Assembly: GCF_025999095.1 (NCBI RefSeq)
Contig: NZ_AP024678.1
Location: 1,147,527-1,211,526, forward strand
Direction: 5' to 3'
Source: Thermosynechococcus sp.
GTDB taxonomy: Bacteria > Cyanobacteriota > Cyanobacteriia > Thermosynechococcales > Thermosynechococcaceae
DNA length: 64,000 nucleotides
The position numbers were made by a program, and so were the translations under genes. Below the pieces are notes generated by a model. The model did not search any database. It was not told the origin of the DNA and saw nothing but the letters and a program-made list of their open reading frames with translations. How positions within the stretch are numbered: the first letter of the stretch is position 1; the number at the start of each line of letters is the position of its first letter. Of the stretch, positions 1 through 64,000 are shown one piece after another.

Positions 1-2
1 CC

Positions 3-830
3 CATGAGTTACTGCGCCTTGCCAAGGGGGAGCACCTGCGTCAGCAGCTCCCCACCCCTCGCCGCCGGGAGGAGTTTGGCATTCCCGTACAACCCCTCAG
101 CACCCAAGATTGGCAAGTGATCGCAGCAGGGTTGGGTCTATCGCTTTTGCTCCTTGCGTCAGCGCAGGTGACATTTTTGCTCAGTCCGCTAATTACCCTT
201 GTTCACGAGCTGGGGCATGCAGTGACGGCGTGGCTCTTTGGCTATCCAGCGGTTCCGGCCTTTGACTTTCGCTACGGTGGTGGCGTCACCCTCCATGGCG
301 ATCGCGCAGGGGGTCTTGTCCTGCTCATCTATACAGGATTATTGGCCTTGGCCTATTTCTACCGTCAAAATCGGCTTACCCTGATTTGCCTTGGGGTCTT
401 GACGCTGCTCTACAGCCTTGTGGCCTTTAGTCCTGTTCATGAAATGCTCTTTGTGGCCATGGGGCATGGCTTTGAACTGATTTTTGCCGTGATTTTTCTT
501 TACCGTGCCCTGAGTGGGTGGGGGTGCCGCTACCCCATTGAACGTCCCCTCTACGGTATGGTGGGGTTTTTCATTGTGTTTTTTAATATGCGCTTTGCTT
601 GGCAGTTGCAGTTTGATCCGGTGTTTCGGGAGATGTACCTCATGGGTAAGGGGGGCATTGATCACGACTTGGTTCGCCTGGCCCGCGACTTTTTCCATAC
701 CGACTTGGCGACGGTGGTCGGCCTGTATGGCTTTTTTGTGATTCTGACACCGGCGATCGCCTTCCTGCTCTATCGTTATCGCCAGCGGATGCTGTACCTA
801 TTGATTCGCCTCTTTTTCGCTGAGGGCTAG
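3..830 (+). CDS. M50-like membrane zinc metallopeptidase (5'-truncated by window edge)
   Basis: The frame is open from the first bases of the window, so the real start lies upstream; a GTG at 117 is only an internal possibility. The visible part is hydrophobic with about six membrane segments. It carries HELGH inside LITLVHELGHAVTAWLFG, the HExxH zinc-binding signature of M50 peptidases, placed in a membrane helix as in that family. A second acidic or NPDG ligand motif is not obvious, so activity is uncertain. The next gene begins 80 bases downstream on the same strand. Substrate unknown; intramembrane or membrane-proximal proteolysis is inferred from the family only. Confidence 0.7.
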   Translation, partial: HELLRLAKGEHLRQQLPTPRRREEFGIPVQPLSTQDWQVIAAGLGLSLLLLASAQVTFLLSPLITLVHELGHAVTAWLFGYPAVPAFDFRYGGGVTLHGDRAGGLVLLIYTGLLALAYFYRQNRLTLICLGVLTLLYSLVAFSPVHEMLFVAMGHGFELIFAVIFLYRALSGWGCRYPIERPLYGMVGFFIVFFNMRFAWQLQFDPVFREMYLMGKGGIDHDLVRLARDFFHTDLATVVGLYGFFVILTPAIAFLLYRYRQRMLYLLIRLFFAEG

Positions 831-910
831 GGGCTACCCCCCTTGACCACCCTAGCAGGAGTCAAACTGGGGGAAGATAGAAATGGTCAACCATTGGGAA
901 TTGCTCAAAA

Positions 911-1381
911 ATGTCCCTAACCCCTGGGGCGATCGCTCCCCCCTTTGAACTGGCGGATGCCACTGGTCAGCTGGTGCGTTTGGCTGACTTTCAAGGTCAG
1001 TGGGTGATTCTCTATTTCTATCCCCGTGACAATACCCCTGGCTGCACCAAAGAAGCCTGCGCCTACCGTGAGGTGAGTGCCACTTTGGGCGATCGCAACG
1101 TCGTTATCTTAGGCATCAGCCCCGACAGTGTCGCCTCCCACGCCAAATTCCAGCAAAAGCTTGACTTGCCCTTTCGGCTCCTGGCAGATGGGGATGCCAA
1201 GGTTGCCCAGGCCTACGGCAGCTATGGCCCGAAAAAGTTCCTGGGCAAGGAATATCTGGGTGTCTATCGGGATACGTTTCTCATCGATCCCACGGGTAGA
1301 ATTGCCGCCATTTATCGGCGGGTCAAACCCGATGCCCACGTGGCGCAAGTGCTAGCGGATCTGGAGCGGCTGCAAGGGTGA
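911..1381 (+). CDS. bcp: Peroxiredoxin Q/BCP-type thiol peroxidase
   Basis: A 156-residue thioredoxin-fold peroxiredoxin that reduces hydrogen peroxide and alkyl hydroperoxides with electrons from thioredoxin. The active-site stretch is PRDNTPGCTKEACAYRE. Cys45 is the peroxidatic residue, and Cys50, five residues on, matches the resolving cysteine of the atypical two-Cys PrxQ subgroup. Length is normal. The stop TGA overlaps the GTG start of the following Nudix gene (GTGA), so the two are probably translated together. Cyanobacteria usually carry several PrxQ paralogues, and I cannot tell which one this is. Confidence 0.92.
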   Translation: MSLTPGAIAPPFELADATGQLVRLADFQGQWVILYFYPRDNTPGCTKEACAYREVSATLGDRNVVILGISPDSVASHAKFQQKLDLPFRLLADGDAKVAQAYGSYGPKKFLGKEYLGVYRDTFLIDPTGRIAAIYRRVKPDAHVAQVLADLERLQG

Positions 1382-1833
1382 GTGGGTTTTGGCGAGTTCT
1401 AGGCTTTTTCCTGGAGCGATTCTGGCGGCGTCCCTTTGTGGCGGTGTCAGTCATTGCCTTGACCGCAAGCGATCACCTGATTTTGGTGCAACGCTGCGAT
1501 ACCGGTCAATGGTCGCTGCCCGGGGGGATGATGGATTGGGGAGAAACCATTCTGGAGACGGGCGCCCGCGAGCTGGCAGAAGAAACAGGGCTGCGCCTCC
1601 AGAGCTTTGAAGGCCTAGTGGGCGTTTACTCTGACCCGAAGCGGGATCCCCGTGTCCATGCCGTGTGTATTGCGATCGCTGCCCGGGTGGATGGTGAGCC
1701 GCAGGTGTTGGACGTCAAGGAAGTGCGGGCAGTACAAGCTTTTCCCCTGAGTGACCTTCCTTTAGCCGATTTAGCCCACGACCATGCCCAACAGTTAGAG
1801 GACTATTTGAATGGACATCTAGGGTTGACCTAG
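1378..1833 (+). CDS. Nudix hydrolase
   Basis: A 151-residue protein with a complete Nudix box around residues 41-66: GGMMDWGETILETGARELAEE followed by TGL, fitting GX5EX7REUXEEXGU. Such enzymes cleave nucleoside diphosphates linked to another moiety; the substrate cannot be read from sequence. An N-terminal hydrophobic, basic stretch (FWRVLGFFLERFWRRPFVAV) precedes the fold. It starts with GTG overlapping the stop of the peroxiredoxin gene, suggesting coupling and perhaps a shared oxidative-stress role (inference). Its 3' end overlaps the convergent cobI gene by 15 bases. Confidence 0.88.
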   Translation: MSGFWRVLGFFLERFWRRPFVAVSVIALTASDHLILVQRCDTGQWSLPGGMMDWGETILETGARELAEETGLRLQSFEGLVGVYSDPKRDPRVHAVCIAIAARVDGEPQVLDVKEVRAVQAFPLSDLPLADLAHDHAQQLEDYLNGHLGLT

Positions 1834-2571
1834 GCACTCGCGAAAATTCTCCAAGATTGGGCGCCGCTTCCAAACAATGAGCAGCGAAAAGTAGGGCAGG
1901 GTTAACTCTGGATAGTTTGTCAGGGGGGTGTAGATTTCTTGTTTAGGCGTTGTTGCCCAGCTCACCACTGCCGCCTGTTCCAAGAGGTTATGTTCCTTGA
2001 GCCAATGCCAGACGGCGCCATAAACCGATCGCACCTTCATTAAAACCACCACCTCTGCCCATGCCCATACCCGTGGGAGCTCATCCCCGTGGTACATCGC
2101 TGGCAAAATCGCTAGGCGCTCCCTCCCCGAGGTCAGGGGCACCCCTAAACTGGCCGCTGCTGCCAAGGGCGAGCAAACTCCCGGAATCACCTCAAGGGCA
2201 ATATGGGGGTCAAGGTTCTGGACGGCTGCTGCTAGATAGGAAAACGTACTGTAGAAACTGACATCTCCCTCAGACACAAAGACCACATCAGTGCCCTGAG
2301 CAAGGTATGCATAGACTTGAGCGGCTGCCTTTTGCCATGCCCGTTTTAAGATATCTGGCTCAAGAACATAGGGGAACTCGAGGGGAAGGTAAATTTGCTG
2401 GGGTTGTTTGTAGGGAGAAATAATCTCCTCGGCAATACCGCGCCGTTTCTGTAGCCCCGCCGGAAAAGCAATCACCCTTGCTTGTTGTAGGCGTCGCCAA
2501 CCTTTAAGGGTAATGAGTTCGGGATCGCCAGGTCCTATGCCAATGCCGCAAAGAGTGGTCACTAGCCCCAT
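1819..2571 (-). CDS. cobI: Precorrin-2 C20-methyltransferase
   Basis: A SAM-dependent tetrapyrrole methylase of about 250 residues in corrin-ring (vitamin B12) synthesis. The N-terminus LCGIGIGPGDPELITLKG is the family's substrate/SAM loop. SEGDVSFYSTFSYL and EVIPGVCSPLAAAASLGVPL are the other conserved blocks. I chose ATG at 2571, overlapping the end of feoB by ten bases. A GTG at 2562 that shares the G of the feoB stop (TAGTG) is equally plausible; both give the family N-terminus. The longer reading frame to 2616 adds unrelated residues. It forms a coupled run with feoB and the GAF protein upstream. Confidence 0.88.
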   Translation of the reverse strand: MGLVTTLCGIGIGPGDPELITLKGWRRLQQARVIAFPAGLQKRRGIAEEIISPYKQPQQIYLPLEFPYVLEPDILKRAWQKAAAQVYAYLAQGTDVVFVSEGDVSFYSTFSYLAAAVQNLDPHIALEVIPGVCSPLAAAASLGVPLTSGRERLAILPAMYHGDELPRVWAWAEVVVLMKVRSVYGAVWHWLKEHNLLEQAAVVSWATTPKQEIYTPLTNYPELTLPYFSLLIVWKRRPILENFRECLGQP

Positions 2572-4352
2572 CCCCACCAGCGCCCGAGTTGATACACACT
2601 GCCACTGACGACCCACGCCATTGCCAAGGCATAGAGGATAGCAAAAATCGTAAACTGCTTGCGTTTGGATTCACTCCAGAGGGTGGCAAGGGTGCTGAGA
2701 CAGGGGGTGTACAGGAGAGTAAAAAGCATAAAGCTGTAGGCCTGCAGCGGGGTCAAGTCCTGGGCGATCGCTTGCTGTAGGGAGGTACCCGAAAGGTGAT
2801 AGATAACTGCCAACGCGCCAATGACAATCTCCTTGGCCACAAAGCCGACAATGAGAGCAATTGTCAGTTCAGGTGTAATGCCCGCCGGTGCTAAAAGCGG
2901 TTGTAGCGCTGTTCCCAGTTGGCCGGCCCAGGTCTCTGGGCTGGCGGGCGTTGCATTCAAGGGCAAATGGGTCAATGCCCACACCACCAAGACACCGATC
3001 ATAATGAAGCCCGTTGCCCGCGAGAGAAAGTGCCGCACCTCGCCCCACGCCCGCAGGAGCACCTGTTGTGCCGTCGGCCAACGATAGGGGGGCAGCTCCA
3101 GCAAAAAGGGATCTGTATTCGGGAAATAGCCTTGAAAACAGAGGGCAGTAAACAAGGCTGCAAGGATGCTCCAACCATAGAGGGACAGCAGGACAGCTGC
3201 CCCCCACTGTGGTGGAAACAAGCAGGCAATGAGAAAGACAAACACCTGTAGCCGTGCTGAACAGAGGGAAAAGGGAATGATCAGCATTGTCAGCAGCCGC
3301 AGCCCCGGCGAGCGAATAATCCGGGTGGCCATCAGGGCCGGGACATTGCAGCCAAAGCCCATCAAGCTGAGAACAAAACTGCGGCCATCCAAACCCAAGC
3401 GTGCCATTAAGCCATCCATGAGATAAGCAGCACGGGCCAGGTAGCCACTGTCCTCGACGATCGCCATCACAATAAAGAAGATGGTTACTAAGGGCACAAA
3501 GGCTGCCACTGTGGTCATGCCGCCATAGAGGCCCTCAATCAGCAAACTGCTGAGCAGGGGGGGAAGCCCGGCGAACAGTGGCGCCAGCACCTGTCCCTGA
3601 AAGGCTTCAAAGGTATCACTGAGCCAGCCTTGAAGCCCTAGACCCAGTACCCACACCCCTTGAAAGACAAGGTATAGCCCCACAAAAAAGAGGGGCAGTC
3701 CCCACAGGGGGTGCAGCAACCAGTGATCCAATTGCTCTGTTAGTCTGCGAACGGTGCGACTGGGGAAAGTGACGCTGTCCGCCAATAGGGGGGCGATCGC
3801 CCCCGCCTCAAGCTCTGGCAACGTTGGCTGGAGGAGCGGGGTTTGGGGAATCGGTGCTACCTTGAGAGCATGGCAAATAGTTTCGTAGGCCTCCCAATAG
3901 CCACCACCGTATTTGGCACTGAGAGCAACGACGGGCACCCCCAGACGATCGCTCAACTTCTCAGTATCAATCTGAATCCCCAGTTGCCGAGCTTCATCAA
4001 CCATATTCAAAAGCACCACCATGGGTAGGCCCCAGGCCTTCACCTGAAGGGCTAAGCGCAATTGATGCTGAATCTGACTGGCATTGAGAATCACCAACAC
4101 CAACCGCACCGGCACGCGTTGGAAAAACTCCCGCACAATGGTTTCATCGGCAGCTGTCCCCGCTAGATCGTAGATGCCCGGTAAATCCACCAGCTTAACC
4201 CTCTCACCATTGAGGAAAATCTCCGCTTCTGTTAAGTCCACGGTAATCCCCGGCCAGTTGCCCACATGGGCACGGGCAGCAGCAATGCGATTAAAAAATG
4301 TCGATTTACCAGTGTTGGGAAGGCCGAGAAGCGGGATCGTGCTGGGGGTCAT
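2562..4352 (-). CDS. feoB: Ferrous iron transport protein B
   Basis: A 596-residue inner-membrane Fe(II) uptake protein. The N-terminal G-protein domain has GLPNTGKST (G1), DLPGIYD (G3) and NMVD (G4). It is followed by about ten membrane segments containing FGCNVPALMATR and FVAKEIVIGALAV, the conserved Gate motifs. It is shorter than enterobacterial FeoB (about 770 residues) but typical for cyanobacteria. No feoA lies beside it. Its ATG overlaps the stop of the upstream GAF-protein gene (ATGA) and its stop touches the start of cobI, so the three are probably one transcript. Confidence 0.95.
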   Translation of the reverse strand: MTPSTIPLLGLPNTGKSTFFNRIAAARAHVGNWPGITVDLTEAEIFLNGERVKLVDLPGIYDLAGTAADETIVREFFQRVPVRLVLVILNASQIQHQLRLALQVKAWGLPMVVLLNMVDEARQLGIQIDTEKLSDRLGVPVVALSAKYGGGYWEAYETICHALKVAPIPQTPLLQPTLPELEAGAIAPLLADSVTFPSRTVRRLTEQLDHWLLHPLWGLPLFFVGLYLVFQGVWVLGLGLQGWLSDTFEAFQGQVLAPLFAGLPPLLSSLLIEGLYGGMTTVAAFVPLVTIFFIVMAIVEDSGYLARAAYLMDGLMARLGLDGRSFVLSLMGFGCNVPALMATRIIRSPGLRLLTMLIIPFSLCSARLQVFVFLIACLFPPQWGAAVLLSLYGWSILAALFTALCFQGYFPNTDPFLLELPPYRWPTAQQVLLRAWGEVRHFLSRATGFIMIGVLVVWALTHLPLNATPASPETWAGQLGTALQPLLAPAGITPELTIALIVGFVAKEIVIGALAVIYHLSGTSLQQAIAQDLTPLQAYSFMLFTLLYTPCLSTLATLWSESKRKQFTIFAILYALAMAWVVSGSVYQLGRWWGWG

Positions 4353-7237
4353 TGGCGTGGCTGTGAGGATTGCAGTTCGAAGGTACCGGTGTCGCCATTA
4401 TTTAGGGGAATGAGCAGACGACTGAGGAAGCGGCCATCCTCTAACTTATACATGTCAAGGCTGTAGCCTAGGCGTTGACAAAGATGGCAGCAAATTTTGA
4501 GGTGGCGCCCGGGGGGCTGATCAAGGCTAGAGGGAGCAAGCCAGTCAAGATGTTCCAGTTGGTGCAGTTTAATGAGCAACTGTGGCGCCACTTCCCCATT
4601 GTCGGTAATGGAGAGTTCCAGCCAAGACGCCATTTTTCCCCCCTGACCCCTGCCTTCAATTTGCTGACACCAAATGTCAATGCGACCTTGGGAGGGCGAT
4701 CGCTGGCAGGCAAAAAGCAGCAATTCATAGAGGATTAACTCCAGCTTGCTAAGGTCGCCATTGAGGGTGAGTACGGGTTGATTGTGAACTTGAATCCACA
4801 GTTGTTTGCGCTGCTTCCAGTTTTCAATGCGATCCATCACTCGCTTGAGGACTACCGCTAGGCCTGCTGTCTGGGTGGCTTTGTCCAGTTGCCACACCTC
4901 ATGGTTCAAGAGGGGATGGAGAGACTCCAGCTGGGTTTGCAGGAGCGTGCCCAACCGCCGCAGCAGGGGATCTGCCTCGGGGTGCTGCTGAAGCCATTGC
5001 GTCAACTGATGGCCGAGATTCGCAAGTTGGCCATAGACCTGTTCCAGGTGACGGTGTTTGTACCAGTTGAGGGTTTCAAGGGTTTGCCAGCCTTGGGTGA
5101 GCATCTGAATGAGGCAGGTGCTGCGGTGTGCCCAAGCTAAATGGTTGACAAGGGTAATGAACGCCTCTAGGTGCAAGGTTGACCAGAGGCGATCGCGGTG
5201 ATCGGCAACAATCAGCACTCCCGAAGGTTCATATTCTGGATCAGCGCGCAGGGCGATCGCCAAAATCTGGCCAATCTCTGGCCCTGACAGCCACTCACGG
5301 GTATGGGGATCCAGTTCAGCGGCCGTGGTTTGAATCAACCAAGCGTAGGGATTACTATTGACATCCGCTTGGGAGGCCATCAGGGCACTGTGGATCAAGG
5401 GATCCTCGTAGATGGCAATCTCAGTGTCGTTGCGAATGGCAAACTTGGCATGGCTGGGGGGCGGTGCCACAATCGAGCCAACGGTCTGACCGGGTCGCCA
5501 AGTCACTAAAGCCACAAGGGGCACCTGCATCAAATTCATGAGCTGCTGCAAGCCCGTCAGTTCAAGACGCTCGAGATTTTGGGTGCGTTGCAGTGCCCTT
5601 AACCCCGCCAACATTGCCGATCGCACCTGCTCCTGCTGCGTATTGGTGTTTTGCAGTTGCCACTGATGGCTAATCAGGCCAAGGATGCGAGCCACCTCCT
5701 GCACAAGAGTTTGCTGACTTTTGCCCCAAACGGTGGGTTCAGTGCGCCCCGCCAGCAGCAGCGCCTCCAAGGAATGGCCAGGGGTAGTGGTTGCCACCAG
5801 AAGGGAGCGGATATTCAGCTTGCCGAGGACCTCTTTCCAAGAGTAAAGGCGCAATTCATTGCTGTAGTCCTCCAGGGCAATGGCTGTGGTTGCAGTTTCC
5901 AGAAGCTGCCAATCCATTTTTGGTAATGGCGGGAAGGGTGGATGGCGATCGCGCCCGCGGGGAGCCGGATACTGAAACAGCACATCAAAGGCTTGGGTCA
6001 GGGAGTTATAGGTCAGCAAAAAGACCCACTGCGCCTCTAGCTCCGCCGCTAACTTTTCACTCGCACGGTGGAGCGCCCGCCGCCAGTCCTGCTCATCACA
6101 AATGGCCTGGGCTATCTCACTGACAAGGCTTTGGGCCTGTTGGGTCTGTGCCAAGAGATGTTCCAGGCGTTCAGTGGGGGCTGCCAAGGCCAATAGCTCG
6201 GCGGTGACTTGCAGAAGTTTCTTCTCGCTGTCGTTCCAAGGATAAGGCTCATTGCGCTCCAATGTGAGAAAGCCCACGACATCGGTGCCCACCAGAATCG
6301 GGGCTACCAGAAGAGCACGGCAGTTGAGCATTTGCATCAGCCGCAAGGGAGCGGTGGCACTGACCACACTTTGACTATCGCTGATGCTCACGATTTGGCC
6401 ACTGGCAAGGGCAGTATAACAACCTGCTAACTCCTGCTGCGTAATCGCTAGGGGTTGCCGCTGGCTCTCGCGGCTCTGGGGTTTACCAACGGTGTAACTA
6501 CGCCGCCGATAGAGGGGTTGCTCCAAATCCCGCCAAAAGAGGCTGGTCCGTTGAGGTTGACAAAATTGGTGTACTGCCAGCAACAGGGCTTCAATCCGTT
6601 GGCCGAAGCTATGGGCACGGCTGGCCTCCTGGAGCAGATGGCGTATGGGGTCATCACTGGTCATCGTGGGAGCAGCCGCTTGCTTTGCTTCTGGTACCGC
6701 TTTCGTTACTTTGGTCGCTGTTAGGCGTTCCAGTTCCGAGCCAAGGGCACTGACTAGCAGGCTCATGTGGGCCAAATCATCCCCCCGCAGCGTATCGCCC
6801 CACGTGGTGGAGCCAATGATAAGAATGCCAAGGGGTTGACGATGGCGGACAATGGGATAGATAGCGGTGCCTTGAATGCCCAAACGGCTGGCGGCGTCCC
6901 GTAATTCTCCTAGGCGAGGTTCCTCCTTAAGACTGGGCAAACTAATGGGCTTGCGGTTCATCAACACCTGATCGAGAAGGCTGCCCGCAGCAAGGAGCAG
7001 TTTCTGTTTGAGAAAGGGATGATCACCGACGGGCGTTGTTCCCCCTTGGCCAATGAGTTGTTTGGCGCCTTCATTGTACAGCCCCAACCAGACAAAGGAC
7101 ATGCCGAGGGTCTCTTGGGCAAAGCTCACCAAGGGAGCAATGAGTCCCCCAATTTGCTCTTGCTGCTGTAACTGTTTGATGGTGTTGACCAGTGCCGCCA
7201 AAGGGGGGCTGACCTTCGAGGATTTCGCAGAGGTCAT
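4349..7237 (-). CDS. Multi-GAF protein with degenerate histidine-kinase C-terminus
   Basis: A 962-residue soluble protein. Four GAF-like sensory segments are recognisable, roughly residues 30-180, 200-365, 370-545 and 550-740. They are followed by a helical dimerisation-like segment and a C-terminal ATPase-like fold. In the latter, ELLLFACQRSP sits where the kinase N box should be but has Phe in place of the essential Asn. ITDNG matches the D box, and the glycine-rich G2 box is weak (GRHLKICCHLCQRLGY). I see no convincing phospho-acceptor H box. It is probably a signal-sensing scaffold or pseudokinase rather than an active kinase. Its stop overlaps the feoB start. Ligand unknown; no chromophore cysteine is evident. 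Confidence 0.75.
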   Translation of the reverse strand: MTSAKSSKVSPPLAALVNTIKQLQQQEQIGGLIAPLVSFAQETLGMSFVWLGLYNEGAKQLIGQGGTTPVGDHPFLKQKLLLAAGSLLDQVLMNRKPISLPSLKEEPRLGELRDAASRLGIQGTAIYPIVRHRQPLGILIIGSTTWGDTLRGDDLAHMSLLVSALGSELERLTATKVTKAVPEAKQAAAPTMTSDDPIRHLLQEASRAHSFGQRIEALLLAVHQFCQPQRTSLFWRDLEQPLYRRRSYTVGKPQSRESQRQPLAITQQELAGCYTALASGQIVSISDSQSVVSATAPLRLMQMLNCRALLVAPILVGTDVVGFLTLERNEPYPWNDSEKKLLQVTAELLALAAPTERLEHLLAQTQQAQSLVSEIAQAICDEQDWRRALHRASEKLAAELEAQWVFLLTYNSLTQAFDVLFQYPAPRGRDRHPPFPPLPKMDWQLLETATTAIALEDYSNELRLYSWKEVLGKLNIRSLLVATTTPGHSLEALLLAGRTEPTVWGKSQQTLVQEVARILGLISHQWQLQNTNTQQEQVRSAMLAGLRALQRTQNLERLELTGLQQLMNLMQVPLVALVTWRPGQTVGSIVAPPPSHAKFAIRNDTEIAIYEDPLIHSALMASQADVNSNPYAWLIQTTAAELDPHTREWLSGPEIGQILAIALRADPEYEPSGVLIVADHRDRLWSTLHLEAFITLVNHLAWAHRSTCLIQMLTQGWQTLETLNWYKHRHLEQVYGQLANLGHQLTQWLQQHPEADPLLRRLGTLLQTQLESLHPLLNHEVWQLDKATQTAGLAVVLKRVMDRIENWKQRKQLWIQVHNQPVLTLNGDLSKLELILYELLLFACQRSPSQGRIDIWCQQIEGRGQGGKMASWLELSITDNGEVAPQLLIKLHQLEHLDWLAPSSLDQPPGRHLKICCHLCQRLGYSLDMYKLEDGRFLSRLLIPLNNGDTGTFELQSSQPRQ

Positions 7238-7267
7238 AGGGGCGATCGCAACCGAGAAGGATGTCTT

Positions 7268-7648
7268 CTATTGTAAACTTTGCCCCTCCACAATCCTGTG
7301 CTCGAGTTCACAGCAGGCAAGGAGAAAGTCGGGGGGCACAGGGGCAGGCCATGTCCCCTCAACACGGCGATCGCCCAACACAATCAGATGCAGGCTATAG
7401 GCATGGGGATAGCCCTCCAATTCCAAGTGCACCGCGTTGTTGCTGCCACTGAGGGTAATCATTTCCTCGGGCATCAATTCGGGGGCGATCGCCTGCAACT
7501 GCTCATGGAGTTGGCGAAATAACTCCACAAAGGCCCTAAACTCGGTGTCAGTGAGTTCGGTGGCCCAATCCTGGGCACCCACTAGACCTGCATAGTGTTG
7601 ATCACTGCGCCAGCCCACTCGCCAGCTTTGCCCGACTCGCAGTTCCAT
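7268..7648 (-). CDS. DUF1818 family protein
   Basis: A 126-residue soluble protein matching the cyanobacterial DUF1818 family as I recall it. Visible family blocks are GQSWRVGWRSDQHYAGLVG, DWATELTDTEF, PELMPEEMITL and the ending RRVEGTWPAPVPPDFLLA. The start MELRVGQSW at 7648 was chosen because it matches the family N-terminus; the longer frame runs back into the mlaE gene. It begins 11 bases after the mlaE stop, so it probably belongs to that operon. Function unknown. Confidence 0.85.
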   Translation of the reverse strand: MELRVGQSWRVGWRSDQHYAGLVGAQDWATELTDTEFRAFVELFRQLHEQLQAIAPELMPEEMITLSGSNNAVHLELEGYPHAYSLHLIVLGDRRVEGTWPAPVPPDFLLACCELEHRIVEGQSLQ

Positions 7649-7659
7649 AGGCCAACCCT

Positions 7660-8463
7660 CTAGAATGTGGGTACGAGGGTACTGTTGCCGCCAAAGAGTG
7701 CCCAAGACAGGAAAAAGTTGAGAATAAAAATGGCCAGTAGCGAGATCACCACCGCCGCCGTAGTGGATTGACCGACGCCCTTGGCGCCCCCGGTGGTTGT
7801 CATGCCCCAATTGCAGCCAATAATGGCCACGACCCCGCCAAAAATGCCCGATTTAATGATCGAACTCCACAGATCCCAAGTTTGTAGAAAGTTCTGAATG
7901 GACTCAATATAGATCCCACGGGGAATACCGTAGAGATAATCGGCAATCATCAAGCCCCCCCCCAAGCCCGTTACCAGTGCTAAGACATTAAGAATTGGCA
8001 ACATAAGCACACAGGCAATAAACCGTGGCACCACCAAGTAATCTACGGGATCGGTGCCTAACATATAGAGGGCGTCAATTTGCTCAGTGACTTTCATGGT
8101 GCCAATTTCAGCCGCAAAGGCGGAGCCAACCCGCCCGGCGAGCACCACTGCTGTCAGCACAGGCCCTAGTTCCCGTGCAAGGGCGATCGCCAGCACCCCA
8201 CCTACCGCAGACGTGGCACCAAAGGCAATAAATTCACGGGCGACCTGAATCGTAAACACCATACCCACGAAGGCGGCTGTAATCAGGGCAACACTGAGGG
8301 AGGCAGGCCCCACCAAAGCCATTTGCTCGATCAAGTTACGTAGACTAACCCGCCCCCGCAGCAAATGATAGGTGACTTGACCCGCTAAGAGAAAGGCTGT
8401 ACCCAAGCGTCGTATACCCTGACTTGCCCGCCAGCGTAGCCTTGGCCACTTCATCGCCTTCAT
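7660..8463 (-). CDS. MlaE-family lipid ABC transporter permease
   Basis: A 267-residue integral membrane protein of the MlaE/YrbE family, the permease of ABC systems moving phospholipids or other hydrophobic molecules between membranes. Diagnostic blocks are TIQVAREFIAFGA, ALARELGPVLTAVVLAGRVGSAFAAEIGTMKVTEQIDALYMLG (read in parts) and the ending FFLSWALFG. An AGGA ribosome-binding site lies seven bases before ATG 8463. It is nine bases downstream of the DUF3172 gene. No ATPase (MlaF) or MCE substrate-binding (MlaD) gene is in the window, so partners are encoded elsewhere, as is common in cyanobacteria. Confidence 0.92.
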   Translation of the reverse strand: MKAMKWPRLRWRASQGIRRLGTAFLLAGQVTYHLLRGRVSLRNLIEQMALVGPASLSVALITAAFVGMVFTIQVAREFIAFGATSAVGGVLAIALARELGPVLTAVVLAGRVGSAFAAEIGTMKVTEQIDALYMLGTDPVDYLVVPRFIACVLMLPILNVLALVTGLGGGLMIADYLYGIPRGIYIESIQNFLQTWDLWSSIIKSGIFGGVVAIIGCNWGMTTTGGAKGVGQSTTAAVVISLLAIFILNFFLSWALFGGNSTLVPTF

Positions 8464-8472
8464 TGTTGCGTC

Positions 8473-9024
8473 CTAGAAATTACCGGTTTCACCCGCAGCA
8501 CCATTACCTAAGCCTGAGAGTTTGAGGAAGAGGTTTTTATCCGTTGTGCTCTGATAGACACAGCTAATTTCAGGCTTGGCGTCTAGGTTGCCGACGTAGC
8601 CAAAGGTATTCAGCCGTTGGCGACAACTGCGCAACTGTTCACCCGTAATGAGTTGTCGCTGTTCTAGGAGGGCAACGTTATTGGCCCGCAGAACACAGCC
8701 CGGTTGCATGGAGGGTTGAGACACAAAAACCGAAAAGGGATTAAAGGTCACAAAAATCCGCGTATCCACCGCGATCGCGCTCGCACCAAATTGCACGCAA
8801 ATATCGGGATTGGGTGCTGCTTGATCAATAAACTGCGTCGAGGCCACGTTATCGGGGTTAAGGGTCGTGGTTTTGCTGAAGGTGACGCCAACGCCAACCC
8901 CAATAATGAAAACGCCGCCTAAGATCGCCAAGGTACGGGTGTTCACCGCTGACTTGGATTCTGGCTCTGGCTGACGACGAGTTTGAGGACGGGGACGCGG
9001 TGGAGATGGCGAACGTCGAGGCAT
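8473..9024 (-). CDS. DUF3172 family membrane-anchored protein
   Basis: About 183 residues, with start MPRRSPSPP at 9024. A basic, proline-rich N-terminus is followed by one membrane helix (LAILGGVFIIGVGVGVTF) and a soluble domain. The domain contains PDICVQFGASAIAVDTRIFV, NPFSVFVSQPSMQPGCVLR and NTFGYVGNLDAKPEISCVYQ, which I recognise as the cyanobacterial DUF3172 family. Three or four cysteines are conserved-looking. It is probably anchored with the domain outside the cytoplasm (inference). It is co-directional with and close to mlaE. Function unknown. Confidence 0.82.
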   Translation of the reverse strand: MPRRSPSPPRPRPQTRRQPEPESKSAVNTRTLAILGGVFIIGVGVGVTFSKTTTLNPDNVASTQFIDQAAPNPDICVQFGASAIAVDTRIFVTFNPFSVFVSQPSMQPGCVLRANNVALLEQRQLITGEQLRSCRQRLNTFGYVGNLDAKPEISCVYQSTTDKNLFLKLSGLGNGAAGETGNF

Positions 9025-9063
9025 AGCAGCAAAAGTGAACAGCACTTCCCTACCAGTATGCCC

Positions 9064-9336
9064 CTAGAAGGCAGAGTTTGCTTGCCCCCCCGCCTGTTTT
9101 GGCTTGGCCTTGTTCACTTTCAGGACTCGCCCTAGCCATGTGGCACCATCAAGATCATCAATGGCAACGGCCTCCTGAGTTTCATCTACCAGTTCGACAA
9201 AAGCAAAGCCCCGTCGCTTACCGGTTTCGCGATCCACCGGCAACACAATCCGGCGAATGGCACCATATTTTTCAAAAACTTCGCGAAGATCGTTTTCAGT
9301 GGCCTCGTAGGAGAGGTTGCCGATGTACAGTGTCAT
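9064..9336 (-). CDS. Single-RRM RNA-binding protein (Rbp family)
   Basis: A 90-residue protein made almost entirely of one RNA-recognition motif. RNP2 is LYIGNL near the N-terminus and RNP1 is KRRGFAFV in the middle. A short basic, glycine-containing tail ends the protein (KPKQAGGQANSAF). Cyanobacterial Rbp proteins of this type bind RNA; several are cold-induced or help localise photosystem mRNAs. Which paralogue this is cannot be told. The 5' region is AT-rich and contains an 11-bp tandem duplication. Confidence 0.92.
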   Translation of the reverse strand: MTLYIGNLSYEATENDLREVFEKYGAIRRIVLPVDRETGKRRGFAFVELVDETQEAVAIDDLDGATWLGRVLKVNKAKPKQAGGQANSAF

Positions 9337-9500
9337 AACCCGAACTCAGAAGCAATTTGAGAATCATGATAGCCTTTTGCCTTGATTTCTCTGTGCGATC
9401 CAGACTACACAGCCGAGGACTTTGCAAAGAAAATTAACGTTTTCTATCGGACTTAAAATATATGGAGGTTAAAAAGAAATTAATCCTTCCCTGTCAGTTA

Positions 9501-9522
9501 ACTGTAATAGCACTGTAATAGC
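9501..9522. repeat. 11-bp perfect tandem duplication
   Basis: ACTGTAATAGC occurs twice head to tail in the intergenic region upstream of the RRM gene. It belongs to a class of short tandem duplications seen across this window. Confidence 0.9.
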
Positions 9523-9540
9523 CGACTACAGCAGTTCAGG

Positions 9541-9567
9541 CAAAAAACAGGCGCCCTGAGGGCGCCC
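9541..9567 (-). terminator. Rho-independent terminator after the proline-rich secreted protein gene
   Basis: A seven-base-pair GC stem (GGCGCCC / GGGCGCC, loop TGA) is followed on the minus strand by TGTTTTTTG. It lies about 25 bases beyond the stop at 9592. Confidence 0.8.
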
Positions 9568-9591
9568 AGGAAAAGTGGATTATGGCTTGGA

Positions 9592-10383
9592 TTATGGTTG
9601 AATGTTGGGCTTCACGCAGCAGCCAGTGGCGACCAACTTAGCATTTAGCACCGCCGTATCGTCTTGAACCAGGAAGCTCAGCCGGCAGCCGTTCAGCCAA
9701 GAGGGCGCAATCGGAATCGTGAGGGTTGTTGTCGTGCCGGCACTCACCCCAGTGTTGGGCCACAGGTACTGCCAGTGCAACACACTGCCGTTTTTCCAGA
9801 GGGAAATGGTGTCATTACCTGCATTAGCGCTTTGGTGCGATTGGCCATTCTGCAGTGCTTTGACGGTGACCACTAGCTTAGCCTTTTGCACCTCGCAGCA
9901 GCGTTCTTTACAGCCCTGCCACTGGAAAGTATGCCGCACGTGACGGTTTGGTGTCGTACCGTTGAAGTTCGGCTCTATCCATTGCGGACCGGGGGTGCTA
10001 GGGAAGTCCGGGCCATAGGGCGTGGTGGTCTGGGGCGGGGGCGCCTGGAGGACAATGGTCTTTGGACAGGGCTTTTGGGGAGCACTCATCAAGTCGGGCG
10101 AGGCTTGGCGCTCCTCGATCTCATCGGGTATGGGTAGCGGCGGCAGTTGACGCAGCGGCACAGGTGATTTCAGAAAGGGTGGGTTTTCGAGCTCTGGCGG
10201 CGCAACCGGTCCCTCAATCGGCGGTTGATTCGGCAGCGTCCGGTCGTTTATGACGCCTGGGGTAAACACGGGCGGAGGCCCCTGTGGCTTTGAGGGCGTT
10301 TGCGCTAGGGAAAGTGTTGCGCCAAAAGTGACAAAAAGAAGAGTAACAATAAAGTTAAGTTTTGTGTTTCTCGAAAGTTTCAT
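9592..10383 (-). CDS. Secreted proline-rich protein of unknown function
   Basis: About 263 residues, with start MKLSRNTKLN chosen because a strong GGAGG lies eight bases upstream; an ATG two codons earlier sits too close to it. A signal peptide ends near TLSLAQ. Residues 30-130 are rich in Pro and charged residues without clear fold. The C-terminal half is a probable beta domain with cysteine clusters (CKERCCEVQ, GCCVKP) and blocks such as HTFQWQGC and VLHWQYLWPNTGVSAGTTTTL. I do not recognise a family. Likely periplasmic or extracellular. Confidence 0.7.
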   Translation of the reverse strand: MKLSRNTKLNFIVTLLFVTFGATLSLAQTPSKPQGPPPVFTPGVINDRTLPNQPPIEGPVAPPELENPPFLKSPVPLRQLPPLPIPDEIEERQASPDLMSAPQKPCPKTIVLQAPPPQTTTPYGPDFPSTPGPQWIEPNFNGTTPNRHVRHTFQWQGCKERCCEVQKAKLVVTVKALQNGQSHQSANAGNDTISLWKNGSVLHWQYLWPNTGVSAGTTTTLTIPIAPSWLNGCRLSFLVQDDTAVLNAKLVATGCCVKPNIQP

Positions 10384-10716
10384 AGTCATCTCCTCCTCCC
10401 TCCCTACATTGGGGAGGGTCTGATGCAATCAATAATCGGTAATAATATGCAAACCCTTGATGTGGGGGGCTTTAGCAGCTTGTGAGGTGCTAGACGCTCA
10501 TAGGGCCGCTTGTGTTCCTATTCTTGTTCCCGATGAAATGGTCACTCCTGAGCATGCTGTCAATTTGTGCCTGTGCCACTGCTGGCATACTTCCACCCAC
10601 AGACTGCGATCAACCTGTCACGATCTAAAGTATCAGCGTTACCTCACTGCCCTGCGCTAGATTGACACCGCAGAATGCTGGTTTAAGCCACTTCTCGTTT
10701 CAGGTAGGACAATAGA
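10384..10716. other. Divergent intergenic region
   Basis: 333 bases between two divergently transcribed secreted-protein genes. The left side holds the strong Shine-Dalgarno of the minus-strand gene (GGGAGGAGGAG). A TTGACA at 10662-10667 could serve the plus-strand gene, but the best downstream -10-like sequence (TTTAAG) is only 14 bases away, so a promoter is unproven. No small gene or structured RNA is convincing here. Confidence 0.4.
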
Positions 10717-11163
10717 ATGATTGCCTTGGCACGATTGAGCTGGTCACTGTCGGTTTTACTGGGAGCTATTGCCCTTTGGTCAGCCAGTGGGTTAGTGATC
10801 GCGGGACCGACACTCCCTTTGGCAGGACAACATCAATTGCCGTTGGCAAATGGACTCTACCTCTTTGGTGAATCTCCCCAACCGCAGCGAGTAGGTCGTA
10901 GTTACATCGTCTTTGCAGTGCAAGATCGTAAGGTTTACGGGGCGCTTTACCTGCCCAATTCCTCCTTTGATTGTTTTCGGGGTACCGTCGGCGATCGCCA
11001 GTTGCAGGTGACGGTTCTGCCGACCTATGAAGAAGAGCCCTACCAAGCAGAAATTGATTTACTCAGTTTCTATAGTTTGCCTCGCTTGAGCCCTAGCGAT
11101 CGCGCCATTTTGGCCACCTGCGCAGCCGAACCACGACCCATTGTCACCCACACAGGAAGCTAG
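10717..11163 (+). CDS. Secreted conserved hypothetical protein
   Basis: 148 residues. An N-terminal hydrophobic stretch (LSWSLSVLLGAIALWSASGLVIA) looks like a signal peptide or anchor. The rest is a small domain with GLYLFGESPQPQRVGRSYIVF and KVYGALYLPNSSFDCFRG, then a tail LSPSDRAILATCAAEPRPIV. Two cysteines could pair outside the cytoplasm. It resembles cyanobacterial periplasmic proteins of unknown role, but I cannot name a family. The malic enzyme gene follows 46 bases later. Confidence 0.7.
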   Translation: MIALARLSWSLSVLLGAIALWSASGLVIAGPTLPLAGQHQLPLANGLYLFGESPQPQRVGRSYIVFAVQDRKVYGALYLPNSSFDCFRGTVGDRQLQVTVLPTYEEEPYQAEIDLLSFYSLPRLSPSDRAILATCAAEPRPIVTHTGS

Positions 11164-11209
11164 GTAGAGGTGTTATCATCAGACAGTACCTTTTGCCATT
11201 AAGTTTTAG

Positions 11210-12598
11210 ATGGTTCAGCTAACCCCGACGCCTGCCTATAGTCTGACTTTGCGATTAGAGACCTCCTTGGATCCGACGGAATTGGGCACTGTTTTGCAGA
11301 TCATTGGCGGGCAACACGGGCAAGTGGATTCCATTACGCTCATTGAGAAAACCGCCAATAAAATCCTACGGGAACTGGTGGTGGTGGCTGCCAGCCGCGA
11401 TCATGCTGAGGCCATTGTCAATGCTGTGCAATCTGACACCCAAGCCACAGTGCTAGAGGTGAGCGATCGCACATTTCGTCTCCATGAGGGGGGCAAAATC
11501 ACCGTTAAAAGCAAGCACCCTCTGCAAGGATATGACGATCTGGCGATGGCCTATACGCCGGGTGTGGGTCGGGTATCCCAGGCGATCGCTGACGATCCAG
11601 ACTTGGTTCACAAACTCACGATTAAAAGCCATACCATTGCCATTGTCAGTGACGGGAGCGCTGTGTTGGGATTGGGCAATATCGGCCCAGAGGCTGCCCT
11701 ACCGGTGATGGAGGGCAAAGCGATGCTCTTTCAAGAATTTGCTGGCTTGGACGCGTTTCCCATCTGCTTGGCCACCCAAGAGGTGGATGAAATCGTTGCC
11801 ACTGTGAAGCGGATCGCCCCTGTCTTTGGGGGCATCAACCTGGAGGATATTAGTGCCCCCCGCTGCTTTGAGATAGAAGCCCGTCTGCAGGGAGAATTGG
11901 ATATCCCTGTGTTTCACGACGACCAGCATGGCACCGCTATTGTCACCCTCGCTGCCCTCAAAAATGCCCTGCAATTGGTGGGTAAATCCTTAGAAACGGT
12001 GCGCATTGTTATCAATGGTGCAGGGGCAGCCGGGATTGCCGTGGCACGACTCCTGCGCAAAGCTGGCGCCAAAGACTTAATTTTATGTAATCGCCGCGGG
12101 ATTCTCTCGGTGCAGGCAGACCTAACTCCTGCTCAACAGGAATTTGCTGTTGCCCAAACGGGAACCCTTGCCGATGCCCTTGTGGATGCCGATGTTTTCA
12201 TTGGCTTGAGTGCCCCTGGCGTCCTCACCGTGGAAATGGTGCAGCGCATGGCCAAGGAAGCGATTGTTTTTGCGATGGCCAATCCCGTGCCGGAAATCCA
12301 ACCCGAACTCATCTCTAACCATGTGGCAGTGGTGGCTACCGGCCGCAGTGACTATCCGAATCAAATCAACAATGTGCTGGCCTTTCCGGGGGTGTTTAAG
12401 GGTACCCTTGCCTGTCGGGCACCGCGAATGACCGCGGAGATGTTCCTCGCGGCAGCGGAGGCGATTGCGGCCTTGGTGAGTCCCTCTGAACTACAGGCCG
12501 CCTATATTATTCCCTCGGTGTTTGATCCACGGGTGGCAGCGGCCGTCGCCCAGGCAGTGGCGGACTGCGGGCGATCGCTGGGGTTAGCGCGTGCCTAG
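11210..12598 (+). CDS. NAD(P)-dependent malic enzyme with N-terminal ACT-like domain
   Basis: A 462-residue oxidative decarboxylase converting malate to pyruvate and CO2. Residues about 10-85 form an ACT-like regulatory domain. The catalytic part has AYTPGVG, VSDGSAVLGLGNIGPEA, GGINLEDISAP and HDDQHGTAIV (metal and malate binding). A Rossmann motif, INGAGAAGIAVARLL, follows. Length and domain order match the cyanobacterial enzyme called Me. Cofactor preference cannot be settled by eye. Its stop lies three bases from the convergent SLH-protein gene. Confidence 0.93.
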   Translation: MVQLTPTPAYSLTLRLETSLDPTELGTVLQIIGGQHGQVDSITLIEKTANKILRELVVVAASRDHAEAIVNAVQSDTQATVLEVSDRTFRLHEGGKITVKSKHPLQGYDDLAMAYTPGVGRVSQAIADDPDLVHKLTIKSHTIAIVSDGSAVLGLGNIGPEAALPVMEGKAMLFQEFAGLDAFPICLATQEVDEIVATVKRIAPVFGGINLEDISAPRCFEIEARLQGELDIPVFHDDQHGTAIVTLAALKNALQLVGKSLETVRIVINGAGAAGIAVARLLRKAGAKDLILCNRRGILSVQADLTPAQQEFAVAQTGTLADALVDADVFIGLSAPGVLTVEMVQRMAKEAIVFAMANPVPEIQPELISNHVAVVATGRSDYPNQINNVLAFPGVFKGTLACRAPRMTAEMFLAAAEAIAALVSPSELQAAYIIPSVFDPRVAAAVAQAVADCGRSLGLARA

Positions 12599-12601
12599 TC
12601 T

Positions 12602-13960
12602 CTATTGCGGGACAGTAAAGGACTGAGTCAGGGTCAGGCCCAAATCCGTATTGGCATCAACAACTACTAGTCGCTGCACGGCCGGATCAATCACACCCCC
12701 AATCGTGGCACCGGCGGCAGCACCGGTAATCACTTTTTCGGGCGTAATCTTGCGATCGCCAATCACCGCTGAAGCACCGGTGGCAACGGCTGCCCCAATT
12801 AGGGTATCCCGAATAATTGAAGTTGCCGGACGCCCCTGATTGGTTTCAATGGCTGCGCCCGTTGCCGCTCCCGTCAGGACCTTCAAGGGGGTAATCTTTT
12901 GATTGCCCAGCAGGCCAGACAATCCAGCAGCCACCGCTGACCCAATGGCCGCATTGCGGAAGACATTGCCAATGTTGGGGTCACGGGCATCGCGAATGGT
13001 ACGAATGACTTGGGAATTGGCGGCGATCGGTAGCTGGCGGTTATTGATCACTACTGTATTCGCCACAAACTGGGAGCCTCCTTGGGCAGGCTGGATCTGG
13101 CCAAAAATTTCACTGCCCACGGGAATGACGACTCGACCCTGACGATCGCGGACATCGGCAGCTGTCACCAAGCGCAGGGCAATCGTTTCACTGGGACTCA
13201 AAACAATCCGCTCTGCATCAGGAAAACGAGCCGGAATCTGTTGACCAGCCGGCAGTGCAATGGGTGAAGTGGTGACTGCACCCGCAATGTATTGTGTTGG
13301 GACAAGGGCTTGGGCACCGGGGGCACGGGTTGCCTGACAAAGGAATGCCGCAATATCGGCACGGGTGGCCAGTTGATTAGGGCCAAAAACTTGCACATTG
13401 GGATAGTTGACCACCACCTGTTTAGCTGTAGCCGCAGCTACACCGGCTCGTCCGTAGGCGGGAATCGCAGCCCCATCATTGAACTGGGCTAAGACCCCGT
13501 CCACAGAAGGCGGTGTGGGATACTGCAAGCCGCTGGCAAGGGCAACAATTGCCTGAACGCGAGGAATATTTTGATTGGGCTGAAAAACATTGCCGGGGTA
13601 GCCACTCAAGAAGCCGGTACGGGTGGCGTTTTGAATCGCACTCGCTGCCCAAAACGTGCTGGGGACATCGTTAAACGTACCGGGGGCGCGTACCACTGGG
13701 GCATTGGGAAACGCCTTTCCCAGCATGGCTGCGTATTCAGCCCGTGTGACTGCCGCAAAGGGGCGAAATGTGCCATCGGGATAGCCGCTGATAATGTTGC
13801 GACTGGCAAGGTGGTCAATACAGGCCTGTGCCCAAATACCTTGGGTATCGGTAAAACGGGATTGGGCTTGAGCCGGAACAGTGGCTAGAAAGGCAAGGGT
13901 ACTAGAACTCATTAAACCGCAGCTCAGAAGGGCCAAGCTGCGCTGTGCTGGGCTCTGCAT
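12602..13960 (-). CDS. SLH-domain cell-surface protein with glycine-rich C-terminus
   Basis: About 452 residues, with start MQSPAQRS (GGAGAG seven bases upstream). A signal peptide ends near VPAQAQ. Three SLH repeats follow: FTDTQGIWAQACIDHLASRN..., FNDVPSTFWAASAIQNATRTG... and FNDGAAIPAYGRAGVAAATA.... These bind peptidoglycan-linked polymer. The second half has a beta segment (IPARFPDAERIVLSPSETIAL) and two related glycine-zipper units, each starting with a (N/D)xKITPxKVxTGAA pattern. No outer-membrane barrel of the cyanobacterial SLH-porin type is visible. Probably an envelope structural or tethering protein. Confidence 0.85.
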   Translation of the reverse strand: MQSPAQRSLALLSCGLMSSSTLAFLATVPAQAQSRFTDTQGIWAQACIDHLASRNIISGYPDGTFRPFAAVTRAEYAAMLGKAFPNAPVVRAPGTFNDVPSTFWAASAIQNATRTGFLSGYPGNVFQPNQNIPRVQAIVALASGLQYPTPPSVDGVLAQFNDGAAIPAYGRAGVAAATAKQVVVNYPNVQVFGPNQLATRADIAAFLCQATRAPGAQALVPTQYIAGAVTTSPIALPAGQQIPARFPDAERIVLSPSETIALRLVTAADVRDRQGRVVIPVGSEIFGQIQPAQGGSQFVANTVVINNRQLPIAANSQVIRTIRDARDPNIGNVFRNAAIGSAVAAGLSGLLGNQKITPLKVLTGAATGAAIETNQGRPATSIIRDTLIGAAVATGASAVIGDRKITPEKVITGAAAGATIGGVIDPAVQRLVVVDANTDLGLTLTQSFTVPQ

Positions 13961-14086
13961 TGCAAATCTCTCCAAGTAAGACGATATTAAAAAACTTAGC
14001 TGCGAGGGCTGACCCCTCAGCGGCTTTGATGGGGAAAACACGCCAAGGGTTGACTCTGCCGATTCCCATAGACGCAGCGCCGTAGA

Positions 14087-15964
14087 TTAGGTTCCTTTGG
14101 GGGTAGGGGCTTCACTGGGGACAAGAACTGATTCCACTTGGGTATTCATCTGCCAGCCAGAAATAAGGGCGGCCGGCAGTGTGTGGGGTTTGGGGCTGTG
14201 GAGCAGGTAAATCAGGCGATCGCCCACTTGCCACTCTTCATTGGCTCGCACCACCCGCAATCCCTCTGGCCGTTCCACTAGGAGGGGAAGTACTTTCCCA
14301 GAGCGTATCAAGGCATCAAGGTGCTGGCGTTGCAATTGCGATCGCTCCTCCTCAATGACCAGTTCCCCAAGACGAACTGCCTCAGTGCTGATATATTGAT
14401 TCCATGTTTTGATCGACAGTTGTGGGGCAAAGGCTGGACTCAACCCCAAGGGACAATCCTCTAACTCAAGGGCAGCCAGGACCCGTGGCGGATGAAATTC
14501 TTCGAGGACGCGCTGTGCCAACACTGCATTCACCTCTGTGTTGCTGGTAACCGCCAAATAGGTGCCCAACTGGGTAATGCCGGCCTCCTGCAAGATATTC
14601 AAGTCAAGGGCACTGCTGAGATAGACGGGCAGATGGTCACGGCGAGCCTGCTCCACCGCCTCTGGATCGGTGTCAATCATCACCACCTCTTCGCCGCGAT
14701 CGCGCAAAATCCGCGCCAGCAGCCTACCGAGGGGGGTGCAGCCGGCAATCATCACCCCCGAAGCCCCTTGGGCACGGACATGCAGCTGAGTGGCCACCCA
14801 ACGCGCTGTTAAGCCTTGGCCAAACACCGTCATCAGGATCGTTAGAAAGACTTGTCCCTTAATGGCATCCCCGCCACTCATGCCGGCATTGGTCAGGGTA
14901 ATGGCAAAGAGCGATGCCACCGAGGCCGCCACAATTCCCCGCGGGGCAATCCAACTGAGGAAGGCCTTCTGTTGCCAACTGAGATCACTGCCCCAGGTGC
15001 ACAGCACCACGCCGAGGGGGCGAATGATCAACATCAGACACAGAACCGTGAGCACCCCCGACCAACCGAGCTCCAACAGACCCGCGATCGACAGATCGGC
15101 AGCCAAGAGCACAAACAACACTGAAATCGAAAGGGTACTTAATTGTCCCTTAAAGCGGCGCAGCAGGCGCTCCCCCGGCACTTCACCCCAGCGCAGTACC
15201 AAGCCGAGAACGACGGCCATCATCAGACCCGACTCGCTCACCAGTTGATCGGAGAGCCAAAACAAGCCCCAAAGAACCGCCAGCACCAGTAAATTGCGGA
15301 GATCGTCGGCGAGAAACCAGGCGCGACGCAGAAAGCGGCTGAGAAACCAGCCACCGATGCCCCCCATCAAGGCACCCACAGCCAAACGCTGACCAATGCC
15401 AAGGGCGATCGCCCCCATGCCGAGGTCTTGATTGAGCACTACGTTCAGCACGACAACCGCCAGAATAGCCCCAATGGGGTCAATGAGCACGCCTTCCCCT
15501 TCTAGAATCACGGCCAACTTGTGCTCGACACCCACTTGGCGCAGCAGGGGACCGACAACCGTCGGTCCCGTCACCACCACAAGGGAGGCATAGAGAAAGG
15601 CCAGTTGCCAAGGAAACTCACCAATCCAGTGGGCAGCCATTGCCCCCGCCACAAACGTAACCAATCCCCCCAGCGTCACTAGCTTCCACAGACTACCTGT
15701 AATATCTTGGTCGGCACGACTGAGATCTAAGCTCAGCCCCCCTTCAAAAAGAATGAGGGCAACGCAGAGGGGAACCAAAACTTCTATGCCCTCCCCCAAC
15801 ACTTCGGGATGAACCCATCCCAAGCCGCTTGGCCCTGAGAGAATCCCTACCAGTAACAACAGGACAATGCTGGGCAGCCGTAGCCAGTGAGCAGCCACTT
15901 GGGCGCCAATGCCCAGAACAACTGTGATCACGAACAAGGCGGTGAGTGCGGCACTACTTTCCAT
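14087..15964 (-). CDS. CPA-type cation/proton antiporter with C-terminal TrkA domains
   Basis: About 625 residues, with start ATG 15964 (GGAGG five bases upstream; GTG 15976 is an alternative). About 12 membrane helices span residues 1-390. Blocks such as LFEGGLSLDLSRADQ, GEGVLIDPIGAILAVVVL and SWIAPRGIVAASVASLFA mark the Na+/H+ exchanger fold. A RCK/TrkA-N nucleotide-binding domain follows (ASGVMIAGCTPLGRLLARIL, then MIDTDPEAVEQAR), then a TrkA-C-like segment near VGDRLIYLL. It probably exchanges Na+ or K+ for protons. Ion choice is not visible. Confidence 0.9.
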   Translation of the reverse strand: MESSAALTALFVITVVLGIGAQVAAHWLRLPSIVLLLLVGILSGPSGLGWVHPEVLGEGIEVLVPLCVALILFEGGLSLDLSRADQDITGSLWKLVTLGGLVTFVAGAMAAHWIGEFPWQLAFLYASLVVVTGPTVVGPLLRQVGVEHKLAVILEGEGVLIDPIGAILAVVVLNVVLNQDLGMGAIALGIGQRLAVGALMGGIGGWFLSRFLRRAWFLADDLRNLLVLAVLWGLFWLSDQLVSESGLMMAVVLGLVLRWGEVPGERLLRRFKGQLSTLSISVLFVLLAADLSIAGLLELGWSGVLTVLCLMLIIRPLGVVLCTWGSDLSWQQKAFLSWIAPRGIVAASVASLFAITLTNAGMSGGDAIKGQVFLTILMTVFGQGLTARWVATQLHVRAQGASGVMIAGCTPLGRLLARILRDRGEEVVMIDTDPEAVEQARRDHLPVYLSSALDLNILQEAGITQLGTYLAVTSNTEVNAVLAQRVLEEFHPPRVLAALELEDCPLGLSPAFAPQLSIKTWNQYISTEAVRLGELVIEEERSQLQRQHLDALIRSGKVLPLLVERPEGLRVVRANEEWQVGDRLIYLLHSPKPHTLPAALISGWQMNTQVESVLVPSEAPTPKGT

Positions 15965-16161
15965 GGCAGCCTCCACAGAGGTTTAGGCGTTTAGGGCTAG
16001 ACTGGCGGGCAAGCGTTCCTCCTTGTTTTACGTCAAAGTTCAATACTGGACTGTTGCATTTGTCACACCCCATTGCCGGGGAACCTGATTACAGGATACT
16101 GGAAGTCCTTAAGCACTAGCAATTTCAGTTAATTTTGCTAAGGTTTGCCGACAGCAAGGGG

Positions 16162-16464
16162 CTACAGCCCGCTTTGGGATCGCCACCACAGCCATGCCGC
16201 TGCCCCACAGAGGGTACAGTTGCCAAGGAATGTGAGCAGGGCTTGCAGATCCACCAACCAAGACAGTGTCACTGCATTATCGAAGTAATGCCACGTACAG
16301 GCACACATGGCACTCACTAAAGCCGGCAACATTGCCCAAGCTAACCATCGCCATCCTTGCTCTGGACGGCGGCGATCCAGTTGTGCCACAAACCAAATCG
16401 CCGCCATCCACTCCAGGACACTGGAAATATGCACCATCCACGTGGGAATTGATAGAGCGTGCAT
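16162..16464 (-). CDS. ycf49: Ycf49-like (DUF2499) membrane protein
   Basis: A 100-residue membrane protein with about three helices. The blocks ALSIPTWMVHISSVLEWMAA, WAMLPALVSAMCACTWHYFDN and LVDLQALLTFLGNCTLCGAA match the cyanobacterial/plastid Ycf49 family (DUF2499) as I know it. Its ATG shares one base with the TAA stop of the alcohol dehydrogenase gene (TAATG), so translation is probably coupled. Role unknown; a thylakoid or plasma-membrane location is assumed. Confidence 0.85.
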   Translation of the reverse strand: MHALSIPTWMVHISSVLEWMAAIWFVAQLDRRRPEQGWRWLAWAMLPALVSAMCACTWHYFDNAVTLSWLVDLQALLTFLGNCTLCGAAAWLWWRSQSGL

Positions 16465-17516
16465 TAGGACTCTGGATAGATGAGGATTTTGTAAGTCTGC
16501 GGGGTGGGATGCACTGCCCGTTCCACTGCCTCGGCCAGTTGCGCCAAGGGATAGCGATCGCTCACAAGGGCTTTGACATCAATACGGCGGTTAAAGATAA
16601 TGTCGCAGGCAAGGGACTGCAAGCGATAGGAGGAGCTATAGCTCCCCATGAGGTCAATCTCACGGCGGTAGAGAATATTGGGATTGAGGGGAATCTCCAC
16701 TTCATCGGGAAACTCGGCAAAAAATAGGATTTTGCCCCCCTTGCGCGTACACTCTAGGGCTTGGCAAAAGGCTTTTTCACTGGGGACCGCCAAGAGACTG
16801 ACGTCTACCCCCAAGCCTTGGGTGAGGGCCTGCACCTTGGCACTGAGATCCCGATCGCGGGCATCAAAGGCGGCAGCAGCCCCTACTTCCTTGGCTTTAG
16901 CTATCCGCGAGGGTAGGAGATCGGTGGCGATCGCCCGCGCCCCAAAGAGATTCACCAACATAATAAACATCAGGCCAATGGGCCCTGCTCCCGTAATCAA
17001 GACTGTTTGACCGGGAGCGATCCCCGCTTTTTTGACTGCCTTCAGGCAACAGTTGGTGGGTTCAACGAAGCTGGCTTCCTCATCGCTAATATGATCGGGA
17101 ATGGGAATCAGTCCCCCATGCTCCACAATGTGTCCCGGCACTTTCACATACTCCGCGAAGCCACCACCACTGGGAATAAAGCCTGCGGTTGTCGTTACTG
17201 TTTTATAGACGTGACACATGGAGTAGTTTTCGTTCAAGCAGTAGGCGCAGCGCATACAGGGGATATGGTGCATGACCACCACCCGCTGGCCCACTTGCCA
17301 ACCCGTCACGGCATCGCCCACTGCGGCAATTTCACCCGCTGTTTCATGGCCAAAAATACGGGGCGGTTCATAGAGGGGATAGCGAATTTTCTTGATGTCC
17401 GATTGGCACAACCCAACCACTCTGACCCGCACTAGCACTTCATCGGCAGCAATCTCAGGAATCGGAATCTCTTCGTAGCTGAGTTGATTGACCCCTCGGA
17501 ACACTTGGGCTTTCAT
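16464..17516 (-). CDS. Zinc-dependent medium-chain alcohol dehydrogenase (sorbitol/threonine-dehydrogenase-like)
   Basis: About 350 residues, with start MKAQVFRG at 17516. GLCQSDIKKI (catalytic Cys) and GHETAGEI (catalytic His-Glu) are present. CMRCAYCLNENYSMC is the four-cysteine structural zinc loop, and ITGAGPIGLMFIM the nucleotide-binding motif. The family oxidises polyols or secondary alcohols with NAD(P). Substrate is not evident. It is transcribed away from the CRISPR array, whose first repeat lies 84 bases upstream, and is coupled to ycf49 downstream. Confidence 0.9.
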   Translation of the reverse strand: MKAQVFRGVNQLSYEEIPIPEIAADEVLVRVRVVGLCQSDIKKIRYPLYEPPRIFGHETAGEIAAVGDAVTGWQVGQRVVVMHHIPCMRCAYCLNENYSMCHVYKTVTTTAGFIPSGGGFAEYVKVPGHIVEHGGLIPIPDHISDEEASFVEPTNCCLKAVKKAGIAPGQTVLITGAGPIGLMFIMLVNLFGARAIATDLLPSRIAKAKEVGAAAAFDARDRDLSAKVQALTQGLGVDVSLLAVPSEKAFCQALECTRKGGKILFFAEFPDEVEIPLNPNILYRREIDLMGSYSSSYRLQSLACDIIFNRRIDVKALVSDRYPLAQLAEAVERAVHPTPQTYKILIYPES

Positions 17517-17599
17517 GGAGACCTTGGCAAACTCGTCACCCCTCAAGATAATTGCCCCTTGCGCTGAGAGCAAGTCTTGATGATACTGCTTTTTGACTT

Positions 17600-18048
17600 G
17601 TGCTCAACGCCTTACGGCATCAGAGGTAGAGGCACTGAGTAGTGGCGAGTGATTAGTGACTAGGTGCTCAACGCCTTACGGCGTCAGAGGTAGAGGCACG
17701 GGAGAAGTCGCGGGGTATCTTCCTCGGTTTGAGGTGCTCAACGCCTTACGGCATCAGAGGTAGAGGCACATGGCGGCTCCACTGGAGCAGATTCAGTTTG
17801 TCAAGTGCTCAACGCCTTACGGCATCAGAGGTAGAGGCACCTTCTGGTTTGAGTTCTCTTAGTTCCTTTTCGTGCTCAACGCCTTACGGCATCAGAGGTA
17901 GAGGCACTTCTTACCACCGACGTCGCTGCTGTAGTTGAGTCGTGCTCAACGCCTTACGGCATCAGAGGTAGAGGCACGCAGATGTTATTGAAAGCGTGGA
18001 AACGCTAGACCTGTGCTCAACGCCTTACGGCATCAGAGGTAGAGGCAC
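17600..18048. CRISPR. CRISPR array, 7 repeats of 36 bp, no cas genes in window
   Basis: Repeats at 17600-17635, 17664-17699, 17734-17769, 17805-17840, 17872-17907, 17942-17977 and 18013-18048. Each begins GTGCTCAACGCC, has the small palindrome GCCTTACGGC inside, and ends AGGTAGAGGCAC; the ends share an inverted GTGC. Six copies are identical; the second has G instead of A at 17683. Spacers are 28, 34, 35, 31, 34 and 35 bases and unrelated to each other. The variant repeat near the left end and the AT-rich right flank suggest the leader is on the right and transcription runs leftward (inference). The type is not assignable from the repeat alone. Confidence 0.97.
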
Positions 18049-18413
18049 TGACCTGCCTCAAAAGCCTCTCTAGGACTATATTAGCACAGGTCGTTTTCAA
18101 GCATGTCAGCCACTTAGTTTTTTGTTGGCTGTAAAATTTTTAGCCTGGCTCCGTATTCAGTTGTCAATCCCGCTCTGGGCAAGAGGTTCAGAGATTTTCA
18201 AGCACCTCTAAATCTAACAAAAACTCTCAAACCATGTCAAGAAGCTAGTTTTGAATATGACTCAACTCAGAGAATATTTAAGCCCAGAGGTGCTTGCACT
18301 CTTGAAAGGGGGCGCAAAATTCAGGCTGCATTTCCTCGAGCTTTGCCAATTTGAGTGCTGCTCACCAGTCAAGGTAAGCTAACAAACAGAGGATCGTGCT
18401 TGGGGTAAAGGAC
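18049..18413. other. AT-rich non-coding flank of the CRISPR array (possible leader)
   Basis: 365 bases without a credible gene. Reading leftward toward the array, TTGAAA (18095-18100) and TATAGT (18075-18080) are 14 bases apart, a weak promoter candidate. Runs such as TTAGTTTTTTG and AAAATTTTTAG follow. An exact 11-base inverted repeat, CAAGCACCTCT at 18199-18209 and AGAGGTGCTTG at 18286-18296, could fold with a 76-base loop. Its right arm extends into CAGAGGTGCTTGCAC, which matches 11 of the last 15 bases of the CRISPR repeat. Confidence 0.45.
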
Positions 18414-19634
18414 ATGGCTGTTGCTGCCGCCATCATTCTCTTGTTGTTGAGTGGCTGGGTCAATGACCATCCGTGGGGATGGCTACTGATTCTCGGTTTA
18501 GGGTTGGGCTATGGGTACTGGCGGCGATCGCCCGCTGCGCCAAACGTAGCTTCCCCTCAACCGGCCTTAGATTTCCAATTAATTGAAAAGCAACTGGCAG
18601 ACACTCAGAGCCTTTTGCAGGAACTTCCCCCAGAGCGCCAAGCCTCCCTCCAAGCCACCCATCGCCAACTACAACAGCGGTTAGATAACCCAATGGTTGA
18701 GGTGTGTGTCCTTGGGCAGTCGGCTTATGCTCTCACTCAGGTGTACGATGCCGTCGCCACACTGCTTAATTGCTGTAGGGTTCAGCAGCAAACCCTGGCA
18801 ACCGTTCCCCAAGCGGACTTAGTACTTTTGACGGTCAGGGGTGCCCTCACCGCCAGTGAGTTTGAGATGCTGCGGGCCTTGCAGGCAGGACATTATCACA
18901 TGCTTGTGGTGTGGTACCCAGAAACAGTGCAGGAGCGCGATCGCGTCGCCCTGTGTCTAAAACAGCAATTGCGAGATCTCCAGATCCCTGAAAAGCAACT
19001 AGTTCCCTTTACAGCGCAGGCTCCTGAATCGTTTACCTCAAGACTCCTAGACTACCTCAGCCAGGAGCGAGCCAACCTTGTCCTCGCCGGTACCTATCGC
19101 CGGGCCCAACAACTCCATCAACAGGCACAAGCTGCCCTCAATCACTATCGCCAAGAACGAGCCACTCCCATCATTGAACGCTACCAATGGCTGGCGGCGG
19201 CAGCAACGGCGGTGAATCCCCTCCCCCTTTTGGACCTGGTTATGGCCGGGGGGCTTTTGGTGCGCCTCACCTGGGACTTAGGGCAAATCTACCAACGCTC
19301 CTTCGGCTTGGCGGATGCTGAACCCTTGGCTAAGGAGCTGTTGCGGCTAATGGTGCAATTGGGGGCTGTGGAACTGGGCACGCAATCCCTAGGGCAGTGG
19401 CTCAAGGGCAATTCCCTCACCTATCTGGCGGGGAGTTGTTTACAGGGGGCAACGGCAGCCTACGTGTTACGTTTGAGTGGTCTGAGCTTGATTCATTACT
19501 TTGAGAGCGCTCCCCAAGCAAAATCCCTGCCCTTGGTGGCTCGCTTGCAGCAAAGCCTGCGGTGGGCACAGCAACAGGTGGGACGCTCTCCCCTGCAAAC
19601 CCTAGGGCACTCTCTTGGTTTGCCGTCGGCCTAG
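18414..19634 (+). CDS. DUF697-like membrane protein with degenerate GTPase-like region
   Basis: About 406 residues, with start ATG 18414 (a GTG at 18396 is possible). The N-terminus has two short membrane helices (AAAIILLLLSGWV, WGWLLILGLGLGYGYW). The middle region (VEVCVLGQSAYALTQVYDAV, ADLVLLTVRGALTASEF) looks like a GTPase fold whose P-loop lysine and serine are missing. The C-terminal part IIERYQWLAAAATAVNPLPL and MAGGLLVRLTWDLGQIYQ is the DUF697 pattern of two membrane helices. Such proteins are common in cyanobacteria and have unknown function. The 3' end overlaps the convergent glycosyltransferase gene by 33 bases. Confidence 0.72.
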   Translation: MAVAAAIILLLLSGWVNDHPWGWLLILGLGLGYGYWRRSPAAPNVASPQPALDFQLIEKQLADTQSLLQELPPERQASLQATHRQLQQRLDNPMVEVCVLGQSAYALTQVYDAVATLLNCCRVQQQTLATVPQADLVLLTVRGALTASEFEMLRALQAGHYHMLVVWYPETVQERDRVALCLKQQLRDLQIPEKQLVPFTAQAPESFTSRLLDYLSQERANLVLAGTYRRAQQLHQQAQAALNHYRQERATPIIERYQWLAAAATAVNPLPLLDLVMAGGLLVRLTWDLGQIYQRSFGLADAEPLAKELLRLMVQLGAVELGTQSLGQWLKGNSLTYLAGSCLQGATAAYVLRLSGLSLIHYFESAPQAKSLPLVARLQQSLRWAQQQVGRSPLQTLGHSLGLPSA

Positions 19635-20393
19635 CCAGTGGCGCAGGAGTTGCCCCGCAAAAAGCACAACAAATGCGGGATTGTTCATCAAATAGCGCTG
19701 CCAGAGGCGGCGGGGTTCCTGCAGGAGGCGAAAGAGCCATTCTAAACCGATCGCCATCATCCAGCGCGGTGCTTGCGCCACAGTGCCACTGTGAAAGTTG
19801 AAGGCCGCGCCCACCCCCACCAAGACAACGGGCAGAAAAGGGCTTTGGCGCGCCATCCACTCCTCCTGCTTTGGACAACCAAGGCTGATAAAGACCAAAT
19901 CAGCACGGCTATCAAGGATGCGCTGGCGATCGCTGGCCTCCTCCTCAGGGGTCAAAGCACGAAAGGGGGGCGCGTAGGCACCCGCGAACTGCAGAGTAGG
20001 AAAGCGCTGCCGCAGATTCCGTTGTAGCCGCTCTAACACCGGGGGTTCACTACCGTAGAGAAAAACTCGCCAGCCTTTCTCTTGGGCGCGATGGCACAAC
20101 GCCAGCATTAAATCCGGGCCATAGACCCGTTCGGCATGGGGAAAGCCCAAGAGCCGTAGGCCCCACACCAAGGGCATACCGTCAGAGGTTACCAGTTGGG
20201 CGCCATTGACCACCCGCTGGAAGGGCGATCGCCACACCCCCGTCATGACCACATGGACGTTGGCAGCCACCACATAGCCCCCCTGGCCTTGACCAATCCA
20301 TTCAGCCACCAGATCACAGGCTTGGCTGTAGGTAGTGACGTCAATCCGTGTTCCTAAAATGTCCACTGACTCCACGCTGGTCCTACTCCGCAT
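19602..20393 (-). CDS. WecB/TagA/CpsF-family glycosyltransferase
   Basis: 263 residues with the hallmarks of this family (GT26): the N-terminal VDILGTRIDVTTYSQA, DGMPLVWGLRLLGFPHAERV followed by YGPDLM, VFLYGSEPPVLERL, and FISLGCPKQEEWMARQ. Members transfer N-acetylmannosaminuronic acid, N-acetylmannosamine or similar sugars onto lipid-linked precursors of surface polysaccharide. Sugar donor cannot be inferred. No other polysaccharide genes are adjacent. Confidence 0.92.
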   Translation of the reverse strand: MRSRTSVESVDILGTRIDVTTYSQACDLVAEWIGQGQGGYVVAANVHVVMTGVWRSPFQRVVNGAQLVTSDGMPLVWGLRLLGFPHAERVYGPDLMLALCHRAQEKGWRVFLYGSEPPVLERLQRNLRQRFPTLQFAGAYAPPFRALTPEEEASDRQRILDSRADLVFISLGCPKQEEWMARQSPFLPVVLVGVGAAFNFHSGTVAQAPRWMMAIGLEWLFRLLQEPRRLWQRYLMNNPAFVVLFAGQLLRHWLGRRQTKRVP

Positions 20394-20483
20394 GTTTTAC
20401 TTGATTCCAGCGTAGGGGAGTGATGGCAGAATTAAAGTGAAGATCCGACAATGCAATGCAGATCTTATGTTGCCCCCTGCAGA

Positions 20484-21050
20484 ATGAATTTAGACGAGTG
20501 TTATCGCATTCTGGAGTTACCCCAAGGAGCATCCTTAGCCCAAGTCAAATCCGCATACCGGCGGCTAGCACGACGCTATCATCCCGATGTCAACCCCGGC
20601 GATCGCACGGCCCATGAGAAGTTCATTCTCCTCCAACAGGCCTATGAAAAACTCGTGCGGGTGCTGCCCCCCTTTCGCCCTACCCCCGTCAAATCAGAAC
20701 CGCAAACTCGCGCGCCACAAACACCACCACCTCTCTCTGCCTTTGACATTGAACTGAAACAGGCCAGCTACCGCCAACTTCAGGAATTCCTCAAATATCG
20801 CTGCTATCAACGTGCCATCTCCCTTGTGGAAGGGTTGGCCAGTCGACTGCCCCAAGATGCCGAAGTACGGCAGTGGCAAGCCGTCACCTATCAGTGCTGG
20901 GCGCGGCAACTCATTCGCGATCGCCAACCCCAAGCGGCACGGGAATACTTGCACCGAGCTCTAAAAGCAGATCCGGATAACCGTAGCGTTTGGCAAGAAG
21001 TCGAAAAGGACTTTCGTACCCTTGATCGCCTCTACGGCAAAGCAATCTAA
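20484..21050 (+). CDS. DnaJ-domain protein with helical C-terminal region
   Basis: About 188 residues, with start [10 protein letters not shown] at 20484. Residues 1-65 are a J domain with HPD in [11 protein letters not shown], able to stimulate an Hsp70 ATPase. A proline-rich linker ([20 protein letters not shown]) leads to a tetratricopeptide-like helical part ([21 protein letters not shown]). There is no Gly/Phe or zinc-finger region, so it is a type III J protein. The client is unknown. It overlaps the convergent DUF3288 gene by four bases. Confidence 0.87.
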
Positions 21051-21331
21051 GTCCAATCCTCCTGTTTATTGCTGCCCACCTTGTAAACGCCACCGCGAGC
21101 GTGGATGGCACGGGTACGCTCAAAGAGTTCTTCCTGCGTAAGTTGCCATTTTTCTAGCAGCTCTGCCATCAATTTCTTATTTGTCTCGGCCCCGGGGAAG
21201 CCATCGTAGCGAATCAGCAATCGCCCCAATTCCGCTAAGTTGTAGTCACTGATGCCCTCTTGCCGCAGACGCTCGAGGACTAACCGATCTTGAGCTTCGC
21301 GAGGATGTTGTAGGTTCTGGGAGTTGGTCAT
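21047..21331 (-). CDS. DUF3288 family protein
   Basis: A 94-residue soluble protein, with start [10 protein letters not shown] (GGAGG five bases upstream). The pattern [20 protein letters not shown], then [20 protein letters not shown] and the ending DWT, matches the cyanobacterial DUF3288 family as I recall it. Function unknown. dprA lies downstream? No: dprA begins upstream at 22479 and ends 30 bases before the end of this gene's promoter region at 21331, so both are read in the same direction. Confidence 0.83.
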
Positions 21332-21360
21332 TTCAGCCTCCAAGTTACCAGTTAAATGCT

Positions 21361-22479
21361 TTAACAGCCAATTCTGCGATAGCGATTCCCTGGCTGCTGC
21401 TCTACGCAGCCCATTAGCTCTAGGTGGATTAATTCTGCCATGATTACCCCCGTGTCCAAGGACACTCGCTGCACAATGTCATCGAAGGCAACACTATCAC
21501 TGCCTTGGCTCAGCTGTTGTATCGCCGCCAAAATCTGTTGCTGCGGGAGTGAGGGCGCTGAGAAGGGTGTCGGAGGATCAAGGGGGGGTATATGCCCTAA
21601 TAATTGTTCAAGGAGAGCTTCTTCTCCCAAAATAATGTGTGCCCCCTGATTCACTAAACTAAGGGCACCCCTGGCACGGTGGTTATCCAGATGCCCCGGC
21701 AGCACGTAGACATCGCGACCATACTCGGCAGCATAGCGAGCAGTAATCAGAGCACCGGATTTGTAGGGAGCCTCTGCAATAATCACCGCCCGGCACAGGC
21801 CGGCAATGATGCGGTTGCGGCGGGGAAAGTGGGGGCGATCAACACCCACACCCCTAGGGTACTCGCTCAACAATCCCCCGCGTTCAGCAATCTGATAGTA
21901 CAGGGAACGATTTTCCGGAGGGTAGATCATATCCACACCCGTTGCCAACACCGCCAGTGTGGCACCGCCCGCGTCTAAACAGCCGCGATGGGCTGCACCG
22001 TCAATGCCTGCAGCCAGGCCCGAAACAACAATCAAGCCAGCCCGCGCAAGCGCATACCCCAACTTGTGCGCCCACCGTTCGGCATATTCTGAAGGATCAC
22101 GGGTACCGACAATGGCAACGGTGGGTGTGGGTTGACTGAGAATTTCTAAAATACGGTTACCACCATAGTAAAGCAGGGGTGGTGGATCAGGAATTTCCCG
22201 CAACAACGGTGGATAACGGGGGTCGCTCAGCACCCAATGGTGGGGATTTAGCCGGCAATGGTGTTCGTAGAGGGTTAGGGGTTGGCACTGCTGCCGATAC
22301 TGGGCGATCGCCCCTTGGAGTTTAGGACCAATCCCCTCTACTTGTCCAATAGCTGCTATGGGCGCTTGCCAAGCGGTTTTCAAATCCCCAAAGTGCTGCC
22401 AGAGGCGCTTGAGTAATACCGGACCCAGGCCAGGTACCTGTGACCAACTATACCAGTAGGCAGCATCAGGGGGAACCAA
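21361..22479 (-). CDS. dprA: DNA-processing protein A (natural transformation)
   Basis: A 372-residue protein that loads RecA on incoming single-stranded DNA during natural transformation. An N-terminal helix-hairpin-helix region (VPGLGPVLLKRLWQHFGD, GQVEGIGPKLQGAI) precedes the Rossmann-like core with AIVGTRDPSEYAERWA, IVVSGLAAGIDGAAHRG and PRRNRIIAGLCRAVIIAEA. A C-terminal winged-helix-like segment ends the protein (DDIVQRVSLDTGVIMAELIHL). It sits six bases after ndhJ, probably by chance of gene packing. Thermosynechococcus is naturally competent, which fits. Confidence 0.94.
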   Translation of the reverse strand: MVPPDAAYWYSWSQVPGLGPVLLKRLWQHFGDLKTAWQAPIAAIGQVEGIGPKLQGAIAQYRQQCQPLTLYEHHCRLNPHHWVLSDPRYPPLLREIPDPPPLLYYGGNRILEILSQPTPTVAIVGTRDPSEYAERWAHKLGYALARAGLIVVSGLAAGIDGAAHRGCLDAGGATLAVLATGVDMIYPPENRSLYYQIAERGGLLSEYPRGVGVDRPHFPRRNRIIAGLCRAVIIAEAPYKSGALITARYAAEYGRDVYVLPGHLDNHRARGALSLVNQGAHIILGEEALLEQLLGHIPPLDPPTPFSAPSLPQQQILAAIQQLSQGSDSVAFDDIVQRVSLDTGVIMAELIHLELMGCVEQQPGNRYRRIGC

Positions 22480-22485
22480 GGGAGC

Positions 22486-22992
22486 TTAGTAGGCTTCCTG
22501 CAATTCGTAGAAGTCAGGGGTGATGTAGTCTTTGCGCAATGGCCAACCCACCCAATCCTCGGGCATGAGGATGCGCTTTAAGTTTGGGTGCCCCTCATAG
22601 ACAATGCCAAACATATCGTAGGACTCGCGCTCTTGCCAGTCGGCGGTTTTCCAAATCCAATAGACCGACGGCACACGGGCATCATCCCGCGGCACAAAGA
22701 CTTTAATGCATACCTCTGGGGGACGATCGGCATTATCACTGAGTTTAACCAGGTGGTAGGTGCTCACCAAGTCTTGGCCGGGACCCGAGTCATAGGCGGC
22801 TTGGCAGCGCAAGTAGTTGAAGCCATCGGCATAGAGGGCTTGGCACACCGCCAGCAGGCGATCGCGATCGACTTTAATCATTTCTACGCCAGAGGCATCC
22901 CTACCGAGGGATTCCACACTCAGGTTTTGAGACTGGAGGAGGCGGCCCACAGGGCCAGCTTCAACAATGGGGGCTGCGGGGGTGTCACTCAT
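22486..22992 (-). CDS. ndhJ: NAD(P)H-quinone oxidoreductase (NDH-1) subunit J
   Basis: A 168-residue peripheral-arm subunit of the photosynthetic NDH-1 complex, homologous to complex I NuoC. The signature [20 protein letters not shown] and the ending LPRDYI-like segment ([19 protein letters not shown]) are present. It works in cyclic electron flow, respiration and CO2 uptake at the thylakoid. It follows ndhC by 35 bases. The usual partner ndhK, normally between ndhC and ndhJ, is absent here. Confidence 0.96.
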
Positions 22993-23027
22993 GTTTGCTG
23001 CTCCAACTTAAAGGGCTATCCACTCAC

Positions 23028-23426
23028 TCAGGACCATTCGAGGGCACGTTTGCGCCATGCATAAACTAGAGCCACGATCAGAATGGCAATGAAAATCAAA
23101 GCTTCAATGAAGGCCAGCAATCCCAACTGATGGAAGGCCACTGCCCAGGGATACAAAAAGACCGTCTCCACATCAAAAATGACAAAGACGAGGGCAAACA
23201 TGTAGTAGCGCACATTGAACTGAATCCAGGCGCCACCAATGGGTTCCATCCCCGATTCGTAGGTGGTCAAGCGGATCATCCGCCCCGATTTGGGACGCAA
23301 TAGGGCGGAAAGACCCAAAGCAAGGACAGGTACCAGACCACAGATAATCAAAAAGCCGAGAAAATACTCGTAACCACTGAGAACAAACACGGTTGTAGTG
23401 TCCTTCGATCTTGGCATCGCTACCAT
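23028..23426 (-). CDS. ndhC: NAD(P)H-quinone oxidoreductase (NDH-1) subunit 3
   Basis: 132 residues, three membrane helices, homologous to NuoA/ND3. The signature [20 protein letters not shown] is intact, as is [19 protein letters not shown]. The first 12 residues ([12 protein letters not shown]) extend beyond many homologues; a later start is possible. It forms a membrane part of the quinone-site region of NDH-1. It heads a short operon with ndhJ, without ndhK. Confidence 0.95.
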
Positions 23427-23504
23427 TTTGACACACTCCCCTAGCGATCGCTAGGCTAGGGATCAATAGAAAAAACTAAATTGCCCTATAGCGAATCACT
23501 AGCA

Positions 23505-24494
23505 ATGTCCCAACCAACTGTCCTCTGCGCTGGCGAAGTTCTCTTTGATTGTTTAGAAATCCCCCCCGATCCCCCCCAATGTTTTCTGGGGGGTGCCCCG
23601 GCCAATGTGGCCTGTGGTTTAGTGAAGTTGGGAGTGAGTGCGGCTTTTTTAGGGGCTGTGGGGGAGGATGCCTTGGGGGAGCGAGCCTGTGCCGAATTGG
23701 CCACCTTGGGCGTCAATATCGAAGCGGTTGAGCGGGTAGCTGGGCTGCCGACGCGGCAAGTGCGGGTGCAGCTGGTGGGGGGCGATCGCCGGTTTGTCGG
23801 GTTTGCACCAGCGGGAACCTCTGTCTTTGCGGATATGCAGTTCTCTGGCCAGCAGGTCTCCCCAGCGTTACTGACTGGGGCACGCTTTTTTGTCACCGGG
23901 ACCCTCGGACTCGCCAGTGAACCCACCGCCACCACCATTGAACATCTGGTGCAACAACTGCGGCAAAAAGGTGCCTTGATTCTCATTGATGCCAATTGGC
24001 GACCGATCTTTTGGCCTGATCCAAGGGTTGCTCCTGAGCGCATTTGTCCTTTTCTGGCCCAGGCGCATTTTCTGAAACTGGCCAAGGAGGAGGCGGAATT
24101 ATTTTTCTCTGACAGTGATCCCCAAGTTGTTTATCGTGCGCTTTGGGGGAGGGCGCCCGACCATGGGGTGGTCATTACTAATGGGGATCAAGCGATTCGC
24201 TACTTTTGGCACGAAAATCAAGGGGAATTAGAACCCCCCTCGATGTCAGTTGTGGATACCACTGGTGCCGGTGATGGCTTTGTTGCGGGTTGGATTGCCC
24301 AGTTATTGCAGGGCACGCCAGACACCTACCGTGACCCCCAATGGCAAGCGGCCTGTTTAGAATTTGCCACGGTGGTGGGGGCGCTAGTGACAACAAAACG
24401 GGGAGCGATCGCGGGTCAACCGACCCTGGCTGAGGTTAGGCAATGGTTTGGGGATCATCCTCAGAGAAAAATACGAACGCACTCAACGGCCTAG
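23505..24494 (+). CDS. PfkB-family carbohydrate kinase (fructokinase-like)
   Basis: About 329 residues, with start MSQPTVLCAGE at 23505. The N-terminal GGAPANVACGLVKLG and the C-terminal DTTGAGDGFVAGWIAQLL are the two PfkB signatures; the Asp of GAGD is the catalytic base. The phosphoryl acceptor is probably fructose or another ketohexose, by resemblance to bacterial fructokinases, but this is inference. The gene's end overlaps the convergent small cysteine protein by 59 bases. Confidence 0.88.
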   Translation: MSQPTVLCAGEVLFDCLEIPPDPPQCFLGGAPANVACGLVKLGVSAAFLGAVGEDALGERACAELATLGVNIEAVERVAGLPTRQVRVQLVGGDRRFVGFAPAGTSVFADMQFSGQQVSPALLTGARFFVTGTLGLASEPTATTIEHLVQQLRQKGALILIDANWRPIFWPDPRVAPERICPFLAQAHFLKLAKEEAELFFSDSDPQVVYRALWGRAPDHGVVITNGDQAIRYFWHENQGELEPPSMSVVDTTGAGDGFVAGWIAQLLQGTPDTYRDPQWQAACLEFATVVGALVTTKRGAIAGQPTLAEVRQWFGDHPQRKIRTHSTA

Positions 24495-24732
24495 CCGTGG
24501 TTGATGGTCTGGCGGCGATCGCCGGCCGGTTCCCATGGTCAGGGAGGGCTGCTGCCAAGGGACAGGCCCGCCAAAATCCCCGCACTGGCACATTCAGTTT
24601 TTCGCAGGTACCACCACGTCGCCCTTCGGAATAATAGAAGCGGCAAAAGCGGCAAGTTGTGGGAGTGACAATTGGGCTGTCCATCGCGGGGATCAACTCC
24701 GAAGTAAAATCTTTAGGCTCTCTACCTTCCAT
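24436..24732 (-). CDS. Small cysteine-rich conserved protein
   Basis: 98 residues from ATG 24732; ATG 24684 (MDSPIVTPT) would give 82. The core CRFCRFYYSEGRRGGTCEKL followed by NVPVRGFWRACPLA has four cysteines in a CxxC...C...C arrangement, suggesting a metal or disulfide knuckle. Very similar short proteins occur widely in cyanobacteria, to my memory, without known function. The region after the core is low in recognisable structure and may be read because it overlaps the kinase gene on the other strand. Confidence 0.65.
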   Translation of the reverse strand: MEGREPKDFTSELIPAMDSPIVTPTTCRFCRFYYSEGRRGGTCEKLNVPVRGFWRACPLAAALPDHGNRPAIAARPSTTARPLSAFVFFSEDDPQTIA

Positions 24733-24889
24733 CCTATGAAATTGTCCCCAGGGACTTTTTCAGCGATCACAGGGTCAAAGGGGCCTAGGGAGTGAGTTTT
24801 AGCGATCCCCGGTGGTCAAAACTGCTTTTAGATTCTTTTCATACTCCCGCAATACTCCGTAATAATACGGACATCAATCGTAGGAAAAA

Positions 24890-24918
24890 TAAAAAAAAGT
24901 TGAGCCCGCAGACTCAAC
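24890..24918 (-). terminator. Rho-independent terminator of acsF
   Basis: Inverted repeat GTTGAG / CTCAAC (24899-24918) followed on the minus strand by eight T residues, starting 56 bases beyond the acsF stop. Confidence 0.85.
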
Positions 24919-24973
24919 CCTTGGAGATTACTTCACTCTATTTGCGAGTAACCTTTCCGAGCAACGGCGGAAA

Positions 24974-26152
24974 TTAACGCACCGCAACTGGCGTCGGTTC
25001 CTTGGGGGGGATTAAGAATAACTTGATCATCTGCCACAGATTTGACAGATAAAGGGGCAGTTTCTTGAGGAAGCCGCCGTTTTGCTTGGCAATTTCTGTG
25101 AGCTTAGCGTTGTTTTCGACGCAGCGCTCTAACCGCTGATAAAATTCCGGATGATCAACATCGAGAATCACCGGGAAAACACGGCCTGCGGTTTCATTGG
25201 TTTTGGCAATGACCTCGCGATCGTACTCGCGGGCATCTAAGCCAATAGCAGCATAGAACTTCGACCGCTGCAAATCGTTGAGGTACATGGTGGCAAAGAC
25301 CGACAGCAGGAAGAAGCGGCACCACAGTTTTGGTGGTAGCCAGCAGACCAGGAAGTAGCGTGCCCATTTCTTGCCAGAGAGGGAGAGGGGAATTTCCTTA
25401 ATCTTTTGCCAGAAGGTGCGTGGCCGATCCAGCATTTGTGGTTGGGCACGCATCACGGCATCAAAGAAGTCACCGTGGCGGTTTTCGTCTTGGCACCAGT
25501 TCTCAAAGAAGCGGAAGATAGGATAAATGCGATGTTCGGGGTGCTTCTCCAGATGGCGGTAAATCGTAATGTAGCGCCAGTAGCCAATTTTCTCAGAGAG
25601 GTAGGTAGCATAGAAGATGAATTCTGGTTCAAAGTAGGTGTAACGGCGGTGCTGGGTCAAAAAGCCCAAATCCAAGGACAGGTTAAAGTCAGCCATGGCT
25701 TTGTTGAGGAAGCCAGCGTGGCGGGCTTCATCGCGAGACATAAGGGCAAAGCACTCCGCCAGTAGCGGGTTGCGATCCTTGAGCTTGCGGCTGAGTTCTT
25801 TGTAGAGGAGAAAGCCAGAAAATTCGGCTGTACAGGAGCGCTCCAGAAATTCAATGAATAACTGGCGAGTTTCGCCATCAATGTGATCCCAAGACTGTTC
25901 AAATTCTTCGTCCCGCACAAAGTGGTGGCGGTTGTAGTCGCAGCGGAATTCCTCAAGGATGGCCTCAAGTTCTGCTTTATTTTCACTAATATCCATGTTG
26001 GCCATCGCTTCAAAGTCGGTGGTGTAGAAGCGGGGCGTGAGGATGGTTTCCTTGGCAGGGGCTTTGATCCCCGGCCGCAGTTCTTCAAACTCTGGTTTAG
26101 CGACGGTATTGACCATAAAAAGCTGCGTCTCGCTTTTGCTAACGGCACTCAT
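24974..26152 (-). CDS. acsF: Mg-protoporphyrin IX monomethyl ester oxidative cyclase, aerobic
   Basis: A 392-residue diiron monooxygenase that closes the fifth (isocyclic) ring of chlorophyll using O2. Diiron ligands are visible in [31 protein letters not shown] and [17 protein letters not shown] (ExxH pairs). The N-terminal block [18 protein letters not shown] is characteristic. ATG 26152 adds 12 residues before [16 protein letters not shown]; the second Met (26116) matches other cyanobacterial starts and may be the true one. A clear terminator follows. It acts after Mg chelatase, whose ChlD subunit is encoded at 32.8 kb. Confidence 0.96.
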
Positions 26153-26202
26153 AGAGCATGGTAGCGAAAATCACCGATGCGTTACAGGTCGTTACAGAAC
26201 CG

Positions 26203-26571
26203 TTACATTCCCCACCAGCGGCTGAGTTGATTGCGCCAGCGATCGCCCCAAGAGGCCGACCAGGTGGGTTGGCTATAGTTTTGAATTAACTGTTGCCCCA
26301 GGGGCGTGAGGCGGTAGCGATCGGTGAGGCCTTGGCCATCTACTTCGCGGCGCAGTAAACCGACGCGGATCAACCAGTCCAATTCTGCTTCTGCTACAAG
26401 CGCGGGCAAAGGCGATCGCGTGAATCCAGATTGGCGACCCGCCTCTGCAGCAATTTCTAAAAGCGCCACACTCCGCTGCTGCATTGTTTGAAACAGGGGC
26501 GGCAAAAAGGGACTACAGCGCAGGGCACGATCAGCCCGTGCCAAAACCTTCGGAGAATAGGCGATCGCCAC
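26203..26571 (-). CDS. Npun_F0494-type conserved cyanobacterial protein
   Basis: 122 residues, all-alpha in appearance with a winged-helix flavour: LPALVAEAELDWLIRVGLLRRE and DRYRLTPLGQQLIQNY. I recall a cyanobacterial family named after Npun_F0494 with this pattern. A DNA-binding role is suggested only by the wHTH-like ending. It lies 50 bases upstream of acsF in the same direction and could be co-transcribed with it, although acsF probably has its own promoter. Confidence 0.72.
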   Translation of the reverse strand: MAIAYSPKVLARADRALRCSPFLPPLFQTMQQRSVALLEIAAEAGRQSGFTRSPLPALVAEAELDWLIRVGLLRREVDGQGLTDRYRLTPLGQQLIQNYSQPTWSASWGDRWRNQLSRWWGM

Positions 26572-26595
26572 AGGGTATCTCCTTAACAGAAAACC

Positions 26596-27252
26596 TCAAT
26601 AGCCGCTATCAATGAAGGTTGCTCGCTCATGCACTGACGAGTTGGCAGGGGGTGTCTGAGGGGATTGAGCCGCTGGAGAGGTTGATGGTGAGGAGGCTTC
26701 TGCCTCCTGACGACGACGATCAGGCAAGATCACCCGCTCCATGATGAACTCAATTGTGCCCCTGCGTATCCATCCCCGGGCCACCAAAATATCGCCGAGT
26801 CTTGCCCCTGTGGCTCGCTGATCCGCTAAGGCGACTTCAATTTGCGCCGGTGTCACCAACTCTGCCTCGACGAGATAGTTCCCCAACCGTTTCGTGTAGC
26901 TGTCATCATGGGGACGCTGGGCAGCGGCCGGCTTTTTCGGAGGTTCCGCAGTCTTTGCGGTCACCCCCGGCAGGCTCTCAAAATCATGGCGATCGCCCGC
27001 TAGGGCAACCAAACACGCCTTGATTTTCATGAGAATTTCCGCGGCCCGGCGGGATTGATTTTGCTGGGCTGCCTGCTCCAAGAGTTGAGCTTCTGCCTCA
27101 ATCAGCGTTTGTCGGGATGCTATTGCTGCGACTTGTAAAATGCGTGCCTGCTGCTGAAGCACAGCCATATTCCCTTCCAAAAGGGCTTTTTTACACTGCT
27201 TGAGAACAAGAGCTCCCTGCTTCAGCAGGACGTTGTGGGTAGGAGTAGTCAT
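26596..27252 (-). CDS. Orphan MshEN/GspE-N-like domain protein
   Basis: About 218 residues, with start MTTPTHNVLL. The N-terminal half is helical, with many Gln/Ala and possible coiled coil (QQQARILQVAAIASRQTLIEA). The second half, TKRLGNYLVEAELVTPAQIE followed by VALADQRATGARLGDILV, resembles the N-terminal domain of type II/IV pilus ATPases (GspE_N/MshEN), some of which bind cyclic-di-GMP. No ATPase domain follows; the tail is Ser/Pro-rich. It may act as a stand-alone regulatory domain of pilus or secretion machinery (inference). Confidence 0.65.
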   Translation of the reverse strand: MTTPTHNVLLKQGALVLKQCKKALLEGNMAVLQQQARILQVAAIASRQTLIEAEAQLLEQAAQQNQSRRAAEILMKIKACLVALAGDRHDFESLPGVTAKTAEPPKKPAAAQRPHDDSYTKRLGNYLVEAELVTPAQIEVALADQRATGARLGDILVARGWIRRGTIEFIMERVILPDRRRQEAEASSPSTSPAAQSPQTPPANSSVHERATFIDSGY

Positions 27253-27571
27253 ACACAGCAACAGTGGGGATAAAGAAGATTGATTGCAAGAATCTTAAAG
27301 CTTGACAAATATCCTTGGCCTTGTTTAGGTAAGGGGGAACAGCGCCGAACCTAACTTATTCATATACTAGCCTTTAATACTATACCCCTTTGTATTGAAC
27401 CCATTCTGCTGCAACTACATCAAAGAACTACATCAAAGTAAAGGCTCTGTAAAGATGAGGTAATCCAGCCCTCTTCGGCAACCCAGGGGAGGTCAAGGAG
27501 CTTTGAGCCTCTCTGGCGGTGGCTTTCAGAGTGTTGAGCATGTTGCATCCTTGTGAAAAGGGCTTTTATTG
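27253..27571. other. Intergenic region with a 13-bp tandem duplication
   Basis: 319 bases between two minus-strand genes. Contains AACTACATCAAAG twice head to tail (27413-27438), AT-rich sequence around 27350-27400 that may hold the promoter of the downstream gene, and a GC-rich stretch 27460-27530 with local complementarity (GGGGAGG, GCCTCTC). I see no convincing gene, known riboswitch or T-run terminator. Confidence 0.45.
27413..27438. repeat. 13-bp perfect tandem duplication
   Basis: AACTACATCAAAG is present twice in direct succession in non-coding DNA. Confidence 0.9.
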
Positions 27572-28315
27572 TCACGATTGCTGCCGTAGGACGGTGTTGA
27601 AGAGTTCCTTCACCTGTTCCCAGGCATCCCGCGCTGCTGCTGCATCGTAGCTCTCCCGTTGATCGCAGAAAAAGCCATGATCCGCAGGATAGATGAAGAT
27701 GTGGTGACGAATGCCATGGTGGCGCAGCGCCGTTTCAATTTGTTTCACCTGCTCCATGGGAATACTTTGGTCGCGATCGCCAAAGAAGGCATAGAGCGTG
27801 CCGCGAATTTTTGGTGTGATTTCAATCGTGGGTAGGCCACCGCCGGGGGTCATAGTTGTTATCCCAGCACCGTAGAATGAGGCCGTGGCTTTAATGTCTG
27901 GCAACTGGGCCACCAGATAGGCCACATGACCCCCAAAGCAAAAGCCAATGGTACCAATGGCATCGCCATCCACCTTGTCGAGGCCACGCAGATAGGCAAT
28001 GGTGGCTTGGGTGTCACTGAGGAGTTCCTCGGCTTTGGTTTGGTTTTTGTACTGTCGCCCCAAATCAATATCAGCCGCAGTGTAGCCCGTTTCAAAGCCG
28101 GGGGCAAAGCGTTGGTAAAGGGCGGGGGCGATCGCCACATAGCCTTCGCGGGCAATGCGTTCGGTCACATCGCGGATATGGGCATTGACGCCAAAAATTT
28201 CCTGAAAGACAATCACTGCTGGATAACGGCCGGCAGCCACTGGCTCTGCGAAGTAGGCATCAATCAGCAGATCGCCATTGACGACCTTGACCCAACGACT
28301 GGTCATCTCCACCAT
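27572..28315 (-). CDS. Dienelactone hydrolase family protein
   Basis: A 247-residue alpha/beta hydrolase. The nucleophile is the Cys in TIGFCFGGHVAYLV, as in dienelactone hydrolases. Catalytic Asp (GDRDQSIPMEQV) and His (YPADHGFFCDQRESY) follow in order. AGGAGG lies six bases before ATG 28315. The family hydrolyses lactones or esters; the physiological substrate in cyanobacteria is unknown. A small protein gene lies 10 bases upstream. Confidence 0.9.
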   Translation of the reverse strand: MVEMTSRWVKVVNGDLLIDAYFAEPVAAGRYPAVIVFQEIFGVNAHIRDVTERIAREGYVAIAPALYQRFAPGFETGYTAADIDLGRQYKNQTKAEELLSDTQATIAYLRGLDKVDGDAIGTIGFCFGGHVAYLVAQLPDIKATASFYGAGITTMTPGGGLPTIEITPKIRGTLYAFFGDRDQSIPMEQVKQIETALRHHGIRHHIFIYPADHGFFCDQRESYDAAAARDAWEQVKELFNTVLRQQS

Positions 28316-28325
28316 CGTGAACCTC

Positions 28326-28511
28326 CTAGGCAGAAATATCGAGGTCAGGAAAGGTGCGCTTGAAGTCGCTCATCAATTCATCCAGTTCCGCGAGGGCGGA
28401 TTCAATATCAATCCTGAGGGTGCCATTACCGGGGAGTTCCAAAAGCTTTTTCAGGCTCTCCCGCTTCGCTAAAACAATTGCCAGACGTTCTTGGAGTGTG
28501 GATAATTCCAT
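28326..28511 (-). CDS. Small helical conserved protein
   Basis: 61 residues, with start MELSTLQERL (GAGG upstream of ATG 28511). Largely alpha-helical and charged, with heptad-like leucines: RLAIVLAKRESLKKLLELPG, then IESALAELDELMSDFKRTFP. It could form a small coiled-coil dimer. Located between the PSI accumulation factor gene and the hydrolase on the same strand, with short gaps, so probably co-transcribed. No family recognised. Confidence 0.7.
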   Translation of the reverse strand: MELSTLQERLAIVLAKRESLKKLLELPGNGTLRIDIESALAELDELMSDFKRTFPDLDISA

Positions 28512-28537
28512 GGTTGACCTCGCTGCAAGGCTCACTT

Positions 28538-29122
28538 TTACTGTACCGCTCCTTTGAACGGATTCTGCCCTTCAAGGGGTGTGGGGGGCACCAGTTCCAC
28601 ATTGATTTCATTCACAGGGCGCGGCCGCAGTTCCAAAGATTGCGATCGCGGCAGCAGGTCAAAGACTTCGCGAAAGGTGTCATCGAGGGTTTCAAAGGGC
28701 ACGGTGCCGATAAATTCCTGGTGCAATTGCCCTTGGCGATCGAAAATTAGCGTTTGCGGCACGCGGCCTTTGTAGTAGTATCCGGGTTCATTGGGGGAGA
28801 ACTGCGCCCCAAAGGGCAAGGCATCCACATCAACGGCAATAAAATCGGTCACGCGCCCATAGTACCCCTGTAACTGGGAAATGGTGGAGGCAAACTGTTT
28901 GCAATCGCGACTATCGTTGACATAAAACAGCAGCAATGTGGCGCGATCGCTCTGGCGCGATTTCTCTAGGGTAACCTTCGGTGGCACCAAGGAGCCATTG
29001 CCGGCATAAAGAGCAAAGATATTCCCATCGTAGCGATCGTCTTGTAACCCTGCCCAACTCGGCGCTGTCCACAGTCCCCACAACAGCAGGACAAGTCCTA
29101 ACCAGCCCCAAACCTGTTTCAT
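28538..29122 (-). CDS. Thioredoxin-like thylakoid PSI accumulation factor
   Basis: About 194 residues. A signal/anchor (WLGLVLLLWGLWTAPSWA) is followed by a thioredoxin-like domain: LLFYVNDSRDCKQFASTISQ, FIAVDVDALPFG, YYYKGRVPQTLIFDRQGQ. It ends with a conserved tail LRPRPVNEINVELVPP. This matches the cyanobacterial family typified by Synechocystis slr1796, reported to be needed for photosystem I accumulation. The redox site is SRDC, a single cysteine rather than CxxC, so disulfide exchange is doubtful. Start ATG 29122 has GGAG six bases upstream; ATG 29134 is an alternative. Confidence 0.78.
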   Translation of the reverse strand: MKQVWGWLGLVLLLWGLWTAPSWAGLQDDRYDGNIFALYAGNGSLVPPKVTLEKSRQSDRATLLLFYVNDSRDCKQFASTISQLQGYYGRVTDFIAVDVDALPFGAQFSPNEPGYYYKGRVPQTLIFDRQGQLHQEFIGTVPFETLDDTFREVFDLLPRSQSLELRPRPVNEINVELVPPTPLEGQNPFKGAVQ

Positions 29123-29298
29123 TGTCTGCTCCATCGGATTTCGTTCTGTAAAGGTACTATACCGTCAGGCCATCCCCCTCCCCTGCATTGTAGAACCAAT
29201 GCTGGGCCTTCTAAGGTAGGAAAGGTAAGGTGTCTTTATTGCTTTTGCCACTGGCTGCAGGGGTGTTCTTTCTGGGGCTTTTTTGAGTGAGCAAACGA

Positions 29299-30060
29299 AT
29301 GAATCTATACCAACGCTTAGGGATAGTCCCCATTTTAAGTACAGCACTACTGACAAGTTGTGCTCCAGCCTCGCAACAGGGGAGCCTCCAGCTCTATGCC
29401 AATGGCGAAGAGCGCTTGCAAACGGGATGGACAACCAAAGATGGCTGGCAGCTCCAGTTTGATCATGTCTATCTTAACTTGGGGACGGTGACTGCCTACC
29501 AAACGAATCCCCCCTTCGATCCTGCGGCGGGCGATCGCCCCAAAGGTGAAGTCACGGTTGTCTTTAGCGATCCAGTGACGGTGGATTTGGTGAGGGATGC
29601 GCGTCCCCTGGTGGGCAGTACGGTGGCGGCAGTGGGTCACTTCAATGCCCTGCAGTGGCAGACCCGCACGCCCAGTTTACAACTGGTGGGCAGAGCACAG
29701 CGGGGCAGTCTCAGGGTGCCCTTTGACATTACGTTGGATCAGCCCTTGGCATTTGTTTGTGGCGACTACATTGGCGATCAGCGCAAGGGCATTGTGGCAG
29801 CCAATAGCGCTGCTGAGGTAGAGATCACACTGCATTTTGATCATCTTTTTGGGGATGGGGCTGAGCCGGCAACGGCCGAGATCAATCGCGAGGCACTGGG
29901 TTTTGACCCCTTTGCCGCGATCGCTACCCCTGCAGGAGTCAGGGTTGATTGGACAGACTTGCGGCAAAGACTCAGCCCCCAAGACGTTGAAACACTGCGC
30001 AAAGTCCTCAGGAGTGTGGGGCATGTGGGTGAAGGTCACTGTCGGGAGATCTCCTTATGA
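29299..30060 (+). CDS. Lipoprotein in a CbiM-linked operon
   Basis: About 253 residues. The N-terminus ends with lipobox LLTSC, so it is probably lipid-anchored in the periplasm. The mature part begins APASQQGSLQLYANGEERLQ and has beta-rich blocks (DGWQLQFDHVYLNLGTVTAY, VTVDLVRDARPLVGS, VEITLHFDHLFGDG). His and Asp residues in the last could bind metal. Family not recognised with certainty. Its stop overlaps the ATG of the NikL-like gene (ATGA), and CbiM follows, so a role in Co/Ni delivery is inferred. GTG 29287 is an alternative start. Confidence 0.72.
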   Translation: MNLYQRLGIVPILSTALLTSCAPASQQGSLQLYANGEERLQTGWTTKDGWQLQFDHVYLNLGTVTAYQTNPPFDPAAGDRPKGEVTVVFSDPVTVDLVRDARPLVGSTVAAVGHFNALQWQTRTPSLQLVGRAQRGSLRVPFDITLDQPLAFVCGDYIGDQRKGIVAANSAAEVEITLHFDHLFGDGAEPATAEINREALGFDPFAAIATPAGVRVDWTDLRQRLSPQDVETLRKVLRSVGHVGEGHCREISL

Positions 30061-30536
30061 AGACCATTTTAGTGAGCGGTGCCATCCTCGGATTTGTGGT
30101 TCCTAAAGCCCTTGCCCATGGGGTGGATTTGCACTACGAACCCCAACAGGTAATTCGCATTACAGCGAGGTACGACAGTGGTCAACCGCTGGCAGAGGCT
30201 AGGGTGCAGGTCTTTGCCCCCGATCGCCCCCAAGCAGCCGTTATCAGTGGTACCACCAATGCCCAAGGGGAGTTTCAGTTTGTCCCCGATCGCCCCGGTC
30301 AGTGGCAGGTACAGGTACGCCAAGCCGGCCATGGGGGATTGCTAACCATTCCGGTCGCGCCGCAGGGGCAAACAACAACGGCAGCGGCGATCGCGGTTGC
30401 TCCAAGGGTGCCAGCAACCGTTTCCCTGCGTCAATATACCCCTGCTCAAATCACAGTCATGGTCTTGGCGGTGCTGTGGGGTGCCATTGGCACTGCTTGC
30501 TTTGCGTGGTCACGACGGCGAGTACAGGTGGAGTAA
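30057..30536 (+). CDS. NikL/CbiN-like accessory protein with Ig-like domain
   Basis: 159 residues. Signal peptide ends at PKALA, leaving mature HGVDLHYEP with an N-terminal histidine. A carboxypeptidase-regulatory/transthyretin-like beta domain follows (GQPLAEARVQVFAPDRPQ, GTTNAQGEFQFVPDRPGQW). A C-terminal membrane helix (TVMVLAVLWGAIGTACFAW) ends the protein. This layout is that of NikL, an accessory component of ECF nickel/cobalt transporters; a free N-terminal His is a known metal-binding feature there. The stop shares one base with the cbiM start. Confidence 0.78.
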   Translation: MKTILVSGAILGFVVPKALAHGVDLHYEPQQVIRITARYDSGQPLAEARVQVFAPDRPQAAVISGTTNAQGEFQFVPDRPGQWQVQVRQAGHGGLLTIPVAPQGQTTTAAAIAVAPRVPATVSLRQYTPAQITVMVLAVLWGAIGTACFAWSRRRVQVE

Positions 30537-31222
30537 TGCACATCCCCGATGGTTTAGTTCCGCCTCTGTGGTGCGGACTGGGCTACGCCGTTAGTGGTGG
30601 CCTCCTCTGGTGGTCTTGCCGCCGTTTGCAGCGGGCGGCGGTAGATACGCTGGCGATCGTCCCCCGTTTAGCCCTGTTGACAGCCGCTTTTTTCACTGCT
30701 TCCGCTGTCTATATTCCGGTGCCTCCCGCCAGTGTCCATCCCCTATTCCTTGGCAGCTTGGGGGTGCTTTTGGGGGAAGGGGCGATGATTGCCGTGGTGG
30801 TGGGATTATTTCTCCAGGCAGTCATGTTTGGCCATGGTGGCCTCACCACCCTTGGCCTCAATGCTCTGATTATGGGGATACCGGCACTGCTGGCGGCGGC
30901 TGTTTTTCGGGGGGTGTGGCATCGCTGTCCACCCAGGGGGCGATCGCTGCTGGGGTTTCTTTTAGGCAGCGGAGCAGTGTTGTTGGCGGTTTTCCTCTTT
31001 AGCGCCGTGGTTGTCCTTAGCTTGCCAGCAACCTTGGATCAACAGCGGGAATGGTTAGCCATTAGTGCAATCGTGATTGCCCATCTGCCCCTTGCTATCT
31101 TGGAGGGAGTGGTTACGGCTTCACTGCTGGTCTTTTTGGCCAACGTCAAGCCAGAATTCCTATCCCAAGGCCTATCCTTCGCCCGTGAAGATTCTCCTTA
31201 CCCTACTGCCAATCCTCGCTGA
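30536..31222 (+). CDS. cbiM: CbiM/NikM-type substrate-binding membrane component
   Basis: 228 residues, start ATG in TAATG. The N-terminus MHIPDGLVPPLWC is the diagnostic metal-binding loop: the N-terminal amine, His2 and backbone coordinate Co(II) or Ni(II). About six or seven membrane helices follow, with LFLGSLGVLLGEGAMIAVVV and GHGGLTTLGLNALIMGIPAL. Normally works with CbiQ and CbiO energising proteins; neither is in this window. Cobalt is the more likely substrate given cobI and riboswitch-controlled cbiX nearby, but this is inference. Confidence 0.93.
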   Translation: MHIPDGLVPPLWCGLGYAVSGGLLWWSCRRLQRAAVDTLAIVPRLALLTAAFFTASAVYIPVPPASVHPLFLGSLGVLLGEGAMIAVVVGLFLQAVMFGHGGLTTLGLNALIMGIPALLAAAVFRGVWHRCPPRGRSLLGFLLGSGAVLLAVFLFSAVVVLSLPATLDQQREWLAISAIVIAHLPLAILEGVVTASLLVFLANVKPEFLSQGLSFAREDSPYPTANPR

Positions 31223-32114
31223 ACTGTATGGATTGGTCTTTCTCTGCATGGGCATTGGCTATGGCAGTAGCCGCTTTTTGCCACCAAGGACAGGAGCTTG
31301 GCTGGCGCAAGGGTTATTCTGGGTGGGGACGCCCCTAACGGCATTGAGTTTTATTGTTACAACCAAAATTGCCGGTCACAGTACCTTAGCTCCCCTGTTG
31401 GCGTGGCTAGGGATGGGGATCGGCGGTGGTTTGGCGTGGCTGTGGTTGCAGCAATATCCTGCTCAGACCCGGCAGGAGCAGGGCAGTTTTCTCTTGGCGA
31501 CCATGGTGGGCAACACGGGTTTTATTGGCTTTCCGATTACTTGGCGACTGTTGGGGCAGAATCACTTTAGCTGGGCGTTGTTTTTTGATCTGATGGGGAC
31601 ACTCCTGATTTCCTATAGTGCTGGCATTGGCGTGGCGGCGAGTTTTGGCGATCGCTCAATTTCCGTCTCAAAACTGCTGTGGCACATTGGCCGTAATCCA
31701 ACCCTCTGGTGTGTCGGCCTCGGACTGCTGCTGCGACAACATCCCCTACCGGCGATCGCCCAACAGGGACTGTTGACCTTGGCATGGTTCATGGTGATTG
31801 CTGGACTCATTTATATGGGCATCTGCCTTGGGGAAGCCCCCCTCAAGCTCCAATGGCAGCGAATTATTCCCTGTCTGACCATCAAGATGCTGTTGGTGCC
31901 GCTGCTGCTGGGGATAGGGTTAACCTTAATGGGGGTTACGGGCCCGCCGCGCCTAGGAATAGTGCTCCAAGCAGGGATGCCCCCCGCCTTTATGACCCTG
32001 ATCTTAGCCGATGTTTACCACTTAGACCGCGCCTTTGCCGCTAGCTTAATTTTGACCAGTCTCTTTGTCTTGATTCTGTTATTGCCCCTGTGGCTCGTGC
32101 TCTTTGCCGGCTAG
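31185..32114 (+). CDS. AEC (auxin efflux carrier)-family transporter
   Basis: About 309 residues with ten predicted membrane helices. The split AEC fold is visible in the two related halves. FLLATMVGNTGFIGFPITWRL and LQAGMPPAFMTLILADVYHL are the conserved crossover motifs. GTG 31185 (VKILLTLLPILAELYG) was chosen because it gives a normal first helix; it overlaps cbiM by 38 bases. Substrates of bacterial AEC carriers include organic acids such as malate; here unknown. It may be read through from the cbiM transcript. Confidence 0.82.
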   Translation: MKILLTLLPILAELYGLVFLCMGIGYGSSRFLPPRTGAWLAQGLFWVGTPLTALSFIVTTKIAGHSTLAPLLAWLGMGIGGGLAWLWLQQYPAQTRQEQGSFLLATMVGNTGFIGFPITWRLLGQNHFSWALFFDLMGTLLISYSAGIGVAASFGDRSISVSKLLWHIGRNPTLWCVGLGLLLRQHPLPAIAQQGLLTLAWFMVIAGLIYMGICLGEAPLKLQWQRIIPCLTIKMLLVPLLLGIGLTLMGVTGPPRLGIVLQAGMPPAFMTLILADVYHLDRAFAASLILTSLFVLILLLPLWLVLFAG

Positions 32115-32125
32115 GGGCGTTTTGC

Positions 32126-32227
32126 TCAATCGTCCGGGGTCAAGCGCAACAGCAGGTAGCCTGCACCTAAACCCACCAGCACCAGCGTAAACGTAATTAC
32201 CGCAGTATTGAAAATCTCTTCTGCCAT
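32126..32227 (-). CDS. petM: Cytochrome b6f complex subunit 7
   Basis: A 33-residue single-helix protein: [19 protein letters not shown] followed by [14 protein letters not shown]. The acidic start, EIFNTA, and the helix ending in LLL(R/K)L match cyanobacterial PetM, a small subunit at the periphery of the b6f complex. Pro/Asp residues at the end are stromal. It stands alone on the minus strand, convergent with the AEC gene. Confidence 0.85.
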
Positions 32228-32313
32228 AGGGCGGCCTCAGTTAACAAGAACTGATTCTAACATTTTCCGTGAAATTCCCCCTCTGGGTAGTTCAGCGAAT
32301 TGGGTGCCTTTGT

Positions 32314-32676
32314 TTACCATGGCTCCAAAACTGGCTCGCGCAGCAATTCATAGGTACCGCGATTGACGCTCAAGAACATCCCCCGCGGTGTTTTGGTCAA
32401 TAAATACGTGTACTCGCCATTCACTGCCTCAAAATAGTACCCTTGAGGACTCCAATCCCGCAGGGGTAGACGAATCGATAGGCGCGGATCCTGCTTGTGT
32501 CGTGCCATATAGTAGGCGGGGCGATCGCCCCCACAGATATTCACCCAATAGCTGCGGGTCTGCGTGGCTACAAACGTCCTCTCATAGGAGCGACAGGCAA
32601 GGGGACCTGCCAGGGCGCTCAAAGGTGTCAGGCTCAACAGGGTCACAGCCGCAATTGTCTGCCCCAGGTATTTCAT
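32314..32676 (-). CDS. Secreted conserved hypothetical protein
   Basis: 120 residues, with start MKYLGQTIAAV at 32676. A typical signal peptide ends PLSALA. The mature domain has CRSYERTFVATQTRSYWVNI followed by CGGDRPAYYM, then YYFEAVNGEYTYLLTKTPRG. Two cysteines could form a disulfide. Beta-rich, periplasmic, no recognised family. Confidence 0.68.
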   Translation of the reverse strand: MKYLGQTIAAVTLLSLTPLSALAGPLACRSYERTFVATQTRSYWVNICGGDRPAYYMARHKQDPRLSIRLPLRDWSPQGYYFEAVNGEYTYLLTKTPRGMFLSVNRGTYELLREPVLEPW

Positions 32677-32740
32677 GAGTAGGCTTCCCCATGGGTTTCT
32701 CACTCCAGTCTAGTCAAGGAGGCAGGAAAGCGTTTCCCCC

Positions 32741-32764
32741 CTCGGTAAGATACTCGGTAAGATA
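32741..32764. repeat. 12-bp perfect tandem duplication upstream of chlD
   Basis: CTCGGTAAGATA occurs twice in direct succession, immediately upstream of the chlD ribosome-binding region. Confidence 0.92.
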
Positions 32765-32798
32765 GGAACGGTGCCTAATGTTTACCCAAAAGGATTCA

Positions 32799-34799
32799 AT
32801 GACGCTCGCGATCGCCCCCTTTCCCATCACTGCCATCGTTGGTCAAGAGGCCATTAAGCTGGCCCTGCTGTTGGCCGCCGTTGATCCCGGTTTGGGGGGA
32901 GTGATCATTGCGGGGCGGCGCGGTACTGCCAAATCCGTGCTGGCGCGGGGAATTCATGCCCTATTGCCCCCCATTGAAGTCATTGATCAGGGGGAAATTC
33001 CGGTGCCAATCATCGCCAACCCCGACCCGGAACGCCCTCAAGAGTGGGATAGCCGCTTGCAGGCTTGGCGGCAAAGCCATCCCGATGTGCCCTTGACTAC
33101 AAAAGTGATTCCGGCCCCCTTCGTGCAAATTCCCCTAGGGGTCACGGAGGATCGTCTCTTGGGGGCCGTGGATGTGAGTCAATCAGTGCAGCGGGGGGAA
33201 GCGGTCTTTCAGCCCGGCCTATTGGCGGCAGCCCACCGCGGAGTGCTCTATGTGGATGAAATTAATCTACTGGATGCGCAACTGGCCAATGTCCTGATGG
33301 CGGTCCTCAGTGCTGGGCGCAACCAAATTGAGCGGGAGGGGATTAGTTTGGATCACCCCTGCCGGCCGCTGCTGATTGCCACATTTAACCCCGCCGAAGG
33401 GGACCTACCGCCCCACCTACTGGATCGGTTTGCGATCGCCCTGTCAGCGGATCAGGTGTTGGGCTTGGATGAGCGCGTCACCGCCGTAGATCATGCCACC
33501 CAATTTGCCGACTCACCCCTAGCCTTTTTACAGCAGTACGGTGCTGAGCTAGAAGATCTGCGCACCCAAATTATTCTGGCCCGGGAATGGCTTAAGGAGG
33601 TGAAAATTCAACGGCAGCAAATTGCCTATCTCGTCACCGAAGCCCTCCGAGGCGGCGTGCAGGGTCATCGGGCAGAACTCTTTGCGGTGCGGGTGGCCAA
33701 AGCCCACGCTGCCCTCAATGGTCGTAGTGAAGTGAATGCCGAAGACCTACGCCGCGCTGTTGAACTGGTGATTGTGCCGCGAGCCACTCAACTGGAACCC
33801 CCACCGGCGCCGCCACCGCCGCCACCCCCCCCAGAGAATCAGCAATCTGACCCTGACCCAGAACCTGACGAACCAGAGACGCCACCGGAAGAGCAGCAGG
33901 AGACCCCACCCATTCCTGAAGAATTTGTCTTTGAAGCCGATGGCACAGTCTTAGATGAGTCGGTGCTCTACTTTGCCCAACTCACGCAGCGCCAAGGGAA
34001 ATCGGGGAGCCGTAGCCTCATTTACTCCCAAGATCGCGGTCGCTATATCCGTCCCATGTTGCCGCGGGGGCGGGGCGGCCGAATTGCCGTGGATGCCACC
34101 CTGCGCAGCGCGGCTCCCTACCAAAAATACCGGCGCCTACGTCAACCCGAACGCCGGGTCATTGTTGAAAACAGTGATCTGCGGATCAAACGCCTAGTGC
34201 GCAAAGCAGGTGCCTTGATTATCTTTGTTGTGGATGCCTCTGGCTCAATGGCGCTGAACCGCATGAACTCCGCCAAGGGGGCCGTCCTACGTCTGTTGAC
34301 CCAAGCCTACCAAAACCGCGACATGGTGGCCCTCATTCCCTTTCGCGGTGAGCAGGCAGAGGTGCTCCTACCCCCCACCCGCTCCATTGAAGCAGCGCGG
34401 CGCCGCCTGGAAACGCTGCCCTGTGGGGGTGGCTCTCCCCTGGCCCATGGCCTGACCCAAGCGGTGCGGGTGGGCTTGAATGCGCGGCAAAGCGGTGAAA
34501 TTGGTCAAGTAATGATTGTGGCCATCACCGATGGTCGGGGGAATGTCCCTTTGAGTCGTTCCCTTGGGGAAACCATACCGCCGCAGACTAAGCCCGATGT
34601 CAAAGCGGAGGTGCTAGAGATTGCCGCTAAAATTCAAGCCTTGGGTCTCAAGCTCCTGGTCATTGACACTGAAAATAAATTTGTCTCCACAGGGATGGGC
34701 AAGGAATTGGCACGACAAGCGGGGGGTAAGTATTACCATCTACCTAAGGCCACCGATCAGGCGATTGCCCAAGTAACCCAAAACGCCCTGGAATTTTAG
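32799..34799 (+). CDS. chlD: Magnesium chelatase subunit D
   Basis: About 666 residues from ATG 32799 (AGGA four bases upstream); ATG 32778 would add seven. An N-terminal AAA+ domain resembles Chl[56 protein letters not shown] Pro/Glu-rich acidic linker follows (residues about 330-380). A von Willebrand A domain with MIDAS motif [12 protein letters not shown] ends the protein. It couples ATP hydrolysis by ChlI to Mg2+ insertion into protoporphyrin IX by ChlH, the first committed step of chlorophyll synthesis. Confidence 0.95.
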
Positions 34800-34807
34800 C
34801 GGCGCAT

Positions 34808-34837
34808 AAAAAACTCTCCCCCCGGTAGAGAGGAGAG
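34808..34837 (-). terminator. Rho-independent terminator of groEL2
   Basis: Stem CTCTCC / GGAGAG (34814-34819 with 34832-34837) followed on the minus strand by six T residues, 29 bases past the groEL stop. chlD converges on it from the other side. Confidence 0.75.
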
Positions 34838-34865
34838 AAAATAGCAAAGTACTAGGGCAGTCAGC

Positions 34866-36503
<1,638 letters not shown>

Positions 36504-36670
36504 CTATCCTTTAATAACTTGGAGATTAGAATTGAGGAACTGCAAACTTCGCAGACTGCAAGCCAATGTTCACGATACTCTGGAGCAGTGTCTCAGGGCA
36601 ATACGAGAAGATGTGGGGGATTCCGCACTTGCTGGCATGTACTGGCAACACATAAACAAGCTTCTTAGCC

Positions 36671-37189
36671 ATGACTAACCGTCGGCTCAATCAAGAACCA
36701 GGTCTTCTTGTACGTCACCTTAACGCGTGGCATTGCCATTGCAGCGGCCAAGGAGTATTTTCTCCGCGGCAAGGGGGACAAGACTGGCAAATTGGTGAGC
36801 CCCAGGTAGATGTGATTGCTGCTCAGCCGCAGCGTTCCCCTGGGGAAATACGAGCCTTTACCCTGCAATTGCTGAATCGCGATCGCCAGCTCAATGGACT
36901 GCCGCCCCTTGGCGCCAATCAGGGGATGCTCAACCGCCAATACTTTAGCCATACCAATCTCAAGGGACAATCGCCAATGGATCGCTTTATCGCCCTAGGG
37001 GGTCGCGGTGGCGTCGGTGAAAATATCAGGCAGCAGCAGGGTACCCCCGGATTGGTGCTCAACGATCCGCTCATTGAGCGCTGTCAAAACGGTTGGAGGG
37101 ATAGTGAAGGGCACCGCCCAAATATCCTTCGGCCTGAATTTACCCGTTTTGGTTTTGGCATTGCTTTAAATTTAGTAAGGGAAATTTAG
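36671..37189 (+). CDS. CAP (SCP/PR1)-domain protein with internal deletion
   Basis: 172 residues. The second half has CAP-domain hallmarks: LQLLNRDRQLNGLPPL, NRQYFSHTNLKGQSPMDRF, GGVGENIRQQQG and WRDSEGHRPNILRPEFTRFG. About 15-18 residues are missing between LPPL and MLNRQYFSH, where family members have the helix carrying the first active-site His. The N-terminal 55 residues have no signal peptide and no similarity I can place, so the start and localisation are doubtful. Possibly a degenerating gene. Confidence 0.6.
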   Translation: MTNRRLNQEPGLLVRHLNAWHCHCSGQGVFSPRQGGQDWQIGEPQVDVIAAQPQRSPGEIRAFTLQLLNRDRQLNGLPPLGANQGMLNRQYFSHTNLKGQSPMDRFIALGGRGGVGENIRQQQGTPGLVLNDPLIERCQNGWRDSEGHRPNILRPEFTRFGFGIALNLVREI

Positions 37190-37195
37190 TAGGGG
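37168..37195. repeat. 14-bp near-perfect tandem duplication across a stop codon
   Basis: AAATTTAGTAAGGG followed by AAATTTAGTAGGGG (13 of 14 identical). The second copy contains the TAG stop of the CAP-protein gene. Confidence 0.8.
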
Positions 37196-37303
37196 ACAAG
37201 GTCCATGCTGTACCAATGTTTGCACTGCCACCCCAGTAAGAGGAGCAAAACTTGGTAAAGAGATCGAAGACTGTCAATGTAATTAAAGCTAGTCACATGA
37301 GCC

Positions 37304-37549
37304 ATGGTCACTGAAGAAATGTACGTTGTCCTTGAATCCACTACCAGCGATGAGACCTTTCTCACGCCCATGGAACTACAGGCCAAGCTGATTGAGTACT
37401 TGACAGGAACAGAGGTTTCCCTCTCACCAGATCTTTTGGCCTTGCCTGATGTGGAAAGTCGTGCCCAGTACCTTATGACGACGGGTTGCGAACTGCAATT
37501 GGCCAATGGTGGCTACCTCCAGTGGTACGCCGTGCGTTTAGAAAAATAA
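37304..37549 (+). CDS. CRR7-like NDH-1 assembly protein
   Basis: 81 residues matching the Chlororespiratory Reduction 7 family. MYVVLESTTSDETFLTPMEL is the N-terminal block and GCELQLANGGYLQWYAVRLE the conserved C-terminus. In plants CRR7 is needed for assembly of the chloroplast NDH complex; a comparable role for cyanobacterial NDH-1 is inferred. ATG 37319 (MYVVLE) is an alternative start closer to homologues. Confidence 0.8.
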   Translation: MVTEEMYVVLESTTSDETFLTPMELQAKLIEYLTGTEVSLSPDLLALPDVESRAQYLMTTGCELQLANGGYLQWYAVRLEK

Positions 37550-37689
37550 TTGTTACACAGGGTTACGAAACTCCTGCTCGGAAAATTCCGTTCTAATATA
37601 GATAAGGCTCTTAGCCCAATCAAGGGTTCAGACGATTATTTATTCTTTCTTGATGTCCAAATCCTCAGGAATATCAGGGTAACACGACT

Positions 37690-38199
37690 GTGGCCGATCG
37701 CCGTCGTCAACAAAAGAAAAAGCAACAAATGACCTATAGTTGGCCGTTGGCAGGCACCTATCAGGCCCTCAGCTCTGCATCGGTGGATTTGATCTGGCGC
37801 AAAGTGGTGAATTTGGCTGATGTGTCGTGGCATCCCTTGATTTTGCGCACCAATGTGCCCTACGGACTTGTACCGAAGCCGGGGTTTATTTTCCAAGCAA
37901 TGACCCGTTGGATTCCTTGGCCGATTCAGATTTTTGTCGAACGGGTATCACCAGGGAAACTGTTGAGTATTCGCATTTTGGTTTTGCCGGGAGTAGAGGA
38001 ACGGGTGACCTATCGTTTAGAATCGACGGTCTGTGGCAGTCAGATTTCCTGCTCAGTGATGCTGCGGGGCTGGCTGGCTCCCCTGATTTGGTCCCTGATT
38101 CGCGACTATGCGGCAGTGTTGGCCGCCCGTTTGGCGATCGCCGCTGAGAAGGAACCCCCCTCTGCCAAGCCCCCCATTGATCCCTGTTTAGATTTTTAG
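37690..38199 (+). CDS. SRPBCC-like conserved protein
   Basis: 169 residues from GTG 37690; ATG 37729 ([10 protein letters not shown]) gives 156. Strands and helices alternate as in the Bet v1/SRPBCC ligand-binding fold: [18 protein letters not shown]-like ([18 protein letters not shown]), [40 protein letters not shown]. It ends with a long amphipathic helix ([20 protein letters not shown]). Ligand unknown. argB follows after 19 bases in the same direction. Confidence 0.65.
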
Positions 38200-38218
38200 A
38201 CTGACGAGAGAGAATTCT

Positions 38219-39106
38219 ATGCTCAGCGCTAGCGATCGCGTTCGTGTTCTCAGTGAAGCCCTTCCCTACCTCCAAGCCTTTGCTGGGCGCACCTTTGTCG
38301 TCAAATACGGCGGCGCCGCCATGAAGGAAGAGCAGCTCAAAGATTCCGTGATTCGCGATATTGTCTTTCTCTCCTATGTGGGGATTCGCCCGGTGGTGGT
38401 CCATGGGGGTGGCCCAGAGATCAATACTTGGCTGGCCAAGCTCAACATTGAACCGCAATTCAAAAATGGGCTGCGCGTCACCGATGCCGCGACGATGGAT
38501 GTGGTGGAGATGGTCTTGGTGGGCCGCGTCAACAAAGAAATTGTCACCCTGATCAATCAGGCGGGCGGGCAAGCGGTGGGGCTGTGTGGCAAAGATGGCA
38601 ATCTTATTCGTGCCCGCGCCCAAGGGGAAGAGAGCATTGGCTTTGTGGGGGAAGTGCAGGGGGTGGATACCCGTGTGATTACAGCGCTGGTGGAGAAAGG
38701 ATATATTCCTGTCATCTCCAGTGTGGCTGCCGATGATACTGGCCAAGCCTACAACATCAATGCCGATACGGTTGCTGGCGAGATTGCAGCGGCCTTGGGG
38801 GCCGAGAAGCTGATTTTACTGACGGACACCGCCGGTATTTTACGGGATTATCGCGACCCCAGTACCCTTATTTATCGCCTGGATATTGCCGAAGCGCGGC
38901 AACTGATTAAAGAGGGGGTTGTCTCGGGGGGCATGATTCCTAAAGTCACCTGCTGTGTGCGATCGCTCGCTCAAGGCGTGAAAGCAGCACACATTATTGA
39001 TGGCCGAGTGCCCCACGCCCTGTTGCTGGAAATTTTTACCGATTCGGGGATTGGCTCGATGCTAGTGGGTTCCCATGCAGCCTATGATAGCGCCTTCAGT
39101 GGTTGA
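38219..39106 (+). CDS. argB: Acetylglutamate kinase
   Basis: A 295-residue amino-acid kinase performing the second step of arginine synthesis, phosphorylating N-acetylglutamate. [12 protein letters not shown] (nucleotide-binding Lys), [16 protein letters not shown] (substrate loop) and ITDTAGIL-like [12 protein letters not shown] are present. Its length and the N-terminal helix ([19 protein letters not shown]) mark the arginine-inhibited hexameric form, which cyanobacteria relieve by binding PII. A probable terminator lies 22 bases downstream. Confidence 0.97.
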
Positions 39107-39127
39107 AACTTTTTGCATGAAAAAGGG

Positions 39128-39154
39128 CGTCCTCAGGTATAACGAGGATGTTTT
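39128..39154 (+). terminator. Probable terminator after argB
   Basis: Inverted repeat CGTCCTC / GAGGATG (39128-39134 with 39144-39150) followed by TTTT. Confidence 0.6.
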
Positions 39155-39174
39155 AGTGTAAGCGCCTATTACTC

Positions 39175-39513
39175 ATGAAAGTATTCTCTTTAATTTTAAT
39201 GAGTAGCGGCTTAGCCCCTAGCCTGACACTGCTGGCTCGCGCCATTCCCCAACCCTACCCCCAAGTGGCTGTGAATAGTTTTATGGATACCTGCATTGAG
39301 CGTGGCCGGCGATCGGTTCCCTTTGTACCCCGTTCAGTGATGAGTAACATTTGTCAGTGCTCCATCAGCTATATTCAGGAGCGGGTCAGCTACGCCGATT
39401 TTCAAGCCCTTGATCCCAATGGTGGCCAACCCCAATCCCGTCGCCAGCAGCAGGCGCAGCGTGTTTTAGATGAGAGTGTCAACTATTGTGTGCGGCGGCA
39501 ATTTGGCGGCTAG
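39175..39513 (+). CDS. Small secreted cysteine-containing protein
   Basis: 112 residues. A signal peptide (VFSLILMSSGLAPSLTLLARA) is followed by a helical mature domain with four cysteines: MDTCIERGRRS, SNICQCSISYIQERVSYADF and NYCVRRQFGG. Two disulfides are plausible. It resembles short cyanobacterial periplasmic proteins of unknown function. Between argB and the processing protease, same strand, with its own likely promoter after the argB terminator. Confidence 0.7.
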   Translation: MKVFSLILMSSGLAPSLTLLARAIPQPYPQVAVNSFMDTCIERGRRSVPFVPRSVMSNICQCSISYIQERVSYADFQALDPNGGQPQSRRQQQAQRVLDESVNYCVRRQFGG

Positions 39514-39637
39514 GCACTTTTTGACAGGAAGTAACGTCCTTGAAATTCAGCTTGAGCTTGCGATCGCCCACAGCCAAGGCCAGCCTTTGTGCTAGATTGG
39601 GCGTAGGCTAAAGGGTTGAAAATTTAGGACGAATCAT

Positions 39638-40939
39638 ATGGGAATCACACACCGCACGCTCGTTGTCAGTACGACAGTGGTCATGACGGCATTGGTTGCT
39701 GTCACGGGTGCGGGTCTTCACTTGTCCCGTAGCCTAGCGGGTTTTCGCCAAAGTCCGAAGGAACTGGTGGATGAAGTGTGGCAAGTCATTGACCGTGAAT
39801 ACGTTGATGCCACCTTCAATGGCAATGATTGGCGTGCGGTGCGGCGGGAATTTCTCTCCCGCAACTATACCAAACCCGAAGAGGCCTACAAAGCGGCGCG
39901 GGAAATGCTAGAAAAGCTCAATGATCCCTATACTCGCTTTATGGATCCCGAGCAATTTCGATCCATGCAAATTGAAACCTCTGGTGAACTCACGGGGGTA
40001 GGTATCACAATTACACAGGACGAAAAGACAAAAGAGATCACGGTTGTTTCTCCCATTGAAGGGAGTCCAGCTGCTGAGATGGGCTTAATGGCTAAGGATG
40101 TGATCCTAAAAATTGACGGCAAATCTACCAAGGGCATGGATCTCAACCAAGCAGTCGGCATGATCCGTGGACCTGTGAATACAAAAGTGCGCCTGACGAT
40201 CCGGCGGGGCGATCAAATCCTGAACTATGAGATTACTCGTGCCCGTATTGAAATTCATCCTGTGCGCTACAGCCTGCGCCAAACTCCCCAAGGACGGGTG
40301 GGCTATATTCGCCTTGTCACCTTTAGCTCCAATGCAGCAGCGGAAATGCGCACAGCCATCCGTGAGTTAGAAAAGCAAGGTATTGAAGGCTATGTTCTAG
40401 ATTTACGCTCCAATCCGGGCGGTCTCCTCTTTGCCAGTGCTGAAATTGCCCGCATGTTTCTCAAGCAGGGGGATATTGTCTCTACGGTCAATCGCCAAGG
40501 GGAAGCAGAACGCTTACGCGCTGGTCGCGGCTTCCTGACCGATAAGCCCCTGGTGGTACTCATTGATGGCGGGTCTGCCAGTGCCAGTGAAATCCTCGCG
40601 GGTGCCCTACAGGACAATGGCCGTGCCGTATTGGTGGGAACGCGCACCTTTGGTAAGGGCTTGGTGCAGTCGGTCCAGCCGGTGGGAGAAGGGGCAGGGA
40701 TTGCGGTGACGATCGCTAAATACTTTACCCCCAGTGGCCGTGATATTAACAAGAAGGGCATTGAACCCGATGTTGAAGTTACGCTCACGGCGCAGCAGCG
40801 GGAGCAACTCACGCGCGATGACATTGCCACTGATCGCGATCCCCAATTTATGCGGGCGCTAGCGGTTCTCAATGAACGCATCCTAGCGGAGCGGCGCAAT
40901 ACTCAATCGGCACTCCCTGCTCAGCCCGCCAATCCTTAG
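39638..40939 (+). CDS. C-terminal processing peptidase (S41, CtpB/CtpC-type)
   Basis: 433 residues: membrane anchor or signal (LVVSTTVVMTALVAVTGAGL), a helical N-terminal part, then a PDZ domain (LTGVGITITQDEKTKEITVV, SPIEGSPAAEMGL). The S41 catalytic domain has Ser in IDGGSASASEILAGAL and Lys in GTRTFGKGLVQSV. CtpA-type paralogues mature the D1 protein of photosystem II; this paralogue may cut other periplasmic or lumenal proteins. Which paralogue it is cannot be settled without alignment. Confidence 0.9.
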   Translation: MGITHRTLVVSTTVVMTALVAVTGAGLHLSRSLAGFRQSPKELVDEVWQVIDREYVDATFNGNDWRAVRREFLSRNYTKPEEAYKAAREMLEKLNDPYTRFMDPEQFRSMQIETSGELTGVGITITQDEKTKEITVVSPIEGSPAAEMGLMAKDVILKIDGKSTKGMDLNQAVGMIRGPVNTKVRLTIRRGDQILNYEITRARIEIHPVRYSLRQTPQGRVGYIRLVTFSSNAAAEMRTAIRELEKQGIEGYVLDLRSNPGGLLFASAEIARMFLKQGDIVSTVNRQGEAERLRAGRGFLTDKPLVVLIDGGSASASEILAGALQDNGRAVLVGTRTFGKGLVQSVQPVGEGAGIAVTIAKYFTPSGRDINKKGIEPDVEVTLTAQQREQLTRDDIATDRDPQFMRALAVLNERILAERRNTQSALPAQPANP

Positions 40940-40948
40940 AGTGCGGTG

Positions 40949-41845
40949 ATGACTGTGGCCGACCGTCGCCGACAAGCCCAGCAGGTATTGTTCTTGGCGC
41001 TAGGGGTAAATGTCGCCCTGACCGTCATCAAGGCTGTTGTTGGGGTTCTCAGTCAGTCCTTGAGTTTACAAGCCGATGCTCTACACAGTCTGACCGATGC
41101 CGGTAGCAGTATCTTGGGCTTAGTGGCTATGCAGTGGGCGAATCCCCACCCTGATCGCGATCATCCCTACGGTCACCAAAAGTTTGAAGCCCTCGGTGCA
41201 GTGGGGATTGCTGCCTTTTTGGGCATGGTCTGCTTTGAGATTTTGCAAAGTGCCGTTGAACGCCTTTTACATCAAACCCATACTGTAACAATTACAGGGG
41301 CAGAACTCTGGATTGTGATCTTGGTTCTCGGCATCAATATTGGCCTCACCCTCTATGAGCACCATATGGGGCATCGGCTTAAAAATTCTGTTTTAATTGC
41401 CGACGCCAAGCATACCCTGAGCGATGTGTGGACAACCGTCATTGTGCTTTTAGGGCTGATTGGCGTCTGGACCTTCAACTGGGATTGGTTGGATGTGGTG
41501 CTGGCATTTCCAGTGGCCGCTCTTGTGTTTTGGAGTGCGTGGGAAGTTCTCAAAGGTAATATTCCTTGGCTGGTGGATGCGGTGGCGATCGCTCCCGAAG
41601 CCATCCATGAGCTAGTGATGACCGTGCCCGGTGTAGTTAATTGCCACGACATTAGCTCACGGGGGATGGTGGGGCGGCAAGTATTTATTGAGATGCACTT
41701 AATCGTGGAGGCGGAAGATATTCCCACGGCCCATGACATTACTGAGCAAATTGAAGCCCTACTGCAGGAGCGCTACGGACCGGCTCGCATCGTCATCCAC
41801 ATTGAACCCCCAGACTACCAATCGAGTCAGATCAGCGTTTCCTAA
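40949..41845 (+). CDS. Cation diffusion facilitator (CDF) transporter
   Basis: About 298 residues, ATG 40949 (GTG 40946 possible). Six membrane helices, with paired HxxxD metal-site motifs in LQADALHSLTDAGSSI and LIADAKHTLSDVWTTV. A C-terminal cytoplasmic ferredoxin-like domain carries GRQVFIEMHLIVEAED and YGPARIVIHIEPP. CDF proteins export Zn2+, Mn2+, Fe2+ or Co2+ in exchange for protons; the metal is not evident. It starts ten bases after the protease gene. Confidence 0.92.
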   Translation: MTVADRRRQAQQVLFLALGVNVALTVIKAVVGVLSQSLSLQADALHSLTDAGSSILGLVAMQWANPHPDRDHPYGHQKFEALGAVGIAAFLGMVCFEILQSAVERLLHQTHTVTITGAELWIVILVLGINIGLTLYEHHMGHRLKNSVLIADAKHTLSDVWTTVIVLLGLIGVWTFNWDWLDVVLAFPVAALVFWSAWEVLKGNIPWLVDAVAIAPEAIHELVMTVPGVVNCHDISSRGMVGRQVFIEMHLIVEAEDIPTAHDITEQIEALLQERYGPARIVIHIEPPDYQSSQISVS

Positions 41846-41892
41846 GAATTTTATTAGTTAGAATCTGTAGAATTTTATTAGTTAGAATCTGT
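41845..41892. repeat. 24-bp perfect tandem duplication
   Basis: A 24-base unit beginning AGAATTTTATTAG and ending GAATCTGT occurs twice with no gap. The first copy starts on the last base of the CDF stop codon. Confidence 0.95.
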
Positions 41893-41926
41893 TTGCAGCC
41901 AGGATCACTAGGGAGGGCTATTGCAG

Positions 41927-43063
41927 ATGTACGATTGCATTGTTGTTGGTTCAGGGCCTGCAGGGGGTGCGGCTGCCTATCACTTGGCAAAGCGGGGGCG
42001 ACGGGTTTTGGTGCTGGAAAAGGAGGCGCTGCCGCGCTATAAGCCCTGTGGGGGTGGTGTGTCACCCCAAGTGCAATCCTGGTTTGACTTTGACTTTAGT
42101 CCGGCCATCTCTTTGAAAGTGACGCAAATGGTCTGTACATGGCAGGGGGAAGAGCCTCAACTTCTGGAGTTTTCACCAGAGCAGCCAATGTGGATGGTGC
42201 GCCGGGATGTTTTTGACTACTTCTTAATTCAACAGGCCCAGCGACAGGGAGCAGAGTTGCGCCCTCAAACCCCCGTAACGGGTCTGACATGGGGGGGCGA
42301 TCGCTGGCGGGTACACACTCCCGCAGGGGATTTTACAGCTCAGTACCTGATTGGCTGTGACGGTGCCAAAGGCTCGATGGCCAAGTGGCTCGGATTTAGG
42401 AATCGTCAGCAGCGGGTGGGAGCAGCGATTGAGATTGAAGCAGCGATGCCTGATCATTCCCTCACGGCAGCCCACTTTGACTTTGGTCGCCTCCACAATG
42501 GCTATATTTGGAACTTTCCCAAACGCGATGGCTACTCTATTGGGGTAGGCACAGTGGCCTTGGGGCGTAAGCAAAACCTGCGGGCGATCGGGGCAGAGTA
42601 TGCTGAAACCTTTGGAGTTGATTTCAATCAAGTCAAGGTCTATGGCCACCCTCTCTACTGTTGGCAGCAGCACCAACGCCTGCATACCCAAAATGCTCTC
42701 CTGGCTGGCGAAGCTGCCTGTGTTGTTGATCCATTTACTGCCGAGGGCATTCGCCCCTCTCTGTTGACTGGGATGTTGGCTGCCCACGCCATCGATCGCG
42801 CCCTCAGTGGCGATCCAGAAGCCCTTGCCAATTACTCGCAGCAAGTACAGCAGGAATGGGGCGCCGATATGATCTGGGCAAAGCGGCTCTCCACCCTTTT
42901 TTATCGGATGCCCCACACTGCCTATGACCTCGCCGTCAAGCGTTTAAGTGCTCGACAGCGGATGGGGCAAATTTTCTGTGGCCAATTACGCTACCGCGAT
43001 GTGGCAGCCAATGGCCTGAAATTGTTGACATCGAGCTTTAGGCTGCCTGGGGTTCGACGCTAA
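41927..43063 (+). CDS. Geranylgeranyl-reductase-family flavoprotein
   Basis: About 378 residues, with start MYDCIVVGSGPAGGAAAYHL at 41927. That block is the FAD dinucleotide motif, followed by LEKEALPRYKPCGGGVSP (the conserved PCGGG loop). GCDGAKGSMAKWL and LLAGEAACVVDPFTAEGIRP complete the pattern. It is shorter than chlorophyll-specific ChlP and begins differently, so it is a paralogue that may reduce isoprenoid or other double bonds. Substrate unknown. The isopentenyl-diphosphate isomerase gene follows, hinting at an isoprenoid link. Confidence 0.88.
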   Translation: MYDCIVVGSGPAGGAAAYHLAKRGRRVLVLEKEALPRYKPCGGGVSPQVQSWFDFDFSPAISLKVTQMVCTWQGEEPQLLEFSPEQPMWMVRRDVFDYFLIQQAQRQGAELRPQTPVTGLTWGGDRWRVHTPAGDFTAQYLIGCDGAKGSMAKWLGFRNRQQRVGAAIEIEAAMPDHSLTAAHFDFGRLHNGYIWNFPKRDGYSIGVGTVALGRKQNLRAIGAEYAETFGVDFNQVKVYGHPLYCWQQHQRLHTQNALLAGEAACVVDPFTAEGIRPSLLTGMLAAHAIDRALSGDPEALANYSQQVQQEWGADMIWAKRLSTLFYRMPHTAYDLAVKRLSARQRMGQIFCGQLRYRDVAANGLKLLTSSFRLPGVRR

Positions 43064-43133
43064 TGTTGGTCAGGCATGTTGGTCATGTAGGTGAGTAGCT
43101 GCTCAAAAAGCCTTGGAGACGTTGCCCCCTATA

Positions 43134-44195
43134 ATGTTGGTGCAGCCCAACTTAGGAACATTACTGGTGAACAGTCCCATTGAGCAGCGCAAGGCCGAGC
43201 ACCTCAAGCTTTGTATTCAAAGTGATGTCAATCATCAAGAAGTCACGACCGGTTTCGAGAAGTATCGCTTTCGCCATTGTGCCCTGCCCGAACTGGACTT
43301 TGCCGAGATTGATCTGAGGGTTGAGTTTCTTGGCTGGCGGCTGGCAGCACCCCTGCTGATTTCCTCCATGACCGGTGGCACACCCCAAGCCGGAGAAATC
43401 AATCGCCGTTTAGCACGGGTGGCGCAGCAAAAGGAAATTGTCATGGGTGTAGGATCCCAACGGGTGCTGCTGGAGCATCCGGAGGTGGCAACCACGTTTG
43501 CGATTCGCAGGGAGGCACCCACCATTCCTCTGTTGGCTAATCTTGGCGCAGTGCAGTTGAACTATGGCTGTGGCGTTAGTGAATGCCAAAAAATTATTGA
43601 CCTCTTAGAAGCGAATGCCCTGATTTTGCACTTGAATCCGCTGCAAGAGGCCGTGCAAACCGGGGGCGATCGCAACTTTAAGGGATTGTTAACGAAAATT
43701 GGCGTCCTTTGTCGTTCCCTACCTGTGCCCGTGATTGTCAAGGAAGTCGGCAATGGTATCAGTGCTGATGTAGCCAAGCAATTGGTGGATGTGGGTGTAG
43801 CGGCCATTGATGTGGCGGGGGCAGGGGGAACCTCTTGGGCAAAAGTGGAAGCAGCGCGTGCCCAAGATGCCCGTCAACAGTTCCTCGGAGACACCTTTGC
43901 TGAATGGGGTATTCCTACAGCTCGCTGCCTTGAGCAAATTCACACTGCCCTACCAGATACGCCCCTGATTGCCTCCGGTGGACTGAAAAATGGCATTGAT
44001 GTAGCCAAAGCCTTGGCCCTTGGTGCAGGTCTTGCCGGTTTAGCTCGCCCCCTTTTGCAGGCAGCCCATGAATCAGAGGAAGCACTGGCTCAACGCATTG
44101 ACTTTATCCTTGAGGAATTGAAAACCGTGCTATTTTGCACCGGCAGTGCCACCCCCCAAGCTCTCTATCAGCGCCGCTGTCTCGAAAGGATCTAG
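43134..44195 (+). CDS. fni: Type 2 isopentenyl-diphosphate isomerase
   Basis: About 353 residues from ATG 43134; GTG 43167 ([15 protein letters not shown]) matches other family starts and has AGGAA seven bases upstream, so it may be the true one. FMN enzyme interconverting IPP and DMAPP. Visible motifs are [57 protein letters not shown] and [16 protein letters not shown]. Its end overlaps the convergent DUF2232 gene by four bases. Confidence 0.94.
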
Positions 44196-44902
44196 CGAGG
44201 CTCTTCAAGGATCGTGCGCAGCCACGGCGGTGGATCCGGAATGGGATTGCCCAATCGCTCCAACAGTGTCCATGCCAAAATGTGCACGACTAGGGCATAA
44301 ACCGTGGACTGGAAAAAGACCAGCAGTAGTGCCACGACTTGGATCAAGGTCACCGTTGGCTCCAGCAGCAAATTTAGATTGACCAGTACCCAATCAATAA
44401 AATTCGTGACCTGCTGATTGAAGTAAATCCAGAGGTTTTCCCCCAGGAGAATGGACACAAGACTAATCTGAAAGAAAAATCCTGCCGTGCCAATCACTGC
44501 CCCACTGAGGATGGAGCGTCCCCAGCCCGCTTTTTTTGCCCAGCAGCCGCCAAAAATGACCCCCATAATGCCGTGGGGCAAGAGAAATTGCAGACTGCGG
44601 GGTGGCCCCATCAAAACGGAAAGGAGCAACGCACTCACAATGGCCGCCATCCACGCGGCGCGGCGATTCCAGCGTAAGTAAACCAACGCAATGGGAATCG
44701 GAAAAAACAGGCGCAGGACTGGGCCAACCGGTAAATAAAAGTTAACCACCCAGAGCAGGGCAGCGGTACTGGCCAGGAAGGCCGTTTCCGTAATGACGAG
44801 GGTACGCTGAATTTGCGATCGCCCCACGCTTTGGCTCTTCTCAGGGGGCACAAGGGCTTCGATGTCGGGAAAATCATCCTCTAGGGAATCCGTCGGGTTC
44901 AT
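44192..44902 (-). CDS. DUF2232 membrane protein
   Basis: 236 residues. An acidic soluble start ([20 protein letters not shown]) is followed by about six membrane helices. Blocks [20 protein letters not shown] and [20 protein letters not shown] fit the DUF2232 (YybS-like) family, some members of which resemble ECF substrate-binding components. Function unknown. It is divergent from egtC. Confidence 0.82.
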
Positions 44903-45037
44903 TGATTGCAGATAGCCTTTTTTCTCTACACTTTAGCAAGCTTTACTGCCGGCCCTCAAACTGGGTATCGCTCCCCGAAAAATCCTTTGCTGAAAGTTAG
45001 AATCTGGGTAGAGTTTTTATCAAATTTGTATGTTCCT

Positions 45038-45820
45038 ATGTGTCGTCTTTATGCCTATATGGGGCGCAAAACGTCCCTTGCCCATGCCCTAGTAGATGCT
45101 CCCCATTCCCTGTTGGTACAAAGTTATCAACCCCGCGAAATGACGGCCGGACTCTTGAATGCAGATGGCTTTGGGGTGGGCTGGTATGCTGCCCGCCAAG
45201 ATGTGCTCCCCTTTCTGTATCGGCAAACAATACCCATGTGGCATGACATCAACTTTACTGAGCATTTAAGCCGCTACATTGAATCTGCCTGTTTTTTGGC
45301 CAATGTCCGCAGTGCCACACCGGGGCAAGCGGTGCAGATGACGAATACCCAACCCTTTCGCTGGGGACGCTGGCTGGGGATGCACAATGGCTTTATCGAC
45401 AACTTTCGCCAAACCCTCTACCGCCCAATGCGCGATCGCCTGTCGGATATTTGTTACAACATTGTTGAAGGCTCGACGGATTCTGAACATCTCTTTGCCC
45501 TCTTTTGCAATGAATTGCTGTTGAATCCGCAATTGTCACCGGTGATGGTTCTGCGGCAAACACTGCAAATCGTTTTTTCCCTAGCGCAGGCAGCGTCTAC
45601 CCGTGTCAGTGCCGCCATAATTCTCACCGATGGTCTGTATATTCTCGCCAGCCGCTGCTCCCAGGGCACACCACCCCCCACCCTGTACTGGAGTCAGGAT
45701 GCCGAGAAAATTCAACTCACCTCAGAACCTGTAGATCCTCAAACGGAGTGGTATCCTTTACCAGAAAATAAATTGCTGTTGCTGAGTTTGCAGAGTGAAC
45801 CAGAAATTTACGCCTTCTGA
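45038..45820 (+). CDS. egtC: EgtC-type class II glutamine amidotransferase
   Basis: 260 residues, with start MCRLYAYMGR at 45038, required so that Cys2 becomes the N-terminal nucleophile. NADGFGVGWYAARQDVLPFL, FLANVRSATPGQAVQMTNTQ and GRWLGMHNGFIDNF are the Ntn-amidohydrolase motifs. In ergothioneine synthesis EgtC removes glutamate from gamma-glutamyl-hercynylcysteine sulfoxide. The following gene is egtB-like and overlaps by 26 bases, supporting a shared thiol-histidine pathway; no egtD or egtA is visible. Confidence 0.85.
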   Translation: MCRLYAYMGRKTSLAHALVDAPHSLLVQSYQPREMTAGLLNADGFGVGWYAARQDVLPFLYRQTIPMWHDINFTEHLSRYIESACFLANVRSATPGQAVQMTNTQPFRWGRWLGMHNGFIDNFRQTLYRPMRDRLSDICYNIVEGSTDSEHLFALFCNELLLNPQLSPVMVLRQTLQIVFSLAQAASTRVSAAIILTDGLYILASRCSQGTPPPTLYWSQDAEKIQLTSEPVDPQTEWYPLPENKLLLLSLQSEPEIYAF

Positions 45821-46934
45821 GACTTCGACCCACTGGCATCCCTTTGATCGGGAAGTTTTTTGGCAAGCCTTTCAAAACCAGCGGCAATTTACGCTCCAAT
45901 TAGTTGCCCAGTTGAGCGAGGTAATTCTTTGTGCTCAGCCCCATCCCCTCTATAGTCCCGTGGGCTGGCATTTGGGACACATTGGTTATACGGAGGCCTT
46001 TTGGCTATTACCTGAAGATTCCGGTTTCAGGGATCGCGATCGCTATTGGTATGCCGCCGATGGCCGACCTAAGGTGGAGCGGCAGCACTTGCCACCACGA
46101 CGCCTGAATTACTCGGCGTACCTCGCAGCGATTCGCCGCCGCACGGGCGATCGCCTCCACTGCCTGAGCGACACGCAATGGCAACAGGAAGCCCGTCTCT
46201 GGTGGTGGATTTTGCAGCATGAAGCCCAGCACAGTGAAACAATGCAAATGGTGCTGGCGATGCAGGGGATCTTTGCCACGTTACCCCCTAGCCTATCGCT
46301 GCCACCGGAATCGCCAGCGGATTCCCGCTGGTCGAGTTATGCCGTTGGCAGTGCAACGACCTCTTGGCCCTGGATAACGAGCAGCCGAGTCCAGTGGGTG
46401 GCGAAACTGCTCCCCTTTACGATTGATGCGGCACCGGTGACGTGGCGCGAATTTCTCGCCTTTGTTGAAGCGGGGGGTTATCAGCGGCGGGAATGGTGGT
46501 CCAGCAGCGGCTGGGAATGGCGCGCAGCAGAGGAAATTACCTCGCACCGTTTTACCCCATCCCCGAGAACTTGGATCTCCCCATGTGGGGACTCAGTTTC
46601 TACGAAGCAGAAGCCTACGGCCGCTTCCCAGGGCAAACGCCTCCCCAGTGAACGGGAATGGGAAATTGCTGCCCAGCAGGGCCTCTTGAATCGCGGCTAC
46701 GTGTGGGAGTGGACCCAAAGTCCCTTTGCCCCCTATCCCGGCTTCCAGAGCTATCCCTACCGTGGTTATTCTGCCCCCTACTTTGATGGCGAGCATTTTG
46801 TCCTCAAGGGGGGCAGCCACTGGACGCGCCCCATTCTCAAGCGGCCCTCATTTCGCAATTGGTATAGCCGCACCACCCGTGAAGTGTTTGCCGGAGCACG
46901 CTACGTTCACCAAGAAAATTTGATTTTTCAGTGA
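45795..46934 (+). CDS. egtB: EgtB-like nonheme-iron sulfoxide synthase with two compensating frameshifts
   Basis: 379 residues from GTG 45795. The N-terminal DinB-like domain has GWHLGHIGYTEAFWLL and the iron-site HEAQHSE (HX3HXE). The C-terminal FGE-sulfatase-like domain ends GGSHWTRP...FRNWYSRTTREVFAGARYVH. Between 46550 and 46629 the reading frame is off: residues about 254-278 (TPSPRTWISPCG...) are meaningless. The neighbouring frame gives YPIPENLDLPMWGLSFYEAE then AYGRF, the conserved family block. A lost T in the T-run at 46550-46553 and an extra C at 46627-46629 explain it. Function of this allele is therefore doubtful, or the sequence has errors. Confidence 0.82.
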   Translation: MNQKFTPSETSTHWHPFDREVFWQAFQNQRQFTLQLVAQLSEVILCAQPHPLYSPVGWHLGHIGYTEAFWLLPEDSGFRDRDRYWYAADGRPKVERQHLPPRRLNYSAYLAAIRRRTGDRLHCLSDTQWQQEARLWWWILQHEAQHSETMQMVLAMQGIFATLPPSLSLPPESPADSRWSSYAVGSATTSWPWITSSRVQWVAKLLPFTIDAAPVTWREFLAFVEAGGYQRREWWSSSGWEWRAAEEITSHRFTPSPRTWISPCGDSVSTKQKPTAASQGKRLPSEREWEIAAQQGLLNRGYVWEWTQSPFAPYPGFQSYPYRGYSAPYFDGEHFVLKGGSHWTRPILKRPSFRNWYSRTTREVFAGARYVHQENLIFQ

Positions 46935-47015
46935 AGAAAGTTTGAAAAGGGGGTCAAATGATCCGCGAGATACCCCGAACTTTCTACACTGGGGAAAATA
47001 GTCTGGAAGGTAGAG

Positions 47016-48542
47016 ATGTCGATCGCCGAGGAGTTCCGCCAACTGCAAACGCGGCTCTTGGAGTGCTGGGACGGAACAGAAACTTTTATTCCGGAACTGC
47101 CCAGAGGTCCCGGCGGCATTGAGCGCGATATTGTGGTGGTGCCTTCCCTCAGTTTTCCCCAACCGGAGCTAGGCAAGATCACAGGCTACACCTACTACGA
47201 GGAGCGGCAGCTTTATACGCTGATCCAGTTGCGCAATCCGCGTACCCGCATGATCTATGTCACATCCCAGCCCCTGCATCCCAGTATTGTGGATTACTAC
47301 TTAGATTTACTGCCGGGGGTGCCCAGTTCCCATGCCCGCGATCGCCTGCTCTTGCTGGCCACCTACGATCGCTCCGATAAACCCCTCACCGCAAAAATTT
47401 TAGAGCGACCTCGCCTCTTGGAGCGTATTCGTCAAGCCCTGCGTCCCAACCAAGCCTACATGGTGTGTTTTAACTCCACCCCTTTGGAGCGGGAACTGGC
47501 GGTACGCTTAGGTGTTCCCCTCTACTCTACGGATCCGGATCTCCTTTATTGGGGAACCAAGGCCGGCAGCCGAGAACTGTTTGCAGCAGCGGGAATCCTC
47601 CACCCAATTGGCAGTGGCTTTTTGCAGGGGGTGCCAGAACTGGTGCGGGCGATCGCTCATCTACAGGAAAAATGCCCTGAAGTGCAACGGCTGGTGGTGA
47701 AACTCAATGAAGCCTTTTCTGGTGAAGGCAATGCTCTCCTCGACCTTCGCCCACTGCGCCCCTTGGGCAGCCCCCATACCCCCGATCATCTCCAGCGGAT
47801 TGAAAATAGCCTAGGGGACATGGTCTTTCAAGCTCCCGATGAAACTTGGGCCTCCTATCGGCAGCGGTTTACAGCTCTGGGGGGGATTGTCGAAGCCTTT
47901 GTTGAAGGGACAGTCAAGCGATCGCCCAGTGTCCAAGGGTGTATTACCCCCAAAGGCAGTGTTGAAATTGTTTCAACCCATGAACAGTTACTCAATGCCC
48001 CCACAGGTCAAATTTTTATTGGCTGTGAATTTCCTGCCCATGCCGACTATCGCCAGCAACTGCAACAACTGGGGCAAAAAGTAGGGAGGTACTTGGCACA
48101 GCAGGGAGTGATCGGCTGTTTTGGTGTGGATGTTGTTGCAACCCAAACAACAGAAGGTTGGGCGCTTTATGCCATTGAAATTAACCTGCGCAAAGGCGGT
48201 ACGACGCACCCCTTTATGACCTTAAAATTTCTCACCGATGGCCACTATGAGCTAGCCTCTGGACTGTTTTACAGCAAGCACCGCCGTCCTAAGTATTACA
48301 TTGCCTCCGATAACCTCTGCCAGCCCCACTATCGCGGCCTCTTGCCCAATGATCTCTTGGATATGATTGCTCGCTACCATCTGCACTTTGACTCCAGTAC
48401 CGAAACGGGCACCGTCTTTCACCTCATGGGGGCACTTTCGGAATTTGGTAAGCTCGGACTCGTCAGTATTGGCAACACCCCCGAAGAAGCCCAAGCCATC
48501 TACAATCAGACGATTGGCGTTCTCGATGCTGCGGCGCTATAG
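47016..48542 (+). CDS. ATP-grasp peptide ligase (PGM1-related)
   Basis: 508 residues. The N-terminal half (GTETFIPELPRGPGGIERDI, SRELFAAAGILHPIGSGFLQ) leads into an ATP-grasp core: RLVVKLNEAFSGEGNALLDL, then GCFGVDVVATQ and LYAIEINLRKGGTTHPFMTL (Mg/ATP-binding ExNxRxGG). Cyanobacterial proteins of this type are annotated as related to PGM1, the peptide ligase of pheganomycin biosynthesis. The substrate is unknown. Downstream of the egt-like pair on the same strand, 81 bases away, so a joint small-molecule pathway is possible. Confidence 0.78.
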   Translation: MSIAEEFRQLQTRLLECWDGTETFIPELPRGPGGIERDIVVVPSLSFPQPELGKITGYTYYEERQLYTLIQLRNPRTRMIYVTSQPLHPSIVDYYLDLLPGVPSSHARDRLLLLATYDRSDKPLTAKILERPRLLERIRQALRPNQAYMVCFNSTPLERELAVRLGVPLYSTDPDLLYWGTKAGSRELFAAAGILHPIGSGFLQGVPELVRAIAHLQEKCPEVQRLVVKLNEAFSGEGNALLDLRPLRPLGSPHTPDHLQRIENSLGDMVFQAPDETWASYRQRFTALGGIVEAFVEGTVKRSPSVQGCITPKGSVEIVSTHEQLLNAPTGQIFIGCEFPAHADYRQQLQQLGQKVGRYLAQQGVIGCFGVDVVATQTTEGWALYAIEINLRKGGTTHPFMTLKFLTDGHYELASGLFYSKHRRPKYYIASDNLCQPHYRGLLPNDLLDMIARYHLHFDSSTETGTVFHLMGALSEFGKLGLVSIGNTPEEAQAIYNQTIGVLDAAAL

Positions 48543-48595
48543 GGACCCAATGTGCCTACCCCCCGCATAGACAGGGGTTTGAGAATCTCGCTAGA

Positions 48596-48718
48596 ATTGG
48601 CAACGTTCACTGTGAAGAGCAGCCTGTAGGGAAAATCCAGTGCAAGTCTGGTGCTGTGCCGCAGCTGTGATGGGGAACTCCCCTCAGCCAGAATGCCTAC
48701 TTGCTGTCGTTCACTCTA
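48596..48718 (+). promoter_or_regulatory. Cobalamin (B12) riboswitch upstream of cbiX
   Basis: The conserved order GGGAA, CCAGTGCAAGTCTGG, GCTGTGCCGCAGCTGTGA, a short GGGGAACTCCCC hairpin and CAGCCAGAATGCCTAC fits the AdoCbl riboswitch core, including the B12 box. Downstream, GCCTGCGTCGCACGGGC (48722-48738) can form a hairpin ending two bases before the GGAG Shine-Dalgarno of cbiX. This is a likely expression platform that hides the ribosome-binding site when B12 is plentiful. Exact ends are approximate. Confidence 0.9.
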
Positions 48719-48751
48719 TTTGCCTGCGTCGCACGGGCATGGAGTTTCAAC

Positions 48752-49780
48752 GTGGTTGTTACGCTTAACGATTCCATTCTCAATCCCCTTGGTTTTAGTC
48801 TCGATTTACCCCCTCTCCCCCAGCCGCGACCCCTCTTGCTCATTGGTCATGGCACGCGCGATGCTGAAGGTCGGCAAGCATTTTTGGACTTTGCCCAAGT
48901 CTATTATCAACTGGATTCCTGTCGGCCTGTTTTTCCCTGTTTTCTGGAGTTAACCGAACCTTCGATTTTTGAGGTTCTGAGCCAATGTGCGGCCGCAGGT
49001 TATACCGATTTGTCAGTGCTGCCGATTTTGCTCTTTGCCGCTCGCCACAATAAATTTGATGTGACGAACGAGTTGGATCGGGCGCGGCGGGCTTTTCCGC
49101 AGTTGCGCTACCACTATGGCCGCCCCTATGGCCTTGCCCCAGAAATCTTGACCCTCTGGCGATCGCGCCTCGAACTACTGGACTTCCCGGAATTTAACCC
49201 CCAAGGCATTGGCCGTGAAGAAACCGTTCTCTTAATAGTGGGACGCGGCTCCAGCGATCCCGATGCCAATGGCGATGTCTTTAAGCTAGCCCGTATGCTC
49301 TGGGAGGGCAGTGGCTACCAAACGGTTGAAGTATGCTTCATTGGCATCACCCATCCTCGCCTACCCGAAGGGTTTGCGCGCGCGAATCTTCACCGCCCCC
49401 GCCGCGTGATTGTCCTGCCCCACTTCATGTTTACAGGGGCACTTGTCAAGAAAATCTATGCCCTCACCGCAGACGCCCAAGCCGCCTATCCCAATGTTGA
49501 ATACGTGAACCTGCCGGAAATTGGCTTGCATCCGCAACTGTTTTATCTAACGCGGCAGCGGGAAATGGAGACCCATGGGGGACAGGTGGCCATGAACTGT
49601 GAAACCTGCAAGTTCCGCTTGGTGGCAGGCCATGGCCATCATCACCACCATCCCCATCATCATGATCATGAGCACCACTCCCACAGCCATGATCACGGGG
49701 GTCACCACCATCACCATGGATCAAGCGTGGACTTAGATCACTTGCCCAGTTATCACCAACGCATTTGGCAGGTTCCGTGA
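48752..49780 (+). CDS. cbiX: Sirohydrochlorin cobaltochelatase, long form
   Basis: About 342 residues, with GTG start at 48752 (GGAG seven bases upstream). Two tandem chelatase repeats: [20 protein letters not shown] and [34 protein letters not shown] and [14 protein letters not shown] are the metal-site helices. It inserts Co2+ into sirohydrochlorin at the start of anaerobic corrin synthesis. The tail has MNCETC, the MXCXXC motif linked to a 4Fe-4S centre in CbiX-L, then a stretch with over 25 His residues. The riboswitch upstream indicates B12 feedback. Confidence 0.94.
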
Positions 49781-49799
49781 CCGACTGCCGAGAGCGATC

Positions 49800-49845
49800 G
49801 GAGGCAATGCGGGACTTCCTGCTGAAAAGGCGAGCCATTGCTTCC
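49800..49845. other. Inverted repeat between cbiX and leuA
   Basis: GGAGGCAATG (49800-49809) pairs with CATTGCTTCC (49836-49845), ten pairs with one G-U, loop of 26 bases. No T-run follows, so it is either a weak cbiX transcript end or part of the leuA leader. Confidence 0.45.
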
Positions 49846-49907
49846 CAGCGAAAATGTTAGAGTTAAAATAATTGATACTCTTTCGCAAGCTTGCATGGGG
49901 CTCGTCT

Positions 49908-51515
49908 ATGCGCATTAAATATCCTCCCCAGACCGTTGATCGGGTGTTAATTTTCGATACCACATTGCGGGACGGTGAACAGTCTCCAGGTGCCTCCCTG
50001 AATGTGGAGGAAAAACTGACGATCGCCCGTCAACTGGCTCGACTGGGGGTGGATATTATTGAGGCGGGTTTTCCCTTTGCCAGCCCTGGCGACTTTGAAG
50101 CGGTGCAGCGGATTGCTGAAGTTGTCGGCACAGAAACGGGACCAGTGATTTGTGGTTTGGCGCGGGCCACCCGCCAAGATATTGAAGCCGCCGCCAAGGC
50201 CCTCAAACCCGCCTACTATCCTCGCATTCACACGTTTATTGCCACCTCCGATATTCACCTGGAGTACAAGCTCAGGAAAACCCGCGCTGAAGTACTGGAA
50301 ATTGCGCAAGAAATGGTGGCCTATGCCAAATCTTTTGTGGATGATGTGGAGTTTTCCCCAGAGGATGCTGGGCGTTCAGATCCGGAGTTTCTCTATGAAG
50401 TCCTAGAGCGGGTCATTGATGCCGGTGCAACGACAATCAATATTCCCGACACCGTGGGGTACACCACCCCCGCCGAGTTTGGTGCCCTGATCAAAGGCAT
50501 TAAGGAAAATGTGCCCAATATCGATCGCGCCGTCATTTCGGTTCATGGTCATAATGACTTGGGTTTGGCGGTTGCTAACTTCCTGGAAGCGGTGAAAAAT
50601 GGCGCCCGGCAACTGGAGTGCACCATTAATGGCATTGGTGAGCGTGCGGGGAACGCCGCCCTTGAGGAATTGGTGATGGCACTCTATGTGCGGCGGCAGT
50701 ACTTCAATCCTTTTCTAGGTCGCCCGCCCGAATCAGAGGAACCCTTGACGAATATCAACACCCGTGAAATTTATAAAACCTCCCGCTTGGTCTCAAACCT
50801 AACGGGGATGCTGATTCAACCCAACAAAGCGATCGTTGGTGCCAATGCCTTTGCCCACCAATCGGGGATTCACCAAGATGGTGTCCTCAAGCACAAACAA
50901 ACCTATGAAATTATGGATGCCCAACTGATTGGCCTTGCCGATAACCAAATTGTCTTGGGCAAGCTCTCTGGCCGTAATGCCTTTGCCACCCGCCTACGGG
51001 AATTGGGCTTTGAACTCAGTGAAACGGAACTCAATAAAGCCTTTTTGCGCTTTAAGGATCTCGCCGACAAGAAAAAAGAAATCACCGACTGGGATCTGGA
51101 GGCGATCGCCAAGGATGAAACCCAAGGGATTGATCTGCGGGGCTATCAACTGCAATTTGTCCAAGTTTCCTGTGGCGATCATGCCCGCCCAACAGCAACG
51201 GTTACCGTGCGTACCCCCAGTGGTGAAGAGTTGACCGATGCCGCCATTGGCACAGGGCCGGTGGACGCTGTTTATCGTGCCATTAACCGTGTGGTGCAAA
51301 TTCCCAATCGCCTTATTGAATACTCGGTGCAATCGGTGACTGCTGGCATTGATGCTATCGGTGAGGTGACGATTCGGCTACAATACGAGGATCGCATCTA
51401 CTCTGGCCATGCCGCCAACACGGATATTATTGTGGCTTCTGCCCAAGCCTATATGAATGCGCTGAACCGCCTCTACCGGGGTCTTGAACAACGGGCGCTA
51501 CATCCCCAAGCGTAG
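49908..51515 (+). CDS. leuA: 2-isopropylmalate synthase
   Basis: About 535 residues, with start [13 protein letters not shown] at 49908. First committed enzyme of leucine synthesis, condensing acetyl-CoA with 2-oxoisovalerate. [20 protein letters not shown] (metal-binding), [40 protein letters not shown] and [15 protein letters not shown] are present. The C-terminal LeuA regulatory domain ([19 protein letters not shown] to [16 protein letters not shown]) is where leucine inhibits. A small zinc-ribbon membrane gene follows after three bases. Confidence 0.97.
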
Positions 51516-51518
51516 CTT

Positions 51519-51992
51519 ATGCCAGAGTCCACCACTGCTAAGCCCTTGGAAGCCAATGGCGTCTATTTATGCCCCGTCTGCCGCCACGGGCAAATTACGC
51601 CGATGGTACTGATGGATACCTATGCCTGTAACTTTTGCCGCCATATTCTCAGCTTAGATTTTGATCGTCAAACAGCGCGGCTCGAAGATAGTGCCATGCC
51701 ATTTCGCTGGCAGTGGACGGGTACCAACTGGCGATCGCTCAACACGCCCCCCGTTAGCCTCACCTATACGGCTATGATCCTGGCAATTTTGCTGGTAACC
51801 TTGCCTCCCGCCTTAATTTGGTTGGGCTATCAACTTTTTCCCCCCCTGAGTAGTGACTCATGTGCCTATTGGTTTCCCCTCTTTTGGGTGGCTCTGACCT
51901 TTTTTGCGCACACACTCATTGTTCTGCGAGTGTTTGCTGGGCTGTTGCCCACGCCTTTTTGGCGGCTTCCCTTTGGGCAGCGTTCCCTTTAA
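51519..51992 (+). CDS. Zinc-ribbon membrane protein of unknown function
   Basis: 157 residues. The N-terminus has two CxxC knuckles (VYLCPVCRHGQ, YACNFCRHIL), a small zinc ribbon. Two membrane helices follow (YTAMILAILLVTLPPALIWL, YWFPLFWVALTFFAHTLIV). Similar proteins occur in cyanobacteria. Three bases from leuA, so it is probably on the same transcript. Function unknown. Confidence 0.75.
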   Translation: MPESTTAKPLEANGVYLCPVCRHGQITPMVLMDTYACNFCRHILSLDFDRQTARLEDSAMPFRWQWTGTNWRSLNTPPVSLTYTAMILAILLVTLPPALIWLGYQLFPPLSSDSCAYWFPLFWVALTFFAHTLIVLRVFAGLLPTPFWRLPFGQRSL

Positions 51993-52006
51993 TTTTAGCC
52001 ACTGGC

Positions 52007-52036
52007 ACTAACTTAGAAGGTACTAACTTAGAAGGT
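52007..52036. repeat. 15-bp perfect tandem duplication
   Basis: ACTAACTTAGAAGGT occurs twice in direct succession between the zinc-ribbon gene and the nuclease-ParA gene, at the left boundary of the accessory-looking module. Confidence 0.93.
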
Positions 52037-52056
52037 AAGGGCAAGGGCACTGAGCG

Positions 52057-53430
52057 ATGCCTAGGGGTAACGAAGCCGAGATTGAGCGGAAGATAGTCCT
52101 ACCTTTGTTAAAGGCATGGAGCTACACATCTTCAAACTATTGGATCAAGCCAAAGCTAGGGAATGGCTATCCCGATTTTCTAATTTGCTTGCCTCTGGCG
52201 GGCGATCGCTCCTTCAATTACCTTGTTATTGAGGTCAAATCTGCAAATGAGTCAAGGCTCAGCGGTCAGCAGCAACTGCGGGGATATATGACAGCAGCTC
52301 AAGCGGTTTTTGGCCTCCTAATTAATGGTAAAGATTACCAACTCTTTTATCAAAATCCCCTAAAAAAGCCCCTGTGCCAAATCAAGTGCGCCGCCGGCCA
52401 GTTGGATCGAAAAAGCATTCAAAAACTGACCAAGGTACTGCACCGCAATGCTGCTGCAGCGATCGTGAGCCTCTTAACCCAAGAGCAACTCAAGGTTTAT
52501 CATCACTTTGAAAAAGTATTGCAAAAAAAATTTGCTTTTCCCTTAACCTATCCTCAGGGAAATTCAAATTCCATGATTATTACTGTCTTTAATCATAAAG
52601 GGGGAGTGGGGAAAACAACCCTTACCCTAAACCTAGGTGCTGCCTTTGCTGCCATGGGCAAGCGCGTGCTACTCATTGATATTGATCCGCAGTCGAATCT
52701 GAGCATTGGTTTAGGCATTGATCCCCTGAAGGATATTGAGGATCAAGGCAGGAAAGACATCGTTCACCTCCTCTTAGAACCAAAGGTCACCCTCGAGGAA
52801 GTCGTCTATCGAAAGCGTTGGGACAATCTCCGCTTAGACGTTGTCCCCTCCCACATTCGCCTCGCAGACCAAGAACCCGACCTGATTAGGACAATAGATA
52901 TCGATCGCGTCCTGCAAAGAAAGCTAAGAAACCACCCCTACGATGTCATCCTAATTGATCCACCCCCTGCCTTCGGTAAAGTCAATGCCATTGCTTTGAT
53001 GGCTTCCCATGGGGTTCTGATTCCGATAGAATTCGCCCCTTACCCCATACGGGCGATTGAGTATGTCTTGGCGCGCCTAGAAGCCTTCAGACCTGTAATG
53101 GATAACCCGCCGCGGCTTCTGGGTATTGCCGTTAATAAGTACGATCGCAAGAACTCTGCTGTCAATGCACAGATGCAAGAGAGGCTGCAGGGTATCCTTG
53201 GGAGAGTAGCTCGCGAGTATGCCGTCGTTTGTAATCTCTTGCCTAAAGACACGTGGATTCCTAAGCGCGCTGCTATAGAAAAAGCAACAGATTTACAGCA
53301 ACCCATATTTAGCAGAAATCTATATACGGAATTATCAAGAGCAGATCAAGAATCAATTGATGAGCTAACGGCAACATTTGAAAATTTGGCGCGCCATCTT
53401 TCCACTGAAGCAGTTGCACAGCATGAGTAA
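52057..53430 (+). CDS. PD-(D/E)XK nuclease-like domain fused to a ParA-type ATPase
   Basis: 457 residues. Residues 1-110 resemble the HsdR-N/restriction-endonuclease-like domain: early acidic helix EAEIERKIVLPLL, then YPDFLI (Asp40), YLVIEVKS (Glu59, Lys61) and QQQLRGYMTAAQAVFGLLIN (Gln motif). From about residue 173 it is a ParA/MinD ATPase: HKGGVGKTT (deviant Walker A), LLIDIDPQSNLS (A'), VILIDPPPAFG (Walker B). An internal ATG at 52573 could yield ParA alone. Its end overlaps the ParB-like gene by eight bases. The Lys- and Ile-rich, more AT-rich coding suggests transfer. Plausible as partition or defence; function unproven. Confidence 0.82.
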   Translation: MPRGNEAEIERKIVLPLLKAWSYTSSNYWIKPKLGNGYPDFLICLPLAGDRSFNYLVIEVKSANESRLSGQQQLRGYMTAAQAVFGLLINGKDYQLFYQNPLKKPLCQIKCAAGQLDRKSIQKLTKVLHRNAAAAIVSLLTQEQLKVYHHFEKVLQKKFAFPLTYPQGNSNSMIITVFNHKGGVGKTTLTLNLGAAFAAMGKRVLLIDIDPQSNLSIGLGIDPLKDIEDQGRKDIVHLLLEPKVTLEEVVYRKRWDNLRLDVVPSHIRLADQEPDLIRTIDIDRVLQRKLRNHPYDVILIDPPPAFGKVNAIALMASHGVLIPIEFAPYPIRAIEYVLARLEAFRPVMDNPPRLLGIAVNKYDRKNSAVNAQMQERLQGILGRVAREYAVVCNLLPKDTWIPKRAAIEKATDLQQPIFSRNLYTELSRADQESIDELTATFENLARHLSTEAVAQHE

Positions 53431-54211
53431 ATCCAACAGACTCTCAAGGTACCTTGGTCTATACGATGTGCATCAGGGTCAGGTGCACATTGATCTCCTG
53501 AAAGTTCCCGCTGACTATCCCCAAGAGCTACTGTATGTTTCACCAACCTTGATCCGTGAGGATCTAGAAAAGTACCAGACCAACCTGATTCCCCTAATTA
53601 TTCGCTCAGTCACCACCCAGGCAGGGGATGTAGAGTACGAAGTTGTCTTTGGCAAGGAAGTTGTGGACTTTGCTCGGGAATTGGGAATTAAGCAGTTGTG
53701 GGCCACCAGAGTTGACCTGGCGGATGACCAAGAAGTTTCAGATTTCCAAGAGCGTATCAAAATGCTGATGCAAATCAATGCCCAAGGGCATTCCTCTCAA
53801 CAGGAAGGGTCCTACTTACAGTCGCCCCTGTCAGCCTCAGAATTCGCGCACATCCTCGATCGCTCTCTACAACCGCTCAAAAAACAGATAGACAGTATCC
53901 ATCAAGAAATGACTGTGCAATCGCAGCAGGTGATGAATCTCTCAGAACAAATTAAAACCCTTAGCAACATCCTAGAGTCATCCCCAACCCGATCACAAAA
54001 CCGGCGAAATATTCGCATCAACAGCTATAGAGATGCTGAGAGTCTTAAGAAGCGTGTTCCGGGATTGACTATCGATGAGGCTCAGGTTGTGATTGGACGC
54101 CTCGAAAGGTATAGAAACCACCAAGGGGGTAGAAAATTTCGTTCCGTTGATGAGTTGAAAGAAATCGCCCCCTCAGGCCAGTGGGATGCTCTCAGCATTT
54201 GCTTTAATTAA
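53423..54211 (+). CDS. ParB-like protein with C-terminal helix-hairpin-helix segment
   Basis: 262 residues, with start MSKSNRLSRYL at 53423. The N-terminal 100 residues look like a ParB/Srx domain: LYVSPTLIREDL, NLIPLIIRSVTTQAGDVEYE then VVFGKEVVDFARELGIKQLW and ATRVDLAD. The middle is a coiled-coil-like stretch (LDRSLQPLKKQIDSIHQEMT through LSEQIKTLSNIL). The end, SYRDAESLKKRVPGLTIDEA then QVVIGRLERYRNHQGGRKFR and SVDELKEIA, resembles a ComEA-type helix-hairpin-helix DNA-binding unit. Partner of the upstream ATPase by overlap. No parS site is identified. Confidence 0.72.
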   Translation: MSKSNRLSRYLGLYDVHQGQVHIDLLKVPADYPQELLYVSPTLIREDLEKYQTNLIPLIIRSVTTQAGDVEYEVVFGKEVVDFARELGIKQLWATRVDLADDQEVSDFQERIKMLMQINAQGHSSQQEGSYLQSPLSASEFAHILDRSLQPLKKQIDSIHQEMTVQSQQVMNLSEQIKTLSNILESSPTRSQNRRNIRINSYRDAESLKKRVPGLTIDEAQVVIGRLERYRNHQGGRKFRSVDELKEIAPSGQWDALSICFN

Positions 54212-54248
54212 GCGAGTTACCGCGGGCACAGTTACTCAAGACCTTCTT

Positions 54249-54410
54249 CTAAAGCTCTAAAGTGGGAGGGATGGCAATTTGCGGATTATCCGTGACAACC
54301 ACCCGTGCCAAAGTGGGGAGACAGTCTTGATCAGCGGCGAGGTAAACTGGTTCAGCATCGAGGAGCGATCGCTCGATAGGAATAATAAAAAAATAAAGTT
54401 CACCGTCAAA
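54249..54410 (-). pseudogene. Relic of the C-terminal end of a UPF0182-family membrane protein
   Basis: An open minus-strand stretch without a start codon translates to FDGELYFFIIPIERSLLDAE, then PVYLAADQDCLPTLARVVVT, then PQIAIPPTLEL and a stop. From memory this matches the C-terminal block of UPF0182 (LLVIPIEeSLLYVEPvYLqA...LPeLkRVIVa...PTLE). The remaining 800 or more residues are absent: tRNA-Pro lies immediately 5' of it. Probably what is left of a gene removed by rearrangement. Confidence 0.7.
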
Positions 54411-54461
54411 GCGCAGAAAGAGAGCGATCGCCCTAAGCCCGGTCTTGAACCATTCTCAGAA

Positions 54462-54535
54462 TCGGAGCGGCGGGATTTGAACCCACGACCCCCACTACCC
54501 CAAAGTGGTGCGCTACCAAGCTGCGCTACGCCCCG
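54462..54535 (-). tRNA. tRNA-Pro (anticodon GGG)
   Basis: 74 bases. Acceptor stem CGGGGCG / CGCTCCG with discriminator A, D arm GCGC...GCGC, anticodon stem CCACT / AGTGG with loop TTGGGGT (anticodon GGG), and T arm GTGGG-TTCAAAT-CCCGC. CCA is not encoded. tRNA 3' ends are common integration sites, and the nuclease-ParA module lies on that side. Confidence 0.96.
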
Positions 54536-54572
54536 TTAAGCTTTACCAGTATAACACAACTTCAAAGCACAT

Positions 54573-55457
54573 CTAGGGGCTGATGGAAATTTTGCCCAAC
54601 CATTTCAGGATCTGGGTATTCACCTGCTCAGGGGCTTCGTCTTGGGGGCAGTGGCCAACCCCTGGCAGCGCAACAAACTCCTGCCCACAGGGAAACTTAG
54701 CTAACTTCTGACCTTCATCAATCGGTTCCCAAGGATCAGCGGCACCCCAAAGGAAATAGGTGGGGCAGGTGATCTGCGGCAGTAGGTCTTCGGGTAAGGG
54801 GCCCTGGGAATAACGGACAAAGGCTAGAAAGACATCGGCAGCCCCGGCGTCTTGGGCAGGGGTGAGCAATATCTCCACTAGCTCATCGGTGACGGCGGCA
54901 GCGTTGGCATAGGCTCTCTGGAGAATGCGGCGCACAGTACGGGGTTGGGCAATTTGACGGAAAAAGAAGGTGCCAAGGGTGCGATTGGCTAAAAGTTGCT
55001 GCAGCAGGCTAGTTCCCCAGCGGCGGTACCAGGGGAGTTGCTGTCGTTTGCGCTCATGCAACTGACGCAAAGAGCAGTTGAGCAGGATCAATTGACTGAC
55101 CCACGCTGGCTGGAAAACAGCTGCCTGTAAAGCGACCACACAGCCAATGGAGTTGCCAATAAGAACGGTGGGCTGGCCAATCACCTCATGGCAAAAGGCC
55201 AAAACCAAGGTTGCCCACGTCTCAAAGGTGTAGGGGATAGCTGAGGGAGCCGGTTTGGCGGAGCCACCAAAGCCCAACAAATCAATGGCATAGACCCGAT
55301 GGTAAGCGGCAAGGGCAGGAATATTTTTGCGCCAATGCAAACTAGAGGCACCAAAGCCGTGAATCAGAAGTAGAGGGGTACCTTGGCTGCCTTGATACCG
55401 ATAGAGAATCGGGTATCCTTGCCACTGCCATGTTTGAGAGGGGAGAGAGACAGTCAT
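54573..55457 (-). CDS. Alpha/beta-fold hydrolase
   Basis: 294 residues. Oxyanion/His-Gly motif LLLIHGFGASSLHWR, nucleophile Ser in LIGNSIGCVVALQAA, catalytic Asp near FLWGAADPWEPID and His in LPGVGHCPQDEAPE. This is the layout of cyanobacterial MhpC-like esterases/lipases. Substrate unknown. The ATG directly abuts the TAA stop of the creatininase gene (TAAATG), so the two are coupled. Confidence 0.9.
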   Translation of the reverse strand: MTVSLPSQTWQWQGYPILYRYQGSQGTPLLLIHGFGASSLHWRKNIPALAAYHRVYAIDLLGFGGSAKPAPSAIPYTFETWATLVLAFCHEVIGQPTVLIGNSIGCVVALQAAVFQPAWVSQLILLNCSLRQLHERKRQQLPWYRRWGTSLLQQLLANRTLGTFFFRQIAQPRTVRRILQRAYANAAAVTDELVEILLTPAQDAGAADVFLAFVRYSQGPLPEDLLPQITCPTYFLWGAADPWEPIDEGQKLAKFPCGQEFVALPGVGHCPQDEAPEQVNTQILKWLGKISISP

Positions 55458-56207
55458 TTAGTCGGCTTGAAGAAATTGACGGTAGCGATCGCTCAACTCC
55501 TGAACAGCCCGCTGATAAAATTGCTGCCCATGCTCAGGGGTGGCCAAACTGGAATCTGCCCCCATACGACCATCGGGATAGCGGCGGCGAAAATCTGCGG
55601 CACTGTAGATGGCATGAGTGCTATTGACTTCGGGATTGAGGGGAACCCGCTTAATGGCCTCTGGGTAGAGAAATTGGGTTACTGCCACTTCACTGGGGGT
55701 GGCATGGGAACCCTCGCGATCGCCATACAATTCTCGCGCCAGTTGCATCACCGAACTACACATAAACCAGTTGGCCAATTCACAGCGCACTTGATCCGCC
55801 TCTGGAATTTGCAGATCTGCTAGGACTGCGTAGGTTTCCGCAAAGGCCGCCTTTACTGTAGCGATGTTGCCGCCGTGACCATTGATGAAAAAGAAGCGTT
55901 GAAAGCCTGCCCGTACCAAGCTCACCAAATAGTCGCGAATCACCAAAATCAACGTAGTGGGACGCAAACTAATGGTGCCCGGGAAAGCCATATGGTGTAG
56001 GGCCATACCCACCGCAATAGTTGGAGCGACCAGGGCGGCAGTGGCTTCTCCTACCCCCTTGGCGATCGCCTCAGCACAGAGGGCATCGGTGCCAATTAAG
56101 CCCATGGGGCCGTGTTGCTCGGTAGAACCCAGGGGGACAATAATCCCTTGAGAGCTGCTGAGATAGGCCTCAACCTCTGGCCAAGTCTTGAGCTGTAGTA
56201 GGGGCAT
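55458..56207 (-). CDS. Creatininase-family amidohydrolase
   Basis: 249 residues with metal-binding blocks IIVPLGSTEQHGPMGLIGTD, FFINGHGGNIATVKAAFAE and GSHATPSEVAVTQFL. The family includes creatininase, riboflavin-pathway FAPy deformylases and mycofactocin-associated enzymes, so the substrate cannot be named. Coupled to the alpha/beta hydrolase downstream. Confidence 0.88.
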   Translation of the reverse strand: MPLLQLKTWPEVEAYLSSSQGIIVPLGSTEQHGPMGLIGTDALCAEAIAKGVGEATAALVAPTIAVGMALHHMAFPGTISLRPTTLILVIRDYLVSLVRAGFQRFFFINGHGGNIATVKAAFAETYAVLADLQIPEADQVRCELANWFMCSSVMQLARELYGDREGSHATPSEVAVTQFLYPEAIKRVPLNPEVNSTHAIYSAADFRRRYPDGRMGADSSLATPEHGQQFYQRAVQELSDRYRQFLQAD

Positions 56208-56222
56208 CCCGCTCTCCTAGAT

Positions 56223-56242
56223 CTAAATCACACTAAATCACA
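56223..56242. repeat. 10-bp perfect tandem duplication at a stop codon
   Basis: CTAAATCACA occurs twice head to tail; the second copy includes the stop codon of the MFS gene (CTA read on the minus strand as TAG). Confidence 0.85.
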
Positions 56243-57483
56243 TCTTCAAGAACAGCACCAGTATTGCGCCATGCCCAAAGGCCGGCGATCGCCACCAAGA
56301 CCCCCATGCCCACCATCACAACCATAAGGCCAAAGAGATCCGAAAGCACCCCCGCCAACACCAAGGGCACACTGAGGGCAATATTGACAATATTATTTTG
56401 GAAGCCAAAGACCTTGCCCCGCATTGCCGCTGGCGTGCGAATTTGAATGAGGGTCTGCATGGGAATACCAATTAAAGAAGCCCCTATTCCCAATAAAACA
56501 CTCAAACCAAGGCCAATCCACAGGTAATGCACAAAAGCAAAGACCAGTAAGACGACTGCCATCACCAAAAAGCCAATCAAAGGCAGGGGGCGATGATGCA
56601 ATTTCTCTCCCCATTGCCCCAGAATGCCCGCCCCTAAAATCAACCCCAAGCCTGCGGCGGCCAAGAGAAAGCCAAACTGGTTGGGCCGCAAGCCAATTTC
56701 TTGGGCTAAACTGACCGCCAACACTGTCAAGGCGGCAAAGACACAATAGAGGATTGTCAACTGGAGCATGGCATTCCCAAGCAGACGATTCTGACGCAAA
56801 TAGTGAAATCCCTCCTGCAGGTCTTGCCAAACATTCAGGTGGCGATCGCGCCCATGAACTGCTTCTCGGTAGCGAATCGAGGCTAAAACCAACCCCGCGA
56901 TGACATACAGCGCACCGACAACAACTTCACGGGCATAGACGCCGCCTATGGCCACGGCACCACTTAGCAAGGGCTCGCCAATGGCAAATCCCACCACCAG
57001 TGACCCCATCATTGTTGTGATAAAGAGGGCATTTGCCGAGAGGAGATTTTCCTCCTTCACCAGCAGGGGAATTGCCGCCTGTTCTGCTGGGGCAAAAAAT
57101 TGCGTGAGGATGGACTCAGAAAAGGCAATCAGGAGCAGCAGGGTAAACCGCTTTGGCATGAAGATCAGGGCAAAGACCAGTAGCCCCCGCAAAATATTGG
57201 TAATACTCATTAGCTCCCGCTTTGGGTAGCGATCCACAAAGGTGCCCGCCGTTGAACCAAAGAAAACTGCTGGTAGCGTATTGGCGATCATTACAGCTGA
57301 GGCCTTAGAGCCCGGCAGCTCATAGCTGGCATCGTAGGAAACCGCCAGTGTAATTAGGAGAACGAGAAAAATTTTGTCCGCCAGTTGGGAGATGATTTGA
57401 CCGCCCCATAACTTGAGGAAATTCCTGTTCCGCATCAGAGCGGCAAACCCTTCTGGACGGGGCTGGGGACCAGAACTTACCAT
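56233..57483 (-). CDS. Major facilitator superfamily transporter
   Basis: 416 residues with 12 predicted membrane helices. The loop motif FVDRYPKRELMSITNILRGL corresponds to MFS motif A, and PAEQAAIPLLVKEENLLSAN is typical of the MFS_3/enterobactin-exporter-like branch. Probably an exporter or lysophospholipid-type carrier; substrate not determinable. Transcribed toward the creatininase gene, 25 bases away. Confidence 0.88.
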   Translation of the reverse strand: MVSSGPQPRPEGFAALMRNRNFLKLWGGQIISQLADKIFLVLLITLAVSYDASYELPGSKASAVMIANTLPAVFFGSTAGTFVDRYPKRELMSITNILRGLLVFALIFMPKRFTLLLLIAFSESILTQFFAPAEQAAIPLLVKEENLLSANALFITTMMGSLVVGFAIGEPLLSGAVAIGGVYAREVVVGALYVIAGLVLASIRYREAVHGRDRHLNVWQDLQEGFHYLRQNRLLGNAMLQLTILYCVFAALTVLAVSLAQEIGLRPNQFGFLLAAAGLGLILGAGILGQWGEKLHHRPLPLIGFLVMAVVLLVFAFVHYLWIGLGLSVLLGIGASLIGIPMQTLIQIRTPAAMRGKVFGFQNNIVNIALSVPLVLAGVLSDLFGLMVVMVGMGVLVAIAGLWAWRNTGAVLEDVI

Positions 57484-57849
57484 TGCTATTGCTCACCGAC
57501 TATGAACACAAGTTTCCTCATCACCAAAGACCGGGGCGGGCAGCCTGAATCCAATATACCGTCACAGCCTAGGATACACGCTCTTTTTCTCACTCCCTGT
57601 TGGCCCTGTAACACGCACAAGGGGCGTAAAACTCCCTGGGATAGGCCCGTCATTGCTGGTATTGATAACACCCACCCTGTCTAGCCCCTGGTTTCTTTGA
57701 TCTGGCAATGCTCTGACTATTGGGAGTGGCAGTTAACTGCACACCGGCGTCATCGGCTAGGCCAGCGCAGGAACTGGACAATGCTACCGATCAAAAGAGG
57801 ACTGAAGGGATAGCCCCACTCAGTCCTGCCGTCTGACCTTTAGTTGCCT
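57484..57849. other. Intergenic region between clpB and the MFS gene
   Basis: 366 bases. The right end holds the clpB terminator. The rest has no recognisable gene: a 61-codon minus-strand frame (57486-57671) has no ribosome-binding site or protein-like pattern. Presumably also contains the MFS promoter. Confidence 0.5.
57790..57827 (-). terminator. Rho-independent terminator of clpB
   Basis: Stem AGGACTGA / TCAGTCCT (57798-57805 with 57820-57827), extended by inner GGG/CCC pairing, followed on the minus strand by TCTTTTGA. 22 bases past the clpB stop. Confidence 0.8.
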
Positions 57850-60465
57850 CTAAACGGTTGCGAGTTCCACTTGGCGCCGGAAGCTGAGGCGTTCGTTCTC
57901 GCCCACATCCACTAGAATCGTATCGCCGTCGAAGAAGTCACCCCGCAGGAGGGCTTTGGCAATGGGGGTTTGCAGTTGTTTCTGGATGGCGCGTTTCAGT
58001 GGACGGGCGCCATAGACTGGGTCATAGCCCACTTCGGCCAAGAAGTCGATCGCCTTCTCAGTGAGGGACAAGGTAATTTGGCGATCGCTCAGACGTTGCT
58101 GCAACCGCTGCACCTGCAGTTGAACAATTTGCCGCAATTGATCCTTGCGTAGGCTGTGGAAGATGATAAATTCATCCACGCGGTTGAGGAATTCGGGTCG
58201 GAAGTGGGCCCGCATTGCCTCCATAACGCGGTTGTACATTTCTGTGTAGCGACTGTCATCGCCGGCTACATCGAGAATGTACTGGGAACCAATATTGCTG
58301 GTCATGATGATGATCGTGTTCTTAAAGTCCACCGTGCGCCCTTGGGAATCGGTGACGCGACCATCATCGAGAATTTGCAAAAAGATGTTAAATACATCGG
58401 GATGGGCCTTTTCGATTTCATCGAAGAGGACAACCGCATAGGGACGGCGACGAATGGCCTCCGTGAGTTGTCCCCCCTCCTCATAGCCCACATAGCCGGG
58501 AGGTGCACCGATCAGACGGGACACAGCATGTTTTTCCATGTACTCGGACATGTCAATGCGCACCATTGCCTCTTCGGTGTCGAACATAAAGGCCGCCAGG
58601 GCTTTGGCCAACTCCGTTTTACCGACACCGGTTGGCCCCAGGAAGATAAAGCTGGCAATGGGCCGGTTGGGATCCGCTAGCCCAGCCCGGGAGCGCTGAA
58701 TGGCCTCCGCTACTGCTGTAACTGCTTCATCTTGACCAACCACCCGTTTGTGCAGCTCTTCTTCAAGGTGCAGCAGTTTTTGCGCTTCCGACTCCACCAG
58801 CTTGCTGACGGGGATACCGGTCCATTTGGAGATGATTTCAGCAATGTCGGCTTCTGTGACCTCATCCCGCAATAGGGAGCGACCGCCCACTTGGATTTCC
58901 TTCAGTTTCGCCTCGGCGTCGGCAAGTTGTTTCTGGAGTTCGATGAGCTTGCCGTACTTCAGTTCAGCGGCGCGGTTGAGGTCGTAGTTGCGTTCCGCTT
59001 GCTGGATTTCGATGTTGACTTTTTCGATCTCCTCTTTGATGGCTTGGAGACGGTCAATAACTTCTTTTTCCGCTTGCCACTGGGCATTGAGGCGGCTTTG
59101 CTCCTCCTTGAGGTCGGCTAGCTCTCTTTCGAGTTTCTCAAGGCGATCGCGGGAAGCAGCCGAGGTTTCTTTTTGCAGCGAGAGCCGCTCCATCTCCAAT
59201 TGCAGGATTTTGCGGTCAATCTCATCCAGTTCCTCAGGTTTTGAGGTGATTTCCATTTTTAATTTGGCCGCTGCTTCATCCACCAAGTCAATGGCTTTGT
59301 CGGGCAAGAAGCGATCGCTAATGTAGCGATTGGAGAGGGTGGCCGCTGCCACCAAGGCGGTATCGGAGATTTTCACGCCGTGGTGGATCTCATAGCGTTC
59401 CTTGAGACCCCGCAAAATGGAGATGGTGTCCTCCACACTGGGTTGATCCACATAGACCTGCTGGAAGCGCCGTTCAAGGGCCGCATCCTTCTCAATGTAT
59501 TTGCGGTACTCATCGAGGGTGGTGGCGCCAATGCAGCGCAGTTCCCCCCGTGCCAGCATTGGTTTGAGGAGGTTACCGGCATCCATGGCCCCTTGGGTGG
59601 CCCCTGCGCCAACAACGGTGTGAATCTCATCAATAAAGAGAATGATTTGGCCGTTGGAGTCTGTCACTTCCTTGAGGACAGCTTTCAGGCGCTCTTCAAA
59701 CTCGCCGCGATATTTGGCACCGGCAATCAAGGCGCCCATATCCAGGGCAATGAGCTGGCGATCGCGCAGGGAATCGGGCACATCCCCCGCCACAATCCGC
59801 TGGGCCAGCCCTTCAGCAATAGCTGTTTTCCCCACCCCCGGCTCACCAATCAGCACTGGGTTATTTTTGGTGCGGCGTGAGAGAATCTGAATCACGCGGC
59901 GAATTTCATCATCGCGGCCAATCACCGGATCCAGTTTCCCTTGGCGAGCCAAAAGCGTCAGATCACGGCCATATTTTTCCAGTGCCGCATATTTACCCTC
60001 TGGGTTTTGATCCGTCACTTTTTGGGAGCCACGAATTTGCTGAATCGTTTCCCGCAGCACTTTTTCGGTAAGGCCAATGTCCTGAAAGAGTTTCTTGCCA
60101 AAGCGATCGTCTTGGGCAAAGGCCAACACCAAGTGCTCAATGGAGATAAACTCATCGCCAAACTGTTTGCGTGCCTCTTCGGCGCGATCGAGAAGCTTGT
60201 CGAGGCTCTGTCCAAGGTAGACGCCGCTGGGGTTGCTGATTTTTGGCTGACGGCTAATGAACTCGTCGGTCAGATCCCGAATTCGCTGCACCGAACAGCC
60301 AGCTTTTTGGAAAATTTGTGTGGCTAGTCCCTCTTGCTCTAGCAGCGACTTCATGAGGTGTTCACTTTCAATATTCTGATGGTGGGCTTGCTTGGCCAGA
60401 TCCGGCGTGCGGGCGATCGCTGCCCAGGCTTTTTCGGTAAATTGATTTGGATTGGATGGTTGCAT
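57850..60465 (-). CDS. clpB: ATP-dependent disaggregase ClpB
   Basis: 871 residues, normal for ClpB. N-terminal Clp repeats ([20 protein letters not shown]), first AAA+ domain with [18 protein letters not shown], coiled-coil middle domain (about residues 405-525, rich in Glu/Lys/Leu), second AAA+ domain with [17 protein letters not shown]. Works with DnaK/DnaJ to dissolve heat-induced aggregates. Cyanobacteria have ClpB1 (heat-inducible) and ClpB2; which one this is cannot be settled by eye. Confidence 0.96.
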
Positions 60466-60493
60466 AGTTGACCCTTTGACCCCTTTTTACAGT

Positions 60494-60523
60494 TTATAAC
60501 TATTTGTATTGTATGGATTGCAA
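60494..60523 (-). promoter_or_regulatory. Possible sigma-70-type promoter of clpB
   Basis: On the minus strand, TTGCAA (60523-60518) and TTATAA (60499-60494) are 18 bases apart, 29 bases upstream of the clpB ATG. Heat-shock operator sequences were not recognised. Confidence 0.4.
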
Positions 60524-60691
60524 GAAAAACCTTTTTTCGGACTTCCCTACTCTACAGGTAGAATTAGCCACCCAAGGGTAGTTCTAGCCTAGCTTTTATG
60601 CAGGGCATTGTGGGGCACAGGGATTCTTTCTTGGGGAATACCCCCAGTTTCTCTTAATATGTAAGGTGCTTTAACTTTGGCAACGCGAGCT

Positions 60692-61270
60692 ATGACGAAC
60701 TCCCCTATAACTGAGTCATCCCCCCGTCAAGAGTCCGTTCTGCGCTATGGGGTGCTGGGATCCCGTCGCCCTAGCAACTACTTTTGGGCAACAGCGGTCT
60801 CCATTGGTGGCCTTGGTTTCTTTCTAGCTGGCCTCTCTAGCTACTTGCACCGCAACCTCTTGCCCATCGGCAACCCAATTGAGTTGGTCTTTATTCCCCA
60901 AGGGATTGCCATTGGCTTTTATGGGGTGGCGGCGCTGCTGTTGGCAACCTATTTGTGGCTAGCGATCGCCTGGGATGTGGGCGGTGGCTTTAATGAGTTC
61001 AACAAAGAAACGGGCTTTGTGCGCATTTTTCGCTGGGGCTTTCCGGGCAAAAACCGCCGCATTGAGGTGAGCTGCCCCCTCAGCGATGTCCAAGCTGTGA
61101 AAATTGTCATTCGAGAGGGACTCAACCCGAAGCGGGCCCTCTACCTGAAGATTAAAGGCCGGGGTGAAGTCCCCTTGACTCGCGTGGGCGCACCCCTGCC
61201 CTTGACCGAATTGGAAACCCAAGGAGCAACGATCGCCAGCTTTTTGGGGGTTCCCGTCGAGGGATTGTGA
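60692..61270 (+). CDS. ycf4: Photosystem I assembly protein Ycf4
   Basis: About 192 residues, with start MTNSPITES at 60692. Two N-terminal membrane helices (YFWATAVSIGGLGFFLAGLS, IAIGFYGVAALLLATYLWLA) precede a soluble domain with GFNEFNKETGFVRIFRWGFP and the tail FLGVPVEGL. Ycf4 scaffolds assembly of PSI subunits in the thylakoid membrane. Its stop faces psbN two bases away. Confidence 0.94.
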   Translation: MTNSPITESSPRQESVLRYGVLGSRRPSNYFWATAVSIGGLGFFLAGLSSYLHRNLLPIGNPIELVFIPQGIAIGFYGVAALLLATYLWLAIAWDVGGGFNEFNKETGFVRIFRWGFPGKNRRIEVSCPLSDVQAVKIVIREGLNPKRALYLKIKGRGEVPLTRVGAPLPLTELETQGATIASFLGVPVEGL

Positions 61271-61272
61271 TT

Positions 61273-61404
61273 TTAGTCCTCGTGATCATCAAAGGGATCC
61301 GCTAGCTCCTTCGAGGGGGGGCCAAAAGAAAGGTAGATGGAGTAACCAGTCACACCAATGCAGACGGCAGCAAGAGCAATGCTAAGAACTGTTGCAGGTT
61401 CCAT
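61273..61404 (-). CDS. psbN: Photosystem II assembly protein PsbN
   Basis: 43 residues, MEPATVLSIALAAVCIGVTG then YSIYLSFGPPSKELADPFDD HED. One membrane helix and the conserved GPPSKELADPFDDHED end. PsbN assists repair and assembly of PSII reaction centres rather than being a stable subunit. Encoded opposite to psbH and divergent from it, as in other cyanobacteria and plastids. Confidence 0.97.
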   Translation of the reverse strand: MEPATVLSIALAAVCIGVTGYSIYLSFGPPSKELADPFDDHED

Positions 61405-61490
61405 AGAAGCGTACTAAATGGGAGCAAGATATGCTTCTATAATATTACGAAACATTAAAACGCTGTTCATTTCGTTCAAAAAAGGAATTT

Positions 61491-61691
61491 ATGGCACGAC
61501 GGACTTGGCTCGGCGATATCCTGCGCCCCTTGAACTCTGAATACGGTAAAGTCGCCCCCGGCTGGGGTACTACTCCCTTGATGGCGGTCTTTATGGGGCT
61601 ATTTTTGGTCTTTTTGCTGATCATTCTGGAAATCTACAACTCAACCCTGATCATCGATGGTGTTAACGTGAGTTGGAAAGCACTGGGATAA
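61491..61691 (+). CDS. psbH: Photosystem II protein H
   Basis: 66 residues. N-terminal [20 protein letters not shown], one membrane helix ([20 protein letters not shown]) and the ending VNVSWKALG. PsbH stabilises PSII near CP47. AAGGA lies just before the ATG. The sequence is as I recall for Thermosynechococcus except one conservative position (STLII). tatA starts three bases downstream. Confidence 0.97.
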
Positions 61692-61694
61692 TCC

Positions 61695-61928
61695 ATGAAC
61701 GTTTTTGGGATTGGTCTGCCGGAACTCATCGTCATTTTGGTGGTGGCACTGCTCATCTTTGGCCCGAAGAAGCTGCCGGAAATTGGCCGCAGTCTTGGCA
61801 AAACAAAGCGCGCCTTTGAGGAAGCCTCCCGCGAATTCCAAGATGAAATGAAGCGGCAGACCGCCGCCCTCGAGGAGGAACAACAGGCCAAGGCAGAGAC
61901 TGAATCGCCTCGGGAAACCTCCCCTTAG
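61695..61928 (+). CDS. tatA: Twin-arginine translocase subunit TatA/E
   Basis: 77 residues. FGIGLPELIVILVVALLIFG (short membrane helix with leading Glu) then PKKLPEIGRSLGKTKRAFEE (hinge and amphipathic helix), then an acidic tail. Forms the pore-assembling part of the Tat system that exports folded proteins across thylakoid and plasma membranes. Tightly packed between psbH and pth. Confidence 0.93.
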   Translation: MNVFGIGLPELIVILVVALLIFGPKKLPEIGRSLGKTKRAFEEASREFQDEMKRQTAALEEEQQAKAETESPRETSP

Positions 61929-61933
61929 GTGGC

Positions 61934-62560
61934 ATGGCACTCCAGCCCTGTGTCATTGTTGGCCTTGGCAATCCAGGAATAGAGTACGCCACAACTCGCC
62001 ATAATGTTGGTTTTCGTGTCCTCGATGCCCTTGCGGAGCGGTATAGGGTGCAGTTGACCCCGCAGCGGCGCTGCTTGGGAGAGGTAGCAGAGGTGCTGAT
62101 TCATGGTCAAAAGGTGCGTCTCCTCAAGCCCACCACCTATATGAATCGCTCGGGGCAATCTCTCCAGGCCCTGTTGAATTTTTATAAGCTGCCCCTCGAA
62201 CGAACTCTCGTGGTCTATGATGATGCCGATTTGCCCCTGGGGCGACTGCGCTTGCGCCTGAGTGGCTCAGCGGGGGGGCATAACGGGATTAAGTCTATCA
62301 TTCAACACTGCCATTCCCAGCAGTTTCCTCGCCTGAAGGTGGGCATTGCCTTTGGCGATCGCCTGCAGCAGCAAAGGGGGCCCCGCAATGCTGTGCCCTT
62401 TGTTTTGGGACATTTTTCAGCCCCTGAACTGGCCATTTTACCCGCCGTGCTTGATCTGGCTGTGGATGCGATTGAGTTGAGTATTCAGTCTGGAGTTGAG
62501 GTGGCCATGAATCTCTACAACGGCAAAAGTATTCCCCTACCTCCCCTACCGCAATCCTGA
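61934..62560 (+). CDS. pth: Peptidyl-tRNA hydrolase
   Basis: 208 residues. CVIVGLGNPGIEYATTRHNV (catalytic His), KPTTYMNRSGQSLQALLNFY, LVVYDDADLPLGRLRLRLSG and SAGGHNGIKSIIQ are family signatures. Recycles tRNA from prematurely released peptidyl-tRNA; essential in most bacteria. Starts five bases after tatA. Confidence 0.97.
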   Translation: MALQPCVIVGLGNPGIEYATTRHNVGFRVLDALAERYRVQLTPQRRCLGEVAEVLIHGQKVRLLKPTTYMNRSGQSLQALLNFYKLPLERTLVVYDDADLPLGRLRLRLSGSAGGHNGIKSIIQHCHSQQFPRLKVGIAFGDRLQQQRGPRNAVPFVLGHFSAPELAILPAVLDLAVDAIELSIQSGVEVAMNLYNGKSIPLPPLPQS

Positions 62561-62632
62561 ACCCCCAACTGGAGGTCCGAGGCCGAAGCGGATCTCAAGT
62601 TAGATTAAAAACAGGTGTTTTCGGTGCAAAGT

Positions 62633-63850
62633 ATGGACATTGGCGAAAGTGTGCGCATGGCGATCGCCACCCTCAAGGCCAATCGCCTCCGCAGTGGCCT
62701 AACGATGTTGGGCATTATCATTGGCAATGCAGCAGTGATTGCCATGGTCGGAGTGGGTCAGGGGGCACAGCGCTATGCCGCCAGCCAGTTTGAATCCTTG
62801 GGACCCAATACGCTTTTTATTGTGCCGGGAACACCCCAAGCCCGCAACCGCACCTTTAATGTGCCGCAAACCCTTGTGCTTGAAGATGCCAAGGCGATCG
62901 CCACCCAAGTGCCCACAGTTAAGGAAGTGGCACCGCAAATCCAAGTGCAACAACGGGTAACCTATCGCGGCCGCAACACGAATGTGCTGATCGTGGGTAC
63001 CACCCCGACCTTTCCCGCGGTGCGCAGTTTTACCGTGGCCCAGGGGCGTTTTATCTCCAATGAGGATATGGAACGGCATCGCCGCGTCGTGATTTTAGGC
63101 TGGGATTTGGCGAAGAAGCTCTTTATCAACGACAATCCTGTGGGTCAGCAGGTGCGGATCAAGAATCTTTCCTTTGAGGTGATTGGCGTAATGGCTGAAA
63201 AGGGCGCCTTCCTGGGTAATAATCAGGATGAGGCGGCCTATATTCCCATTACGACGATGTCTTCCCGCATTGTCGGGCAGCGATCGCCCTATGGGATTTC
63301 CTTAACCTTTATCTCGGTGTCTGCCCGCGATGAGCAAAGCATTGATGCTGCTAAGTTTCAGATTACCAACCTACTGCGGCGGCGGCATCAAATTGTGGAT
63401 GAGGATGATTTTACCATTCAAACTCAAAAGGAAGCCCTGCAAATTATCGGCAACATCAGCAATGCCCTGACGTTAATGTTGGCAGCGATCGCCGGCATTT
63501 CGCTGCTGGTGGGGGGCATTGGCATTATGAACATTATGCTGGTGTCCGTGACGGAGCGTACCCAAGAAATTGGCCTGCGCAAGGCCATTGGTGCAACTCA
63601 GCGGGATATACTGGCACAGTTTATGATTGAGGCGATGATCCTCTCGGCCCTCGGTGGCCTAATGGGTACTGGCCTCGGTGTGGGCGGTGTCATGCTGGTG
63701 GCGATGCTAACCCCCCTAGAGGCTGGCGTTGCCCCCGTTGCTGTGGCTCTGGCTGTCGGTGTTTCGGGCAGTATTGGCCTCTTCTTTGGGGTGGTTCCCG
63801 CTCAGCGGGCAGCGCGGCTGGATCCGATTGTTGCCCTGCGCAGTGTTTAG
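62633..63850 (+). CDS. MacB/FtsX-type ABC transporter permease
   Basis: About 405 residues, with start MDIGESVRMAIATLKANRLR at 62633. N-terminal membrane helix (GLTMLGIIIGNAAVIAMVGV), a large periplasmic MacB domain (SLGPNTLFIVPGTPQARNRT; VIGVMAEKGAFLGNNQDEAA), then three C-terminal helices with SLLVGGIGIMNIMLVSVTER followed by TQEIGLRKAIGAT. Lacks the ATPase domain of MacB, so the ATPase is encoded separately, not in this window. Probably exports a peptide, lipid or drug. Confidence 0.9.
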   Translation: MDIGESVRMAIATLKANRLRSGLTMLGIIIGNAAVIAMVGVGQGAQRYAASQFESLGPNTLFIVPGTPQARNRTFNVPQTLVLEDAKAIATQVPTVKEVAPQIQVQQRVTYRGRNTNVLIVGTTPTFPAVRSFTVAQGRFISNEDMERHRRVVILGWDLAKKLFINDNPVGQQVRIKNLSFEVIGVMAEKGAFLGNNQDEAAYIPITTMSSRIVGQRSPYGISLTFISVSARDEQSIDAAKFQITNLLRRRHQIVDEDDFTIQTQKEALQIIGNISNALTLMLAAIAGISLLVGGIGIMNIMLVSVTERTQEIGLRKAIGATQRDILAQFMIEAMILSALGGLMGTGLGVGGVMLVAMLTPLEAGVAPVAVALAVGVSGSIGLFFGVVPAQRAARLDPIVALRSV

Positions 63851-63859
63851 CAGTGTTTA
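63840..63859. repeat. 10-bp perfect tandem duplication across the MacB-like stop codon
   Basis: GCAGTGTTTA occurs twice in succession; the TAG stop of the permease gene spans the junction (63848-63850). Confidence 0.88.
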
Positions 63860-63882
63860 AGAGTGCCCTTGGAAAATTGCAG

Positions 63883-63984
63883 ATGGAAACGACAATCCTA
63901 GACTGGATAACTGGTGGTCTTGCGATCGCCATTGTCATTGGCGGTCTGTTGATGATGTTTACCAACCTCTGGACGCGGCGATGA
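63883..63984 (+). CDS. 33-residue single-helix membrane protein
   Basis: METTILDWITGGLAIAIVIG followed by GLLMMFTNLWTRR: one membrane helix with an acidic start and basic end. GCAGATG context lacks a strong ribosome-binding site, but the sequence is protein-like and the TGA stop overlaps an ATG of a further frame at 63981 (ATGA), typical of operons. Not recognised as a known photosystem or b6f small subunit. Confidence 0.55.
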   Translation: METTILDWITGGLAIAIVIGGLLMMFTNLWTRR

Positions 63985-64000
63985 CCCTGCGGCAAGGCTT
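63981..64000 (+). CDS. Possible start of a gene cut off by the window edge
   Basis: ATG at 63981 overlaps the preceding stop and reads MTLRQG to the window end. Too short to assign; proposed only on the overlap. Confidence 0.3.

Follow-up and report, generated by a model that had tools for sequence, protein, structure and literature searches.

A predicted HsdR-type nuclease fused to a ParA ATPase forms, with a ParB-fold partner, a patchily distributed two-gene unit of cyanobacterial chromosomes

Here we report a two-gene unit, present in a 64,000-nucleotide stretch of DNA from Thermosynechococcus sp. (hereafter the window), in which gene A carries an HsdR-N-type PD-(D/E)XK domain with a conserved active site, cleavage itself being predicted, ahead of a complete ParA ATPase, and gene B encodes a protein with a ParB-type fold (Table 1). 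We read the unit as a chromosomal ParA/ParB-fold module that may deliver an HsdR-type nuclease to DNA. Its most likely use would be DNA exclusion, and we hold this reading to be close to, though short of, an even bet. As far as sequence can speak, the reading is supported by the domains, the conserved active sites, the operon and the conserved internal start; within it we infer two products, cleavage, contact between ParA and B, a target and a benefit. The domain layout had been put forward in an original prediction made from the letters of the window; three findings go beyond it, namely a start codon inside A where ParA begins, natural variants without the nuclease, and an end of B that is swapped between helix-hairpin-helix and Rho_N or SAP.

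Table 1. Features of the A-B unit and its right-hand edge, in window coordinates.
Feature	Position	Strand	Basis or remark
Gene A, long product, HsdR-N-like nuclease plus ParA, 457 aa	52057..53430	+	ORF and domain searches, AlphaFold2 (AF2) model
PD-(D/E)XK (HSDR_N_2-like) domain, residues 1-158	52057..52530	+	Pfam matches of relatives, AF2, Foldseek, PHROG
Predicted catalytic Asp40 codon	52174..52176	+	D in 105/105
Predicted catalytic E59-x-K61 codons	52231..52239	+	E and K in 105/105
Shine-Dalgarno-like AGGGAAA upstream of internal start	52556..52562	+	Weak in window copy, -4.6 kcal/mol
Predicted internal start codon ATG (Met173)	52573..52575	+	ATG/GTG in 104/105 fusions, Shine-Dalgarno peak centred there
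Predicted short product, ParA alone, 285 aa	52573..53430	+	Shine-Dalgarno analysis; natural nuclease-less genes begin here
Deviant Walker A KGGVGKTT, residues 181-188	52597..52620	+	K181 and K186 invariant in 106/106, Soj fold
Gene B, 262 aa	53423..54211	+	At +1, same strand, in 104/106 loci
B ParB/Srx-fold domain, residues 7-123, GERR motif replaced by GKEVV	53441..53791	+	Structure comparison
B coiled coil, residues 138-186	53834..53980	+	Long helix in AF2 model
B helix-hairpin-helix-like end, residues 196-261	54008..54205	+	AF2 model; HHH_3/HHH_5/HHH_6 in relatives
tRNA-Pro(GGG), edge of variable segment	54462..54535	-	Synteny of other strains resumes at about 54460 (tRNA 3' end)

The original prediction had placed an HsdR-N-like nuclease signature at the N-terminus of A, and both the fold and the active site held up once relatives and a structural model were considered. 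The N-terminus of the window copy falls under the Pfam cut-offs (VRR_NUC, 1.2e-3; PDDEXK_3, 2.5e-3; HSDR_N_2, 0.13), its HSDR_N_2 score reaching only 12.8 bits against a curated cut-off of 25 and against 26.7-35.9 bits in several relatives; HSDR_N_2 is matched at an E-value of 0.01 or better by 33 of the 34 relatives. In the AF2 model (pLDDT 85.5) the domain displays the alpha-beta-beta-beta-alpha-beta order of the PD-(D/E)XK fold, and D40 and E59-x-K61 lie on strands of the core. Foldseek matches of the A model include a viral HsdR-N protein (E 1.4e-4), the domain matches the PHROG 4225 endonuclease, and a sequence search of the PDB returned weak matches only (BpuSI, 0.075; an HsdR, 0.13). 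D40, E59 and K61, together with E6, Y77 and G86, are unchanged in all 105 A genes that have the nuclease domain. This invariance of the predicted catalytic residues argues for strong selection on the nuclease, and since the members of one deep subfamily (II, see below) are only 24-27% identical to the window copy, it does not stem from recent ancestry. The remainder of A is, as had been proposed, a complete ParA (residues 171-457; Pfam AAA_31/ParA at 174-345, E 7e-40) that aligns with Soj structures at a VIA Z of 33.5 and an rmsd of 1.9 over 251 residues; the motif residues K181, K186, D208 and D210 are present in 106 of 106 A genes.

At the boundary between the two halves, the codon is ATG in 102 of the 105 fusion genes and GTG in two more. 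Met is found there in 96-98% of copies, against 17-55% for the best residue at each of the ten preceding columns of a poorly conserved linker. Median pairing energies with the anti-Shine-Dalgarno (anti-SD) sequence are -4.3 kcal/mol for the internal start, -4.05 for the true starts of B and -1.5 for other internal Met codons (internal start versus other internal Met, p 3e-10; p 2e-12 with one gene per genus). The SD signal peaks on the Met173 codon, and synonymous recoding of the upstream residues with codons from the same gene fails to reproduce it (z -8.3, 0/200); the signal peaks again 36-48 nt further downstream, where Walker A is encoded, and this is due to the glycine codons of that motif. 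A conserved start codon accompanied by an SD signal beyond what the amino acids need suggests that gene A probably makes ParA alone as well as nuclease-ParA, so that armed and unarmed forms would come from one gene. The case for a dual product is stronger for the family than for the window copy, whose SD is weak. An account in which A makes one protein, the Met and its SD-like sequence being left over from the fusion, required by the structure or serving to pause translation, is in keeping with that weak SD (-4.6 kcal/mol) and with the absence of a 4-mer SD match from about half of the fusion junctions (56 of 105 have one). We nonetheless consider it improbable: a start-type codon follows an unconserved linker in 104 of 105 fusions, both Val replacements at this position are GTG with a good SD while the lone ATT copy lacks one, and the peak on the Met exceeds the synonymous expectation.

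Natural genes that lack the nuclease begin at the equivalent of Met173 (loci L077, of subfamily I, L158, L154, L156 and similar). At L158 (4076-5871), a pair of nuclease-less ParA and ParB-fold genes stands beside coaX, where near relatives carry the fusion, and further such pairs were found at L077 (7872-8720), L154, L156, L157, L159 and L160. On a tree of the ParA domain the nuclease-less genes nest among the fusions, a pattern read most simply as repeated loss of the nuclease. The retention of ParA-B in lineages devoid of the nuclease indicates that cutting would not be the sole role of the unit. At L155 (5839-9103) we also observed a tandem of two nuclease-less ParA-B pairs, the second B being apparently truncated.

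The description of B as a protein with a ParB/Srx-like N-terminus, a coiled coil and a helix-hairpin-helix (HhH) end, already contained in the original prediction, was borne out by the AF2 model and by structure comparison. Residues 7-120 fit ParB N-domains at a VIA Z of about 12 (12.3, rmsd 2.7, 97 residues to ParB 7bm8), and the structural relatives of this domain are ParB, Noc, KorB, PadC and Srx. The window B has no Pfam match of its own; ParB_N is matched by 17 of the 35 B partners in subfamily I and by 31 of the 37 in subfamily II. The CTP-binding GERRxxA motif was found in none of the B proteins examined, which carry GADWxxVA or GKEVVxFA in subfamily I and GHFEYYAA-like sequences in subfamily II, and a ParB-like sliding clamp therefore cannot be assumed. 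Likewise, the model does not contain the central parS-reading helix-turn-helix (HTH), the coiled coil being followed by the HhH-like end, and an HTH profile weakly matches one of 37 relatives. The C-terminal ends vary, from HhH in some relatives to Rho_N or SAP in others, and such exchangeable ends suggest that B retains its ParB-type fold while the DNA-side domain varies. No convincing array of parS or iteron repeats was detected at the operon, a search that a single parS might escape. Just upstream of A (window 52004-52033) lies a 15-bp direct repeat, GGCACTAACTTAGAA / GGTACTAACTTAGAA, which may be an operator or due to chance.

A full-length profile of A was run against 390 cyanobacterial genomes and, with a scan of GTDB contigs added, 106 unique A genes were compared. 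Near-full-length A is encoded in 92 of the 390 genomes (about 23%) and is uninterrupted in 90 of them, one of the other two having an internal stop (G121) and the second lacking the first 63 positions (G100). The A genes fall into two deep subfamilies, I and II, on the tree. B lies directly downstream of A in 104 of 106 loci, most commonly at a spacing of -4, and the junction is usually a 4- or 8-bp overlap or a gap of a few bases; the 8-base overlap noted originally for the window was found again. The pair is therefore patchy, with its nuclease residues conserved, rather than universal in cyanobacterial chromosomes as an ordinary partition system, an outcome that the original prediction had also considered. 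About 100 cyanobacterial loci conserve the unit, which excludes chance and with it a fortuitous ORF or domain resemblance. Outside cyanobacteria, matches in the GTDB contig scan span only the ParA part, with no N-domain, and searches of 72,556 plasmids and 50,697 phages yielded no A of full length. A plasmid partition system was rejected, the plasmid records covering only the ParA part of A and matching neither B nor the N-domain, as was a phage gene, 80% of A being covered by no phage record, B being unmatched and two weak ParA matches on viral contigs being all that was found.

Apart from B no neighbour is constant, none occurring in more than about 20 loci. In several families another ParA, about 294 aa long and in divergent orientation, stands beside the pair (L096, 6097-6981; L210, 3280-4164; L230, 4792-5676; and similar); it was dismissed as a third component, since it adjoins about 20 loci but is missing from most. 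The 137 neighbours compiled from about 46 genera, a set with no matched background, are mostly housekeeping genes with a few PADLOC matches (SspH, mads, MkoA, PDC-S03). Neither A nor B gave a specific match to the PADLOC 2023 models, only partial ones to PDC-M28B (Walker region) and LmuB (coiled coil). The plasmid or phage exclusion that had been suggested for the pair is thus a role that we infer against mostly housekeeping surroundings and with no PADLOC match. Synteny is long-lasting in some clades, as in one genus where the unit lies beside coaX.

Movement of the unit, in line with the horizontal acquisition proposed originally, is supported by its varied location within the genus, by one strain with a distantly related copy and by two strains that lack it. 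As had been noted, A and B are more AT-rich than their surroundings (G+C of 0.47 in both genes versus 0.54 in the window) and lie close to tRNA-Pro. In three Thermosynechococcus genomes the pair is found between leuA/Zn-ribbon and tRNA-Pro; in other genomes it lies elsewhere, and in two Thermosynechococcus genomes it is missing, with no other clear ParB present, from which it follows that A-B is not the essential chromosome partition system of the genus. The window genome has no further clear ParB, and one weak 96-aa match may be a sulfiredoxin. In strain G010 the copy of A shares only some 40% identity with that of the window and clusters with other cyanobacterial families, a divergence and grouping that point to transfer or differential loss; host families are intermixed on the A tree. 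Three side observations concern these loci. The segment between B and the tRNA-Pro 3' end (54212-54461) is not conserved, consistent with an insertion or rearrangement there; next to the pair of G010 (L149, 10125-12629) a gene resembles, as judged by eye, one for an N6-adenine DNA methyltransferase or type IIG enzyme; and a sister genome has, elsewhere, a lone remnant of a B-like HhH end (L044, G002:C1:594401-594577).

Estimates of dN/dS are 0.26-0.46 for A and B, 0.03-0.16 for leuA and three genes past tRNA-Pro, and 0.20-0.32 for the adjacent Zn-ribbon gene. Frameshifts, in-frame stops and an internal deletion have broken the fusion in various cyanobacteria, at L162, L161, L239, L267, L269, L270 and L262. 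The break sites of the split A genes differ (an in-frame TAG, indels, a deletion), which argues against programmed frameshifting and makes these genes look decayed.

To our knowledge, the roles described for ParA/ParB systems lie in moving DNA or other cargo, not in cutting. KorB, the partner in RK2, is a ParB of the canonical type, having both the HTH and the CTP motif. The RK2 parA gene, incC, yields two forms through alternative starts, and these forms mix, which improves DNA binding (PMC2666795). The IncC1/IncC2-KorB system of RK2/IncP-1 is thus akin to A-B in having long and short ParA from in-frame starts, the short form being predicted here, and a ParB-fold partner (PMC2666795), but its IncC1 extension is not a nuclease and the system is plasmid-borne. 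With the Soj/ParA-Spo0J/ParB (ParABS) systems A-B shares the ParA fold (Z 33), the deviant Walker A and the N-domain fold of ParB (Z about 12); in contrast to them it has a nuclease on ParA, a B devoid of GERR and HTH and ending in HhH or Rho_N/SAP, a patchy distribution and no parS array that we could see. It is the missing ParB CTP motif and HTH that set A-B apart from ParABS proper. The N-terminal nuclease of type I restriction HsdR (HSDR_N/HSDR_N_2) resembles that of A in its PD-(D/E)XK fold, motif order and the Pfam match of relatives, whereas the ATPase of A is a ParA rather than a helicase motor and no methyltransferase or specificity subunit (HsdM/HsdS) accompanies it, B being the only constant neighbour. 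McdA, the cyanobacterial ParA that positions carboxysomes, is also similar to A (Z about 30), but it scores lower than Soj structures and carries no nuclease, and the partner here is ParB-fold. Fusions of the ParB-CTPase fold, described by Kaljevic et al. 2025 (PMC12704722), likewise join a ParB fold to varied domains; a text search of that article found HNH and methyltransferase fusions and no HsdR or ParA-like fusion. Each part is therefore known, and in the literature covered, which included few subscription journals, we found no description of a nuclease-ParA fusion, of the strict two-gene form or of the conserved internal start; to that extent the combination is new.

On the reading that we favour, three proteins would probably be made from the two overlapping genes, namely B and two forms of ParA, with and without the nuclease. 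Driven by ATP and bound to DNA, ParA and B would act as a surveying pair in the general manner of ParA systems, with ParA-ATP dimers coating DNA and B binding DNA through its HhH or Rho_N/SAP end and stimulating or recruiting ParA. Mixing of long with short ParA would then deliver nuclease in limited amount to B-bearing DNA, most likely for cutting or excluding DNA that does not belong. The fuller picture of a DNA-interference machine, in which a ParA/ParB-fold pair has its own nuclease, the dose is set by two starts and ParA molecules with and without the nuclease assemble together on DNA, we regard as possible and somewhat short of likely.

Exclusion fits best a pattern that is patchy, mobile and decaying and is combined with strict catalytic conservation. 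Counted against it are the lack of an apparent defence-island enrichment among the 137 neighbours, the lack of a fitting PADLOC family, the clade-long synteny, the nuclease-less ParA-B and the missing CTP motif; with no apparent defence-island context and nuclease-less ParA-B persisting, a role in genome maintenance stays alive. In polyploid cells ParA-B would in that case move copies of the chromosome or pair them, and the nuclease would process ends or tangles in segregation or repair, foreign DNA not being the target. Such a role agrees with a unit that is chromosomal only in the plasmid, phage and genome data examined, lies among housekeeping genes with clade-wide synteny, survives without its nuclease and evolves under purifying selection (dN/dS). 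Yet the unit is confined to 92 of 390 genomes, is missing from two Thermosynechococcus that have no other clear ParB, is broken in several genomes, mixes families on its tree and evolves faster than most flanking genes, and we therefore judge maintenance unlikely, if worth serious consideration.

Two further alternatives concern the nuclease domain. It might bind DNA without cutting it, as part of an otherwise ordinary ParA that serves partition or positions cargo, in the manner of the RK2 IncC1 extension: N-terminal extensions of ParA are generally tied to DNA binding (PMC2666795), the dual start recalls IncC1/IncC2, and nuclease-less versions occur. DNA binding alone would not need D40, E59 and K61, which are invariant in 105 of 105 copies across subfamilies of 24-27% identity, and this explanation appears quite improbable. 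More improbable by a clear step is a self-toxic nuclease restrained by B, as in toxin-antitoxin or abortive infection systems. A compact, overlapping operon with a nuclease would suit it, but the presumed toxin comes first in the gene order, ParA-B is kept after clean loss of the nuclease, when an antitoxin would be useless, and remnants of broken A or B exist.

A restriction-type site that is fused to ParA and kept across cyanobacteria, in a family that seems to make both ParA forms from a single gene, would link partition with DNA destruction. The functions would be separable by a single change, in codon ATG173 or in a catalytic residue, and the unit may bear on the poor transformability of some cyanobacteria.
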